NCBI GenBank assembly: GCA_020912385.1 | Contig: CP087213.1 | Coordinates: 682,001-746,000 of the forward strand | Direction of reading: 5' to 3' | Source of the DNA: Neofusicoccum parvum | Taxonomy: Eukaryota > Ascomycota > Dothideomycetes > Botryosphaeriales > Botryosphaeriaceae | Length of the DNA stretch: 64,000 nucleotides | Shown: positions 1 to 64,000 of the stretch, piece by piece | Position numbering within the stretch: the first letter of the stretch is position 1 | Layout of the letters: every line of letters starts with the position of its first letter | Notes under the pieces: model-generated | What the model was told of the DNA's origin: nothing | The model's database searches: none | The model's input: the letters and a program-made list of their open reading frames with translations, nothing else | Translations under genes and position numbers: made by a program

Positions 1-1066
1 GAAGTCCTTCTGGAATGGCGGCGACAGCCAACGAAACTCCAATCGTGAAGAGATCCAAGAAGGCCCAGCCCCGCCACAAGCCAACAAGCATGATGAACGC
101 GATGACGCCGAATGACATATAGCTCAGATCCTTCCCAAGGCGGTCCATCGACAGCTGCAGTGGAGTCCGAGGGCTCTCGATTTCTTGCAGCGAAGCCGAG
201 ATGGCTCCAAATTCCGTGTTGGCGCCGGTCCCAATGACGATGCCCTGGCCATAGCCAGAACGAACAAGAGTGCCCATGAACGCGATGTTGATCTGGTCGT
301 TCAAACGGATATCCGCTCCGACCGTGCCGGTAGCCGGAGAAGCGTAAAACGGAGCCTGCGACGCGGATGAAGTAAAACCATTGCTGCGCGACACTTTGTC
401 GAGAGTATCTGGCCTCTTCGAAACAGGCTCGTTTTCTCCGGTCAGGTTCGATTCGTCGATTGACAGGTCGGCAGCGTGAGTGATGCGGATGTCTGCAGGG
501 ATTCGGTCGCCGGTATGGAACAGCACCAGGTCTCCCGGAACTAGCTGACTGGCCGATATGGCCATCGATGCACCCTCTGCAGCCTCGAGAGCGGGAATAG
601 TATCCTCCACAGCACCCGCCGGAATGCTAGCGGAACCATTTTCCTGACCGATGCGCGGCGAAGCTCCGCGCGGGCTGTTGGTATTGGGAAAGTTGCTCCG
701 GATAACGTGTGCAGAATGCGGGACCAGCTGGTTTAGGGCTTCCAAAGACTTCTCGGACCGGTATTCCTGCACAAAGCCAACGGAGACGACGATGGTTACG
801 GCGGCGGCAATGCTTATGGCGTCGTCGTAGTTGCCCATGATCAAGGACACACCAGCCGAACCCAGCAACAAAAGTATGAGCGTCTCCTGGAACTGCTTGA
901 GAAAGCGCAGCCAAAGGGGCTCGGGCTCTTCGTGGGGAAGTTCGTTGAGGCCATGGTCGTGGATGCGCGCTGACGCTTCTGACGGCGAAAGGCCAGATTT
1001 CAAGGAGGTTGCGAGTTGGGCGGCAGTGTCATCGGCAGACAGGACAGAATAGGAGGAGGTGATGGA
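1..1066 (-). CDS. pmr1: Pmr1-type Ca2+/Mn2+ P-type ATPase, N-terminal part (cut by window)
   Basis: The product is a secretory-pathway P-type ATPase that pumps Ca2+ and Mn2+ into the Golgi. The minus strand is open from base 1066 to base 1, about 355 codons. In order it shows the cation-ATPase N-terminal domain ([19 protein letters not shown]), a first membrane pair ([28 protein letters not shown]), the actuator domain with DESNLTGE, and membrane helices ending in AAIPEGL, the PEGL ion-site motif of helix M4. The phosphorylation site, nucleotide-binding domain and C-terminal helices lie beyond base 1. No in-frame ATG precedes the domain before a stop codon. Base 1066 is therefore read as the first base after an intron acceptor (branch-like GCTAAT, then CCAG), and the start codon is in an upstream exon that I could not fix. 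The Pmr1/SPCA assignment over other Ca pumps rests on the short N-terminus and the PEGL context. Confidence 0.87.
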
Positions 1067-2178
1067 CTGGATACGGTGGCAGTCCCATTAGCATCAGGAG
1101 CACGGGAGTTGTCTCGTGGTGGAGGGAGAGGGTGGTACCGGCTGGTCGGGGTTGCGGCCTCTCCGCGAGGAGGGCCTGGAGCCCGGCGCAGAGCCTAGCT
1201 TAGGCGAAACCGGTCGCAGCGAGGCTGATTCATGGCTGGAGAAGAGTGGAAGCGCAGGCGAAGCTCCTCTTGACATGATTGCATGGCCGCCGCGCTGGGG
1301 CGACGGTGTACGAGCTGCGCTGGGCAAGAGACGCACCAGAGGCGCGGCCGCAGTGAGGAAGGGCGAATTGCAGTCTATCTTGACCGAGGTATCATGGGCG
1401 GCAGGAACGGCGGCGGTCCGGGGGCGGGACGCAAGGCGTGGTGGTGTCAAAGAAATGCTTAGCTGTCGAGGTGGTGAATCCAGAAATCGAGAACAGATCC
1501 CCCCGACGCATGCAGGCGGGCTAGCTCCATCCCGCCCACGCCTGGCCCCGGCGGCGTGGTACGTACCTGCTGGCGAAGCCCGCCCGGAATAGCTGTGCGC
1601 TGTCGCGACGCGCCGTATTTATTTGGTTTCTGGCAGCGTGCACGGCGGGGGCCGGAGCGACAGCCGCGCTGCAGCCGCTGCTCTCCCGCAGCATTGCGGT
1701 CTCCCACGGTTCCTTGCTTCGCAGTATCCCCAGGGCTCCGCTGCGCGCGGCCGGGGCGGCAGTCTTGGCGCGCGGATCGCGGGATGACATAAGGCGCTCC
1801 AGCCACAGGATTATTTGCTTGGGCAGGCATCCCAGCCGAGCGAGTGAGCTTGCGCTGCCTCTGCTCCCGCCGCGCGCGCACCACCACCACCCTCCATCCC
1901 ACCACCCCATCACCACCCGTGCGCACTCCGCCCGGAGCGCATTGCTTTGACCTGCTGAACTTGCTCCTGCTGCCTGCGCGCCTCCATTGCCCCTGCGACC
2001 CGACCTGCGCGACACGTGTTGCCCCTCGAACGCGCCCGGTCGCTGCGTTGCCTGGCGCGTCGCAACAACCACAACAACGCGGCGAGTAGCTGCCCGTCCG
2101 CCGGGGCCGCGCCACGAGCACCGGCCATAGCCACCGCCCCCTCCCCACCCCAAGACGCGCTCTGTCCGCCTCTCCACC
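1067..2178. other. Divergent 5' region of pmr1 and rad21
   Basis: This GC-rich stretch must hold the promoters of both diverging genes and the missing 5' coding exon of pmr1. A perfect minus-strand donor (CAG then GTACGT, intron starting at base 1566) is in phase with the acceptor at 1067, so an intron of 1067-1566 is possible. However, the exon upstream of it has no clearly convincing start codon. Long open frames on both strands here (for example 1459-2484 minus) look like GC-rich noise. Confidence 0.4.
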
Positions 2179-4094
2179 ATGTTCTACTCCGAGACTCTCC
2201 TGTCCAAGACCGGGCCCTTGGCTCGTGTCTGGCTCGCCGCCAACCTCGAGCGCAAGCTCTCCAAGAGCAACATCCTCCAGTCCAACATCGAGACCAGTGT
2301 CAGCGCTATTGTCGACCAGGGCCAGGCTCCAATGGCGCTGCGTCTGAGCGGCCAGCTCCTGCTCGGTGTCGTCAGGATCTACAGCAGGAAGGCCCGCTAC
2401 CTTCTCGACGACTGCAACGAGGCCCTCATGAAGATCAAGCTCGTATGGTTTCTGTACACGCCAGTTTACGACTCTGTCTAACATATCCGCAGGCTTTCCG
2501 TCCGGGCAACGTGGATCTTCCTGCCAACCAGGCCCAGGCCGTGAACCCGGCCTCGTTGACCCTTCCCGACGTTCTCACGGAGCTCGACTTGCTCGCCCCC
2601 ATGCCTGACCCTTCTCTCCTGCTCTCGCAGGAGCCGGAGATTGAGAAGGGCCGCCGAGACCCCACGCTGTTGGATCCGCCAAGCCAGTATTTACTAGATA
2701 CCCAGGAGCGCCAGTTTCAAGAGACCCTGCAGCTTGGCGATGATGACCTGTATCTGGACATTAGCGAAGGCCCGGATATCACCATGGACCGCAGTATTGA
2801 AGTCGGTCGTGATGCACCTCTTCCTAGGCCCGCGTCGGAGGAGGTTGCGCCCAGCCCCAAGCCCCTTGAAGACGATGGACTTGAACTCGATCTCGGTGAC
2901 GGCGAAGACACTTTCCTGCCCACCACCGACCTTGGACGTAGGCCCTCAATCGGAGATGACGACATTGCTATGGGCGGAATGGATGATGAACCTATCCTCG
3001 AAGACGAGCAGCCCCGCGCTCCCACCCCCGTTGAAGAGGATCAGGACGTTCAGCCACGCCGCCGTGAGAGCGCCTCTCCTCTTTCATCTGCCCGTTCCAG
3101 CGTCGCCCGGGAGCTTGAGGAGACGTTCCACTTCGACCAAGACTCTACGGCTATCGAGCCCGAGGAGGAATTCATCACGGCGCCTCAGCGCGTCAAACGC
3201 CGCAAAATTCTTCAGGCTGATGCGGACACCGAGTTCACACAGTCTCAATTCAAGGCTCAAATGAACGACCACACGAAAATCCTTAAGCAGCCCGAGTTCC
3301 TCCCCCGTGATCCGATGCTGCTTGCCCTCATGAACATGCAGAAGAGTGGAGGGTTCGTCTCCAGCATCCTCGGCGAAGGGCGTAGCCAAGGCTGGGCTCC
3401 CGAGCTCCGTGGTATTCTGTCTTTGGAGGTTGTTCGCCGCTCGGGAGAGTTGAAGCGCAAGCGCGGTGCCGTAGCTGCGATCGAGGGGATAGAGCAGGAC
3501 GAAGACGGCCGTGCCCCACAGCTTGAGATTCCCGAAGACTCTGGCTTCGACCTCAGCGCAGGAGCCGGCCTTGATGTTGGTGGTGATACTACCCTTAACA
3601 TTGCCCATGAGGAAGAACTCGGCAGCGTACCAGCACGCGAGCGCACCGCTTCTGTCGAACCGATTCCTGAGGATGATGATCCAGCAATGTCACCACTTCC
3701 GGGAGATAATTTCGACGACACAACAGCACCTCTGCTGCATCCTGCCGATGCTGGTCCAGTCTCCGTTGGCACGCGTCACGCTGTGCATATTCTTCGTGAG
3801 AAGTTCGGACCTGAGGCCGAGTCTTCCCCGGGTGCGCGCCAGAAGAACAGCGTCCTCTTCCAGGACATGCTTCCCGAGGCCACGACGAACAAGGCCGACG
3901 CCACCAAGATGTTCTTCGAGTGCCTCGTGCTGGCGACTAAAGACGCGGTCAAGGTGGAGCAGAAGACGGATGAGCTTGGCGCTCCAATTCGTGTACGCGC
4001 GAAGCGTGGCCTGTGGGGTGACTGGGCCGAGATGAGCGCAGGCGGCGAGATTGCCAACCAGAACCAGCCGCAGGAGATTGTTGCCGCCGCTTAG
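2179..4094 (+). CDS. rad21: Cohesin kleisin subunit Rad21/Scc1/Mcd1
   Basis: The product is the kleisin that closes the cohesin ring between Smc1 and Smc3 and is cut by separase at anaphase. Exons are 2179-2442 and 2493-4094, with a 50-base intron (GTATGG...CCGCAG, phase 0); the protein is 621 residues. The N-terminal Rad21/Rec8 domain (MFYSETLLSKTGPLARVWL onward, about residues 1-105) binds the Smc3 neck. The acidic, proline-rich middle carries a separase consensus, SIEVGR, at residues 189-194 and a weaker EIEKGR at 137-142. The C-terminal winged helix (about residues 515-605, including KMFFECLVLATKDAV) binds the Smc1 head. Mitotic Rad21 fits better than meiotic Rec8 because of the canonical separase site and the overall length, but I could not compare it with a paralogue. 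The ATG at 2179 starts exactly at the family N-terminus. Confidence 0.95.
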
Positions 4095-7000
4095 GTGCGC
4101 GCCGTGACATTCTTGATGCACTGATATTTAAAATCTCTTCCTGTACTGCGTGGCGTCTCGGAGCAAAGTGGGCTTTCGAGAACCCCACTCCCGTCCTCTA
4201 CTTTCTTCTGGATATCAGGTCCCTTGATTGGGGCCCTAACGGCGATGTATGGAAATGGGAAAACACGGCGTCTTTGGTTGGTGGACATTTTCGAATTTGG
4301 GGTACCATTCTTATCACTTTTTTGGGGACACGGATTTTTGAGGCTATGCGTTGGGCATGATGAAATTTTTCTTTTCTTCTCTTCATACCCTGCTTTCCCT
4401 ATTGAGGTTCTGGATGGGGGAAACATTGTATGATCAGGACGAGTTGAAAGTGGTTGGGAATGCCTGAACGACGGCCGCAGCCTGGGTAGGTAGTCTGCTG
4501 AATGCAAAGAAACAATACATAAAACTCCTGGAGATGGTTCCGTGCTCCGTGGTGCACAAGCTTTTTGGGCGCAAACGTTTGCTGGAACAGATAGAGTTCA
4601 CTGCGCCTTGGCAACCGTGCAGGCAGCCCGCTCCTTCCGGTATGGGTTTGCGAGCCGCGCTTAATGGCACATCGTGGCTTGCAGCTTATCGGCTCATCGC
4701 TTTGCCCATTACTCACTTGCCCTTTTGTTCGAAGGTCGATCCGATCTCACGCCTGGCCACTTCGTATCTGCGCTTCCCGCGAGTGCTTCCGCCGTCTAGA
4801 CTCGCGCGCCCTCATTACTCGCTCTTGCCGTGCCACAGCATACATGTCGCACCCAAGATCATGACCGACCATCTGACCAGAATCACCGCTAGGAATACCA
4901 ATGCTCGCTAACGAGATTCTAGCCGCGCCGTCGTGCTCTCCCTGCAGACGCCCCCCAAAAAAAAGGAAGAGAAGAAGGAAAAAAGCAAAACCATCCCACC
5001 GGGATGACAGCGCAGCGGCAGCCGCCTTTCACCGGAACTTTATCCCGAGATCCCCGAACCACGCCCACATGCAAAGCGCCGATTCAATCTTCAGGAACAA
5101 CTGCCCGCCTCCGCTATCCTTGAGTCTTGTACCGCCGCCTGCGAGTTTGAGTTTACGCGTGGAGACTGGGGTCGGCACGATGCAGCCGACCTCCTACAGG
5201 AGACGAGTTTCGTGGGCAGCGGCTCTTGGAAGTCTAGATTGGTAGAGACGGGTGTTGAGAAGAAGCATTCAGTCGTTCGGGGTCAGTGAAGGTGGATTGG
5301 GATAAAGAGCGCGCAATGGGATGTGTTGGGAATAATTGATACAAGAAAAGATCCGTTGGACTCACCAGGATACTTTTATAAGTCCATTATCAGAAAGACA
5401 TGTGAAAGTATAGATCGGTCTTTGTGTGAAATCGATTGATGAGTTCAAACTGTCATGAATGCTGGTCCGGGCCTGTGCGGGTCCACGCTGCGGAAAGATT
5501 CTCGTAGTTGTTTTATGTAAATGTATGTAGCGCGCTGGTACTGTCTCTGGACATGTATGTATCTGCACCACGACCCTTGACTACAATGTCTCTCCCCCGT
5601 CTGCCCCGCGCTCGTACGATGCATGACAAAAGACAGACTCTGGAAATGCGGCACATATAACCCTTCGCTTTTACCGAGACCCAGGTCCCTTGTCTTCTCC
5701 GTCTTTCCCCGGGATCATATCATCGTTCGACTGCGGGATGCAGTTACCCGTAAATCAAAGCCCCATCCAAGAGAAGCCTGCAGGCTTACTACTTCAAGCG
5801 CGCGCTGCATGCAGGAAGAGCGCAAGAAGTGCCTCTTTGCGCCAATGACCGTGTCCTTATTATGCAAATATTTTGCCCTGCTTCTATTGCACCCTCTTGC
5901 GCTCGATGCGCTTTTAAACTTTCTTTCTGCTTTACTCCCCGCTACCCGAGAATAAGCGGTTGAACAAACCAGGTCTGGCCATGGTCGCGAGATCGTTGCC
6001 CTTTTTCTTGTCCGCCTCTTCTCTTTGGCTCGGAAGTTTGCAAAGCTTACCTTCCGGTGCTGCGGGGAGCGCTGGAAAAGGGAAAAACCACTCCCTGCCT
6101 TTCCCTTCTCCACGGGTCACCACCGGGTTCTTGGCCACTAGGATGTTTGTGGGGAATGGACACGAGAGACCGGGGAGACGAGAGGGGGAGAGGCTATAGA
6201 ATGCCATGGATAGCGGGGCTCCGTGGGGTGTAGGGGTTTGGAGTACGTCACTACCTCCGCCAACACTCTCTGTTCCACCTGCAGCTGGGAACCAAGACGT
6301 CCATCTCCAATTTTCTTACGACGTTGGTAGCAGGCAAGTATGACATCAACGGCCGAATAGGAGATGGTGTAACAGACGCAATAGTTGGAAGATCTTGTAA
6401 GACGGAGATACATGTGAAATGGAGAAAAAGACGCGGCTGATCTCATGCAGTGAGCCGTCAGACCTGTAGTGCAACATACTAGCAACTTCGGGGCTGCGCA
6501 AAACACCATACGTCCGGCCCGGGACAGACGTGTCGTTGCAGGTGGCCGGCCAGCCCTGGATAAAGTAGGTCGGCACGTTCGGGCTTAGACAGAAAGTTTA
6601 GATGGTAGCACGACATGTGCGCACGGATTTCTGGGAGGGGAGGAAGCCAGGGACTGACGACAATCCCCGGGCGAGGCCGCTCTGGAAAGGCACGCGGATC
6701 GACGATCTGGCTGGCGGATGCGAGAGGGTGTGTGGGAAAGGGCAGCAATCAAGTGCGCGCGCCGCAGCAGCCGGTTGCCCGTCCGGCAATGCGGGCACAC
6801 AGGCAGCGGGAAAACAGCGCGCGAGCACCACCTCATCGCATGCTGCTTGGCCCTTATCGTGGGCCAACGGTGACGCTTCTCTTGCGGCCCATCCACTCGC
6901 TGGCCGTCCACCATTCCAGCCAATCGCCAGCATGACGTTACGACGCCGATCCAGCCGCTCGCCCTTGTTTGCTCCCCGCCCTATTTCTGTTGAACCGCCG

Positions 7001-9001
7001 CATGTTAAGAGGCTTTTCTTCAGGGTCCAGAAATAAGCTCGCCACCGGCGCCGCGTGGGTGGGCGCCACGGGGCGGAGAGCAGCACAGCAGCGTCGGCTC
7101 GACGTTGGCCTCTCTTGCGTTAGCGAGGGCAGCCGTTTTGTTGTCCTCGGGCCCGCCATGATGTTGAGCTCCGCGTCCGCGTCGCCTCGCCTGCCGCAGG
7201 GCTCCAATGGCCCGGGGTTCCCTGGCGGCCGACGGAACGGGATGGGCGGGATCAGCCTGGGATCGTCGAGCCGCGAGCGATGCGATGGACCGCTGGCGTC
7301 TCGTTGCATATCACACGTTCAGTGCTGCTGCTGCACGCACGTGAAAAGTCACCGCCCGGCCGCCGCAACAAGGGATGGTACATGCAACCCCGAGACATAA
7401 GACTGAGGAATTAAGTGGGGGAGGGCGGCCGGGGGGTGCTCGCCGCCGCGGGCCACGGGGAACGGCGACAGGCCGGGGCTTGGGTTGGCTGAGGTGGACG
7501 AGAGGCGGCGGCTGCTGCTGCGGCGGCGTAGCAGATGCTGCATGCCTGATTGATAATTGCTGGCTGGGCCCCAATGGCGGGCGGGACGAGCTGCAGCCTG
7601 GATGGATCCGCGGACCGGCGACGAAGAGACAGCAGAGCACGGCGAGGCAACGGCCGTCCAGCGCGTGTGCGCTGGCTGCGAGCCGGACCTGTCGTGGCGC
7701 CGCTTGCCGCTGCATGACTGCACGCTGCTGCTCCGGCCTGCTGCTGTCCACGCGCGCGTGTGAGCGCGTTCGCAGCAGCGTTTGGCTTTGGCATTGACTT
7801 CTCTAATTTTAACAGACTTCGGCGGCACCCAGCCGCGCCGGCGTGGAGAAGGCCATTGCTGCCAGCGCCGGAGCAGATCTCGCTCTCGGCCTGGCACGCT
7901 GTGCGAGACGACGATGTCTGCTGCAGAGTGGAGCAGCGCGCAGGGGCAGGGAAGCAGCCTCGTGCCGTCGCCGTCACCGTCGCGAGATTCACGAGCTCAC
8001 GGACGAATTCACATGTCAGCCAGCGCGCGCACGCGCAACGGGCAACGACTTCTGCGCGCCCGTCGCCACGGGCCGCCCAGCCAGGAGCCGGCCCAGCAAA
8101 CCCACTCCTCGACGTGCGCCATGATATGCAATCTGCATCCTGCCTCGTTCCCTCCGGGCGGGAAGCGCAGCAGGCTCAGCCCCCGGACGCCGCTGGCGCA
8201 GACACGCACCATCGCCGGCGCGGCTGGCGCAGCGGTGCGGGCGCGGATGCTGGGGACTGCTGGCGGGCAGAACCCCATTGTCGGTGCCGCGCCGAGGGGC
8301 GCCGGCAGCCATGCGCCCCAGTGCCTTGTGAGGAGGGTGAGCTGATGGGCGCTGAGTGACATGAGACCCGCGAGACCCGTGAGACCTTGCACCGCACCGG
8401 GCCGCTACACGGCGCCGGACGCGCGCGAGAAATTTGCCCGCGGGCATTAACGGAGCTGCTGTATGCCTGGGCTCGAGGGATTGCGCGAGGGCGTCGCTAG
8501 CAGCAGCTGTCGACGCCGAGCGCTGCGGCGGAGCAGCTGCCGCTTGAGAAAACGCGCTCTCGACATTTGCGTCTGCAAAGGCGAAGGCCGCGCTGGCTGG
8601 CTCACGCCGGCATCACGCTCCCGCCTTGCGCCGGGCGTGGGATTGGCCGGGCGCGCGGCAGGGCTGGGATGGTGAGCAGCAGCAGCACGCTCACGGGCAG
8701 GTCGACATCGGGGCATGCAGGCGTCGAGGAGGGATGAGTGGGCCGGAAACGTCGCCCTGGCGCGCCTTATCGCTGGTCGCTTGGGGATGATATGGGGCGC
8801 GCTCATACGTAACGCGTCCGTGCGCATTCACATGTGAAAAGCACTCCGTCCCCAAGCCTGCGCGAGCCCGTCGTGCAAGCTTTCGACCATTTCTCTGTCC
8901 ACCATCACCCAACTCTCCCGCTGCCACGCTGCCCCTTTCTCCAGCTCGAACAGCATTCAGCCGTCGTCCGCGCTCCTGCCGTGCCTCCCGCGATAACCGC
9001 T
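4095..9001. other. Gene-poor intergenic stretch between rad21 and cap20
   Basis: No convincing gene is visible over about 4.9 kb. The first few hundred bases are the rad21 3' region. From about 6.6 to 9.0 kb the sequence is GC-rich with CTG/GCG-type repeats, so long open frames appear on both strands at once; none has recognisable family motifs, clear splice structure or a preferred strand. The last part probably holds the cap20 promoter. Confidence 0.5.
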
Positions 9002-9069
9002 GTGAGTACTCGAATTGCGGAATGTGCTCGCCATTCCAGAAAACTGACGATCCTGTCTGTCGCTGCCAG
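9002..9069 (+). other. Candidate first 5'UTR intron of cap20
   Basis: A donor GTGAGT at 9002, a branch-like AACTGAC and an acceptor GCCAG ending at 9069 outline a 68-base intron upstream of the cap20 start codon. It is inferred from splice signals only. Confidence 0.45.
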
Positions 9070-9141
9070 ATATCTGTCGAGTCGCTGCCGCCTGCCGCTA
9101 GCACAGTGACTGCTGCTGCCTCTGCCCTCGTCCGCCGCTCG

Positions 9142-9250
9142 GTACGTCTGTCGCTGTGGCAATCGCTGCGCCCGCCCGCTCGACCTCGTCGCCGCCGTGC
9201 AGCCAGCTACCCCTCCTTGCCAGCTCAGCGACTAACAGCGCACCGCGCAG
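9142..9250 (+). other. Candidate second 5'UTR intron of cap20
   Basis: A donor GTACGT at 9142, a branch-like GACTAAC near 9230 and an acceptor GCGCAG ending at 9250 outline a 109-base intron that ends 7 bases before the ATG at 9258. If real, it rules out the upstream in-frame ATG at 9156, which would lie inside it. Confidence 0.55.
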
Positions 9251-9257
9251 AAATCCT

Positions 9258-9909
9258 ATGCCCCACGCCGAAAACACCGCAAAAATGGGCGAGCCCTTGA
9301 CCAACGGCGAGAAGGCCTCCTCGCACTTCGTCTCTGTAAGCGCGCCCTCACGGCTCGCCGTCCACCTTGAACACACCGCTATGACTTGGCAGAACGCGGC
9401 TAACAGAGCCAACACAGCACATCTGGTCGTACCCGGTAGTCGCGGATCTCGTCGACACCTACAAGTCGAACCCGTACGGCCAGAAGTCGCTGGATCTGAG
9501 CTACGCCGCCTACGACCGCTTTGGCAAGCCCATTGTGCCCTACCTGTCCAAGCCCTACGGCTACGTCGCACCATACGTCCAGCGCGCAGACAGCCTGGGA
9601 GACAAGGGCCTCAGTGAGGTTGACAAGCGTTTCCCCATCGTCAAGGAGAAGACATCGACCATCAAGGGCAAGGTCGTTGACGTCGCCTACCTCCCGGTGG
9701 CCCTCGCCGGCCAGGGCAAGGAATACCTGTTCAGCACGTACAACGACGAGTACCAGAAGACGGGCGGCAATGGCATCATCACTACCGCCAAGGCCGTCAT
9801 CAGCACCGAGCTCAAGATCACGGCCGACGTGCTGCAGCTGATTGCGGATTACCTGGGTCCCAAGAAGGAAGAGGCAAAGAAGTATGTGCAGGAGAAGGCG
9901 AACAACTAA
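9258..9909 (+). CDS. cap20: Cap20/perilipin-like lipid-droplet protein
   Basis: The product resembles Cap20 of Colletotrichum and the fungal perilipin-type proteins that coat lipid droplets and are linked to lipid storage and appressorium function in plant pathogens. Exons are 9258-9335 and 9418-9909 (82-base intron, GTAAGC...ACACAG, phase 0), giving 189 residues. Recognisable family blocks are SYPVV, SNPYGQKSL, KPYGYVAPYV and ADSLGDKGL, followed by a helical C-terminal part. No signal peptide or membrane span is seen, as expected for a droplet-coat protein. A second ATG at 9285 would shorten the product by nine residues and has an equally good context. Two candidate 5'UTR introns lie just upstream. 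Pathogenicity should not be assumed, because perilipin homologues also occur in saprobes. Confidence 0.85.
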
Positions 9910-11927
9910 GCCTGTTTGAGTCGTGTTGAGAGAGAGCCCAGATGCGATAGAGTGCATCTACTTGTTTCAACGCGATTGGGGGGATAGCACCTGGGTGGCG
10001 CTGCTTGCTTGGTTAGGTTGAGTCGGGCGCCCGCCCCGCGATGGCGTCACTCACCCTTTCCTTGCCTTCACGAGCTCCCAGCTGCCTCTCCCTCCCCACC
10101 ATTCGCACGCAACCCACACACATCACAACCTTTTCATTGGCCAGCTTAACCTTCCAAGAGCCCCTCCCTTCTCCGCAATCACCCCATTGGCTGCGATGCG
10201 TCCGCTCACACACGCAGACTGATCCCCCCTCCCTTTGCTCTCTCCTTGCTACCTTTTTTGTGTGCGTACGGAATTCTTGATACTCAAATGTCTTGGTCTT
10301 CGTGGGTTTCTTCTGGGGGTTGCAGGGGATGGCAGATGAGCATGCTGCATGTTGCATTACTCTCTTAGGCTTTTAGTCCGCCTTTCTACTTTTACTGCTG
10401 TTGATTGTACCGTATTACGGCCGCGCGCGGATTAATAGACTTTTTTTTCTATCTTGTCTGCGGCATCGCCTTTTGCTTTCTCATCGGTCTTCTTGGGTTC
10501 ATCATCGCGACTTTTTGTTGTTATTGATGGGGACCTGTCGGGGCTTTCTTGCGTGCACACAATGTTTGAGTGAAAATGTGGAGAAAACCTTCCTGGGCTC
10601 TGTGACCTGAGTCGTGCGTGCTAGCGCGGGTAGGGTGTGCGGGCGGGCGGGCTGGCGATAAGAGACAGAGGAAATGGCTGGGGGTCCGAAGCGGATGATG
10701 ATCCGATGTGATTTGCCTCTTTAATTACCGGATCGGTTCTCAATCGTCCTTTTGAATTTTATTTTTTTTGGTACATGAGGTGAGCGAAAAGGTTGCTCTG
10801 TGCTAAACAAAACGCCGGAGAAGAAAAAGACGTGGGACAGCAAGACGGGCTGTGCGGGCTACTCTAGGGGAGATACTATCGCTTTTCTTGATCTGACGAA
10901 TATATGACGAGCTTGCGGGTGAAGATCTCAGACTTTGCCTTTCTTAGTGTTCGGTATCGGTGCTTGTAGGGAGGGGTTTTCGAGACAAGCATGCAGAGCA
11001 TCTCTTATGGTTGGTGGTGATCGAAGCTTGTGGACGCATTCCTCGACCTTCGTCGCCTCCTTGGTTCGTATACCTGGAAGAAAAGGGAAGGCTCCAGGTC
11101 GCGTGGGCGGAGTGCGCATGAGGATCACGCCTGGACGGCAATTTGTCTCTGACATAGTAGTGGACGATTCAGCAGTGCGCATCTGACTTGCCTCGAGCTG
11201 ACCGCCGTGAGGTGATGTGGTGTGAGTGGGCGAGACGCGCGATACGGGCGGACCGAAGAAAGAGCTGTGGGCGACGCTGATGCAGAAGAGACCTAGGTGA
11301 GTATGCGATCGACGAAGAGTGATGCTCGCGGTGCATATCTCGCGCTTGGGTGGAAAGTGGAACACTGGGTGCAATTCTGGGCGACGGGATCTGTGTGCGA
11401 GCGAGTCATCGTGGTGGGAATTGTGGCTGCCGTGATTCGTCTTTTCCGGCAATCTGTACCTGCGCATCGAGAAAAGATGTGACGGGACCTCGGGGCGGGA
11501 GCTCTCCAAAAAGTTCATAACCTAGATTGTCAGCATCCCTCACAGAGTTTGGCCAATTTCGCGGGGTTTTAGTCGGCGCTTGCAATATTCAGAGCACCTC
11601 AAGAAAAGCCTTTTCCTTGGAAGTTTGACGGCAGCAAGCTTTTTTTTCATTCCGAGTAGACTGTCGCAAAGTCTATGAAAAGCTCAAGGTGACTTTGGCA
11701 CAGAAAACGCCCCATTGTTCTTCCATGCCTTCTTCCCCTCCACCCATTATTCATAGGTCCCGTATATCCGACAATCACGGCTAGTGTAGGATGTTGCGGG
11801 TGATGGAGCCTATGCAGTATGGGAATTTCGATTGTTTTTTGAAATCCAGCTACATCTTTTTGACGCCGGATCATTCAAGAAAGCCGTGTCCCACCGCAAT
11901 GCCACAAATCCGAGAGAAACGAGACGC
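9910..11927. other. Intergenic region between convergent cap20 and rpl27
   Basis: This region holds the 3' flanks of two convergent genes. A pyrimidine-rich block at about 10.03-10.26 kb with two ATTGG boxes looks promoter-like, but no gene follows it. The longest open frame (10928-11518, minus) has no family features. I see nothing else of note. Confidence 0.4.
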
Positions 11928-12641
11928 CTAGAAACCTGTTCGCGGGAAGGCTGTATCAGCATGGCAAATTCTTTCCACTTAGGGCCAACGGCGCGTCGTT
12001 GAGACGGGGTGAACGTACGAAGAGGAGTGAAGAACCACCTGTTCTTGCCGCTCTGGTACCTCTCCTCAAGAGCCTTCTTGACGGTCTTCTTGGCCTCCTC
12101 GCGCTGCGAAACCTCCTTGAAGGTGTCGTTGGTGACGACGCCCTTGAGGCCCTCAAGCTCCAGGGTGTAGCGGGTGGGCATCAAGTGGTTGTAGTTGACG
12201 GTCTTGATGAAGGGCTTGACCTTGGACCTCTTCTGCTGACGGCCCTTGGACATGCGGCGGGTGACCTTCGAGGGGTAGCGCTCGATGCCGGCGACGAGAG
12301 CGTGGGGGAAGGGGTGCGACTTGGAGCCGTTGTCCTGGGGCTGGATGATCACGACCTGTTGTTCCACGCCCGAGTCAACGTCTGTTTCTTCGTGTCCCAG
12401 AAATTCGTCCTCCTCGCGATCCGATCTCCACTCATTGTGCCTGCCTCCGTTCCCGTCGCAGTGCGGTCGTCGGTGATGATCGGTCGCAAGGTGTGGATAT
12501 TCGTCGTACCTTCTTGCCAGCATAGCGGCCCCGGGTGATGATGGCGACACGGCCGACCTTAAGGACTGTACGCAACGCGGAGTGTCAGTAAGCCAATTCG
12601 ACAACATAGAGCCATAGCGACAGCGGCGACGTACACTTCAT
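11928..12641 (-). CDS. rpl27: 60S ribosomal protein eL27 (RPL27)
   Basis: The product is large-subunit ribosomal protein eL27, 135 residues, the usual family length. There are four coding exons on the minus strand: 12641-12635, 12565-12510, 12355-12019 and 11935-11928. Introns are 69, 154 and 83 bases, with GTACGT, GTACGA and GTACGT donors. The protein begins [19 protein letters not shown] (KOW-like motif), continues [11 protein letters not shown] and ends [10 protein letters not shown]. The first coding exon carries only seven bases (ATGAAGT) and the last only five coding bases plus the stop. Without the final splice the frame would run past the conserved end into unrelated sequence, which supports the last intron. 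Neighbours are unrelated, so it is presumably driven from its own promoter. Confidence 0.93.
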
Positions 12642-14263
12642 CTTGCCTGCTGTCGTCAGTTGAGCGATCGGGTAAAGGCGTGAAATGGGTCGTCGTCGTC
12701 GTTGCGAGGGTAAAAATCCGGGCCCGCTATGGTGCGGCTGCGGTGAAGCGAGAGCGCCCGGATTTTATGATATTCCGCGCCCGCCGCTCGGCGTCTCTGC
12801 CGGGGCTCGTTCAGCCAATGAGGGGGCGCCCTCTTACCGCGTCTTTGTCTTTTCTCTGTTGCTGCGCGCTGGGATGCACCGGCAAAAGACCGTTCTGAGC
12901 ACAGCGACAACTTCGATGCAGGACATGCGGACGGCGGCCTGGAACGGTTTGATCGTGGAGGGGTTTGCGATTGCGACGTTCCGTCAGGCCACTTATCTCT
13001 TAAGAGATGCGCGCAACAAAGGCACGATGGGATGCGATTTAGTCGATTCGACGGTTCCGTCACCTCCGCTGAAACACCGCGGTTTTTTATCAGTCTATCT
13101 TCGCCGGTCCGATGCTGCGCCTCCTTGCTGGGCACCGGCATAGCTCGTCAGCGGCAGCATCCTAAGGCTTTTTAGCCGGACATTGCGACGTCCGTCGGCA
13201 GCGTCCGGATAGCAGGACGACAATGTAGATGACAGATGGGGTTGAGGCGCTCATTTAGATACATTGAGCAAGCGAACGCCAGCCCCAGGACCGTGCAATG
13301 CTGCCTCCTGCTCCTTCGCACTCTATTGATGCATCTCGCACATTGAGGGTAAAGAATGGCTGCAGCTGACGGGTAGCGCGAAGAACACGCCGACTCGTGA
13401 TAGAACAACCAGACTTGGCCATGGAACTCGAAACATTCGTCGCTGGCGGGCTCTCGTATCCGCACGAATGCTTCAATGCCCGACCGACTGTGTTTGTCAA
13501 TTGTGCTGGTCGACATTTATTCGTGCCAGCCGTAGGCTGCAGCATACATGTAGGCACGGTGGAGCTGAGGCTGCCTGGCGCGTCGCTTGGGCGGTATAGG
13601 GATTCAGAGGATCCCGGATGCGGCGGTGCAATAGGCTTGCAATACGCGTGGAGCCAGGCTGCACGCTGCGCTGGCTCCGCACGCGCAAGCGCAGTCTCTA
13701 GCTGGTTCTGGGGCGCGCGCGCGGTGCATCGCCCGCTCCAGATACACAGAGCGATGTGGGATGTCCTGGCTGCGAGTGCAGCGTCGAAGCGGAGGCGGTT
13801 GCTATGGTTGCCGGGGCAGACGCACGACGATTGGGCGCAGGCTGGGCGTGCGGTCGCTAGAGCCGCTTGGCCCCCGGACGCTGGGCCGGGCTGTGACGTG
13901 GAGGGCTCGCGGGCGATTTGCGTTGCGACAGCCTGATCGCCCGGTCAGTGCACTGTTTACCTGCTGTTTACGAGCACGGCAACCGCCCATGCGCCGCATG
14001 CTCTACCCTGCTACCATAACCTTCGTCCCTACCACAGCCCCAACCTCTTCTCTCCGCATCTCAAGACCCTCCCGCCACAACTCTCCGCCCTCCCCGCGCT
14101 GGATCGCTGAAGCCAATTTCAACGAAGCGTCGTCGCCCACGCAGCGCGCAGTCGATCCTCTCCACGCGCCGCCGAAGTAGGGATCCGCGCATTCCACCGA
14201 ATTGTCGCCTTTAGCATTCCTCGATTTGAGATACCCTTTCAGCACTTCTATCAGTACACAACA
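12642..14263. other. Divergent promoter region of rpl27 and the giant coiled-coil gene
   Basis: No gene is recognised. A CCAAT box lies at 12815-12819, about 175 bases upstream of the rpl27 start. The overlapping frames at 13397-14180 have no family features and run into the 5' flank of the next gene. Confidence 0.4.
12815..12819 (-). promoter_or_regulatory. CCAAT box upstream of rpl27
   Basis: CCAAT is read on the plus strand (ATTGG relative to rpl27), in a position typical for HAP-complex binding in fungal promoters. It is a five-base motif, so chance occurrence is possible. Confidence 0.25.
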
Positions 14264-17200
14264 ATGCCTTCCAGCCGCAGGCAGAGCTCCTGCGAGCCCG
14301 ATGCGCTCGTGAAGCATCAGCATTCCTTCTCGTCCGACTCCAGCAGGATGTCGTCTATCCCCATGTGAGCTCCCAGTCTACCTCTCTGTTTTGCCGCACT
14401 TCGGTCCCACGCTTCCCTTCCCACTTTACGTCACTGAGGCCCGCACCTAATCTGGGGTGTCGCATCGCCTCCAGGCTAAGAAAAGTACTATGCCGCTGAC
14501 CAGTCGCCGTTTTCGATTTTGTAGGTGGGATAGCTCGGACCCGGAGCGTGCACCTCCTCCCCTTCCTCTGAACCCCAACCCCGGGTCTCCGCAGCTCACT
14601 ACCCGCCCAAACACCTCTGCCGCCATTGCAAATGCTGCAAAGGCACTCGAGGACAAGGCCCGCGAAAATGCCCCGGCCTACACTACGAATCCCATGCCCT
14701 CGAAGAACCCCTCGCCAGAGAGGTCTCTCATCAAGGGTGCTGCACACAAGAGGATGCAGTCGTTCCAGGACACCAACCTGCGTGACTTTAGGGCCATCCT
14801 CAGTCCGACACGGTCACCAGAGAAGTCGCCAACAAGACCTGGAAGCAGGCATGGTGCTTCGTCTGAAGCCCCGGAACCCTTGAGCTCTCCTCCTACCTCT
14901 CCAGAGAAGACCCCCTCCAGCACGCCAACGCCAACCCCTGCGCAACGCGACCTTATGAGAGATACCCCGCCGTTGCGTACCGGTGGCAGGTCACACCACA
15001 AGGCTATCCTGGGAGAAAACACTCCGCCATCGGCCACCTACATGGCACTTCAGTCGATGCCACTGCGGGACTTTGAGTCTCCTCTACACGATGCGACCAA
15101 TGGTGCCACACCTCGCCCAAAGCAGCAAGAGCCGGACAACCTGTCCATCCAGATCAGGGAAATCGCAACAATAGCCTCAAATCTGCAGCGTGAAATGGCG
15201 CAGCTGAGTCGACGCAGTAAGGACAATGCAACAGATCTGATTAGTCTGAAGGAAGCGACGAATGCTCGCGATGAGGATATCAGGAAGAGCTTGAAAGAGC
15301 TCGTTAGCAACATCAACACCACTGCACTCTTCGCCCCTCCTCCGATCCCAGGTCTGCATACCAGGTCCAACAGCTTCGGTGGCATGAGCGCTGCTCCCGG
15401 TACTCCTGACGCCTCGGAGAAGCACGGCTTCCGCCTCCCGCGCATGAACTCGGCTTCTCCCTTCGTAGATGAGAGGATAGGAAGCCCAAACCCGTACTCC
15501 ATCGAGGGCGCTGCGAGCGTAGCAATGCTTGAGAAAATTGTGCGGGAAATGGTCACGAAGGAAGGCCAGGAACGCCTGATCAACACACTCAACGGCCTCT
15601 TCGAGAAGTCAAATCAAGAATCTAATGAGACTTCTAGAAAGGTTGGCGAGCTGGTGGAGTTCATCAAGCAGGGTTCGGAGAGCCGTGCTCTCACTCTTCG
15701 CGACGTTGCAGATGCGGCTGACGGAATGCGAGCGACAAGTCCCGACAGTCAGGTTGCGAGGGCGACTCGCGATATCAACGCTGCTCTCGGCATTCCGAAC
15801 GATGCGAATACCTCGAAGCCCTTCTCCAGCCCCAAGGCCGCCGATTTCGTCAGTGCTGACATGCTGAAGCTACTGAAGAAGATCAAAGACAGCGTCACAG
15901 AGTCTGGCGGTGTCACTGCGGAAACGAAGGCTTTGGTGAGAGACTTGCGGGGTGAGGTACTTGGCATGGGCCGTGAGCTTGGTCGCAAGATTGATGAAAT
16001 CACGCCGAATAGCAGCGGCGCGCTGGCTCTGGAGGATGGTCAAGAAAGGGAGGACATCGCCCGCATCGTGCAAGATGGTCTGGCCGAACTCAAGGAACAC
16101 ATGGATGAAGTTTTGAGATCGAAGAGACGTGGATCTGGCGCATCTATGGTCTCCCGCGGATCGGTCGACAACCAGGAGGTTTATGCCGTCGTCAAGCATG
16201 CCCTCGCCGAGCAGGGTCTCGATCAAGGCGCTCAAGCCCCTGGCCAGCAGCTCGACAAGGACTCTATTCTCGAGGCAGTCAAGGAGGCCTATGAGGCTTA
16301 CAAGCCTGAGATCGAACTCCAACAGTTTGGTCTCGAGCGCGACGAGATTCTCGAATGCCTCCGGGAAGGCCTCGCGCAGCACCGCTCTTCGGCCCCAGCC
16401 CCGGAATCGATCAATCGTGACGAGATCATGGACGCTGTCATGGAAGCAATGACCCAAATGGAATTCCCCCAACCCCCGGATAACTCACATGAAATTCGCG
16501 AGGAGGTTATTTCTGCCGTTCGCGAATGCCTTGACGAGATCAGACCGTCGATGCAAGTTGCTGCGCCTTCCAACCATCCGGACCCTGAATTTACCCGTGG
16601 CCTCATTCTGGAAGCGGTCCGGGACGGTTTTGAAACCCATGGTCCATCCGCTGCTCGTGAGCTGGAGATTTCTCGCGATGACCTGTTTGATGCTGTCAAG
16701 GCAGGTCTCGAGACGGCTCCCCGTGAGCTTGAAATCTCCCGCGATGACCTCTTCGAGGCAGTGAAGGCTGGTCTCCAAGGCACCCAGACCCCTCTTGGCG
16801 GTTATGGCGAGCAGGTGATGAACCGGCTCCAGGAATTGGTTAGTGATATGCGCACGGAATTCAAGGCATACTCGTCTGCCAACGGGCGTGATACTGAGCA
16901 GGTCCTCGACGCCATGAAGGATGGCTTAGAGTCACTTCGCTCAGAGATCGAGTCTTATGTCGACCGCGCACAAGACGTGACGGGCAAAGACGAGATCATC
17001 GACTCTCTTCGCACTGGCCTGGAAACTCTTCGCGGCGACGTCCAGGGCTACGTTGCTGCAGGTCCCCAGGGAGATCAGGCTATTAACCGCTCAGAGATGC
17101 TCGACTACATCCGGTCCGAGTTCGAACACCTTCATGAGGCTTTGACCAGCCAAGTGGTACCAGCTGCTGCCGAAGGTGATAAGACCGAGCTTCTGCAGAT

Positions 17201-20200
17201 CCTAAACGAAGGGTTCGATGGCCTCAAGACGTACATGCAGAAGCGCGATGAAGAGGACACTACCAAGGAAGAAATGGAGGAGGCCATGAAAGTTGAGTTC
17301 GAGCAGCTTCGTGAGGCCGTTATCCACGGAAGTGCCTCTCACCGCGACGAAATTCTCGATACCATCCACGCCAGCCTCGAGAACCTTCACGTGAAGCTCG
17401 AGTCGAGAGACGAGGCAGCCCAGGCTCCTCAGTCAAATGAGGAGGTTCTCAAGACTATGAAGGATGAGTTCGAGCATCTTCGGGAGACCCTAGCAACCAC
17501 CCTGATCAAGTCAGGTGCATCGGACAGCAAAGATGACATCATTGACGCCGTCCGTGAGAACATGGATGCACTTCGAACTCAGCTGACCGCCGATCAGGGC
17601 GAGTCGTCTAAGGAGACCCTCGGCGCTATCAAGGAAGAACTCGAGCACCTTCGTGAGACGCTTGGTGGTGGTCTTGTGAAGAGCGATGACTCGTTCGAGG
17701 ATAAGGAAGAAATCCTGGAGGCACTTCGTACCGGTTTGGAAGGCATCAAGGAGTCTCAGTCGCAAAATCCTGGCCATGGTCTTACCGAAGAGGTTCTTCA
17801 AGCACTACATGAGCAACTTGAGCACCTACGTAAGAGCATTGCCGGCAATGTCGCATCCCGTGCCGATACCGAGGAAATCTTGGAAACAGTCCGTCTGGGC
17901 CTGGATGATCTACGGTCTGATCTGGCAAAGAAGATTGACAACCCTGAGCGTCAAATGTCCGCCACCGGCGAAATTCTGGATGCTATCAACGAAGGAGTCG
18001 ACAGTCTGCGGACAGACATCAAGGCTGTCACCGGAGCCAGCGCACCCATGGACATGTCAGTCAACTACGAGATTCTCGAGACTCTCAAGGAGGGAATTCA
18101 AACCATCAGCACCGAGATCACGAGACTCAAGGGCGATAAACAGGCTACGGTCGAAGACGACATTTCGGCCGTCGGCAACGAAGTTGTCCTGGCTGAGGAC
18201 CCAGATAATGTTCTTGCTCGCGATGCTCCTGCGGAGGATGAAGCAACGATGGGGCTCAAGCGTGACGACCTCAAGGAACTAGAGGTCCTGATGACCCAAC
18301 TGCAGATCAAGGTCGAGGCAATGGACGCCAACATTCAAAACATCCCGCCTCCGACTGCCCCTGCGCCGGCGAATGAGCCCGCTCCTGGTGTTGCTCTGAA
18401 GGAGGATCTCGCTGGTGTTGCTTCCAAGGAGGATCTTGCTGGCATTGCCTTGAAGGAAGACTTGGTCAATGTCGAAGAACTTCTCAAGGATGTCCAGGCC
18501 GCTATCACCGTGCTCTCTGAAGACAAGCGTAGGGATACCGAAGTTGTTGATGGTCTGGCCAGGAAAGAGGATACCGATGCCATCGAAACTCTCCTTCAGA
18601 ACACCAAGGCAAAGCTGGACGAAATAGTCCTTCCCGACCCTGAGACCGTTGTAAAGAAGGAACATCTGGATGTCGTTGAAGCTGCAGTTCTGGTCACAAC
18701 CGAGGCAATTGACAAGCTTACTACCAAGATTGATGGCGAGGAGGTTGCTTCGAAGGGTGACGTTGCGGTTGTTGAGGTTCTCGTTCAGGATCTCAAGACG
18801 GCATTGGAGGAACTCAAGAACGCTAAGCCTTCGGAGGAGGAAGAGGCGAAGAAGGTGACAAAGGAGGATACCGATGCGCTCGGAGTCCTGATTACCGAAA
18901 TCAAGGAGAAGTTGGCAACTCTTCCAGAGCCCGAAGCTGTTCCTTCGAAGGCCGACATCGAGCAAGTTGTGGGCTTGATTCATGATTTCCGCGATAGCCA
19001 CGACAAGATGAAGGAGAGCTACGAAAACGACATCGGCGTCACTGCCAAGGCCTTCGATGACCGCAAGAACGAGGCTGACACCATCATGACGAAGGTTGGC
19101 GAGGTCAAGGAATTCCTCGATGCTGTCAAGGAGGAGATCAAGGCCAAGCTTCAAGAGGGCGGCGAAGACGTCGAAGGCGTCAAGGAGACACTCAAGTCTC
19201 TCGAGGAAACAATCAGCAATAACTTCAATGTCACCGCCGATGTGAAGGAGCTGATGGAGACCGTCAACCGCGAGTTCGAGCGCACCCATGGCTCCATCGA
19301 AGGTATCAAGACCGACTCGGAGGAAAAGGCTACAGCGAGCCTCGAGAAGCATGACGAGGTCAAGGACGCCATCGTTACCGGACTTGCCGAGAAGCTCGAT
19401 GAGAAGTTCGCCGAAATGACGTCCAAGTACGACGACATGCTATTGATCACTGAAGCCTCTGCTCAGAAGATGGACGAGAAGACGACTGCCCAAGAGGAGC
19501 TCATGAACAACGCCAAAACCGTATCTGAGGATCTCAAGGTCACGATTGACACTCTCGGCACTACCATCACCAGCATGAACACGACATTCACGGAGACCAC
19601 GGAGAAGCTGACAGGCGACTCAGCCACAGTCTTCGTCAAGCTGGATGATGCTGTGGCCAAGATGGACGAAAACCACGATGTTAACAAGTCGGAGCATCAG
19701 CTGACCCGCGATGAGGTTGCCAAGGCCCTCACTGCTCTCACTGCTATGCAAGATGAGCTTACGGAGAATCACCCCAAGTTCATGATTACGCTGCAAGAGG
19801 TGCTCGCCCTTGTCAGCCAACATTACGAACATTCAAGGTCTGCTGAAGAGGCTGCCAAGGCCGCCCAAGAAGAGTCGAAGGCTGCCGCCGAGGCTGCCGC
19901 CGAAGCGGCAGCTGAGGAAGCCAGGGGTCGCTCAGAGGAGCTCAAGCAGAGCTTCCTCGCTGGATTGCCCGCCCTCCTGCCGCCTCCGCCCGAGCCAGCT
20001 GAGAAGTATGATGATTCTCAGATCAAGGAGAAGCTCGATCAGCTGCTGGACCATGCTACCGACGCCGAAAAGTCAGTCGCTCAACTGGAACGCCTCGACG
20101 AGATTCACCAGCAGGTCATGGCTACCGCTGCTGAGGTGACTGATTTCGTTCAGTCCCAGACAAAGCTCATCACCGAAGGCCATGACAACAAGCAGAAGGA

Positions 20201-21560
20201 AGCTGAAGAAGTTGCACTGCTGCTTGAGCGTCGTCTTGTGCAGAAAGACCACATCGAAGCTGACATTGGTAACCTGAACGACGAGAAGGATAGCCTTCGC
20301 CAGCAAGTCGAGACCCTCCGTCACGAGAAGGAGATGCTCACGTCGCAGAAGATGCGCCTGAACGCTGACGTGTCTGCTCTCGAGATGGCTTTGCACATCC
20401 GTCGCGAGGAGCTTCAGCACATGGAACACAAGGCCGACTCTCTAGAGCGTCGCATTCTCAATGGTATCATGGACCACTCTCGTGCTTTACTCCTCCAGAA
20501 GGGCATCAAGGCACCCAAGGTCAGCCGCGTCGCCAGCAACGCCTCTCCGGATCCATCCTCGATGCCGCCTCCCAGTGCTGCTGCCAAGGGCGTGAACATG
20601 GCTTTGAACGCTCGCCCAGGCATGAAGCGCAACGGTGGTGCTCAGTCAAACCCCAATGCTCGTCGTATCCTCTCTCTCAGCCAGATCAGCGGCAACGCCC
20701 CCACCGGCGCGCAGAGCTTCACTGGTGCTCCCAACACCGGCCTCAAGCGTAGCCACTCTGTCAAGACCAACTATGGCTACCGCAAGCCCTCCTGGGGTTC
20801 CAAGCGCGCGGTATCGGATGCGAACAAGGAGAACGAGATCTTGAGCGAGGAGTCGGAAGGCGAGCTTGACGAGATCAGTGAGGCCGGCACCGAGCGCCGC
20901 CACAGCATCGTCAGTGGCAATGGTAGCGGCACTGAGTTTGCCTCTACTTACGATGACCGCGGCTCTGAGGCCGGCTCCGAGTACACGTACGGCACCGGCT
21001 CCTATCTGACAGGCAGCGACGCAGGTCGCCGCACTAGCGCTGGCAGCGCGCTCCGTTCCAACCTTGACAACAGCGAGATCCACGAAGAAGTCTCAGACGA
21101 GGACGGCGAGAGCCAGTACAGTGATGCAGCCGAAGATGATGAAGGTGAAGCCACCGAGATCCCTCACGATGCCGAGTCCGTCTCGGGCTCCAGCGTCGTC
21201 ACCGGCACGGCTAGCGAAGCTCCAACCGCCAGCAAGCTCGACGACAACAACGACGATCAGGAGACCGAGATCGAGACCGACATCGTCTCCGACGCCGGAA
21301 CTAAGGACGTCGAGCCCCCGACCGAGATTGACGCCAACAAGGCTCCAACACCTTCGCAGGTGGTCGCGGCCTATTCAGAGACGGCTCTTACCCCGCTGGA
21401 GCCACCGGCCCCCATTAAGGACATCATGTCCCCCGGCGGCGATAGCGGTCTTGGCTCGGATCTGCCCACTGCGCAGGCATTGGCTGCGCAGGAGGGCGCG
21501 GATTACTTCAGACGTGTGGCCGAAGAGGAGGCAAGTCAGGTCAGCTCGGCCGTGCAGTGA
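14264..21560 (+). CDS. Giant coiled-coil repeat protein of unknown function
   Basis: I do not recognise a named family. Exons are 14264-14364 and 14525-21560 (160-base intron, GTGAGC...TTGTAG), giving about 2378 residues. The N-terminal 250 residues are disordered and rich in SP/TP sites (ILSPTRSPEKSPTRPGSR), so likely phosphorylated. Residues about 540-1240 hold about 24 copies of a degenerate 22-36-residue helical repeat with the pattern (D/E)EILxxLRxGLExLR. Residues about 1270-1540 hold a second family built on KEDL/VExL, including three near-perfect 10-residue copies (ALKEDLAGVA type). Long coiled coil follows to about residue 2020 (ending SLERRILNGIMDHSR). The last 350 residues are Ser/Glu-rich and acidic. 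No membrane span, signal peptide, motor or ATP-binding motif is visible. Similar proteins are sometimes loosely named 'chromosome segregation ATPase'; nothing here supports an ATPase. A cytoskeletal or organelle-tethering scaffold is my inference only. Confidence 0.9.
16050..18160 (+). repeat. Coding array of about 24 degenerate helical repeats
   Basis: Units such as EQVLDAMKDGLESLR, DEIIDSLRTGLETLR, EEVLKTMKDEFEHLR, EEILEALRTGLEGIK and EEILETVRLGLDDLR recur every 22-36 residues. One unit with its linker (RELEISRDDLF(D/E)AVKAGL) is directly duplicated at about 16650-16775. The copies are conserved in protein pattern but diverged in DNA, so the array is old. Confidence 0.85.
18256..19010 (+). 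repeat. Second repeat family in the coiled-coil gene (KEDL/VExL type)
   Basis: Copies include KRDDLKELEVLMTQLQIKV, KEDLVNVEELLKDVQAAI, KKEHLDVVEAAVLVTTEAI, SKGDVAVVEVLVQDLKTAL and TKEDTDALGVLITEIKEKL. Between 18390 and 18470 there are three 10-residue tandem copies of a VALKEDLAG-type unit. Confidence 0.75.
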
Positions 21561-22449
21561 TGAGCTCTCAGCACACACTCATCTCGGATGATGGTTCCCC
21601 TTTCATTTGTTAATGACAAGCTTGGAAAAACGGGTGATTGGTGACGGGCGATGGGTGAATTGGGTTATGAGGAATGCTGTGGTTTTTGATTTTCTTCTGG
21701 GGGTTTCTTTTCACAGCGAGACACTGGCTACGGCCATTCTTCTATTATGATGTCGATGTCTTCCTTTTGTTCTATTCCCTTACCGCAGGAGCGGAGTTTC
21801 ATGCGTTTAATACTGGGGGGGTTGACTTTTCCTTTTTTACTGGTTACTTGATATGAGCGATGGATGACTTCACGAAGTCATGGGGTTGGTATCGGGGGGG
21901 TTCTTTTTTTTTTTATCACTTGGTTCGGTAGCATTAGCATTCTACGTAGGCAGACAAGAACGGGCAATGAAATCCAAATGTACTAGATGCATGACTGTCA
22001 AAGCATTCTCCTCCATGTATTTGTGAAGTGAAATCCCACAGGCGTAGATCTCGTATCCTAAAAGAGGCGCGGATAATTCCTCACTCCCCTCTGCTCGCCA
22101 CATGCCAAATCCATAGACTCTATTAGAGGACGACGACGACCCACGGCTCATATTCTCCATTAAGATACGACTAACCAAAGCAAAGGTATCAGCAGCAATC
22201 ATTAACACATCTTACCGTCTCCCAACGACGATGAGCGTTTGTATCGAGCGCGCACACGTAAATAATCATGACCATGCCCCGCCCAAGAACCCAAAAATGA
22301 AAATAGCGGAAACGCAAGAAAAACAACACAGCAAAAAGAAACGAGACCGCCCTCGTTGCCTCCCACCCACGCGGCGTACGTGTTCCGTGACCGGTTCCCT
22401 CCCGCCTCGACACCGAAGGCGTCTTCAAACATTCCCCCTCCGGCCGGAT
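21561..22449. other. Intergenic region between the coiled-coil gene and pil1 (convergent)
   Basis: These are the 3' flanks of two convergent genes. An 11-base T run lies at 21904-21914. I see no gene. Confidence 0.5.
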
Positions 22450-23722
22450 CTACGCCGCCACAGCGCTCGACCCGGCCTCGCTGACGGGGTAGGGCGGGCC
22501 GGCGGCGCTCTCGCGCTCCCTGCGCTCCCTATCGGAGGACGAGCTGCCGCTGGCGCTGCGCACCTTGCCCCTGTACGCCGGGTGCACGTCGGCGCCGACC
22601 TCGGGGCTCTGCTGGACCTCGCCGCCGTACTCGCTGCTGCCGATGCCGCCGCCCAGGCCGGCGGCGGGCATGGCGCCGGCGCCAAGGTTGGCGGCGTTGG
22701 AGGCGACGGGCTCGACGTTGCGGGGGGTCCAGGCGCGCAGCTCGTCCTCGGCGTCGTTGAGGATGTCGCGGCCGGCGTGCTCGTGGGCGAAGGGCGCGTG
22801 CGACTCGCCCGGGACGATGGGGCTGTCGTCGAGCAGGTTGAGGACGCGGCGGGCGTGCTTGGCGAGGAGCGCTTGCTTCTCGGCGCGCTCGATGACGGCG
22901 GCGAGGTGGATGTCGTAGGCTTCTTTGAACTTTTGGCGGGTCTGGACGAGGGGGTGTCAGTGGGGTGGGAGGAGGGGGGAAGGGAAAACTACGTACGATG
23001 TTGGTTAGCTGCGCCTCGGCGACTAGGGACTGGGCTTCGGCGCGGACGAGTTCCTGCTCCAGCTGCACGATCTTGGTGTTCGAGGGCTCCTTGTACTTGA
23101 GCTTTGCGATCTCATCCGCGACCTGTGTTCGCCCTGGTCAGCCAAATCACTTCCGGACCGCCATTCCATGTCCCGCTTCACGTACCTTCGCCTTGTGATC
23201 CCTACTCGGCTGCACCGAGCTCTCCGTATTCCTGATCTGCTTCAACACGCCGCGGTAGTCCTCCAAGCCCTGCGCGAAGCCATCTTCCTGCTCGGCCATC
23301 TCGGCCATCAGCACGCCCAGCTTGTCGCTGACGTCCGACACGGCGTCGTCGCCCGTGGCCTCGCCCCACTCGCTCAGCTGCGCGGCGATGCTGGCGCGCT
23401 CGCGGCCCGCGCTCTCGTGGGCGCCGATGGCGTGGTTCTCCGACTTGATCAGCTTGTACAGCCGCTTCGACAGCTCCGGCTGCTGCATCCCCCGCAGCGA
23501 CGCCATGGTGAAGCGGTGCTTGGCGGCGCTGCTGCTCTTCGAGTTGCCCGTCGAGTCCCCGCTTCCATCCTTCTTGTTCGATCGGATCGAGAGCGAGCGG
23601 TTCCTGTGCCGCACCGGGAGCGGGTTTAGCGAGCGCGAGCGCGAGACGGAGCGGATGGTGGAGGGTGGGGAGGACGAGTTGTACGGCGGGGGAGGGGGAG
23701 GCGGGTACGCGAAAATAGCCAT
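22450..23722 (-). CDS. pil1: Eisosome core BAR-domain protein Pil1/Lsp1
   Basis: The product is a Pil1/Lsp1 family protein; these BAR-type dimers assemble under the plasma membrane as eisosomes and respond to sphingolipid bases. Exons on the minus strand are 23722-23186, 23122-22997 and 22941-22450, with introns of 63 and 55 bases (both GTACGT donors), giving 384 residues. Family blocks include ELSKRLYKLIKSENHAIGA, ERASIAAQLSEWGEA, YKEPSNTKIVQLEQELVRAE and TRQKFKEAYDIHLAAVIERA, followed by a disordered Ser/Glu-rich tail. The N-terminus is uncertain: the proline-rich residues 6-39 may be an intron. A branch-like GCTAAAC and acceptor GGCACAG ending at 23607 would join MAIFA directly to the conserved NRSLSIRSNKK. 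The BAR part is not affected. Confidence 0.93.
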
Positions 23723-24559
23723 TATGAATTGTTTGGAGTCTCAAAACACAACAGAGAAAAATAGCAAGATTTTGGTCGTGGTGGTTCAAAAAAACAGCGG
23801 ACGATGACGTAAACGACGAGGAAAACAATGCAGGAAGCTGCAGAGAACACGGAGAAGTCTACAGAAATGCGAAGAGGTGCTTTTGGGGCGACAAGGGCAG
23901 GAGGCAGAAGAGGAAGACCAGCTTACATCTTCGCAAATGGGAGCGCTGGACAGTTGGTATTTAATGTTTCGGTGCTGCTGCGTCTGCGCTTAGCCAGGGT
24001 TCCCGGGCGGCGCCAAGGAGGGGCGGATGATGTGCATGCTGCAGGGCGGAGCGAAGCTCACATGTTTCGTCGCGCGCGGCTGCGCAAATTGGACGTCGGG
24101 TGTTTTTGGTCGCACGGGAGAGCTGAAACGGCGTGCTGCGGTGTCTGGGGGTCCTGGGGGGGATCTGTAGGCGCTGCGGAGCCCGGGGCTGCTGGAGTTG
24201 ATGTTAGAAAAGCAGCCGGGCGGGCAGGCGCCATTGGCAGGAATTCCACGTCGCACACCTCGCAAGCGCCCGCAACGTCATAGCTCCCGCCCATCCACGC
24301 GCCACTCTGCTTCTGGCCGCAACAACGCGGAGTGAGTTAGATCCTATTTGCTTTTTGCCTACACGCAGGCCCTGGCCGCTGCGAGACGATCCGCTGCACT
24401 GCGTCCCTCCTGAAGCGATCGCCGCCTGCGTCTGTTTTGGGCCGCACTCCCGTCCCGTGCGCATCCGCGTTATTGTACATACAGCCTGCTCTACGCACCC
24501 ACACAATCCCATCCGACTGTCCCGAGCCCCTGCCCGGACTCCCGTCTCTGCAGCTGCCA
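23723..24559. other. pil1 promoter region and prp2 3' flank
   Basis: No gene is seen in this 0.84 kb between two minus-strand genes. Confidence 0.5.
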
Positions 24560-27500
24560 TTACAGCTTGCCCTGCGCCTTGGGCATCTTCTTGTTCTCCG
24601 CCCCCAGTCCCTCTAGATCCTTCATCTTGTGGTAGTGCGGCGCCACCTCATTCAGCCACGCCGGCGTCGGAATCGGCATGACGTTGCGCATGTACTCTTT
24701 GCTCGTGAGCACCAGCTCGTAGTAGCACACGAACCGGTGCGGGCTATCGCCCGTCTTGGTCAGCACCGACGACGGGTGGATGTACGTCGTCATGCCGTTC
24801 TTGACCGTGCGGTAGCTGTCGCCGCCACGCTGCAGACGCGCCGCGTTGGGGAAAAAGCCCGCCACGAGCGACTTCATGATCGGCTGGAGATCGTTGGCTC
24901 CACACGACGTGATCGTGACTTCGACGCGGTCGCAGAGACGCGCCAGCTGGTCACGCACGTCGCGCGCCCGCGACAGCGACTTCTGCTGCAGGAAGTTCTC
25001 CTTGGCCCACACATAGCTGAAGTCAGAGTCAACCCACTGGTTCCAGATGTTGAGCAGCGTGAGGTGATCGCCGCCTTCTTTGACCGTGAAGCGCGCGCGA
25101 GCAGAGTCGGCGTGGATCTTCTGTTGCTTCGGGCGGAAGAAGAGCGCAGCAGACTCGCCCAGCATCGACACAATGCTCAGCACCTCTTCGACGCAGTTCA
25201 ACTGGTCGGCCTTTAGAACCGCTGCAGAGACCATTGGATCCACCGGGAATTCTGCCATCTGCCTGCCTCTCTTCGTCAGCTCACCCCTGTCATTAAGAGC
25301 TCCCAGTGCGTAGAGAAGCTCCAACGACCGGATCAACGTGTCGGCGGGAGGCGCGTCCATGAAGTCGAATCCGACCAAGTCGTTGATGCCCAAACTCTTT
25401 AACAGCAGCACCGTACTGGACAGGTTTGTCCTCTGGATCTCTGGCGTCGTATTGGCCTCCAGTTCGTTGTAGTACGCCCATTTGGTGTAAAGCCGGAAAC
25501 AGTGGCCAGGCCCAACTCTGCCGCCACGACCAGCCCTCTGGTTGGCAGAAGCGCGACTGCACGGCGTGACAACAAGAGACTCCATGCCCGTCCGAGGGTT
25601 GTACACGTTCTCCTTGACATATCCAGGGTCGATAACGTACACGATGCCGTCGATGGTCAGGGATGTCTCGGCAATGTTGGTAGCCAAGACCACCTTCCTA
25701 CACTTTCCTGGAGGAGTGGGCTCAAAGATCTTCGCCTGCTCTTCCTGTGGTAAGTTGGCGTAGATAGGACAGATGATGAGTTCAGGTGCTGCAGAACCCA
25801 ACTTCCGGGACGTTTCCGCCAAATCCTCCGCCATGGTCTCAATCTCATCCTGGCCTGTTAAGAAAACAAGAATGTCGCCACGGGGCTGACTCAAGTGTAT
25901 CTGGAACACCGTGGTGACGGCTGCTGCCAGGTAGTTGGCCTCTGGCTGCGGTGTGTAATAGACGCTGACAGGGAACCGACGGCCCGGCACGTTGAAAATC
26001 GGAGCATCGTCGAAGTACTCACTGAACTTCTGAGCATCGACCGTTGCAGACGAGATGATCAGCTTCAGCTCCGGCCTGAACCTCGCAATATCCTTCAGCA
26101 AGCCGAATAGGATATCCGTCGCGAGCGTACGCTCGTGGGCTTCGTCGAGGATGATAGCGCTGTAGTTCTCCAGACTCGGATCGGTCAAGAACTCTCGTAG
26201 AAGCATGCCGTCAGTCATGAACTTGACGATTGTGTTCTTCGGATCTGTGTTGTCTTCGAAACGAATCGAGTACCCCACCTCCTTGCCCAGTTTGACTCCC
26301 ATCTCTTCGCTCACGCGTGCAGCAACGGACATGGCTGCCACTCTGCGCGGCTGCGTGCACGCTACCATCTTCTTCGTCTTCCCGTTCTCCTCTTTTGAAG
26401 TGTAACCGGCCTCGTGCAGGAATTGTGGAATCTGGGTCGTCTTTCCGGAGCCCGTCTCTGCGACCACCACAATAGTTTGGTAGTTCGCGATCGCCTCCAT
26501 CAGTCCTTCTTTCCAGGCGTAGATGGGAAGACTCTTTCGAGTCTCCTCAATGGACTTGGCCTTCGCCTCGGCAGCGGTGATCTGCTTCGCCAACCGTTGC
26601 TGCTCCTGGCTCAATTTTTGTCCAGGCAAAGCCTGGTCCATGACGAAGTTGATCTTTTGCGTATCATCGAACACGTACTCGTAGTCGCCTTCGTTGACAC
26701 GCTCCGGACGGAGGATCTGGGCCTTGGCTTTAGCAGCCTGCTCCCGCTCCCATTCCTCCTGCTCCGTGATATACTTTTCCCTTCCGTACTCATCACGGTC
26801 GACATAGCGTTTGTAGAGGGCCTCCTCCTTCTTCTTGCGGTCAATCTTGCCCTTCTCCGTGATGTAGTCCTCGGGGAGCGCGTAGCCATCGGTATGCTCG
26901 TCCACACGGAGACGCTCCTCCGCCAGCCGCAGAGTCTCTCTATTCCTCGCAAATTCGTCGAGCTCCGCCTGTGTCAACTCGCCCGGGGCAGCTCTCCGCT
27001 CCTCTTCCTCCTCCTCCGCGACCTGTTTCCTCAGCAGCGCCAGCTGCTCCGTCTCTCTCTTCTTGAGGTATTCCTGCCGCGACCTTAACCGCAGGTCTCC
27101 CAGCGCCGCCTCCCGCGCCTGCTCATCATCCGCCAACGCTCTCCTCTTTGCCGCGTCTTTGGCCTGCGTGCGATCCTCGACAACCCTCTTCGTCCCCTTA
27201 TCATCCTTCTCCCTCAGCCTCTTCTCAAACTCCTCGCGCTCCCGCTTATCCCGCTCCGCCTCATCCAGCGGCTCCTCCTCCACCACCGCCGGCCTCGGCG
27301 ACGCGGACCCATCATCTAGCCTCGCCCGCTTCGGCGACGACTCCTCGAACGGCTCCTCATCCTCCTCGACAAACTCCTCATCTCCCCACCGATCCTCCCA
27401 ATCGTCCCCATCCTTGCGCCGCAGCTTCTTCGACCGTCGCTCCTCCCTCTCCCTCCTGTCCGCGCCGTGGCGCTCCCTGCTCCTCTCCCTCTTCCGCTCC

Positions 27501-27880
27501 CTCCTCCTCTCCCTCTCCCTCTTCTCCGCCGGCGCCGCGGGCGCGGGCACAGGCACCGGCTCCTCCTCCATCTCCACCAACGCGTACTTCTTCCTCCCGG
27601 CCTTCGCGTCCTTCCTCTCCCTCTTCGCGTCCGCGGCGGACGACGACGACGACGGCCCCGCCGCCTTCCCCACCCGCGCGAACAGGTCGTCGCTGAAGCC
27701 GGCCAGCTCGGCCGACTCGTCCAGGATGTCGGCGAGGCGGTCGCGCAGCTGGCCCGCCGACCGCGCCGACCCGGCCGTCGCGGCCACGAAGTCGATGACC
27801 GTCGGGTCCGACGCGCCCGTCAGCCGGATCAGCTGGTCGGAGATCCAGGTGCGGGTGTGGGGCGGGACGGGGGGGGACAT
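24560..27880 (-). CDS. prp2: Pre-mRNA splicing DEAH-box ATPase Prp2/DHX16 (Cdc28)
   Basis: The product is the spliceosomal RNA helicase that remodels the activated spliceosome before the first splicing step. It is a single exon of 1106 codons. The frame is open further upstream, but the ATG at 27880 begins the conserved PWI-like N-terminal domain (TWISDQLIRLTGASDPTVI), while the upstream residues are low complexity. A charged Arg/Glu/Lys linker follows (about residues 110-400), then YEYVFDDTQKINFVMDQALPG, typical of the Prp2 branch. Helicase motifs are GSGKTTQ (477-483), TQPRRVAAMS, DEAH (579-582), SAT (about 610), LVFLTGQDEIE, NIAETSLTI and QRAGRGGR (781-788). The winged-helix, ratchet and OB-fold regions follow to the end. 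The second variable position of motif VI is Gly where Ala is common (QRAGRAGR). Absence of introns contrasts with its neighbours. Confidence 0.95.
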   Translation of the reverse strand: MSPPVPPHTRTWISDQLIRLTGASDPTVIDFVAATAGSARSAGQLRDRLADILDESAELAGFSDDLFARVGKAAGPSSSSSAADAKRERKDAKAGRKKYALVEMEEEPVPVPAPAAPAEKRERERRRERKRERSRERHGADRREREERRSKKLRRKDGDDWEDRWGDEEFVEEDEEPFEESSPKRARLDDGSASPRPAVVEEEPLDEAERDKREREEFEKRLREKDDKGTKRVVEDRTQAKDAAKRRALADDEQAREAALGDLRLRSRQEYLKKRETEQLALLRKQVAEEEEEERRAAPGELTQAELDEFARNRETLRLAEERLRVDEHTDGYALPEDYITEKGKIDRKKKEEALYKRYVDRDEYGREKYITEQEEWEREQAAKAKAQILRPERVNEGDYEYVFDDTQKINFVMDQALPGQKLSQEQQRLAKQITAAEAKAKSIEETRKSLPIYAWKEGLMEAIANYQTIVVVAETGSGKTTQIPQFLHEAGYTSKEENGKTKKMVACTQPRRVAAMSVAARVSEEMGVKLGKEVGYSIRFEDNTDPKNTIVKFMTDGMLLREFLTDPSLENYSAIILDEAHERTLATDILFGLLKDIARFRPELKLIISSATVDAQKFSEYFDDAPIFNVPGRRFPVSVYYTPQPEANYLAAAVTTVFQIHLSQPRGDILVFLTGQDEIETMAEDLAETSRKLGSAAPELIICPIYANLPQEEQAKIFEPTPPGKCRKVVLATNIAETSLTIDGIVYVIDPGYVKENVYNPRTGMESLVVTPCSRASANQRAGRGGRVGPGHCFRLYTKWAYYNELEANTTPEIQRTNLSSTVLLLKSLGINDLVGFDFMDAPPADTLIRSLELLYALGALNDRGELTKRGRQMAEFPVDPMVSAAVLKADQLNCVEEVLSIVSMLGESAALFFRPKQQKIHADSARARFTVKEGGDHLTLLNIWNQWVDSDFSYVWAKENFLQQKSLSRARDVRDQLARLCDRVEVTITSCGANDLQPIMKSLVAGFFPNAARLQRGGDSYRTVKNGMTTYIHPSSVLTKTGDSPHRFVCYYELVLTSKEYMRNVMPIPTPAWLNEVAPHYHKMKDLEGLGAENKKMPKAQGKL

Positions 27881-28917
27881 GGCTGCTGTGCTTGTGGTGG
27901 CGGTGGTGGAGGGTGCGGCGTGTAGCGGCGGCGTGCGGCGAGCGGGCGTGCTGAGGGTGGCTTTTTTTTGTCGGTGCCGCGGGGGTTGGCGGTGTGGGAG
28001 GCGGGACGCCCAGGCAGTGGTCGGTGGGGTGTGGGGTGCCCGCTGGAGGGGAGGATTGGGGTCGCTGCCGTGGTGGGTGGGCTGGTGGTGGAGGTTTGGC
28101 GCGCAGGTAGCTTGCGGCGAGCTCTCGTGCAACCCTGCCTGGGCCGACGCGGAAAAACTTGGACGAACGCGCCTGTCGGGGCGGCTGCCGTTGGCCGGCC
28201 CAATCCGACGGCGGCATTGCCGCGCGTTAGTGCGATGTTCCATCATCTCGCATGCTTTTTTTTTTGAGGCATATCGACGCTCGTTTCGATGTTGCCCATT
28301 GGCCTATAGTCCTACCTTTTAGGGAAACAACAGTCCCTTCAGCCGGACAGTGTGAGCTGGTCCACCCATCTGATCCAAGGTTTCTACAGCATACGATCAC
28401 TGTCCTACTTTCGTATCATACGCAGGCCACGGTTGCTGCTTGTGCAATCGACACCATCAGTTCGAGACAGGATTGTACGAGAATCAATTCAGAGATAATC
28501 AACTTCAATTGGATTCAAAACACCAGTGCCCTGGACCGTGTATTCACATACTTCTCTGGACAAGGGCGCCAATACTTCCCTTCAGAACCACAGAACGGCC
28601 TCACCAGAAGCACCAAAGCAAACAAAAAGGAAAAACTGCCGAGCACCAAATACACGAAAACACGAACGAATGCAGAGCTTTTCAGCTTTTCGACATTACC
28701 CCCCGAGTATTCCTTTTCCAGCCAACCCCGAACGCACGAATGCAGTAATCAGATGCTCGCAGACGTAGAATACAGGATGCAGTGACCAATGGAAAAGGTC
28801 CGTGAAAAAAGCCAAGGAAGAAGAGGTTCCGCGGAGTATGCAAGGCAAAGGAGAGAGATGAGAGAGCAAATGAAACATCCCGCCCGAAATCAAGGAGAAT
28901 GCAGAAAGTCACAAAGC
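27881..28917. other. prp2 5' flank and antizyme 3' flank
   Basis: This region holds the prp2 promoter and the 3' region of the antizyme gene. The plus-strand frames here (28252-28785 and others) lack family features and lie antisense to the antizyme 3' flank. Confidence 0.5.
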
Positions 28918-29840
28918 TCAAACCTCCATGCCCAAGAACACCCACGCATCACTCACGATGGGCGGCTTTTCAGCCCATTCGGCGAGCGTGATGGGCTCGA
29001 AACCAATCCAGCCGAGGTCCTTCATGAGGCCCTTCATGTCCTCTGGCGCGGCGGCGCGATCGAGGCATACGTTGAGGCGCGCGCACTCGAACTCGTCGAG
29101 GCTGCACAGCTCGATCAGCGCCATCAGGCCCGGCTTGAGGTCGCGCACCGTGGCCTCCTGGTCGAAGAAGACGAACATGGCCTTGCTGTCGCCTTCGCCG
29201 GCCACAAACCCACGGAAGCGCGCGCCGCCGACATAGTCCCAGACCTCGACCCACTGGCTGACGGCGCCGGCCGGCGGGAAGCCGTAGCCGACGGCCGGGG
29301 CCTGGGAAGGCGGCGACGGCAGGCCGATGCCGCTGTCGAAGGAGCTGTCGATCCTCTTGGCGGCATCGTCCATGTCGTGGTATTGGTGGTTGTTGTTCGT
29401 GTTGTACACGCCCAGTGCAAGCGAGTCCTGACGGGCCAAGTTCCCCTCACCAAGGAAAACGGTCCGCAGTGTCTCGCAGAAGAGTCTCTCACACTCTCCC
29501 GCAATGGTGCATGCTGCCCCCCCTCTGCGCGCCACGCCGAGACGCTTCTTGCTGTTCGACGTGCTCAGCTCATCACTGCTGAGGGCATAGGCGGCGAGGG
29601 GGGGACTTTGCGGAGGCGATGGCATTCCCTACAGGCTGTCAGCACATCATTAACGCATCAGCATTCGAGCCTGCACATACCGAGCTGACCTCAGGAACGC
29701 CACTCGGCCCCGCCGGCCCCGGTAGTGGAGTAATGGAAACCCTGGAGCGCCATGGAGGCAGCCTCGACAACGTAGCAGCTGGCCTTCATGGCGGTCCAAT
29801 TACTACTACTACTCGATGATGTACTGGTTCGTTTCGCCAT
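28918..29840 (-). CDS. oaz1: Ornithine decarboxylase antizyme, expressed through a +1 ribosomal frameshift
   Basis: The product is antizyme, which binds ornithine decarboxylase, sends it to the proteasome and so lowers polyamine synthesis. Frame 0 runs from the ATG at 29840 (context CCATGG) for 49 codons, ending AEWRS, then meets UGA at 29693-29691. Slipping one base at UCC-UGA continues as E-V-S-S to 29681. A 52-base intron follows (29680-29629, GTATGT...CTGTAG), and exon 2 (29628-28918) joins in phase 0, giving about 289 residues. Known fungal antizyme features are FHYSTTGAGG in frame 0. In exon 2 they are RTIAGECERLF-like AGECERLFCETLRTVFLGE, WVEVWDYVGGARFRGFVAG, DLKPGLMALIELCS and the end AWVFLGMEV. 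Polyamine-stimulated +1 shifting at UCC-UGA is established for antizymes. An in-frame upstream ATG at 29963 exists but is less likely. Gene callers would start at 29625 and lose the N-terminus. Confidence 0.92.
29691..29696 (-). promoter_or_regulatory. Programmed +1 frameshift site UCC-UGA of antizyme
   Basis: On the minus strand the last frame-0 sense codon TCC (29696-29694) is followed by TGA (29693-29691). Reading resumes one base later as GAG GTC AGC TCG, then the intron. UCC-UGA is the commonest antizyme shift site from fungi to mammals. High polyamine is known to raise shifting, so this is the sensor of the feedback loop. Confidence 0.88.
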
Positions 29841-30882
29841 GGCGGAAATCGGCCACGGTTGTCGATTCGAAGGGGGTTTCAAGGGGGTGGAGATGGGTGA
29901 GGTGGCGAGCAGGTCGCGCGTTCGCAGGCCGGTGTTTGTTCGGGCTGATGGGGTGACGTGCACACGACGGTGACAGCGACGAGCGGCGGGTTGGCGAGCG
30001 GGCGCGGGAGCGTTGGTGGTGCGGAAGGCTGCTGGCTGCTGAGGTGGTGGCAGAGTCGAAGTCCGGAACGAAGGGAAATGAGGAGATTCTTAGCTCGTTC
30101 GGCTGTCATAGGTTGAGTGCGAGCCGTTTCAAGGATCTGCGAGGAGGCTTTGTTTGCGTCACGTGGGCTCGCCTGACCGTTCCGTGGATCGCGGCTCCCA
30201 AGTTCTTCTGCCCTGTCTGCGATCGCCGCCTCCCGGAAGCTTCTGACGGATTCTGTCCCAGGCCCCGGCCTCGCTGCAAGTGCCCTGGAGGTGCTTGATC
30301 TTGAGCGTGCGCAGGGTCGGAGCAGGACGTCGGTGTCGGCAGCCTGAGCCTCGGTGGCAAACCGAACACGAGAGCTGGACCTGCCCAGACCGGGCGACGA
30401 CGCGCGCGAGAGGCAATCGCATGGGAGCATTGACAAATATATGTTAGCAGAGAAAACTCCATTTTATCGTGATATTTTCTGGGCGGCCAAAAGAAACCAT
30501 ATGCTATGCCCACACAGCCATGACCGAAAACAAAAGCGACTGGGTATCTCCAAACACACAAAACTATATGCTAAACCCCAGAAGCCTTTTGAGCATAGGC
30601 ATGCAATCCTGCTAGGAAATGAAAAACCAAGGGGACAGCCCAAGACAGATCTACACCAACTGCGACAACACTCAACCCGGGTCGGAAGTCGCTACCTGGT
30701 TGATTCAGCCTCGTCCGCCTTTGCCAAATGAAACCCACAATTTGAACGCCGATAGCATAATCTCATCTCTTTTCATCAAACGAGCATGTTTTGCAAACCA
30801 ATGCGTACGATGATGTCGCTCGAACACCGACCTGCTAGCCTCCCATCCCAAAAGCAACGAACAAGATAAACGGTGAACAAGA
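29841..30882. other. Antizyme promoter region and frq 3' flank
   Basis: No gene is seen. This 1 kb stretch contains the antizyme 5' region and the end of the frq transcript. Confidence 0.5.
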
Positions 30883-33869
30883 TCAAGAGCATTTCGACGC
30901 CCTTCCATGCACAATCATCGAGTCACTCGTCCTCGACCTCTTCATACTTACACCCTGTGCAAGGCTCTGACTGCCCTTGCTGCTGGGCCTCCGGTCCGTA
31001 TCGTCCCCGTCATCCCCTCTCATAGACTCAGGGCTGTTGAACCCACTTCCTCCTCCCGCGGTGGCAGCGGATGAACCGGTTGGTATCTCTTCAGCAAGTC
31101 GTTCTGCAATGTTTGAATCGTATTCGCGCTCATGCATGCGAATGCTTTCAGGATCGAGCTCTCGTGCCTGGGCGAGGAAATCGACTGAGCTATCCTCATC
31201 TCCGCCCTCATCGTCGTCCTCGTCGTCTTCATCGAAACCGGACTCTTCTGACGAGGTCAATTCAACCAAACGAGGCGCGGCTGTTGGTGGCTCGTCGGAT
31301 TCCTCGAATTCCTCCTCCATTTCCGATACACCACTCATGTCGGTGTCCCCGTCGCCGGATGAGGAGTCAAACGGCAGTAGAGATGGTGGCGGTAATATCG
31401 AGGGCGGGAGGTTCTTTTGCTGCGCGGAAATAATCTGGCCATTGACGATTGGGGCCCAACGCCGAGCAGACGATTCTCCATTCATATCCCGCGCCTTTAG
31501 AGCACGCATGATGTTATTAGGGTAGTAAGTCGACCGGGGCGCATGCGACGCAATACTGGTTGCCTGAGCACCACGGTCGCGGACACGTCTGCACGTTACG
31601 TCAATGGCAAAGTTGTCCTCAGGCACTACACCTCCGAGCCCAGATGCTTCGAAGTCGAAGCTAGGATTCGGCAATGCCATGTTACTGCCGGACGTCTGGG
31701 ATCCGGGGAATTCCAACTCCACGTCACTGGAACTCGACGTGTCCATGTCTACATCCATTTCATGGAGTGCTGCACGGGCCAACGGACCGCGTTTTTCATC
31801 GTCGGTCGAGCCAGGGCTTCTTTGAGGGGGCTCGGGCGTCGTTCCTAAGGCTACTTCAGTGTAGTGGTTGTAGTTGCTGTGGCCTTCAGATTGTTGGCCA
31901 CGGTCGCCACTCAGATCCGTACAAAACTTGGCCTTGTTGTAGAAGATGATCGGGCCGTCATCGCGCTTCCTCTTTGATGATGTGGTCCGGACGCCGGAAC
32001 TCGCGAGTCCTGAGGAGGTGTTGCCAGTTGCTTGGGCGGGGAATGGCGATACTTCCTCTTCGGAATTCGGTTCCAGATTTGAATCATCGTAGTCGGTGGA
32101 CTCCTTGTGGTAAAAGAGAGGGGTGTATGCGAGGTGGTTGCTACGCTGCTGTTCTGAGGATTGACCAGTCGTTTCGCTTGACGTGTTCGTGCTGCTCGGA
32201 CCGAGCTTTTGACGCTTCTTGCCGATCTTCTTAACGCTCGACTTGAGTAGTTCCACCTCATGCTCAGGTGAGCTGTCGCTGCTGTTAAGAGAAACATTGT
32301 GACCGCCTTTCCATCGGACTTTGCGCCCATCGCGGGACAGTTCCAGCTTAGTACTGTAGTCTTGAAGTGCCTTCTTGACGAAATCAGTAGTGACGTTGAT
32401 TGTGTGCAGTTGCGCCATGTTGACCAGAAGGTTAAGATAGATCCAGCCATGGCCATCAACTGGAGGCGTGTCCGGATCGGGCGGTGAAAATCCGAGGTGC
32501 CGAATGTATTTGAGGTTGTCAACCGGAACCTGAGCTCTCTGAGGGTCCAGGTCCAGAGGCCGTGTCGGACGCTGATCGGGTGATTCGCGTCCGGGGGTAT
32601 CGGTGAAGTCATGATCCAACACAGGAACACCAGGCTTTGGTTTGATGGTTACCAGACCACCGCTTTGGGTGGGCTCGCTCGAGGTAACGAGATGATCAGT
32701 CTCGTTGCCCATTATCCGCGCCTCTCTCGTGCCTTCTCTCCGAGCCTCTTGGCCCGTAGCTTCTTCGATCGCTGCGCGATCAGCCTGAGCAGCAGACTGC
32801 GCAACTTCCTGCTGTTGGATTGGTTGATGGTGAACACCAGTACCGGCTCCCTTGCCCGCGAAAATCTGTTCCATGCGACGCACAACCATTTTCTTCTTAG
32901 CCGACTCGGTCATGGCTACTGTCCTCGGCATCAAACCAGGGGGGATTTCCTGTAAGTATGATTGAATACTGTCCTGCTGGTGGTGATAGTGCGAAGTGTT
33001 TTTCTTGGGTTTGCTCTTATGTGTGACGCTGCTGCTACCACCGTTGTTACCACCGGAGGCAGCATTCGAGTTCTGTCCAGAAGCAGACATAGAATGATAG
33101 GCCGAATCTCCAAACTGGGTAGAAGTGTACGACGACAGGGTTGGTCGAGGGATTAAAGCGATGGATCGGTTCGGGCCGCCGACAGGTTCGCTGACTGTTC
33201 CATCATCCAAAGCCATGGCAAACTTTCTCAGAGTTTCCTCAAGCTCGCGCTTTTTGTGCGGCGCTAGTCCATGCACCCGTACCTCAAAGAGCTTCTCATC
33301 CTGCAAGTGCGCGTCGTGGATCTTCTCATACTTCTTCAGCTTTTTCTTCAACTTTTTGTTCTCAACAGTCAGATCGTCGATCACGCTCCTGAAGTCTTCT
33401 GTGCTGCTTCCATCGGTGCGCATGTTTATGAGTGCAGGCCTGTGAGGTATTGAGGTCTGTGCTTGCATGTGCGCTCGCATGGGGTTCAAATCGGGTGAAG
33501 TCGACGAGGAGGAGTTGCGAAAGAAGAAGGGCGGATCATCTGGAATGGTCAGCACTACCATTGGGCTTGGTTCAGGACAACCTTACTATCGACGTAAGAC
33601 GTATCGTTCTGGGAGACGTTGTTGTTGGAAGTCTCAAACCACTTGCCGGCATCGCTAACCTCGCCAGAGCTCTCTTTCTTAGTGCCCGGCTTCGAGGAGC
33701 CGGGCGAGGAAGGGTTTGCACGGTCACTCGAGGGCACGTTGGAGGAGTCGTCTCCATGCCTGTGCTTTCCAGGCGAGTGAAGCAGCGAGACGGACTTGTG
33801 TGCAGGCGGTCTTCTCGGGTGGCTAGCCTGGTTGGCGTACCGGGGGCCATTCCGCTGGAGCTCCGGCAT
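30883..33869 (-). CDS. frq: Circadian clock protein FREQUENCY (FRQ)
   Basis: The product is FRQ, the negative element of the fungal circadian clock, which with FRH and casein kinase 1 inhibits the White Collar complex. Exons on the minus strand are 33869-33587 and 33539-30883 with a 47-base intron (GTAAGG...TTCCAG, phase 1), giving 979 residues, close to Neurospora FRQ. Conserved blocks are VDNDPPFFF across the splice junction and the dimerising coiled coil (DFRSVIDDLTVENKKLKKKL, about residues 143-165). Then come KLFEVRVHGL and KRELEETLRKFAMAL, and the casein-kinase docking region (YIRHLGFSPP, VDGHGWIYLNLLVNMAQLHT, about residues 430-470). An acidic Ser-rich PEST-like tail with DEDDEDDDEGGDED follows near residue 865. 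Many Ser/Thr sites fit progressive phosphorylation. A strong cryptic donor (GTAAGT at 30951) near the 3' end could alter the last 22 or so residues. Confidence 0.96.
33540..33586 (-). other. frq intron containing an in-frame ATG
   Basis: The intron has donor GTAAGG, branch-like GTGCTGACC and acceptor TTCCAG. If it is retained, the upstream frame stops at TAG inside it. An ATG at 33561 overlaps that stop region (ATGGTAG) and is open into exon 2. Confidence 0.8.
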
Positions 33870-34269
33870 GGCGGTGCTGTGGACCTCTCGGACCGGGCAA
33901 CACGGAGATATTAGAACGACACCTGCTGCCGAGGGTGGTCTTCAGTGAGATCCAGGATCGGCCATCTGTGGAGATGTAGGGTGCAGTGGAGATCACCGCT
34001 TGCGGGCCGGGCAGTTGACTGCTGGACAGTGGGCGATGCGCACAGAAACGCCGGGCGGCAAGATATGCAAATGGTGTGAGGTCGAGGCCGTCAGCGTGGA
34101 TGCTGATGCTGGAGCACTGTGCGGGCGATTGCGAGGCGATGGGGACTCGGGCTTGCGATCAGACGAGCCGATGAGGGTGGCTGTGGCCGGACCGCGAGGG
34201 TCGTGTATAAGGCAGAACACGGCAGGCATGGCAGACGTCTGAGGGTGACGATGGGCAGGTTGAATCTCT

Positions 34270-34307
34270 CGATCCCAGGTCGGCTCGCCAGGGTCGCGAA
34301 GATCGGG
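34270..34307. promoter_or_regulatory. Candidate paired GATC motifs upstream of frq
   Basis: CGATCCC at 34270-34276 and GATCGGG at 34301-34307 lie about 400 bases upstream of the frq start. White Collar binding sites in Neurospora contain repeated GATC/CGAT cores. The match is weak and the motif is short. Confidence 0.2.
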
Positions 34308-37300
34308 CACCGCTGTATGGTTTGCAGCTCGCTTGCCGCCTCGACGTGGCCCCGCCAATCCCTCCCTGCACCGGCGCAAGCAGCCATGCCTCGCCCACGC
34401 TGCCCAGCCCTCACGTGTTCCAGACCGCACCATCGAGATTCGCGCAGCAGCGCGCCGGCGGGCTCAGCCGCGCCCAGCGGCCATCGGCGCCATCGACGAT
34501 GCCGCGCCGCTGCAGCGATGCGCGCGCGACGGCCTGCGCCCGCGGTCGCGCGGCAGCAGGGCCCGGCCCAGGTCCAGCCACGGGCAGCGGCTGCGGCGGG
34601 CAGCAAACGCGCGCACCCGCCGAGAGTGGCCTGATGGACGGCGCCCCAGCGTGCCTGGCGCTCGATTGGTGAGCCCTGCGAGCGGCGCGGAATCCCTGCC
34701 GGCCTAACAGCCGGGTAGAGCCGAGCTAGCGCGAGCCCTGAGATCTCCTTCTGTGAGCAGCATCGGCGGTCTTGGCGCGGGGGTTCGCAGCGATTGCATC
34801 ATAGCCGCGCAGCCGCAACACTGAAAAGCCCACCTTCTGCACGCGGAGTCATCTCCACCACGTCACCACCCGCCCTCATCGAGATTGCCCACCCGGAGCC
34901 TGCTGAGCCCTGCCGCTCGCCAGCCTGCCGCCGCCTGCACCCAGAAGACCCTGCGGCACCTCGAGCCAGCCCGTCGTCACAGCGCCGCCGCCTCGGCGTC
35001 GCGATGCCCGTCCGCCAGACTGCCCGCCCGCATCGCCCGCGTCGCCCGCCCACACCCTCTCCCCCAGGCGCGTCGGTCATGCACCCGCCGTCAGCAGCCA
35101 GCACACCGAGCGCGCCTCCAGTCGTCTCCCGAAGCCGAGCTGAAACGCACGCCGGCTGACCCGGCTGCTGCGCACACGCCCCTGACGAGATTCGCCACCC
35201 GCCCTCGTCGCGCTAGGCCCGACGCAGCCCCCCGGCCACCAGCCGCAGCCGTTGGCTGGTGGAGGCACTGAAAGACTTGCGCGCCCGCCGTTTAGCAGCA
35301 ACAGCTTTGAGCGTTCAGGCGCGCCAAACCGACCGATCTCGATCACACCAAGCCCCTTCTGGCGTCACACTGCCAGGCACGTGGAAGACCACCGTCCCTT
35401 GCTCGCCGCCATGCTGAGCCTGCCCATGCGAAAGCCGGAGCGCTGGCTGTTTGCGCGCCGCACATCCAGTCTAGACTCACGCCCGCGTCTCTGCTGCGCG
35501 TCACGTTCGTCCGTGAAGCCATGCTTTATATTGGCAAGCTCGCTGCGCCTCCGTGGACGCTCATTCACTATGCCGGGAATTAGCCTCTCCTTCTCATCGC
35601 CGATGAGTCTGCCTAGCGGTCCGAAAAGCGTCCTCTTCCGGCATGCCCTGCCCTTCGATCGTTTTCCCCGAGGGCATCGGAGCCCTGGCCCCCCCAGCGG
35701 ATCCCAACGATAACGGTTCAATTATTCAGAGCCACAACCATGCCCACTCGTCCTCAGGGTCCAAAGCAACCCAGCTACCGGTCAGGCACGAAACTTCAGG
35801 GTCCCGCCAGGAGCTTCCCTCCGGCCCCATCCACCCGAGTCTATGCGCGATCAGCGAAGTGGCGAAGATCCGAATCAACAAGCCTGCCAGCCTCAAGAGC
35901 AAACATTCACCGCAACCCTTATACCCACTCTCGCCATTGTCATTCGTCCAGGACCTCAAACTACGTCACCGAACATAATACACTGCCCCGTCAGCACGCC
36001 AGCGAAATCTCGTATTATTCCGCCCTCGGCGACCACTACCGGAGGACCCCATCCTACCCGCCCAGCCGGATTTCCAAACACCGTGCCGGCGCTGCTTTGG
36101 TGCCCCTATAGATGACTCCTCTCTCTGCGGTAGCTCACCAATCTCGCGACTTTTGGCCAGAATTTTCATTGGATTCGAGTGAAGTGTTTGGTTCGAGTCG
36201 TTTCTGTCTGCCACTCGGGACGATCGCCCGCTGACACTTGGTATTCATCGACGCCGGGGCCGCAAAACAGGTTCTTCACGATGAGCCCCACTCGGGCATC
36301 ATTGACAGCTTCGCCGGGTCAGCAAAATAACGAGTCCAGAGTTTTGCGAAGCAAATCGTCGCGGACTGCCCTCCTTGGCTTAGCCGACCTTGGCAGATCG
36401 AAGGTGATCGATTGGATGGAAGCCTGCTCAGTCCGCTGACGAGGGTAGGTGCGGTGAGGTCCGGGCCCCGTGCCATGAGCGTGAGCATGAGCCCGGTGGC
36501 GATTTTCTCATGCTGCGTCAGAATCGGGTGGGACAACACACTGTCGGAGACCGCTCACGTGTCACTTCTTCATTGTTGGGCCCGTGAGGGTGGTGTGGAG
36601 GTCCTCCACCGTCAGCGCAACCAAGGGGCGAATGTCACGACAACCGAGGCTAAGTACTCGAGTCAGGAAAGCAATAATTCCCCGCCCTAAGTGCGAAATT
36701 GGTTTTGGGAGGAGTCGGCTGACGAGTCCGGACGAGAGAGGCCTTGCCCATGACAAATGCCGGTTAACCGACGGCCACGAGCACAAACTTGTCGGCAAGG
36801 GTTTGCTAACTTCCAGCTGAGACTATTGAACTGTGACAGACTCCAATGTGGACGTGACCGTGCATGAAGTAGCAAGGGAGTTGTCTGGTCGAGGGGGTTG
36901 ATTATGGCTGGCTGAATGGGGCCGAATGTCTTCCATTGGACTGGCATTTCCGTGCGGTGAGCCCCGATCATGAGAAAAAACCTTCTTAGGCTGAGGATCG
37001 GTCACCATAGTCGTCTTTGAGGAGGCAGGTAAGAGTATTCCGCCCTTAGTTAACACCCTCAGTGAATGAGATGGACTGAGCGGACGCTCCAAGGACTCTC
37101 AGAATGATGATCTTGACCATCACGTTCCCAGCCTGTTCTTCAATTTCTTGCCCTCCACGATCTTTCTGCTTCGAAACTCGATATTTCCGATTCGTTGAAT
37201 CATCTGTTATTCCCTATCTCGAGTTTCCTTGTTCATCTCGTAGAGAAGAGAGTCTACCAGAGAGCTCGGCGCAGATACTGTCCACGCTTCTGCAGCACAC

Positions 37301-38831
37301 CAGCTTAAGAAAGTCTCAGTAGCTCCTTTCTTTCGTATTTCGTTTGTCGGTACGAGACGCTACAAGTGATTCTCGCGTCTCTTCGCATAAGCTGCCCTCA
37401 ATCTTTCGATCTCATCTCGCACTAATCAGGCGGGCCCTTAAATTCCTCCTTCTCTAACCATTAACCCCGACGCAACTTCGTTTCACGGAATCATACGGTC
37501 GTACGCGTGTGATCACCAGGTCCAAAAAAAAGAGGCTTGTGTAACCGGTCAATCTAGATTCTGGTTCTCTTTTTCGGCCGATCAGACACATTTCTCGCAG
37601 CACAGCATGCGCGCGTTGTAGCACAAACGGGCGGGCTGGCACGAAGATCAGGGTCTGAGGCTAGCGGCGCGGTGTGTTCCGCATTCTATCTTTGCGGGCG
37701 CGTTCATCCTTCTTTCCACCTTCTAGCGTTTTTCCCTCTCCCTGGGCTTGTGAAACCATGGCTTGCGCGGAATGCGTGCCGGCCTGGTACCAGGTAAGTA
37801 TACGATTGTTACGGAGCAGTAGCGGAGCACGCAACCATGATTTTTTTATTGGAACAGGGATGGCGCTTTTGTGTAAAGGGGGGGCTGTGCTGTGCATCAC
37901 TCTTTTAGGTGGTGTGCCGTGCGATCGAGATCGGTATGTTGGAGGAGGAAGGATGACGTTATTCAAACGGTATCCGTTACAGGCATTCTGCGATGCCCTC
38001 TTGAACTCTCTCCAGCGTTATCAGCTGTTGTTTTTCTTCCCGCCTTGCCAGGTTTTTGTCCTTTTTCTGACCGGTCGTATCCGCCAAGGTCCCTGCAGTT
38101 TCACAGTCGTAGGCGGCCTCGACCTCGGTTTGCGATGGCTGGGTGTTGTTGAGTAGTTCGACCACCATTATGCCTGAGCCGGATGGCCGTTCCGTCTACT
38201 TTTCTGCCGTCTCGAGCGCCCGGGCCTCGTCTTTCGCTCTTACTCGACCTGTCCTTGCGACTATTTTTTCTTTCTTACTGCGCCTCCATGACTTGCGTTC
38301 AACATCTCAACATCCACGCGAAGCACAGTATCCCAGGACATTTTCTATTTCTCCACCAGTGAGAAAGTCTAATCTTCTATTTCCTCCTCCGCCATCGCCC
38401 TCTTCCCGCTCTCATGGGCAGAAACGGGATGTTGCCCAGACGGATGTGAGGAAGAGCGCCTGGTTTCACAATAGCAATTCCAAATCCCTCTCTACTTCCT
38501 TGTTTCATTCGAACAGACGAGACTTGGGCCGGGAGAATAGTTGGGCCTCGTGATGCGTCGTGGAGTTGGGCCTGGATTCGCAGTCTTCGGGTTGTTGCCT
38601 GGGTGAAGGAAGAAAAACATCGTCATGCGCCCGGAGGGAAAAAAACTCAAATGCGTTGGAAGTTTTCTGGGAGAGTGTGATTCTTCTTTGGGTGCCCACC
38701 GGGCTGGGATGGATGAGGTGGGAGGGGGTGTTTGGGTGCCCGAGGGAGGACGGGTTGGGGACGGGGAGGGTGGTGAGATGTTCGTGTGATGGGGAGCTGA
38801 TGGGCGGCTAACGCGGACTCGTCTGGATGGG

Positions 38832-38835
38832 TTTT

Positions 38836-38878
<43 letters not shown>
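38832..38878 (+). repeat. T14G33 homopolymer tract
   Basis: Fourteen T (38832-38845) are followed directly by 33 G (38846-38878). The G run can form quadruplex structures and is highly prone to slippage and to sequencing error, so its exact length is uncertain. Confidence 0.9.
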
Positions 38879-38880
<2 letters not shown>

Positions 38881-39645
38881 GGTGGTCCGCATGTTGGCGT
38901 TGGGACGAAGGCTTGAGGATCATGGTTGCTTTGCTGTTGCCATAATTGAGCCCATGAGTCTTCATCCGAAGGTAAGCGCAGAGATGGTGAGGCCTGAACT
39001 GCCACGATTGAAGGCTCACGGAGTTATGATATGGCTATAGGTAGGTGCCTTGATGATGAATATACGCGCGGCTGGCAGGGTATGGCGCTTAGTGTCTGAG
39101 GACACCAATCTGGTCTACTTTTGCATGAGTTCCTTGTGCGCTGATGTTATACAGAAGCGCGGCTGCCCGTTAACCTTCGGTATTCGATGCGGAGCGTCGA
39201 TTACGAGGGAATTTGCCTTTAGCGAGCCTGCACCTTCAAGAGTAACTGTCAGGGGCGCTCTCCATCCTCTACTCACGTGACAAGTCAATCCCCAACTAAG
39301 GTGCATCCTTTGCAATTTTTCGGTCGGAGTCGTCCTGTTATACAAAGTAGATTCCCAGAATAGCACCACGATTGTTCAACACCAAGATGATATATTCCAT
39401 ACATCTATGGTCGGTCGGCGTCTAATCTAAGAGTGAGTACGAGGCTCGCTTCACCCAAGCCACGCATTGGCTCGCCATTGTAATCAACCCCGCCTCAGCC
39501 TTGCACTGCTGCCTGTTGCACTGCAACAATTTTTTTCCGGATAACTCATCAGTCTCCACTTACCATCATCTTTACCAGCGTCCTCCACTTGACTACAATC
39601 GCTTGTCCGCACAAACTCCTCGGATACCCAGACACTTCAACCGGA

Positions 39646-41875
39646 ATGGCGAACCCTCAGCTATGCGAGCTCTGCAAGGTCGTACAAATTAATGACAGGC
39701 TCTGGGGAGGACACGTTGCATCCGCGACCGACAAATATGGGGACGAGTATGAATATGTTGAGTTTGAGGAAGAAGTGGGATTCAGGTCTCGACCACGGTC
39801 TGCGTATCAATTTTCCCGCTCTGTACCTTACCAAAGACAAGATTTCCTGCCTCATCTTCCGGACCTGACGAGTAGGGCGAAGAATGGATGCTCGTTTTGT
39901 TGGTTGCTTCTCTCGTCTATCTGGGAAGGGCTCAAAAACAGCAACCTCCGCATTCCTGAACAGCCCGCGCACGGAGAAGGGAATCGGCTATGTATTCAAG
40001 GACTACAGTATCATTGGGTACCACTTCATGTTGGAGGGTACCCTTCGTCCTGGATGTCCAGCGTCGAAGAGCCCACAAATCTTCTTGCTGGATTGACGGT
40101 CGAACTGTATACTGAAACGCCAGACCAAACACAGCAGTTGTGCTTCCAAGTTTGTGCTAAGCCAGGTAAGTTGCGAGGTCTTCACCTTACATGCCAATGC
40201 TGACACAAAGCTAGGGCATTGCGCCTCATGGCTTCGAATAAATGAAGATGTCCCATCTGAGGACTTTCTCTCAGAACACTCCGTCTCTCTCATGAGGTCT
40301 TGGATCTCAGAGTGTGTTTCGTTCTGTCGCCCGAACAAGGCACCTCTGCACTTGCCAACACGATTGATTGATGTTGGTGGACCAAGCTTGACAGAAAATC
40401 CACGTCTCATTATTTGCCGGAATGATGCGTCTCTAATGTCTTCCCAACCTGAGTACGTGGCTCTCAGCTACTGTTGGGGTGAACAAGAAGCATCATGGGT
40501 AAGAACTACGGAAGATACACTAAGTCAACATCTGGACAAGATACCCCTGGTTGGCATTCCCAGGACGTGTTCCGATGCTATTCAACTTACTAGACGCCTT
40601 GGTCTTCGATACTTGTGGATAGACTCCCTCTGTATCATTCAAGACAACGATGAGGACTGGGAGCTCGAACCATCGAAGATGTGCGATGTATACCAGCACG
40701 CTCTTGTCACATTTGCCTCCACGAGCACCGAATCTTGTGAGGAGAGCTTCCTGGAACGATCTCATCCGACTAAAGTGCAGCTAAATTTCAAGTCCTCATT
40801 GACGCCTGAAGTCCAGGGGCAATACTGGATACGTAATGTGCCACCCGAGGCCTGGAGATATCTCGAGACAGTCCTCGCAGTTTGGAGTATAAGCTACAAC
40901 GTGTGGTTTTCTCACTGGAGCACTCGTGGCTGGACCTTCCAAGAAGAGGCTCTCTCGCACTCCATGATCTACTTCGGAAAAGACATGATGCATTTTCAGT
41001 GTGGTTCCAGGGTGGTGGCCGAGAACAGGCGCATAATGGAAGAGCAAGACTGGCCACGTGTGTCCGAAATTTTGGATTCCGCTGTTTTCAGTGTCCGGGA
41101 ATGCCACAGATGGTGGTACGATGCTATCTCTCAGTATGGAAACAGGAATTTGAGATTTTTGAAGGACCGATTACCAGCAATATCCGGAATCGCAAAACTC
41201 TTCCAACAGAGGACTAAGGACAAATATCTGGCCGGACTGTGGCAATCTACCCTCCATTCGGGCTTGCTGTGGGGCTGTGTTCCCAAAGAGCGGCCGGATC
41301 TGGCAGACCTAATCTCAAAATTGGCGAATCCAACACCGTACGTCGCACCATCCTGGAGCTGGGCGCGCGAAAAAGTCTACGTGGAATACTTGTACTCTTC
41401 GGTCATTGAAGAATGCGTTATCATCCAGGCAGAGACTGTCGTCGAAGGGTTAAATCCTTTCGGGAGTTGCAGGGGCGGATATTTGGTTCTTCGTGGGAGA
41501 TCATTCTCACTCGAAGGGGCCAGGTTAGGGCCCAAAGGTGTCGGGTTATTATCTCAACGTATCTTGCTCGGTAACCAACATCTGGCGTATTGTGCCCTCG
41601 ACTGGGAAGACGACGGAGACCTTGAAAAAGGCAACGAACTCGATTTACTCGCGGGATCTCTGGGTTCTTTGACTATGTTTTTTGTTGCAAGTATGCCCCC
41701 CGGATATTGCCTCAATGCTGACGCTAACAATGAGATAATGGCTGGTCTCCTCCTCCTTCCCAAACCAGGAACAAATGAGTGGCTCCGCGTGGGCATGTTT
41801 ACATCGCAGGAAAACGAAACCGGGGGAAGAAGGTTCTTCGAAGGTTGTGAGACGCGGGACTTCAAGATTGTATGA
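39646..41875 (+). CDS. HET-domain (heterokaryon incompatibility) protein
   Basis: The product carries a HET domain (TIR-like fold), found in fungal proteins that trigger cell death or growth arrest after fusion of unlike individuals. Most family members have no assigned partner. Exons are 39646-40165 and 40215-41875 (49-base intron, GTAAGT...AGCTAG, phase 1), giving 726 residues. The N-terminus has CELCK and CSFCW pairs that could bind metal. The HET domain begins near residue 254 with YVALSYCWG, then TCSDAIQLTRRLGLRYLWID, SLCIIQDNDEDW and MCDVYQHALVTFAST. It is followed by STRGWTFQEEALSHSMIYFG and PSWSWAR, the usual block order. No NACHT, WD or other effector partner is visible. The start at 39646 is preferred to 39589 because MANPQLCELC resembles the usual family start. 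Confidence 0.93.
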
Positions 41876-42312
41876 GCAGAGAGGCAGCTTCGGGCTTCAG
41901 AGTCACGGTTCTATTAACCAGGATAAAAGTAATAGCACCAACGTCTCAACGCTCACGGCCATGAGTTTGATCTGATGTTCCGCAGACCACCCATTACTCC
42001 ATTCCTTCTCCGCAGAGGTGAAGAACAAAATTATGAGGTGCTTGTCATTGCAGGATGGACCCACTCCGGGCCCACATGGCGGCCAAAAAAGAGGCCGGAC
42101 GGCAAAACAAAACGTACAACAGCCAGGATTCCCCAATGGTCACCCACTTGAGTACTAATTGGCCGGTTCGCAGCTTGAGTATCGGCTGAGCGGACGGGAA
42201 GCCCTATATTCTGCGACCTATGGTCGTACGTGGCAGAAGACGTGGCTGGAAGGCAACATATACAGTGTGCACCATCTTGAGCCACCACCACCAGGCTAAG
42301 CTTGCCACGCGG
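41876..42312. other. 3' flanks of the convergent HET and erg24 genes
   Basis: This is 437 bases with no gene seen. Confidence 0.5.
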
Positions 42313-43862
42313 CTAGTAGACCCAGGGCACGATCCTCCACCTCACAAGACTCCTGTACTTCTCCCAGTCTTCGCCGTACTTCTTCAAGCACATGGCATCG
42401 TCCCTCCTCTCGCGGTGCATCAGCAGGATGGCAAAGTACAGCACGTAGAAGTAGGTGAACAGCATGCCCCAGCCCGCCGCCTCGCCCTGCACCACCAGCC
42501 TCCCGTCCGCCATCTTGGACGCGTGCTCGGCCACCACGGCGCTCCCGGCGGGCAGGATGGTGTAGCCAGCCAGGCCGGTGGGCAGGCTGAACGGCGAGGC
42601 CTGCAGCCAGTCGCCAAAGTAGTTGACGTGCCTCGCCAGGCCCCACCAGCCGGCCGTCAGCAGGCGGGTTCCGCGCTTGGTCTGGATGAACGGCAGGCCG
42701 GCGACGCTCGGGTCGTCGGGCCGCGTGCGGAAGACGTTCTTCTGCGTGTTGGCGGCGCGGAAGACGTACAGGCCGAGCGCGAAGACGGCGGCGACGGCGG
42801 CGATGCCGGCCCAGCCGAGGCGCACAGGGTGCACGGAGAGGTAGCGGCACTGCGTCGAGTAGAGGAACGGCACCCACACGAGGTCGCCGAAGCACAGCAT
42901 GAAGCCGAAGCCGTCGGTCGTGATGTCGATCATGGTCAGGATGCCGGATTCGTTGCGCTGGCCGTCAAGCGCGTAGTAGGCCTGCACGGCGGCGACAAAG
43001 ACGATACTGTCGGAGAGGGTGTTGTAGGTGCGGTATTGCTGGGCGATGAAGGCAAGGTCGAGAAGCACCCAGCCCGTCAGCCCCGGAGACATCTCGCACC
43101 AGGTCTTGATGTCGACTTCGCCGAAGAAGGGGAGTACAACGCGCGGGTTCAGCTCGCGGCCGATGTAGAAGTCGTATATGGTGTTGCCGGTATGGCCCCC
43201 CGCAGCCAGTTCGCGGAGGTCGCCATTGGGGTAGTTGGTGTCCACGCTGAAGCTCCGGGCATAGACATAGCCGGAAAGGGCATAGGCGATCAAGACGTTG
43301 GCCGTCAGGATTTGAGCATAGTTTTCGGTTATGAAGGTCCAGACGATGAAGTCGGCACCGTGCAAGAGCGTCCCGGCTGCACAGATGAAAAGGTAGATGA
43401 GGCTCACGGAGAAGGCTTTTCAAGGAGAGTCAGCATGGACCGCTATTGAACCAAGATTGTGCGTGCTCACCATTGAAGCGGTACCGCAGCGGCCGGCCAT
43501 GCTGTACCAACTTTGTGCCGACAGCTTCCTGTGCGGGGAGCACTCTCCAGAGAATGAGGGTCGCAAGATAGTAAAACAGCACTACACCGATGACCTCCAA
43601 GCTAAAGAGACCCCGGACGCCGGGCCATCCAATCTCTGTCCTCACCGCCTCCCAGCTGAGAGTGCGCGGGTCAAGGAGAGACGGCACCGGGCAGCCAGAA
43701 ACGTCGTTGCAGGCGAAATAAAAGAAGTAGAGGAGGACTGGGAGACCAAAGGTGATGGCAGCGGCCCCGAAGCTGGAGACAGGGGTTAGCGAGCTCGACT
43801 GATGGGGAGCCACATAACGCTTACGGTCCGCCAAAGTCGTACTCCGGTCCGGAAGAGGGCAT
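42313..43862 (-). CDS. erg24: Delta(14)-sterol reductase Erg24
   Basis: The product reduces the C14-15 double bond of sterol intermediates after Erg11 in ergosterol synthesis, using NADPH at the ER membrane; it is the target of morpholine fungicides. Exons on the minus strand are 43862-43825, 43772-43471 and 43415-42313, with introns of 52 and 55 bases, giving 480 residues, the usual length. The N-terminus is MPSSGPEYDFGGPFGAAA with many hydrophobic spans after it. Both ERG4/ERG24 family signatures are present: GNTIYDFYIGRELNPR and HRERRDDAMCLKKYG. The end RWRIVPWVY matches the family C-terminus. The first exon carries only 13 residues but matches the family start exactly. The next gene downstream of its promoter is a secreted protein in the same orientation, 422 bases away. 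Confidence 0.96.
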
Positions 43863-44284
43863 GGTTCATCGACAACGTGTCGCCATGGACGGCCGACGGC
43901 GATTGCACTCGGCTTTATGTAGAAGTGGCAGCCCGGAAGGTCCATGTTCCGGCGATCACAAAATGGCACGATTGACCGTGCGCACAATCCTTTCGGCTAA
44001 CCGCGCCGATCCGTGGGGAGTGGTTGGCCTTCACCAAAGCGGGAGGAGGAAAGAGAAGTGGAGGGCCGTGTAGTGCTTCGTTGTGGAGAGTATACTGAAG
44101 AGTCCGCTTCTGGTTTCATGATCTCGTTGACTTCTCCTTCCTGTTTTGCAGAAGAAAAGCAATCTTGCTTCCAAAAAGGACATTACCACTACGCTCAACA
44201 AAGAATTTCCAAAGCCGAACCAAAGTGGCCCATGAGCTCGATAGACGCAGTTGATCGACCATTCGCGCTGCTGCTTGAGTAACG
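43863..44284. other. erg24 promoter region and 3' flank of the glycine-rich gene
   Basis: This is 422 bases with no gene. I did not find a convincing sterol-response element by eye. Confidence 0.5.
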
Positions 44285-46009
44285 CTAACCACTGCGACCA
44301 GACCCGCCCGTCCCCAAATTACCTTGGTTGAGACCATCCAGAGAAAGACCACTTCCACTCGAAATCCCTCCTCCAGCGAGATTTCCACCTCCTCCAAAAC
44401 TCCCTCCCCCTCCCCCTCCGCCGACACGACCACCACCACTTCCCAAGTTACCTCCGCCACTTCCAAGGGTGCCAGCGCCCCCACCTCCACCACTAAAGCC
44501 GCCTCCATTCCAGTTGTATGGACAAGAGCCTCCTCCACCATTTCCACCTCCACCCCCGCCGTTTCCAAACCCACCCCCGCCGTTTCCAAACCCACCTCCA
44601 CCGTTTCCAAACCCACCTCCACCGTTTCCAAACCCACCTCCTCCGTTTCCAAACCTACTTCCACCGTTTCCAAACCCGCCTCCTCCGTTTCCAAAGTTGC
44701 CACCACCACCAGTTCTCAAGCCACTGCCACCATTGCCCAGCCCACCTCCACCATTTCCAAACCCACTTCCAGTATTACTGAAACTACCTCCTCTTCCCGT
44801 GTTTCCAAGTCCGCTGCCAAGTTGGTTAACTCCAAGTTGGTTGTTTCCAAGCCCTGTTCCGCCCTGATTACTCCCCAAAGTAGTTCCACTCCGAGCATTC
44901 CCGAGGCTGCCTCCACTGCCAGTGGTTCCAAAGCCACTTCCGACACCAGCGTTCTGAAGACCACGCCCGCTCCCACCGCTCCCAATCACAGAACCGCCTC
45001 CCACCCGTCCACCTCCACCGAAACCGCCTCCGCCGAACCCACCACTTCCAGAGCCACCCCCAAAACCACCGCCACCACCACCACCAGAACCGCCTCCGCC
45101 AAACCCACCACCCCCAGAGCCACCGCCGAACCCCCCTCCGCCGCCGCCGCCGCCAAACCCACCCCCACCCAACCCCTCCCCAGTCCCGCCGCCCGCCACG
45201 CAGATATACTCATCACCCGTCCCGACCGGCTGGTTGTCGCGATCGAAATCATTGCCCATCCAGCAGCTGGCGACGGGGTCCTGGGGCACGGCGCCGCTCC
45301 GATCGCCCTGGGCGATGTTCCAGGAGCCGACGCCGACGCCGTCGAGCTCGAAGCCGCAGGCGACGAGGGACGGGGTGCCGCAGCCGAGCTGGCCGTTCTG
45401 GCCGACGGGGCAGTCGAGGCGGCCGGCGGCGAAGTCGCCGGAGCCGGAGAACTCGCAGCCGCACTCGGCGGTCTGCGGGTCCTTGATGCAGTTGGAGGGG
45501 TCGAAGGGGAGGGTGCCGGTTTGGGGGGAGCTGGGTGGGGAGGAGGTTAGCGGTGGGGTTGGTGGGGGTGGTTTTGTTTTTCTTTTCAAGGTTGTGGGCT
45601 AAGGTGGTGGGTTGCTCACTCCCAGAATAGACTGACGACTCGCTCGTCGAACTCGAACTGCGTGTTCGGATCCAGAGCGCAGGCCCAGGCGTAGCACCGC
45701 CCGTATGGCCCGCCGTGCGAGGTGAGGTGCTGGCCATCGTCGAGGACGAAGAGGGCGAAGTACTGGTCGCCGTTGACGCGGGTGTTCTTGGCGCATTCGG
45801 CGAGCTGGATGATGTCGCCCGGGGTGGATTCTTCGGCTGGGTGTCGGGTTCGGTCAGTCTGGGGTTCGTTTTGCAAGGTGTGGAGGGGTATGTGAACCTT
45901 GACAGGGCGGGAACTGTGATGGGTAGAGGTATCGCGAGCCGCTCTGGGCGGGGCAATACTCAGCGCTGACGGCGCTGATGAGAAAGACGGTGAACAAAAG
46001 ATGGTACAT
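44285..46009 (-). CDS. Secreted cysteine-containing, glycine-rich repeat protein
   Basis: The function is not known. Exons on the minus strand are 46009-45898, 45836-45620 and 45530-44285, giving about 524 residues. The start MYHLLFTVFLISAVSA is a clear signal peptide. The next 170 residues form a compact domain with many Cys (YGRCYAWACALDPNTQF, ECGCEFSG, DEYICVAGG), resembling an uncharacterised fungal secreted family. The remaining 350 residues are almost entirely Gly with Phe, Asn and Ser, including seven tandem GGFGNGG heptads. The glycine-rich part suggests a wall- or matrix-associated structural protein; that is inference. No GPI signal is obvious at the end. The first donor is weak: GTTCAC at 45897 or GTCAAG at 45903, both keeping frame. 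The opposite strand is open and Ser/Thr-rich through this region, but that is an artefact of the repeats. Confidence 0.8.
44561..44704 (-). repeat. Seven tandem 21-base repeats encoding GGFGNGG
   Basis: The core GTTTCCAAAC (plus strand) recurs at 44561, 44582, 44603, 44624, 44645, 44666 and 44687, exactly every 21 bases, so seven residues per unit. The near-identity of neighbouring units points to recent slippage or unequal exchange. Confidence 0.9.
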
Positions 46010-47410
46010 AATGAATGATGATAATGAGTGAAACGATTGTGAAGTTCAGGAACTCGAGAGTCCAGTCTTGAGAATGCTGTCATGCAGTGATATGCGGGTC
46101 GTGGCTGCGGCGAACGAGCGTTTATATGTCTTTGCCGTCATCATTGTATTTCCACCGTCGATGCGGACGGGAGTCAGGGGCGATGTGAGCACATGTATGA
46201 AAGGACTCAGCAAGGTCAATAGAGTGTATGAGTTCTGTTTCGCTTGTACCTTCTTTTCTCCTCATTCTGTAGACTACTCGCACTCGTATCTACATAGTTA
46301 TAGTTACTGCTAAATTTAGCCGTGTTACGCGACTGTGGGGCAATCAATGACTTGTACTTGAAGATGCAGCGCATGGAAGACAGAAGAATCGGTGGCCACG
46401 GTCGACAGCGGGAATTGCCGGAAAATCCATCTATGTGCGGGTTGATATGGTTGTGGTGGCGAAAAGTGAAAGTGTGGGATCTCTGGTAACGCAATCGAAG
46501 CATAAAGCGCCGCGATGGTCCGAGAGCTACCACACGCGTGAGAGAAGAGGACATGCATCCAATGGATGCCTCAAGGCATTGGTTTCCTGTGGAGAAGAGA
46601 AGTTATCTAGACATCTCTACAGAGTCCTTCCATCGTCATTGAGACAGAGATGGCAGCATGCAATCCCAGCAGAGGCCCGCGTGTAGGTTTGACGATCCCG
46701 TCTTCACTGCAGCTTGCGGGACAGAAGTCGGAGATCTAGTCATCAAAGTAATACCGGAGCATATCTTGAGTCCAGGAAAGATTAGCGGAGCAGAGCAAGC
46801 CAGGAAACACTGCGAATCCCTTCACAAGCTCCAACGGAGCCGAATTAGCTTCGAGACTCGGAACACTTGGAGGATGACGGCGGAATGCCATACATGACGC
46901 CTCAATGTACGATTGAGTGCCGGCGCGCCCGGAGGAGAAAGGAGAGAAGATCCGAGGCCGAAGCTGCGGGAGAGTAGAGAGGTTGCATGGAAGAAGCAGG
47001 GCTGCCAAGATGTCCATGCCGAGACAAGCTGCAACAGACGGCCATGGCCTCAGCTTCACGGTGTCAAGGCCAATTGCAAAGCACGACAAGCCGCGATGTC
47101 GAGGCAGGGCCATGACGCCGCGCCGCGCAAGCTCAGTGCAGAGGAGAGCTGGGCGGCAGCGTGGTGACGAAGTGGTGAGGAAGCGGCGACGCGACTGGAC
47201 TGGGCTGGGGCGATCGGCCGCTTTTTGATCCGGCGGGAAAGAAGCACAGGCCACCTGCACGCAACTCCATCGTGAGCATCACCATTCGCCCAAGCTTCGC
47301 CATTGCCCGCCCACCCGTCTCCGCCGACCTCAAGCTCGCCCTGCGCCGTCGCCGAGACCTCGTCCGCGCCCGTCCTTCGCCGCCTCGTCCCACACATCCG
47401 CAGCTTCACA
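46010..47410. other. Divergent promoter region of the glycine-rich gene and phb2
   Basis: No gene is recognised in 1.4 kb. The GC-rich, pyrimidine-rich segment just before 47411 is likely the phb2 core promoter and leader. Confidence 0.5.
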
Positions 47411-48532
47411 ATGGCCGACCCGCAGGAGACGTGGCGCAACCTGCAGCGCCGCCTGGTGCAGGCCCAGCAGCAGGGCCGCAAATTCGGCGGCGGCGGCCCG
47501 CCCAAGGGCGCCTTCGCCGGCATGGGTCTGCTGCTCATGATCGGTGGCGGTGCTGTGGTCGTCAACAACGCCCTGTTCAACGGTGCGCCATATCCATTCT
47601 CGCCGCCAGTCGTTGCACCATGACGCTGACACCCGCACGCAGTCGACGGAGGCCACCGCGCAATCAAGTACACCCGGTTAGGAGGTGTCGGCAAGGACAT
47701 CTATAGCGAAGGTACGCACAAGCACGCTCTGCGCCATCCGCGCGCCATTTCAATGTTCCGCAGAGGCTGACTTGACGCTCGCCGCCGCCAGGCACGCACT
47801 TCCGGATCCCGTGGTTCGAGACGCCCATCACCTACGACGTGCGCGCGAAGCCGCGCAACGTTGCCTCGTTGACCGGCACCAAGGACCTGCAGATGGTCAA
47901 CATCACCTGCCGTGTGCTGTCGCGGCCGCGTGTCGACGCCCTGCCGCAGATCTACCGCACCCTGGGCACCGACTACGACGAGCGCGTGCTGCCGTCTATT
48001 GTCAACGAAGTGCTCAAGAGCGTTGTCGCCCAGTTCAACGCCAGCCAGCTCATCACCCAGCGTGAGAACGTCAGCAGGCTTGTGAGGGATAACCTGGTGC
48101 GGAGAGCGGCGCGGTTCAACATCATGTTGGACGACGTGTCGTTGACGGTAAGCAACCCCATGACGGAGCCCTGTGCCACTGTCCTTGATATACTGACAGT
48201 GGCCCTCGTAGCACCTCGCCTTCTCGCCCGAGTTTACCGCGGCCGTCGAAGCCAAGCAGGTCGCTCAGCAGGAAGCCCAACGCGCCGCCTTCGTCGTCGA
48301 CAAGGCCCGCCAGGAGAAGCAAGCCGCTATCGTGCGTGCCCAGGGTGAGGCCCGTTCCGCCGAGCTTATCGGTGACGCCATCAAGAAGTCACGCAGCTAC
48401 GTTGACCTGAGGGAGTTTGAGAACGCCAGGCAGGTCGCCTCCATCCTGCAGAGCAGCGCCAACAAGGTCTACCTTGACTCGGCCGGCCTCGGCCTGAACG
48501 TGACCAAGGGCGCCTCGGAGAGCTCAAAGTAA
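47411..48532 (+). CDS. phb2: Prohibitin-2 (PHB2)
   Basis: The product is a SPFH/band-7 protein that forms ring complexes with PHB1 in the mitochondrial inner membrane and protects newly made membrane proteins. Exons are 47411-47582, 47643-47711, 47792-48147 and 48212-48532 (introns 60, 80 and 64 bases), giving 305 residues, the family length. The N-terminal anchor is [15 protein letters not shown]. The SPFH domain follows with [32 protein letters not shown] and [19 protein letters not shown]. The C-terminal coiled coil ends [23 protein letters not shown]2 rather than PHB1 is indicated by the longer N-terminus ([13 protein letters not shown]) and by [15 protein letters not shown]. All splice phases agree with the conserved protein. 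Confidence 0.96.
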
Positions 48533-49655
48533 AAAGCATGTTGACGATGGACGAAAAGAAAAGAAGAAAAACTGGACTGTAGTGGGGTATTCAGCATCAT
48601 CTCCTTTCACGATTACTTGTATAAAAGAAACTTTCTGGGGACACAGTGAAGCGGTGTTTTTTTCCAACGGTGGGCATTAAACTTTATTAACTGTTTCCCC
48701 TCTCTGGGACCATTCCGCTCTTACCCGAACACTCATGGCATGAGAACTGCTTTTGGCATCTGTTCCACAACGCTTTCAATACCACGAGCACGTCGATAAA
48801 ATATAACCATAATCAGACCAATGATTCCAGTCGTGCTTTTTTCCCTCTCAATGTGCTGTCATAGAACTGACATGTGCTGGATGTGATCAATGTGTACCGC
48901 CAGCACATCAGGAAAACTCTCCCAAGTGCAAGCTGATCTTTGTTCAGTGTTAGAGGTGTATGTCTGCCTATCTGTTGAACTCTCTCTGACCTCTAAGTCG
49001 AAGTCAAGGAACACGCCCGAGCCCATTTGCCACGCCGGTGTCATTACCCTATTCTGTCTCCCTCCTGCTGTCCTCTACCTCTTTCCACTTTATCCACGAC
49101 ACGTGTAGATACGGCTCGCCCATTCATGGGGCTACTGGTGGTTAGACTTCCGAGATCTGGTCGGTCCCGACGTTCTGTTACGAATGCATGACAAGTAAAG
49201 AACGAAGGGGCAAAGAAAAAAAATCTCAATACTTCTGGAGAAGGATCAATGATCGCAGCGGCGCAAAATCATTGCTTGAGCATTGTTTACAGGACAACTA
49301 AAAGTTGGTCTGAGGACTGAATGTTCAAGATCATCCCAACACCAATCTTATTCCACCTTGGGTAGTCCCTTCCAAACTTGTTCGCCTAGTATCAGCGACG
49401 TATTGTGGAGGGAAGCACGAAGCAGCATGCTGAATGCATGTCGTTGCGTTAGAGACTGGTCAAGGGTTAGCCGACCACCGCTAAGCCCTTTCAAGGCATA
49501 GTAGAAATTTGAGGAAGCGAGCAGGAAACACCAGCCTGGTCTTTCCCGCAGAACAACACGGCGCAACACTACCAATCGGCAGCTGTGGAGCTTCGAGAAC
49601 TGCAAACAGCCACCAGGGGTACTTGTACTTGTTCCCGGCTGTATGATCTGCAGCC
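48533..49655. other. phb2 3' flank and dph7 promoter region
   Basis: This is 1.1 kb with moderate base composition and no gene seen. Confidence 0.5.
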
Positions 49656-50955
49656 ATGACGTCCATCAAATCTATTCGCACTTTGACACTCGATATCCCA
49701 CCAAGCTGCATCGAATTCGTCCCGAACCACCCCGATCTATTCGTGGTGGGAACCTACTTTCTGGAAAAGAAAGACGGAGATGAGGGTGATGCTGCAGAGC
49801 CACCGAGCGATCAGCCGCAACAAAGGACGGGTAGCCTGTTACTTTTCAGACTTGACGGAGATGAGTTGTAAGGACGCCATCAGTTGTACTTCCCTTCTGA
49901 GTGCACAGCCTGGCACTACTATATGCAATCGAGAAACTACATCCCTACCTATACTCGGTTCATTCCAACGTCTGTTGCTTGGCTTACGTCTTGATCTTAT
50001 GCAATCCACAAACCCAGCCGCTGACATCACGTACAGAACACTACTACACACACTCCCCCTCCCCTTCGCCATCTTCGACATCCACTTCGCCCCCTCCAGC
50101 CACGGCACCCCCCTCCTCCTCGGCGCCGCCACGTCCACCGGCTCCCTCGCCCTCTACCGAATCTCCATCCCCTCCGCCCAAATCACCCCGATCGCCGTCC
50201 ACCAGCTCTTCCCCGAAACCTCGCTGATCACCCACTTCGCCTGGCACCCGACCGCCGCCTCCACCGCCAGCCTCGCCCTCTCCGACGGCTCCATCTACCT
50301 CTGCTCAGCCATCGCCCCGCCCGCCACCCCGGGCTCCCCCAGACCGACGACCCCGACCCCGACCCCGACCTGCACCCTCCTCCACGCCCACGCCCTCGAA
50401 GCCTGGTTCACCGCCTTCACGCCGTCCGGCGACCGCCTCCTCACCGGCGGCGACGACAGCGTGCTCGCCTGCCTCGGCCTCGACGCCGCCGCCGGCGCCC
50501 CGCCGCTGTGGCAGGACCGCAGGACGCACCTCGCGGGCGTGACGGCGGTGCTGCCGCTCGCCACCGCCGCCGACGGGCGGCGCTCGCTCCTCCTCCTGAC
50601 CGGCAGCTACGACGACCGCGTGCGGCTGCTCGAAGCGCCGCCCAGCGGCCGCGGCCGGCCGACGGTGCTGGCCGAGCGCGACGTGGGGGGCGGCGTGTGG
50701 CGGCTGCAGGAGGTGGGCGGAGGCGACGGCGGGGCGGGGGGCGAGGTGACGGTACTGGCGAGCTGCATGCATGCCGGGGCGAGGGTACTGCGGGTGGCGA
50801 GGAAAGGGGAGGGGGAGTGGGAGTTTGAGGAGGTGGCGGGGTTCGAGGAGCATCGGAGCATGAACTACGGGAGCGGCGTGCAGCCGGGGACGGGGGGCAG
50901 GACGGTGGTGAGCACGAGCTTTTACGATCGGTTGTTGGCGGTTTGGAGGTGGTGA
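49656..50955 (+). CDS. dph7: Diphthine methylesterase Dph7/Rrt2 (WD40)
   Basis: The product removes the extra methyl ester from diphthine on elongation factor 2, the step before the final amidation of diphthamide. Exons are 49656-49867 and 50037-50955 (169-base intron, GTAAGG...TACAG, phase 2), giving 376 residues. The protein is a WD40 propeller without other domains. Typical blocks are LDIPPSCIEFVPNH, GSLLLFRLD, LPLPFAIFDIHFAP, GGDDSVLACLGLD, HLAGVTAVLP, TGSYDDRVRLLEAP, GGGVWRLQE and the end STSFYDRLLAVWRW. The second exon is extremely GC-rich, with C or G in most third positions, in contrast to the preceding intergenic DNA. The intron stretch is partly open but fits no family block, so it is treated as intron. 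Confidence 0.92.
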
Positions 50956-52492
50956 TTGTTCTGGTGGAGGAGGAGGGAGGGGGTGTGCTGTCTTCAAGGG
51001 GGCAAGGGCAGCGAAAGATCGAGCCTCGTTGGTCTGGCTCTTTGCACCTGGCATAATGTACTGGAGTCAATTCTTTTGCACTTGATTCTCTGTTCACTGA
51101 TGTTCTTTGTAATGTTTATTTCGTTCTAATGTATTGATATGCCGTGTGTCCTCTCCAGATGGAGTCATCGGCACACCCTAACGCAGGCTCTTAAAAATGA
51201 ACCTTTGAATGGTCAAAGGCCCTCCCAAATGCAAACGTCAATTGATAAGCAAAAGTTCAGAGAAGCAAGAGCATTCGAGAGCCACTGCCTCATTTTGCGA
51301 ATTACCAGCATCGCAAAGATAGCGCCTATAGAACCTGGAGCGCGGCTCATGAGGCTCCAGGTTTTCACCAGCCTACATGTGCTTGGGTGGACGCTAGATG
51401 ACGGCAACTTTTGCTATGCCCGCATCCAGGGGTTGAAGGTAGAAAGGGGTACATGGCCATGCAGTACGAGTTACGTGTATCGCTCACCTGACTAGGTGTT
51501 TCGAAGGGGAGAAGGACAACAAAACGAGAATGTACATGTGCTGTGGATGTGGTTCGGTGGTGATTTGGAGGCCGGAGGGCCTACGAGTAATTGCTTTGGT
51601 ATTAGCACGTGCGGGGGGCACCCACCAAGCGAAACTTAAATTATAACTGCCGCTGACCGGGGATATAAGGGCGGAACGTCGAGGGGGATGTATGAGGAGC
51701 GGCGTGGGGCGATGAATTATGGTAATCGTTAATTCGAGTGGCGGTGACGGGGCGTGGGATGCGGGGATTTCGGGTAGGTGCATGTCGGATATAGACGGTG
51801 TCGAAAGGTGTAGGGAGTTGGCGGTCACACGGAGGCGGTTCGACTCGAGGATTGACTTTCCAGAATGTGCGAACACGGGTTGAAGGAGGGAAGGCCTGGC
51901 CGGAAAAACCACTGGAAGGCATTCGCTGTGCATCTGACCGGAAGATTTAGCACACGAGGTCAGAGCTACTGACTCTCAGCTGCAACACAAGTGAGCATAA
52001 ATGCTTCCCGAACAGATGCACACGCCTCAACGGCTTTGCCGGCCACGCCTCAGGATCGAGAAGCCGAGCCTGTATAATCATGAGTGATCACATCCGTGAT
52101 GGGCACCGAGGTCATGACATGGAGTTTTCAAATCACTCTGTAGTTACTAGCAGTTACCGCCAACGGAATGAGGATCGGTCAAATCGCATCGTACGGTTTC
52201 GGGGTCTTGGGTCTTGGGTCTTGGGAAGCAGGCAAAAGAAAACCGAGCCGTCCGACGAGGGCGATTTCGCTAACGACAAAGTCGGTGAACCGTAAATTCC
52301 GTACCGTACCGCTCGATCGAGACTACTGGTGCATCAATTTTGAGAGTGGACGCCGCAGATTGAGTTAAGGAAAAGCCAATGGTCGCAGTTGCCCGTATAG
52401 GAAACCTGAAAGCATTATCAGGTAGAACTTTTCAACCCACCCATAGAATTTGCCAAAGTTAGTTACCGGGGTATAGCCGACTCCGAGTCTGT
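50956..52492. other. Intergenic region between convergent dph7 and the SR-protein gene
   Basis: No gene is recognised in 1.5 kb. It contains a short tandem repeat at 52204-52224. Confidence 0.5.
52204..52224 (+). repeat. Three tandem copies of a 7-base repeat
   Basis: GTCTTGG is repeated three times without mismatch in non-coding DNA. It is a small microsatellite. Confidence 0.85.
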
Positions 52493-53510
52493 TTACTCGG
52501 CAGTGTCAAGATCATCATGAGCGGGAGGGGGAGGAGTCTCCTCGCCTGCAATAATAGGTCAGGTAACGCGTCCTCCAGCCAGCCGGCAGTTGTAGGGGAG
52601 ACTTACGCTTCTCGCCTCCGTTGGTACCGTTCTCCCGGTCACGCTCACGCACAGGGTCCTCCTCATCACGGTCGCGGATGTCCTTCATGTCGCGGTCACG
52701 GTCGTCGGGGCTGCGAGAGCGGTCGCGGTCGCGGCGGTCGTAGTCACGGTCGCGGCGGTCGTCCTTGCGGGGAGAGTAGTCACCGCGGCTGCGACGGGGC
52801 GGAGTGGCGCTGCGGCCACGGCGAGGAGAGGCATCGCGCCTACGGGGACGGTCGCGGCCGGAATCGAAGCGCCAGGACGCGGACGGAGGGGTACGAGCCC
52901 ACTGCAGCTTGGTCAGTCCGTGCACGGGATTGATGGAAGGCGACAGACGTACCTCGATCTTCAGCAGGTCATCACGGCCGATGCGCTTGTTGTGCATCTC
53001 GTGGTACGCATCATCAGCATCACGGCGAGACTCATACTCAACGAACGCGAAGCTATGGCCGTGTCGTAAGCTCGGTGTGTCCCTGGGCGCTGCTTGCGGA
53101 GCTTGAGGAGGTACTTACAGACGGCTGGAGGCCGAACGCGGAGCGGGAATGTCACAGCGAACCAGGCGACCATACCTTCGTGTGGATGTTAGACTGGGTG
53201 TTCATTGTCGCGTCGTTGAGGAACGAAAAGCAGAACGAGGTCGATGGTCCGACGGCGCCGGGGGTAGGGCGAAGGCTATCTACGGGAAGGCACGGGGTGG
53301 GATCGTTCGATCGACTCGGATCGTGGGGGTATGCGGGAGGGAGCATGCGGAGGTCGCGGAACCGGTTCGCTCGAGGGGTAGGGCGACGATGACCGGTCGG
53401 CTTCACGTATCGTAGTGGACGTACCGTTCGAATTCGTAGGCAAGGTCGCGGGCGCGCGTGCCGTGGCCGAAGCCAGTGACGTAGAGGGTGGTGCCGCCGC
53501 GGCCAGACAT
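52493..53510 (-). CDS. SR-type splicing factor with one RRM
   Basis: The product is a small serine/arginine-rich RNA-binding protein that promotes exon definition; it resembles fungal Srp1/Srp2-like factors. Five exons lie on the minus strand: 53510-53425, 53175-53119, 53052-52953, 52901-52607 and 52545-52493, with introns of 249, 66, 51 and 61 bases, giving 196 residues. The RRM covers residues 8-80, with TLYVTGFGHGTRARDLAYEF (RNP2), YGRLVRCDIP and LFAFVEYESRRDADDAYHEM (RNP1). An Arg/Asp/Ser-rich region follows (about residues 95-175) with SPRRGRSATPPRRSR and many DRDRD/RDRS runs, ending in an acidic HDDLDTAE. It shares a 469-base divergent promoter with nab2. The first intron is much longer than the others and, if retained, gives a stop within seven codons. 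Confidence 0.92.
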
Positions 53511-53979
53511 CTTGGGCAAGCTGCGGTGGTGTGGGAAACAACAGCAGGCGGTGCGCGAAGATGCAGTGGGTGTGGCGTTGGGGGGTCCGGGAGGTGGAGG
53601 ACGAGGATGATGAGGCGGTCGAAGAGGAATCGAAAGCTGGAGGAAACATGCGGAGCTTATGTCAGCGGCGCTAGCGCGGTCTTGGCGCGCCCCGTCGCTC
53701 TGCCCCAGGCGCGGCAGACAAAGCTGCGCCTGCCCATTGCTGCACTCCACGCCGCCAGCTCTTGTCAAAGCAGCGCCATCCACGCCCGCAACCTTGCGCT
53801 GCTGCTCTCCCGCGTCACCGCCGCGCTCTGCACGACTCTTCCAGCACGCTCGCCGCGACAAGCTCCCCCGCCTCCGCCGCCACCGCCAGATCGCCCGCTC
53901 CTCACCTCCACTCGCGCCCGCCACCCCAGTGAACTTGCGCCGTCCTCGACCCTCTTTGTCTCCCTGCACGCTGCCCGCC
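53511..53979. promoter_or_regulatory. Bidirectional promoter between the SR-protein gene and nab2
   Basis: Only 469 bases separate the two start codons, so the genes almost certainly share regulatory sequence. The plus-strand frame is open upstream of nab2 from 53659, but it has no family features before 53980. Confidence 0.6.
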
Positions 53980-55566
53980 ATGGTCGCAGAGGTGCAGATG
54001 GAAACGCCTCTGGCAGAGGCTATCCAAAGCGTCGTCCAGCCCAAACTCGCAGAAGTCGGCTGGTCGACCGGTGGCTCTGACGACACCGCTCTCACCGAAT
54101 ACATCATCCTCATGCTGGTGAACGGCAAGACCCAGGAGCAGATTGCTTCCGAGCTTGCCAGCGATCTCCTGAATCTTTCACCCGACGATCCCGCGCCCAG
54201 AGAGTTTTCGCGATGGTTGTTCGAGCAGGTCGACGCCCTCAACGCCCAGATTAACGGCGCCGCATCCGCGCAAGGCAATGCTCAGATGGCATCAGCACAA
54301 GCGGCTGACGTCCAAGAATCGACAGAGATGTCAGGAATGGATGCCGAGATGGGTGATGCATCTGGATCCACAATGTTAGTACTCACACGCGCCCGACGCG
54401 CTGTTACGAAGAGTCGCGTGCTAACCTCAGTTCTCAGACCGACTGGCCCGAAAGCGATGCGCAACGGCCACCAGAATAACCGTGAGAAGCGCATGCTAGG
54501 ACACCTCAACAAGGCCATGGACCGCACGACCGATGCGGCGCTGCACCGCGTAAGAGGTGGAGGAGGCGTCGGCCGTGTCAACTCGCACGGAGGCCGTGAA
54601 CCGCCAAAAGGGCCTCGCCACCAAGCGAATCGCAGCATGGCTATCATGAACGGACTGAGTGGGATGCAACAAAACGGCATGAACATGCCAGGCGCCGGCA
54701 ACATGGGCATGCCAGGGAACCCAGGCCAGATGATGGACGCCTTCAAAATGTATGAGAATATGTCAGCACAGATGGCGCAAATGAGCCAGATGCTGGCTTC
54801 CGCAGGATACGCCCAGCCCCAGCAACCCTTTATCAACCCGGCATTCCAGAAGAACCAGCGTGGAAACGGATCCGGCAAGTCGCTGTTTGATCGTGTGGAC
54901 AACTCATCCCGCAGGAATAACAGGCCTCAGCAAAGCAAGAGGCAACACCAACCGGACATGGAGATGGGAGACGGTGGTCAGTCAGCCGCCAACGGTGAAG
55001 GCACTGACTCTATGGATGTGGAAGGCAAGGGCGAGGCTAAGGCGCCATGGGACACTATGTGCAAGTTCAACACCTACTGCAAGAATGCCGAGTGCCCCTA
55101 CGCGCACCAAACGCCCGCGGGGAACCCCGGTATCACCGTCGACCTCAGTGACGAGTGCTCCTACGATGTCAGCTGCAAGAATCACAAGTGCACGGCCAAG
55201 CACCACTCTCCTGCGAAGAAGACGGCATTCCAACAGGAGACACCGTGCCGTTTCGGAGTCAACTGCAAGAATCCTCACTGCGCCTTCCAGCATCCGCCAC
55301 CACCTTGCCGGTTTGGCGATAACTGCAAGAACCCGGAGTGCAAGTTCACCCACCTGGAGATCAAGTGCAAGTTCAACCCTTGCAAGAACCCGCACTGCCC
55401 CTACAAGCACGACGAGGGACAGAGAGCCGCCAATGGACAGGAGCACGTCAGTGAGAGGAAATTCATCGACGAAACCCAGGAGGAGGAGCTTATTCTCCCG
55501 GGCAAGTCGGATGTGATGGCGGAGGTACAGGACACTCAGACCCAGGACGTTGATGTTGTGACGTAA
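53980..55566 (+). CDS. nab2: Nuclear poly(A) RNA-binding protein Nab2
   Basis: The product binds poly(A) tails in the nucleus, limits tail length and licenses mRNA export. Exons are 53980-54374 and 54438-55566 (63-base intron, GTTAGT...CTCAG), giving 507 residues. The N-terminal PWI-like helical domain (PLAEAIQSVVQPKLAEVGW, EYIILMLVNGKTQEQIASEL) spans about residues 5-95. A Met/Gln/Asn-rich middle contains an RGG-poor basic stretch. From residue 340 come five CCCH fingers of the Nab2 type: CKFNTYCKNAECPYAH, CSYDVSCKNHKCTAKH, CRFGVNCKNPHCAFQH, CRFGDNCKNPECKFTH and CKFNPCKNPHCPYKH. Budding yeast Nab2 has seven, so either two are absent or too degenerate to see. The intron is a multiple of three and has no stop, so retention would add 21 residues. 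Confidence 0.94.
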   Translation: MVAEVQMETPLAEAIQSVVQPKLAEVGWSTGGSDDTALTEYIILMLVNGKTQEQIASELASDLLNLSPDDPAPREFSRWLFEQVDALNAQINGAASAQGNAQMASAQAADVQESTEMSGMDAEMGDASGSTMLVLTRARRAVTKSRVLTSVLRPTGPKAMRNGHQNNREKRMLGHLNKAMDRTTDAALHRVRGGGGVGRVNSHGGREPPKGPRHQANRSMAIMNGLSGMQQNGMNMPGAGNMGMPGNPGQMMDAFKMYENMSAQMAQMSQMLASAGYAQPQQPFINPAFQKNQRGNGSGKSLFDRVDNSSRRNNRPQQSKRQHQPDMEMGDGGQSAANGEGTDSMDVEGKGEAKAPWDTMCKFNTYCKNAECPYAHQTPAGNPGITVDLSDECSYDVSCKNHKCTAKHHSPAKKTAFQQETPCRFGVNCKNPHCAFQHPPPPCRFGDNCKNPECKFTHLEIKCKFNPCKNPHCPYKHDEGQRAANGQEHVSERKFIDETQEEELILPGKSDVMAEVQDTQTQDVDVVT

Positions 55567-56229
55567 AGGACGGAAATTTGGGAATTTGGCAAATGGTTCA
55601 TTGATGGATGGATGGTATTGGATGGGTTTGAAGACCAGAAAAAGCGGGCAGGAAACGAGACGAAATCTGACCGCACGGATGAAATGATGGCAGGCAAAGC
55701 AATCAGGGTCTTGGTGCTTGATGGTTGCTTTGCATTCAGGAGATACCGCTGTGGGTGCATAGAGCCCTACGGTTGCAGCGAAACATGGCGTTTTGGGTAA
55801 TGGCAGGGATTGGCGGCATGGTGCTGCGTTTCTGAAATGCGGTCGGAACGGATTATCTGTAAAAATAAAAGATGGTTTCTTAGGGACAGGAGAGCTCCCA
55901 CTCCCGTCCTGGTTCACATAATTGCACGAGCCCCATTCGCCTGATCTGTGACGTCTATATTGCCCGCGTCGGGACACCATTGCCAAGCCCCGCGGGCCTC
56001 GCAGCTGCCGGGCGTGATCAATGGCACCACCCTTGAAACACCGTAATTGAAGGCAAGTTGTCGTGTGCCCCGCCAGGAATCAGTCGAAGGCAGCTGGTGC
56101 TTCGTGCCTCGTCCGAGCATCACGTCACTGCGCATTTCGGAAGGGTCCAACACCATCATCAAACTCCTGCGGGCGCGCTCGCAAGAGCTGCCTCTACCAC
56201 CCCGCACCACGGTTGCTGCTTCCGGAGCA
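55567..56229. other. nab2 3' flank and hem14 promoter region
   Basis: This is 663 bases with no gene seen. In-frame ATG codons upstream of hem14 (56047) lack the basic presequence character of the chosen start. Confidence 0.5.
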
Positions 56230-58178
56230 ATGCAATCCAGAAGCCATGCGCTCCCCCGACGCATCCACGCCCTGCGCGCCCCATTGAGGCCGTCCGCGCC
56301 CCGCGTTTGCCGCATCGGCGCGTGCTGCAGCCAGCCGCGTCGCCTCTACTCCCGCCGTCTCGACTCCAGCCAGGAGCGCCAGAACATCGCCATCCTCGGC
56401 GGCGGCATCACCGGCCTTGCCACCGCGCACTACCTGACCAAGACTGTGCGAAATGCCAACATCACAGTGTACGAAGCTGGCCCGCGGCTGGGTGGATGGC
56501 TGCAGTCACAGCGCGTCGACGTGCCCGGTGGAAGCGTGCTCTTCGAGCAGGGCCCGCGCACCATTCGACAGGCCAACAGCTCGCTGGTGACCACGCATCT
56601 GGTCAGTCCCACCGTGCCCCGCCATCTGGTGTAACGTGCGGCCTGGTCTTGCTAACCCGCGCTCTCAATCCTAGGTGCAAGACCTCGACCTAGTCGACGA
56701 AGTCGTCTACACCCCGAAGACCGCCGCCGCCGCCCGCAACCGCTATGTATACTACCCGGATCATCTTGTGAAGATGCCTGGTCCGGGTATGGGCCTGTTC
56801 GAGATGGCCCGCACCGTGTTCTTCGAGAAAGCGCTGGCGGGCGTCATCCCCGCCTTTGTGGGCGAGATGTTCAGGCCGCCGCGCGACAGCGACATCACCG
56901 ACGAGTCGATGGGATCGTTCCTCGAGCGCCGCATGGGCTCCCGCCAGGTCGCTGACAACCTGCTGTCCGCCGTCATGCACGGAATATACGCTGGCGACAT
57001 CTACCAGTTGAGCGCCAAGAGTATCATGCCTTTCCAATGGTACTTGGAGGGCAAGTATGGCAGCGTTATAAAAGGAATCTGGAGGGTCCAGCAGGAAAGC
57101 TCCGGTACGGTTCCCATCACGCAGAGGGAAGCAAACTTCATCAAAAGTTTCCAGGATGAGACGCCATTGGAGCGCGATTTCCTGGTGAAGCTGCGCACCG
57201 CCAGTGTATTTTCTTTCAGGAATGGCATCCAGACGCTTGTGAACCGGCTTAGGGATACTCTGTCAGACAAGGACAACGTCAAGATTAAAACCGGCTCCGA
57301 AATTACCAAGTTAGAGAAGGATGAGGAGACGGGTAAGATCAAGGTAAGTCCACGTCCCTCAAACATGAAGACTACCACGTGCGTTGTTAACACTGTTTTT
57401 CCAGATACACCAACAGGAGGATACACCACCGGAGATCAGTGACCTTGTCATCTCATCAGTCTCTGCCAAAGCCCTTGCCAAGATCGCTACGGCTGGCCAA
57501 TCAACCACCAGTCCGATCAACTTTTCGCCCCTGGCAAATGTCCCCTTTGTCAATGTGATGGTTGTAAATCTATTTTTCTCAGACCCGAATATCCTCCCCA
57601 CCTCTGGCTTTGGATACCTACTTCCGCGCAGCATTCCGTTCGAGCAGAACCCGGAGCGCGCCCTTGGCGTAATCTTCGACTCGGACGCCATGTCAGGCCA
57701 GGACACAGCCACCGGAACAAAGGTCACGGTGATGTTAGGCGGGCACTGGTGGGATGGCTGGGCGGCTGAAGACCTGTACAGCCCCGAAGAAGGCGTCGAG
57801 ATGGCGCGCACAGTGTTAGCGCGGCACCTGGGCATCATGGCCGATCCTACGGCGACCAACGTCAGCTTGCACCGCGACGCCATTCCGCAGTACAAGGTGG
57901 GCCACGAACAGCGCATGAAGGACGCTCACTATGCTCTCAAGCGCGCATATGGAGGCAGGGTGCGGGCGGTGGGCAACTCGTACACCGGCGTCGGGGTGAA
58001 CGACTGCCTCCGTGCAGCGAGGGACATGGCGCGTCAGCTGGGAGATGAGGGTATTATGGATGACAAGACGGGTCTCGAGCACTTTGTGGAGCCGGCCAAA
58101 TGGGTTCGTATGGGCACGACCGTCAACTTGGGACAAAGGAGGGAGCAGCCCAAGGTGGAGGACGAGAATACGAGGTAG
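56230..58178 (+). CDS. hem14: Protoporphyrinogen oxidase Hem14
   Basis: The product is the mitochondrial FAD enzyme that oxidises protoporphyrinogen IX to protoporphyrin IX, the step before ferrochelatase in haem synthesis. Exons are 56230-56601, 56675-57343 and 57405-58178 (introns 73 and 61 bases), giving 604 residues. The first 45 residues are rich in Arg, Ser and Ala without acidic residues, fitting a matrix-targeting presequence. The FAD-binding fold starts at IAILGGGITGLATAHYL (residues 53-69), followed by VYEAGPRLGGWLQS. Family blocks include LFEQGPRTIR, LLSAVMHGIYAGD and QYKVGHEQRMKDAHYALK, and the closing FAD region GNSYTGVGVNDCLRAARDMA. All splice phases fit. Confidence 0.95.
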
Positions 58179-59253
58179 AACAAATAAGAAGAGAAAAAAA
58201 AAGTTGACTTCTGAAGCTTGTTCCGGCGCCCCGTCATCCGTTTTCTGAGATGAGTTGAACCAAGCATCTACATGTATCGTAGACTACTACTAAGTAAAGC
58301 AATGCTGAGGATTGAGATCTTCTCAGCAGGCACCGTGTGTAAGTCAAGGAGAGAGTAGTCCACGTTCCTTGTACGACCTGCAAGAAATGAGAGAGACGCC
58401 CTTGCTCTGACGAAGTGTGCCTGGCAACCTGGCAGGCGGGATTCCCCAGGGTGCACGGCACATGAAGCTCTCCCAAGCATTAGCGCAGATCAAACACATT
58501 GGGCGGAGCCAATCTTGAGAAGCCGCTGGCCCAGGCACAAGCGGCAGGGCGGACAAGCATAAAGCCGCAGCATCCTGAACAGCAGGAAAGAACATGGTTC
58601 ACGGCGAACCGCAGCAGAACACGGGCACATGGGCACACGGGTTTGACAAATCCACGCGCTACGCTCACGTTCGGACGGTGATAAGCCAAACGTGACGTCT
58701 GATGGGATGGCCGGAAGTCTCGCGACGCCGTGACGCGCGCCCTCGCATGCGCTGGGCAGACCAGCAACTCCGCCACGCTTGGCCGCCCGCCGCCGGAGCA
58801 GCGATGCGCTCCACACGCGCGAACCGAGCGCCTGAATTTGCGGGATGCGCGCGGAGTGCGTGCGAGCCTGCTCTGCGCATCGCAATGTGCAATGTGCAGG
58901 GCTGCAGGGCGAAGAGTCTGGAAAGCGAAGGCGGCGGAGGCGTTTCGAAGGCGACGAGCTGCGGAGGCCCGTGCCAGCTGCCGCCAGCCGGAGCCAAGGC
59001 GAGCTGCGCCTCTCCATGCGTCATGCTGCCCGGCCAGCCGCCGCCTTCCCGCTGGCTGCACTGCTACTTACATGCGGCGCACCCTGCTCACACGCCCGCT
59101 GCCACCCTCCGCTACCTCGCCTGGGCTAGCATCCAATTCTTCACATTCCTGCGCTCCGGTCTATAAGCAGCGCTCCACCTCCGCTCGCTCGCCCTCACAC
59201 CCGCCACACCTGCAACCCTTCCTATCGCCACTGCACGCAACACCTGTCGCACG
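58179..59253. other. hem14 3' flank and promoter of the RCR-type gene
   Basis: This GC-rich 1.1 kb is open in several frames on both strands and has no family features. It ends in a CA/CT-rich leader with a TATA-like element. Confidence 0.5.
59162..59167 (+). promoter_or_regulatory. TATA-like element upstream of the RCR-type gene
   Basis: TATAAG lies 92 bases before the ATG at 59254, followed by a CA/CT-rich leader. Confidence 0.35.
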
Positions 59254-60092
59254 ATGCCCGTCCTCTTGAAGCGAGAGTAAGTTCGGTCGCTCTACCCTGC
59301 CAGCTCGTGCATATCCCGCCGCAGACGTCAGTCCATGCGCGCGCTGCACCCAAGCTTTCCCCACAATCCGCCCGCACATCAAAGGATCAAGGCTAACACC
59401 ACTGCAGCTGTTGGAGAGAAGGAGGATACCAATACTGCGATGCCTCGCCGTGGAACGACTGGGTGCGTTGGGTAGTCCTCGTCGTCATCGTCGTCGCCGC
59501 CTTCCTCCTCTTTGTCGTAAGTCAACAACGCCCTCCACTCGCCGTTCACCCACCACCATTCCCTCAATCCGTCGAGTCGCTCGCTGCCTCCATTCCATTC
59601 CTTTGTCCTCAGCCTTCGCGTCAGCGCCACAACCCCGCCGTCCCCAACCAGACTCTCCCCTAAAAACAATTCCACCCCCAACAAGAAACCACCTCACTAA
59701 CCGCCCTCGCCCAACAGTTCTGCTCCTGCATCACCGCACGCCGCCGCCGCCGCGCCGGCCGCAACCCCATGTGGGGCACGGGCTGGGCAGCGCGCAACGG
59801 ACACGGCGAAGCCACCTACTACGGCCCTCCGCCACCCGGCCACGGCGGGCAGCCTCAGTACTACAACCCCAACAACGCGCAGCCGTACTACGGCGCCCCG
59901 CCCGCCCCGCCGTACTCGCCGCCGCCCGGCGGCTACTACGCCAACCAGCCCAACGGCGGCTACGAGACGGGCACCACGGGCGTGCCGATGCAGCCGCAGC
60001 CGGCGTACACGCACGAGAGCCGCGGCGACCAGAACGTGTACGAGCCGCCGCCGGGCCCGCCGCCGGCGAAGAACGACGGCGTGATAAGGTGA
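59254..60092 (+). CDS. RCR-type single-pass membrane protein (Congo red resistance family)
   Basis: The product fits the fungal RCR family, whose yeast members Rcr1/Rcr2 are ER/vacuolar membrane proteins affecting chitin deposition and permease sorting through the ubiquitin ligase Rsp5. Exons are 59254-59276, 59408-59516 and 59718-60092 (introns 131 and 201 bases), giving 168 residues. A short N-terminal segment has paired Cys (CWREGGYQYC), followed by one membrane span (WVVLVVIVVAAFLLFV, residues 29-44, running on into FCSC). Next is an Arg cluster (ITARRRRRAGRNPMWG), then a Pro/Tyr/Gly-rich cytosolic tail. The tail has PPY and QPYY stretches of the kind Rsp5 WW domains bind, though no strict PPxY. 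Assignment rests on architecture and the N-terminal block. Confidence 0.8.
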
Positions 60093-62166
60093 ACGCGTTG
60101 AGCCTGGGTGGGCGCTGTCTGGGGATTGATGACGAAGAAGGCTGGTTTATGACATGTTTTCCTTTTGCTCCTCTTTTTGCTTTCTGGTATCATACCACTT
60201 TTTCTGGGCTCGACAAAAGGGTTTACGGAGGGGAGGCGTTCTTTAGCTATGGGAGATATCACAGCTCGGCACTCTGTCCCTGCAACGACTTGGCGGAGAT
60301 GAGCACGAACCTAGCGGGGGATTTCACATGGTGGTTTTTATCCCTTTGACTCTACATGTATAATTTCTCGAACTGCTGGGGTTGAGAGCAGTGAATAACG
60401 AACGGGTTACCACTCTATCCGGATGCGGTATTAATGATCCTTGCCTCCCACGTTTTCGTATTTCTACCGCTTCCGGCGTGCTTTGCGAACGCGTGATGAG
60501 CTCGAGGCGGTGGCTCGTACCTGGCCACCGCGCTGCGCCACGCGGAACTGCGTGGACTTGCTTTTTTCTTCTTTTTTTCTTCTCAGGCCCTTCACACCGT
60601 CTGGTTCGGCGGGATGACGAATCTCCGGACCTCGCGGTAGCGGTGAGTCATATGTCGCACGTACAGCGGATTCACTCGGGTCCTTCTTGCTGGTGCGATG
60701 CGTATGAGTATGCTGTCATGATGGGTTCAATTACGTAGCCATGCAAAACGAAGTCTTTCCAAGCAGTGCTCGGAACAACTGTGCTATGGTGCAAAAGCAG
60801 AAGGCGCATGAACACCGTGTCTCCTCACAAGACACTGAAGTATGGTGGAGGCTTGTTGTAGTCATTTGTCACACGAGCCATTTCTCTTTGATTGATCGTT
60901 AAAAAGAGTGGCGTTGGTTAGAAAGAAATCGAATTGAGTGAATGTAATGGGGCTGAGAAGGGTTTATATGTTTGTAAGCAGATCATTGAATGGGCTGGAT
61001 GATTTTTTACGTGCTCTTTGATTTGAGGAGAAGTTTGAACACCATCTAAGTCCGTCAGTTGTTTTCTACCCTATGCGACACTGACCGGTGAAAGGAATGG
61101 TATTGTTGGTCGGTCGAGATCTGGCGAGGTGAGTCTGACTACTCGTGTCCCTGTGGGCTTCTGGTCTTGCCACAAGTCTGAGCGGAATGCGTAGAGTATC
61201 TTTAGTTCACCGGTCTGCACGTAGGCTTACATACACTTTGTGCTACACCATATAAATTTCTAGTTGAGGTAATGAGCCAATTCAGTTTGCAACACCCACG
61301 GCTTTCATACGATTAAACTAGTGCAACTTGTTCTCAGGACCCATGCAAAGCGCTTTAGAAGCGCTCTTATTATACCGAAATATTGCAAAAACATAGTGCA
61401 TGAAGTTATGTAGTAGCAGATGTTTCAGGCCTAAGAAGCTTTATACAGCCAAACATGCCACGAGAGGGATGTGAAGCATGTTAATCGAGTATTTCGGTGG
61501 GAAATTAATGGTCCACATTCTCAGGTCGGAGTATGTCGGGTCCACGTAGACAGTCTGGATCATGGGTCGAACGGAAGCTTGGGTACACGTAGAAGACCTG
61601 GACTGGCCGCTCTAGAAAGATGAATGCCAACATAGAACATTGAGAGGCAAACAGTGTGATAGCATGGACGACGCATCAGAAAATCCTCCGCTAATGCTGA
61701 TAGTTATAGCGGAGACTGAATGCAGTTTCATTAAAGAGCTACTTAACGAATTTCAAATAGATAATTTGTTTGTCTCCCGTCTATAAGACGCTGTTTGATG
61801 TCATCAACGATAGATGAGGATGGGATAGGTAGCGGCCCCAGAATGTCCATTTACGGGTGTGATCACCAATCAGTTACATTTTCTAAACAGTAGCTACGTC
61901 ATTCCCGTAGTTAACGCAGTAGACAGTCACAGTATCATTGCTTGGTATGGTCAAAGATCTATGTTCCCGAGCATTCACAGATATCTCTCACAAGTTCAAC
62001 GTTAGGGCGGTCAGGGAAAGTCTTATGCCTCAGATTTCTTGCTCTACAGCAAGGCCTACTGCGCTAGCAGACCACCAGAGCTGGAAAAAGACCATAATTC
62101 GAACGCCAAGAGCCCATGATATTCCCTTTTACTTTCATCAATCCACCACCGAAACAATCAAGACAT
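60093..62166. other. Convergent intergenic region with an AT-rich core
   Basis: No gene is seen. From about 60.8 to 62.1 kb the DNA is clearly AT-richer than its surroundings (22 and 19 G+C in the two 60-base lines at 61381 and 61741) and has almost no open frames. It could be a decayed repeat, a non-coding RNA locus or simple spacer. Confidence 0.5.
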
Positions 62167-63056
62167 TTAAGCCTCGGCCTCGAAGGCGGCAGGGAAACGG
62201 CGAAGGTTCTGCTCGATGGGGCCCTTGTTGCGGAGGAACTGGACGTAAGCACCGTCGACCTTGACGGCACCGGCCTGGCGCTTGGCAATGTACTCGTCGC
62301 GGCGGAGAGGGGTGAAGCCCCAGTTCTTGGAGACGATGATCTTCTGGCGACCGGGGAACTTGTACTGGGAGCGGCGAAGAGCCTCGATGGCAGTAGCACG
62401 GTCTGTCGGAGGCTGGTTAATGCAAGTTCATTAGGTGAGAAGAGCGTTGCGGGAACATACTGTTGTCCTTGGTGCGGACGGACAGAATGATCTGGCCAAT
62501 GTTGATACGGGCAACGGTGCCGTTAGGCTTGCCGAAGGCACCACGCATACCGGTCTGGAGACGATCGGCACCAGCGCACGACAACATCTTGTTGATACGG
62601 ATGACGTGGTAGGGGTGGGCGCGGACACGAAGGTGGAAAGACTCCTTGCCACCGGTCTTGACCATGTACTTGTTGGCGCAAATACGGGCGGCCTCGAGGG
62701 CCTCGGAGCTCAGCTGCTCATACTCGTTGGAGACAAGGTGGACGCAGCAGGGGAACTCGTCGACGTTCGCACGCTTACGGCCAAGATCGAAGATGCGAAT
62801 CTTGGGGTCGGGCACACCACGGTTGAAGCGAGACTTAGGGTAAGGCTGTAGAAGCGCAAGTCAGCTCATATTCTTCCGGCCAGAAAGGACCGACGGCAAA
62901 TCGCTCCAAGCGCCTTCTCAGGTGACTCTGCGCGCGGGAACGCCGGGACAGCGCTATGAGGGGCGCAAAGAGCGGATTTGGTCGGTCGTGGAGCGGACAG
63001 GCACAGCGTACCTTGTTCTTGCAGTAGCGGTAGCATCTCGCCGGACGACGGGCCAT
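62167..63056 (-). CDS. rpl10: 60S ribosomal protein uL16 (RPL10)
   Basis: The product is uL16, a late-joining large-subunit protein near the peptidyl-transferase centre whose loading is coupled to Nmd3 release. Exons on the minus strand are 63056-63012, 62845-62461 and 62402-62167 (introns 166 and 58 bases), giving 221 residues, the eukaryotic length. It begins [15 protein letters not shown] and continues [20 protein letters not shown]. It contains the loop near the P site ([20 protein letters not shown]) and [13 protein letters not shown], and ends with [17 protein letters not shown] and FPAAFEAEA. The next gene upstream in the same orientation is rpl30, whose stop lies about 510 bases away. 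Confidence 0.97.
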
Positions 63057-63568
63057 TTTGACGGTTTGTAGAGGGTTGGACTGTGGGTGTTAGTGAGGTG
63101 GGTGCAGCGTCGTCGTCGGGGGCGCAAGAGGTTTTGAGGTCACCGACTTGAATTTCTAAGCAGCGGAGATTCGCTAAGCGAGCGCTTTGTGCGCTTTGCC
63201 ACAATCGTCACAGCCCCAGCCTCAGGCACGAGATTTATTATCACCGTCAGAAAGAAAGAGTCAGGAATTCAGCATTTTGATCATTTCCAAGCTATTTGCC
63301 ACTGCAGCCTCTGCGGGTTGGTAAGCGCATCACCCCGGATTGTCACCGGGCTTGCCGCGCTGTGCCAGCCCTCCACGCCGCCCGAAGAGGGAAGTGCATC
63401 ACGCCAATCTCACTTCTACGCTGGACACTCTCACACTTGCACACGCCGAAGTCCCGACCATAGAACGTGCATTACTATCTGGCATACATAATGTTCCCCA
63501 GACGGCTACGCCCCATGCGCCATGCTGTTCTCTTCATTTTTTCAACTTTTTGTGCCGAGCATTCGCAT
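63057..63568. other. rpl10 promoter region and rpl30 3' flank
   Basis: This is 512 bases with no gene seen. A CTAAC...CACAG pair just upstream of the rpl10 start could mark a leader intron, but no clear donor was found. Confidence 0.4.
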
Positions 63569-63837
63569 TTAAGCGCTGGCATTGGTGGTGAGGATGTCGC
63601 TGTCACCGGCGTCGAGGATAGCCATGGTGGAGCAGCGGAAGAGCTTACCGCAAGCGGTGCCGAGCTCGACTGTACGGGCAGGATGTTAGCCTCAAGTTCT
63701 CCCTCCAAAGTCCTACATGGGGACTTTTTCGCAGGGATGGCTCTCTCGACAAGCTGTCGAGAGGCCGGATCACGAAAAAGCAGGATTTCACTTACTGTTG
63801 TTGCCGCTGAAGTGGTGGACGGAGGTCTTGGCGAGCA
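63569..63837 (-). CDS. rpl30: 60S ribosomal protein eL30 (RPL30), 3' end (cut by window)
   Basis: The product is large-subunit protein eL30. Two exons are visible on the minus strand: 63837-63796 and 63669-63569, separated by a 126-base intron (GTAAGT...GTACAG). They encode the last 48 residues, beginning with the codon shared across the upstream junction: [13 protein letters not shown], then [19 protein letters not shown] and [13 protein letters not shown]. The 5' exons lie beyond base 64000. Bases 63838-64000 look like intron (acceptor CGTACAG at the exon edge), as the conserved preceding residues do not appear in any frame. In yeast eL30 represses splicing of its own transcript; the elements for that would be outside the window. 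Confidence 0.92.
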
Positions 63838-64000
63838 CTGTACGATAATTTGTCAACTTGCTGACCTGGAGAAGCGAGGTAGACAGAAATCCAAGAGCAG
63901 AGAGGTCTTGTCACCCATGGCTTGCGCAGATACAGGAAATCCAACATCGTGTCCTGCCCATGATGGATGCCCCGTATCTGCACACTAGCCACTCGCACAA
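63838..64000 (-). other. Upstream intron of rpl30 (incomplete)
   Basis: This is intron sequence ending in the acceptor before 63837. It is at least 163 bases and continues past the window. Confidence 0.65.

What the first reader, a model, noticed from the sequence alone, without database searches (positions are those of the whole stretch)
29629..29840. Antizyme gene with a +1 frameshift at UCC-UGA, invisible to standard gene calling
A 49-codon frame ends at TCC TGA. Skipping one base gives four codons, an intron, then a phase-0 junction into a 236-codon exon with clear antizyme blocks. Both halves carry family features, so the break is not a pseudogene. UCC-UGA is the established antizyme shift site. 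A conventional annotation would start at the internal Met (29625) or invent an intron, losing the polyamine-sensing step.
Basis: partly seen in the sequence, partly recalled or inferred. Interest (0 to 1): 0.8.

Follow-up and report, generated by a model that had tools for sequence, protein, structure and literature searches.

The report
Fungal antizyme gene with +1 frameshift
This fungal gene appears to make antizyme, the protein that shuts down polyamine synthesis, only if the ribosome skips one base at a stop codon; the trick is long known, but gene models of its relatives tend to miss it.

The parts
29691..29840 (-). ORF1 (frame 0), 49 codons MAKRTS...LQGFHYSTTGAGGAEWRS plus UGA; further in-frame Met codons at 29789 and 29753
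   Evidence: homologous frame-0 proteins
29691..29696 (-). shift site TCC TGA; the T at 29693 is skipped in the +1 reading
   Evidence: W-x-S ends in relatives
29700..29747 (-). conserved ORF1 peptide L-Q-G-F-H-Y-S-T-T-G-A-G-G-A-E-W, codons -17 to -2 before the shift codon; candidate nascent-peptide signal
29681..29692 (-). first four +1 codons GAG GTC AGC TCG (E V S S)
   Evidence: P-E-V-S-S-G in +1-reading relatives
29629..29680 (-). 52-nt phase-0 intron GTATGT...CTGAC...TAG, donor 10 nt after the UGA; retention would end the +1 reading after EVSSVCAGSNADALMMC
   Evidence: related models run PEVSS-GMPSPP without a gap (P0002, P0010) or with an in-frame insert there (P0011)
28918..29628 (-). 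exon 2 / ORF2, 236 codons plus stop, antizyme
28921..29262 (-). PF02100 ODC_AZ domain
   Evidence: fold match
29690..29703 (-). 5' arm of a predicted 14-bp helix over the shift site
   Evidence: function unknown
29681..29684 (-). 3' arm of that helix, exon-1 part; in spliced RNA it continues with 29628-29619

Best explanation
This is the single ornithine decarboxylase antizyme gene of a Botryosphaeriaceae-like fungus, expressed by programmed +1 ribosomal frameshifting. Ribosomes start at 29840, translate ORF1, and arrive with UCC in the P site and UGA in the A site. Some terminate; the rest skip the U and read GAG onward in the +1 frame, through the spliced junction into ORF2, giving a 289-aa antizyme. 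By established antizyme biology, high polyamines raise the shifted fraction, and antizyme then disables ornithine decarboxylase and lowers polyamine uptake. Shown here: gene anatomy, domain, fold and conservation of both frames. Inferred: that shifting happens, its efficiency, and polyamine control.
Against: No nucleotide-level cDNA and no measurement of shifting or polyamine response. Sequence comparison with solved antizymes is weak (hmmsearch E 0.39; none by single sequence), so the link to animal antizymes rests on Pfam and fold. No significant 3' RNA stimulator in the 84 nt after the stop (z -0.18), and no Rfam antizyme element. Some frameshift-free joins recur in related gene models, so a spliced bypass isoform is not excluded.
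Confidence: 0.95

Rival explanations
1. Alternative splicing, not frameshifting, joins the ORF1 head in frame to ORF2, removing the UGA, as many database gene models imply.
For: 33 of 120 fetched models join a frame-0 head to ORF2. Some joins recur: GAECPPLAA in P0033, P0059, P0061 and P0068; GADPPLAAY in P0009 and P0013; GADSGMPSPP in P0006 and P0007; GAGGG-x-PSPP in five. The GADPPLAAY join could also be made in the window, with donor GTGGCG; 96 in-frame GT/GC-AG joins were enumerated.
Against: Over the 33 the joins differ widely (29 distinct 14-residue continuations), as expected of gene callers forced to avoid a stop. The GT donors usable in the window are GTTGTC, GTCGAG, GTTTCC, GTGGCG and GTTCCT, unlike GTATGT of the intron. 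Splicing would not explain why 68 of 120 frame-0 proteins end W-x-S/P/V/A.
Confidence: 0.04
2. Antizyme is made from the internal Met at 29625 without frameshifting; ORF1 is a regulatory uORF.
For: 21 of 120 database models start at the matching place; the PF02100 domain lies wholly downstream.
Against: Three in-frame AUGs (29840, 29789, 29753) precede it in ORF1, ORF1 ends in the antizyme-type W-x-S-UGA context, and the +1 link P-E-V is kept in many relatives.
Confidence: 0.04
3. A decayed gene or a sequencing error made the frame break.
For: None found beyond the break itself.
Against: Same break and motif in many other sequences; ORF2 intact; a 99% identical protein elsewhere (P0001).
Confidence: 0.005

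Closest known systems
Schizosaccharomyces pombe SPA and mammalian OAZ1 antizymes (+1 frameshifting at UCC_UGA: for these two species recalled; one search says it is the site in the substantial majority)
   Same: Two overlapping frames, UCC-UGA, UGG second codon 5', antizyme domain and fold. S. pombe is listed with P-A-G-G-A around codons -8 to -5; here G-A-G-G stands at -8 to -5.
   Different: An intron with its donor 10 nt after the stop in this gene (intron state of those genes not compared); no 3' stimulator recognised here.
Antizymes of Botryotinia fuckeliana and Emericella nidulans (Ivanov et al. 2000, seen only as cited in PMC3432380 passages)
   Same: Filamentous ascomycete antizymes already described; that review (2012) says no experimental study had been done on them.
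   Different: Not compared at sequence level here.
Agaricomycete antizyme (Coprinopsis) with nascent-peptide stimulator (PMC4505036)
   Different: UUU-UGA there, with an 11-residue peptide at -15 to -5 shown by experiment; here UCC-UGA and only an inference.

Membership tests
Ornithine decarboxylase antizyme | ODC_AZ domain in the downstream frame | tested here: met
   PF02100 141.8 bits, full profile 1-114
Ornithine decarboxylase antizyme | antizyme fold | tested here: met
Antizyme-type +1 programmed frameshift | ORF1 and ORF2 in +1 relation, overlapping at a UGA | tested here: met
Antizyme-type +1 programmed frameshift | UCC-UGA shift site with UGG second codon upstream | tested here: met
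   sequence; criterion from PMC5009743 passages
Antizyme-type +1 programmed frameshift | ORF1 conserved as protein | tested here: met
   137 proteins match the ORF1 profile at E <= 1; three of the 120 fetched were already rows of that profile
Antizyme-type +1 programmed frameshift | 3' RNA stimulator | tested here: inconclusive
   +6 to +90: z -0.18; helix over the site z -3.14 against synonymous controls, chosen post hoc; pseudoknots not tested
Antizyme-type +1 programmed frameshift | polyamine-stimulated shifting | not testable with these tools
   needs a reporter or profiling
Ornithine decarboxylase antizyme | binds ODC and targets it for degradation | not testable with these tools
   only that ODC-like genes exist
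Nascent-peptide stimulated antizyme frameshifting (Agaricomycete type) | peptide conservation with synonymous variation 5' of the site | tested here: inconclusive
   third bases inferred indirectly from +1 reads in 12 sequences including the window; no real DNA of relatives

The most novel reading that the evidence does not exclude
In Pezizomycotina, the large group of filamentous ascomycetes, the ORF1 tail L-x-G-[FL]-H-Y-[SC]-T-T-G-A-x-G is a nascent-peptide stimulator, and perhaps polyamine sensor, acting in the exit tunnel while UCC-UGA is decoded. It would work beside a nucleotide-level element at GGC GGG ... UGG NNU, and would be a case independent of the Agaricomycete one.
Probability: 0.3. 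Interest if true: 0.6.

Novelty: new member of a known kind. Interest (0 to 1): 0.34.

Why it matters
The gene is ordinary for its family, but none of 120 fetched homologues shows the frameshift junction (some are partial or mechanical ORF calls), so head, junction and polyamine control are lost from annotation. The ORF1 peptide pattern gives a cheap, direct test of whether nascent-peptide control of antizyme exists outside mushrooms. [quoted passage not shown]

Tried and rejected
Rfam on 28600-30500: only a sub-threshold miRNA match. Single-sequence search of solved structures: nothing; by profile only E 0.39-0.99 to antizymes. Viral contigs: no relative. Downstream stem: +6 to +90 is not more stable than synonymous controls (214 of 500 as stable), and +10 to +70 is less stable than most (480 of 500 as stable). 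Reading fungal DNA of relatives: the metagenome collection had a cap of zero and was not tried, and no fungal genome collection was on hand, so third bases were inferred from +1-read proteins. Papers: the 2007 NAR survey gkm035 is not held and is known to me by recall only; whether it already notes the Pezizomycotina peptide or GUU-UGA-type sites I cannot say. Searches bearing on novelty.

Rows dropped or not independent: one search built its profile from 49 of 120 frame-0 proteins, chosen for H at -13 and W at -2, so those two columns are circular; its decoding favours the family profile by design, and the shuffles had the same freedom. 2 of its 30 +1 candidates were too short for shuffling. 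Of the 28 tested, 17 did not beat all shuffles; these include joins with a frame-0 head, false motif hits, Hortaea-type GGFE reads, and P0037, P0071 and P0073 (6, 2 and 5 of 500), where I suspect a codon deletion. The classes are by motif; 8 further models have a frame-0 head cut short and are not counted among the 33.

Mended on checking: recurring frameshift-free joins in related models had not been weighed; confidence in the best explanation went from 0.96 to 0.95 and in the splicing rival from 0.03 to 0.04.

Full report
What is there. The window is part of a 43,992,428-base, 18-contig genome. The nearest named ORF2 homologue is from Diplodia corticola at 79%, and an unnamed protein is 99% identical, so the fungus is Botryosphaeriaceae-like; I did not identify the species. 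On the minus strand ORF1 starts at 29840 and ends at TCC TGA (29696-29691) after 49 codons. The +1 reading runs GAG GTC AGC TCG, then a 52-nt intron with donor GTATGT, branch-like CTGAC at 29642 and acceptor TAG, then 236 codons to 28918. The joined reading has 289 residues; if the intron were kept, the +1 reading would stop after EVSSVCAGSNADALMMC.

ORF1 is real. Alone it finds three frame-0 proteins, P0121 (3.6e-9), P0122 (7.7e-9) and P0123 (4.9e-3); they end AEWYS, AEWCS and AKWYP, the place of the stop in the window. A profile search gave 137 proteins at E <= 1, of which 120 were listed and fetched; P0121-P0123 were already in the profile. Of the 120, 69 end W-x-X, 5 end in W and 46 end otherwise; X is S in 43, V in 15, P in 7, A in 3 and G in 1. 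In 15 of 120 the W-x-X end comes after a long insert behind the GAGG stretch, as if an intron lay there. P0233 (frame 0) and P0003 (ORF2) share the same longest-contig length, 18,705 bases, so the two halves of one relative's gene are probably listed as two proteins.

How databases treat it. Of 279 ORF2 homologues, 120 were listed and fetched. By motif, 0 of 120 have the correct junction W-x-[SPVA]-E-[VA]; 27 have only a frame-0 head, 25 only a +1 upstream read, 6 both, 21 start at M-PSPP, and 41 have none of these. Six of the 120 lack an initial Met and so may be partial. The 33 frame-0 heads are joined to ORF2 in many ways, but some joins recur in related models, GAECPPLAA in four of them, so a real frameshift-free isoform is not excluded. 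To ask whether +1 upstream reads hide ORF1, I sought the DNA compatible with each +1 read that best fits the frame-0 profile. Eleven of 28 testable reads scored above all 500 of their own shuffles, decoding to GFHYSTTGAGG(A/V)(E/D)W(R/Y)S or close variants; 17 did not. For P0118 the decoded start departs from the family (TPTNYSTTGAGG), and P0046 decodes to KAAGAG where others have GAGGAE.

Candidate regulatory signals. Across the window and those 11 reads, the inferred third base of ORF1 codons varies at -15, -13, -11, -10, -9, -8, -7 and -4, while the peptide is kept in most. At -14 one read has TTT for TTC and one (P0118) is aberrant; at -3 the changes replace the residue (D in three, G in one). 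The third base is constant in 12 of 12 at -12, -6, -5, -2 and -1; -2 is Trp and has no choice. Two of the 12 are the Phyllosticta reads P0010 and P0011, identical here. This is the signature by which the Agaricomycete nascent-peptide stimulator was recognised (PMC4505036, sections 19 and 24). PMC5009743 calls Agaricomycetes the only such bioinformatic example so far (passage). Against it: the peptide may serve the mature protein; spacing is not rigid (4 of 120 frame-0 proteins differ by one or two codons); the third base at -12 does not vary; and the inference uses no real DNA of relatives.

In the spliced RNA, a helix of 14 bp pairs 29703-29690 with 29684-29681 plus 29628-29619, so its 3' arm crosses the exon junction; in unspliced RNA much of the same 5' arm pairs with exon 2 across the intron. 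From -20 to +40 it is more stable than synonymous recodings (z -3.14; 1 of 500 as stable), less so with the codons next to the site kept (z -2.38; 5 of 500) and in wider windows (z -2.05 and -1.83); 6 of 1000 recodings, and 0 of 298 windows of a neighbouring gene, had as long a helix. I chose the region after seeing the fold. A decoding ribosome would have the 5' arm inside it, so a classical stimulator role is doubtful (inference).

What is known. UCC_UGA is the usual antizyme site, and UGG two codons upstream is strongly conserved (PMC5009743 passages). Antizymes of Botryotinia and Emericella were described in 2000, according to PMC3432380 (passages). The finding is therefore a correct reading of a known kind of gene.

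Noticed in passing
frame-0 proteins P0121-P0240; +1 reads P0082, P0108, P0119: The residue before the stop varies among relatives: Ser in 43, Val in 15, Pro in 7, Ala in 3, Gly in 1 of 69. [quoted passage not shown]
   Followed up: partly
15 of 120 frame-0 proteins, e.g. P0133, P0149, P0193: A long insert between the GAGG stretch and W-x-S-stop suggests a second intron just upstream of the shift site in some fungi. Where both introns exist, the site would sit in a micro-exon whose skipping could bypass the frameshift.
   Followed up: partly
G000:C14:1333311-1334042, C10:1752259-1752888, C7:1524336-1524965 (L002-L004): Three ODC-like matches (PF02784) but one antizyme; the C10 and C7 copies keep K-x-NPDP and WGNTCDSFD. 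The C14 match has one TGA inside, perhaps in an intron, not checked.
   Followed up: partly
ORF2 residues 34-62 (window 29529-29443): A block RRGGAA.TI..ECERLFCETL..VFLGEG upstream of the Pfam domain is highly conserved (A38, E47, R48, C51 and F58 invariant in 49 aligned sequences); I know of no role for it.
   Followed up: no
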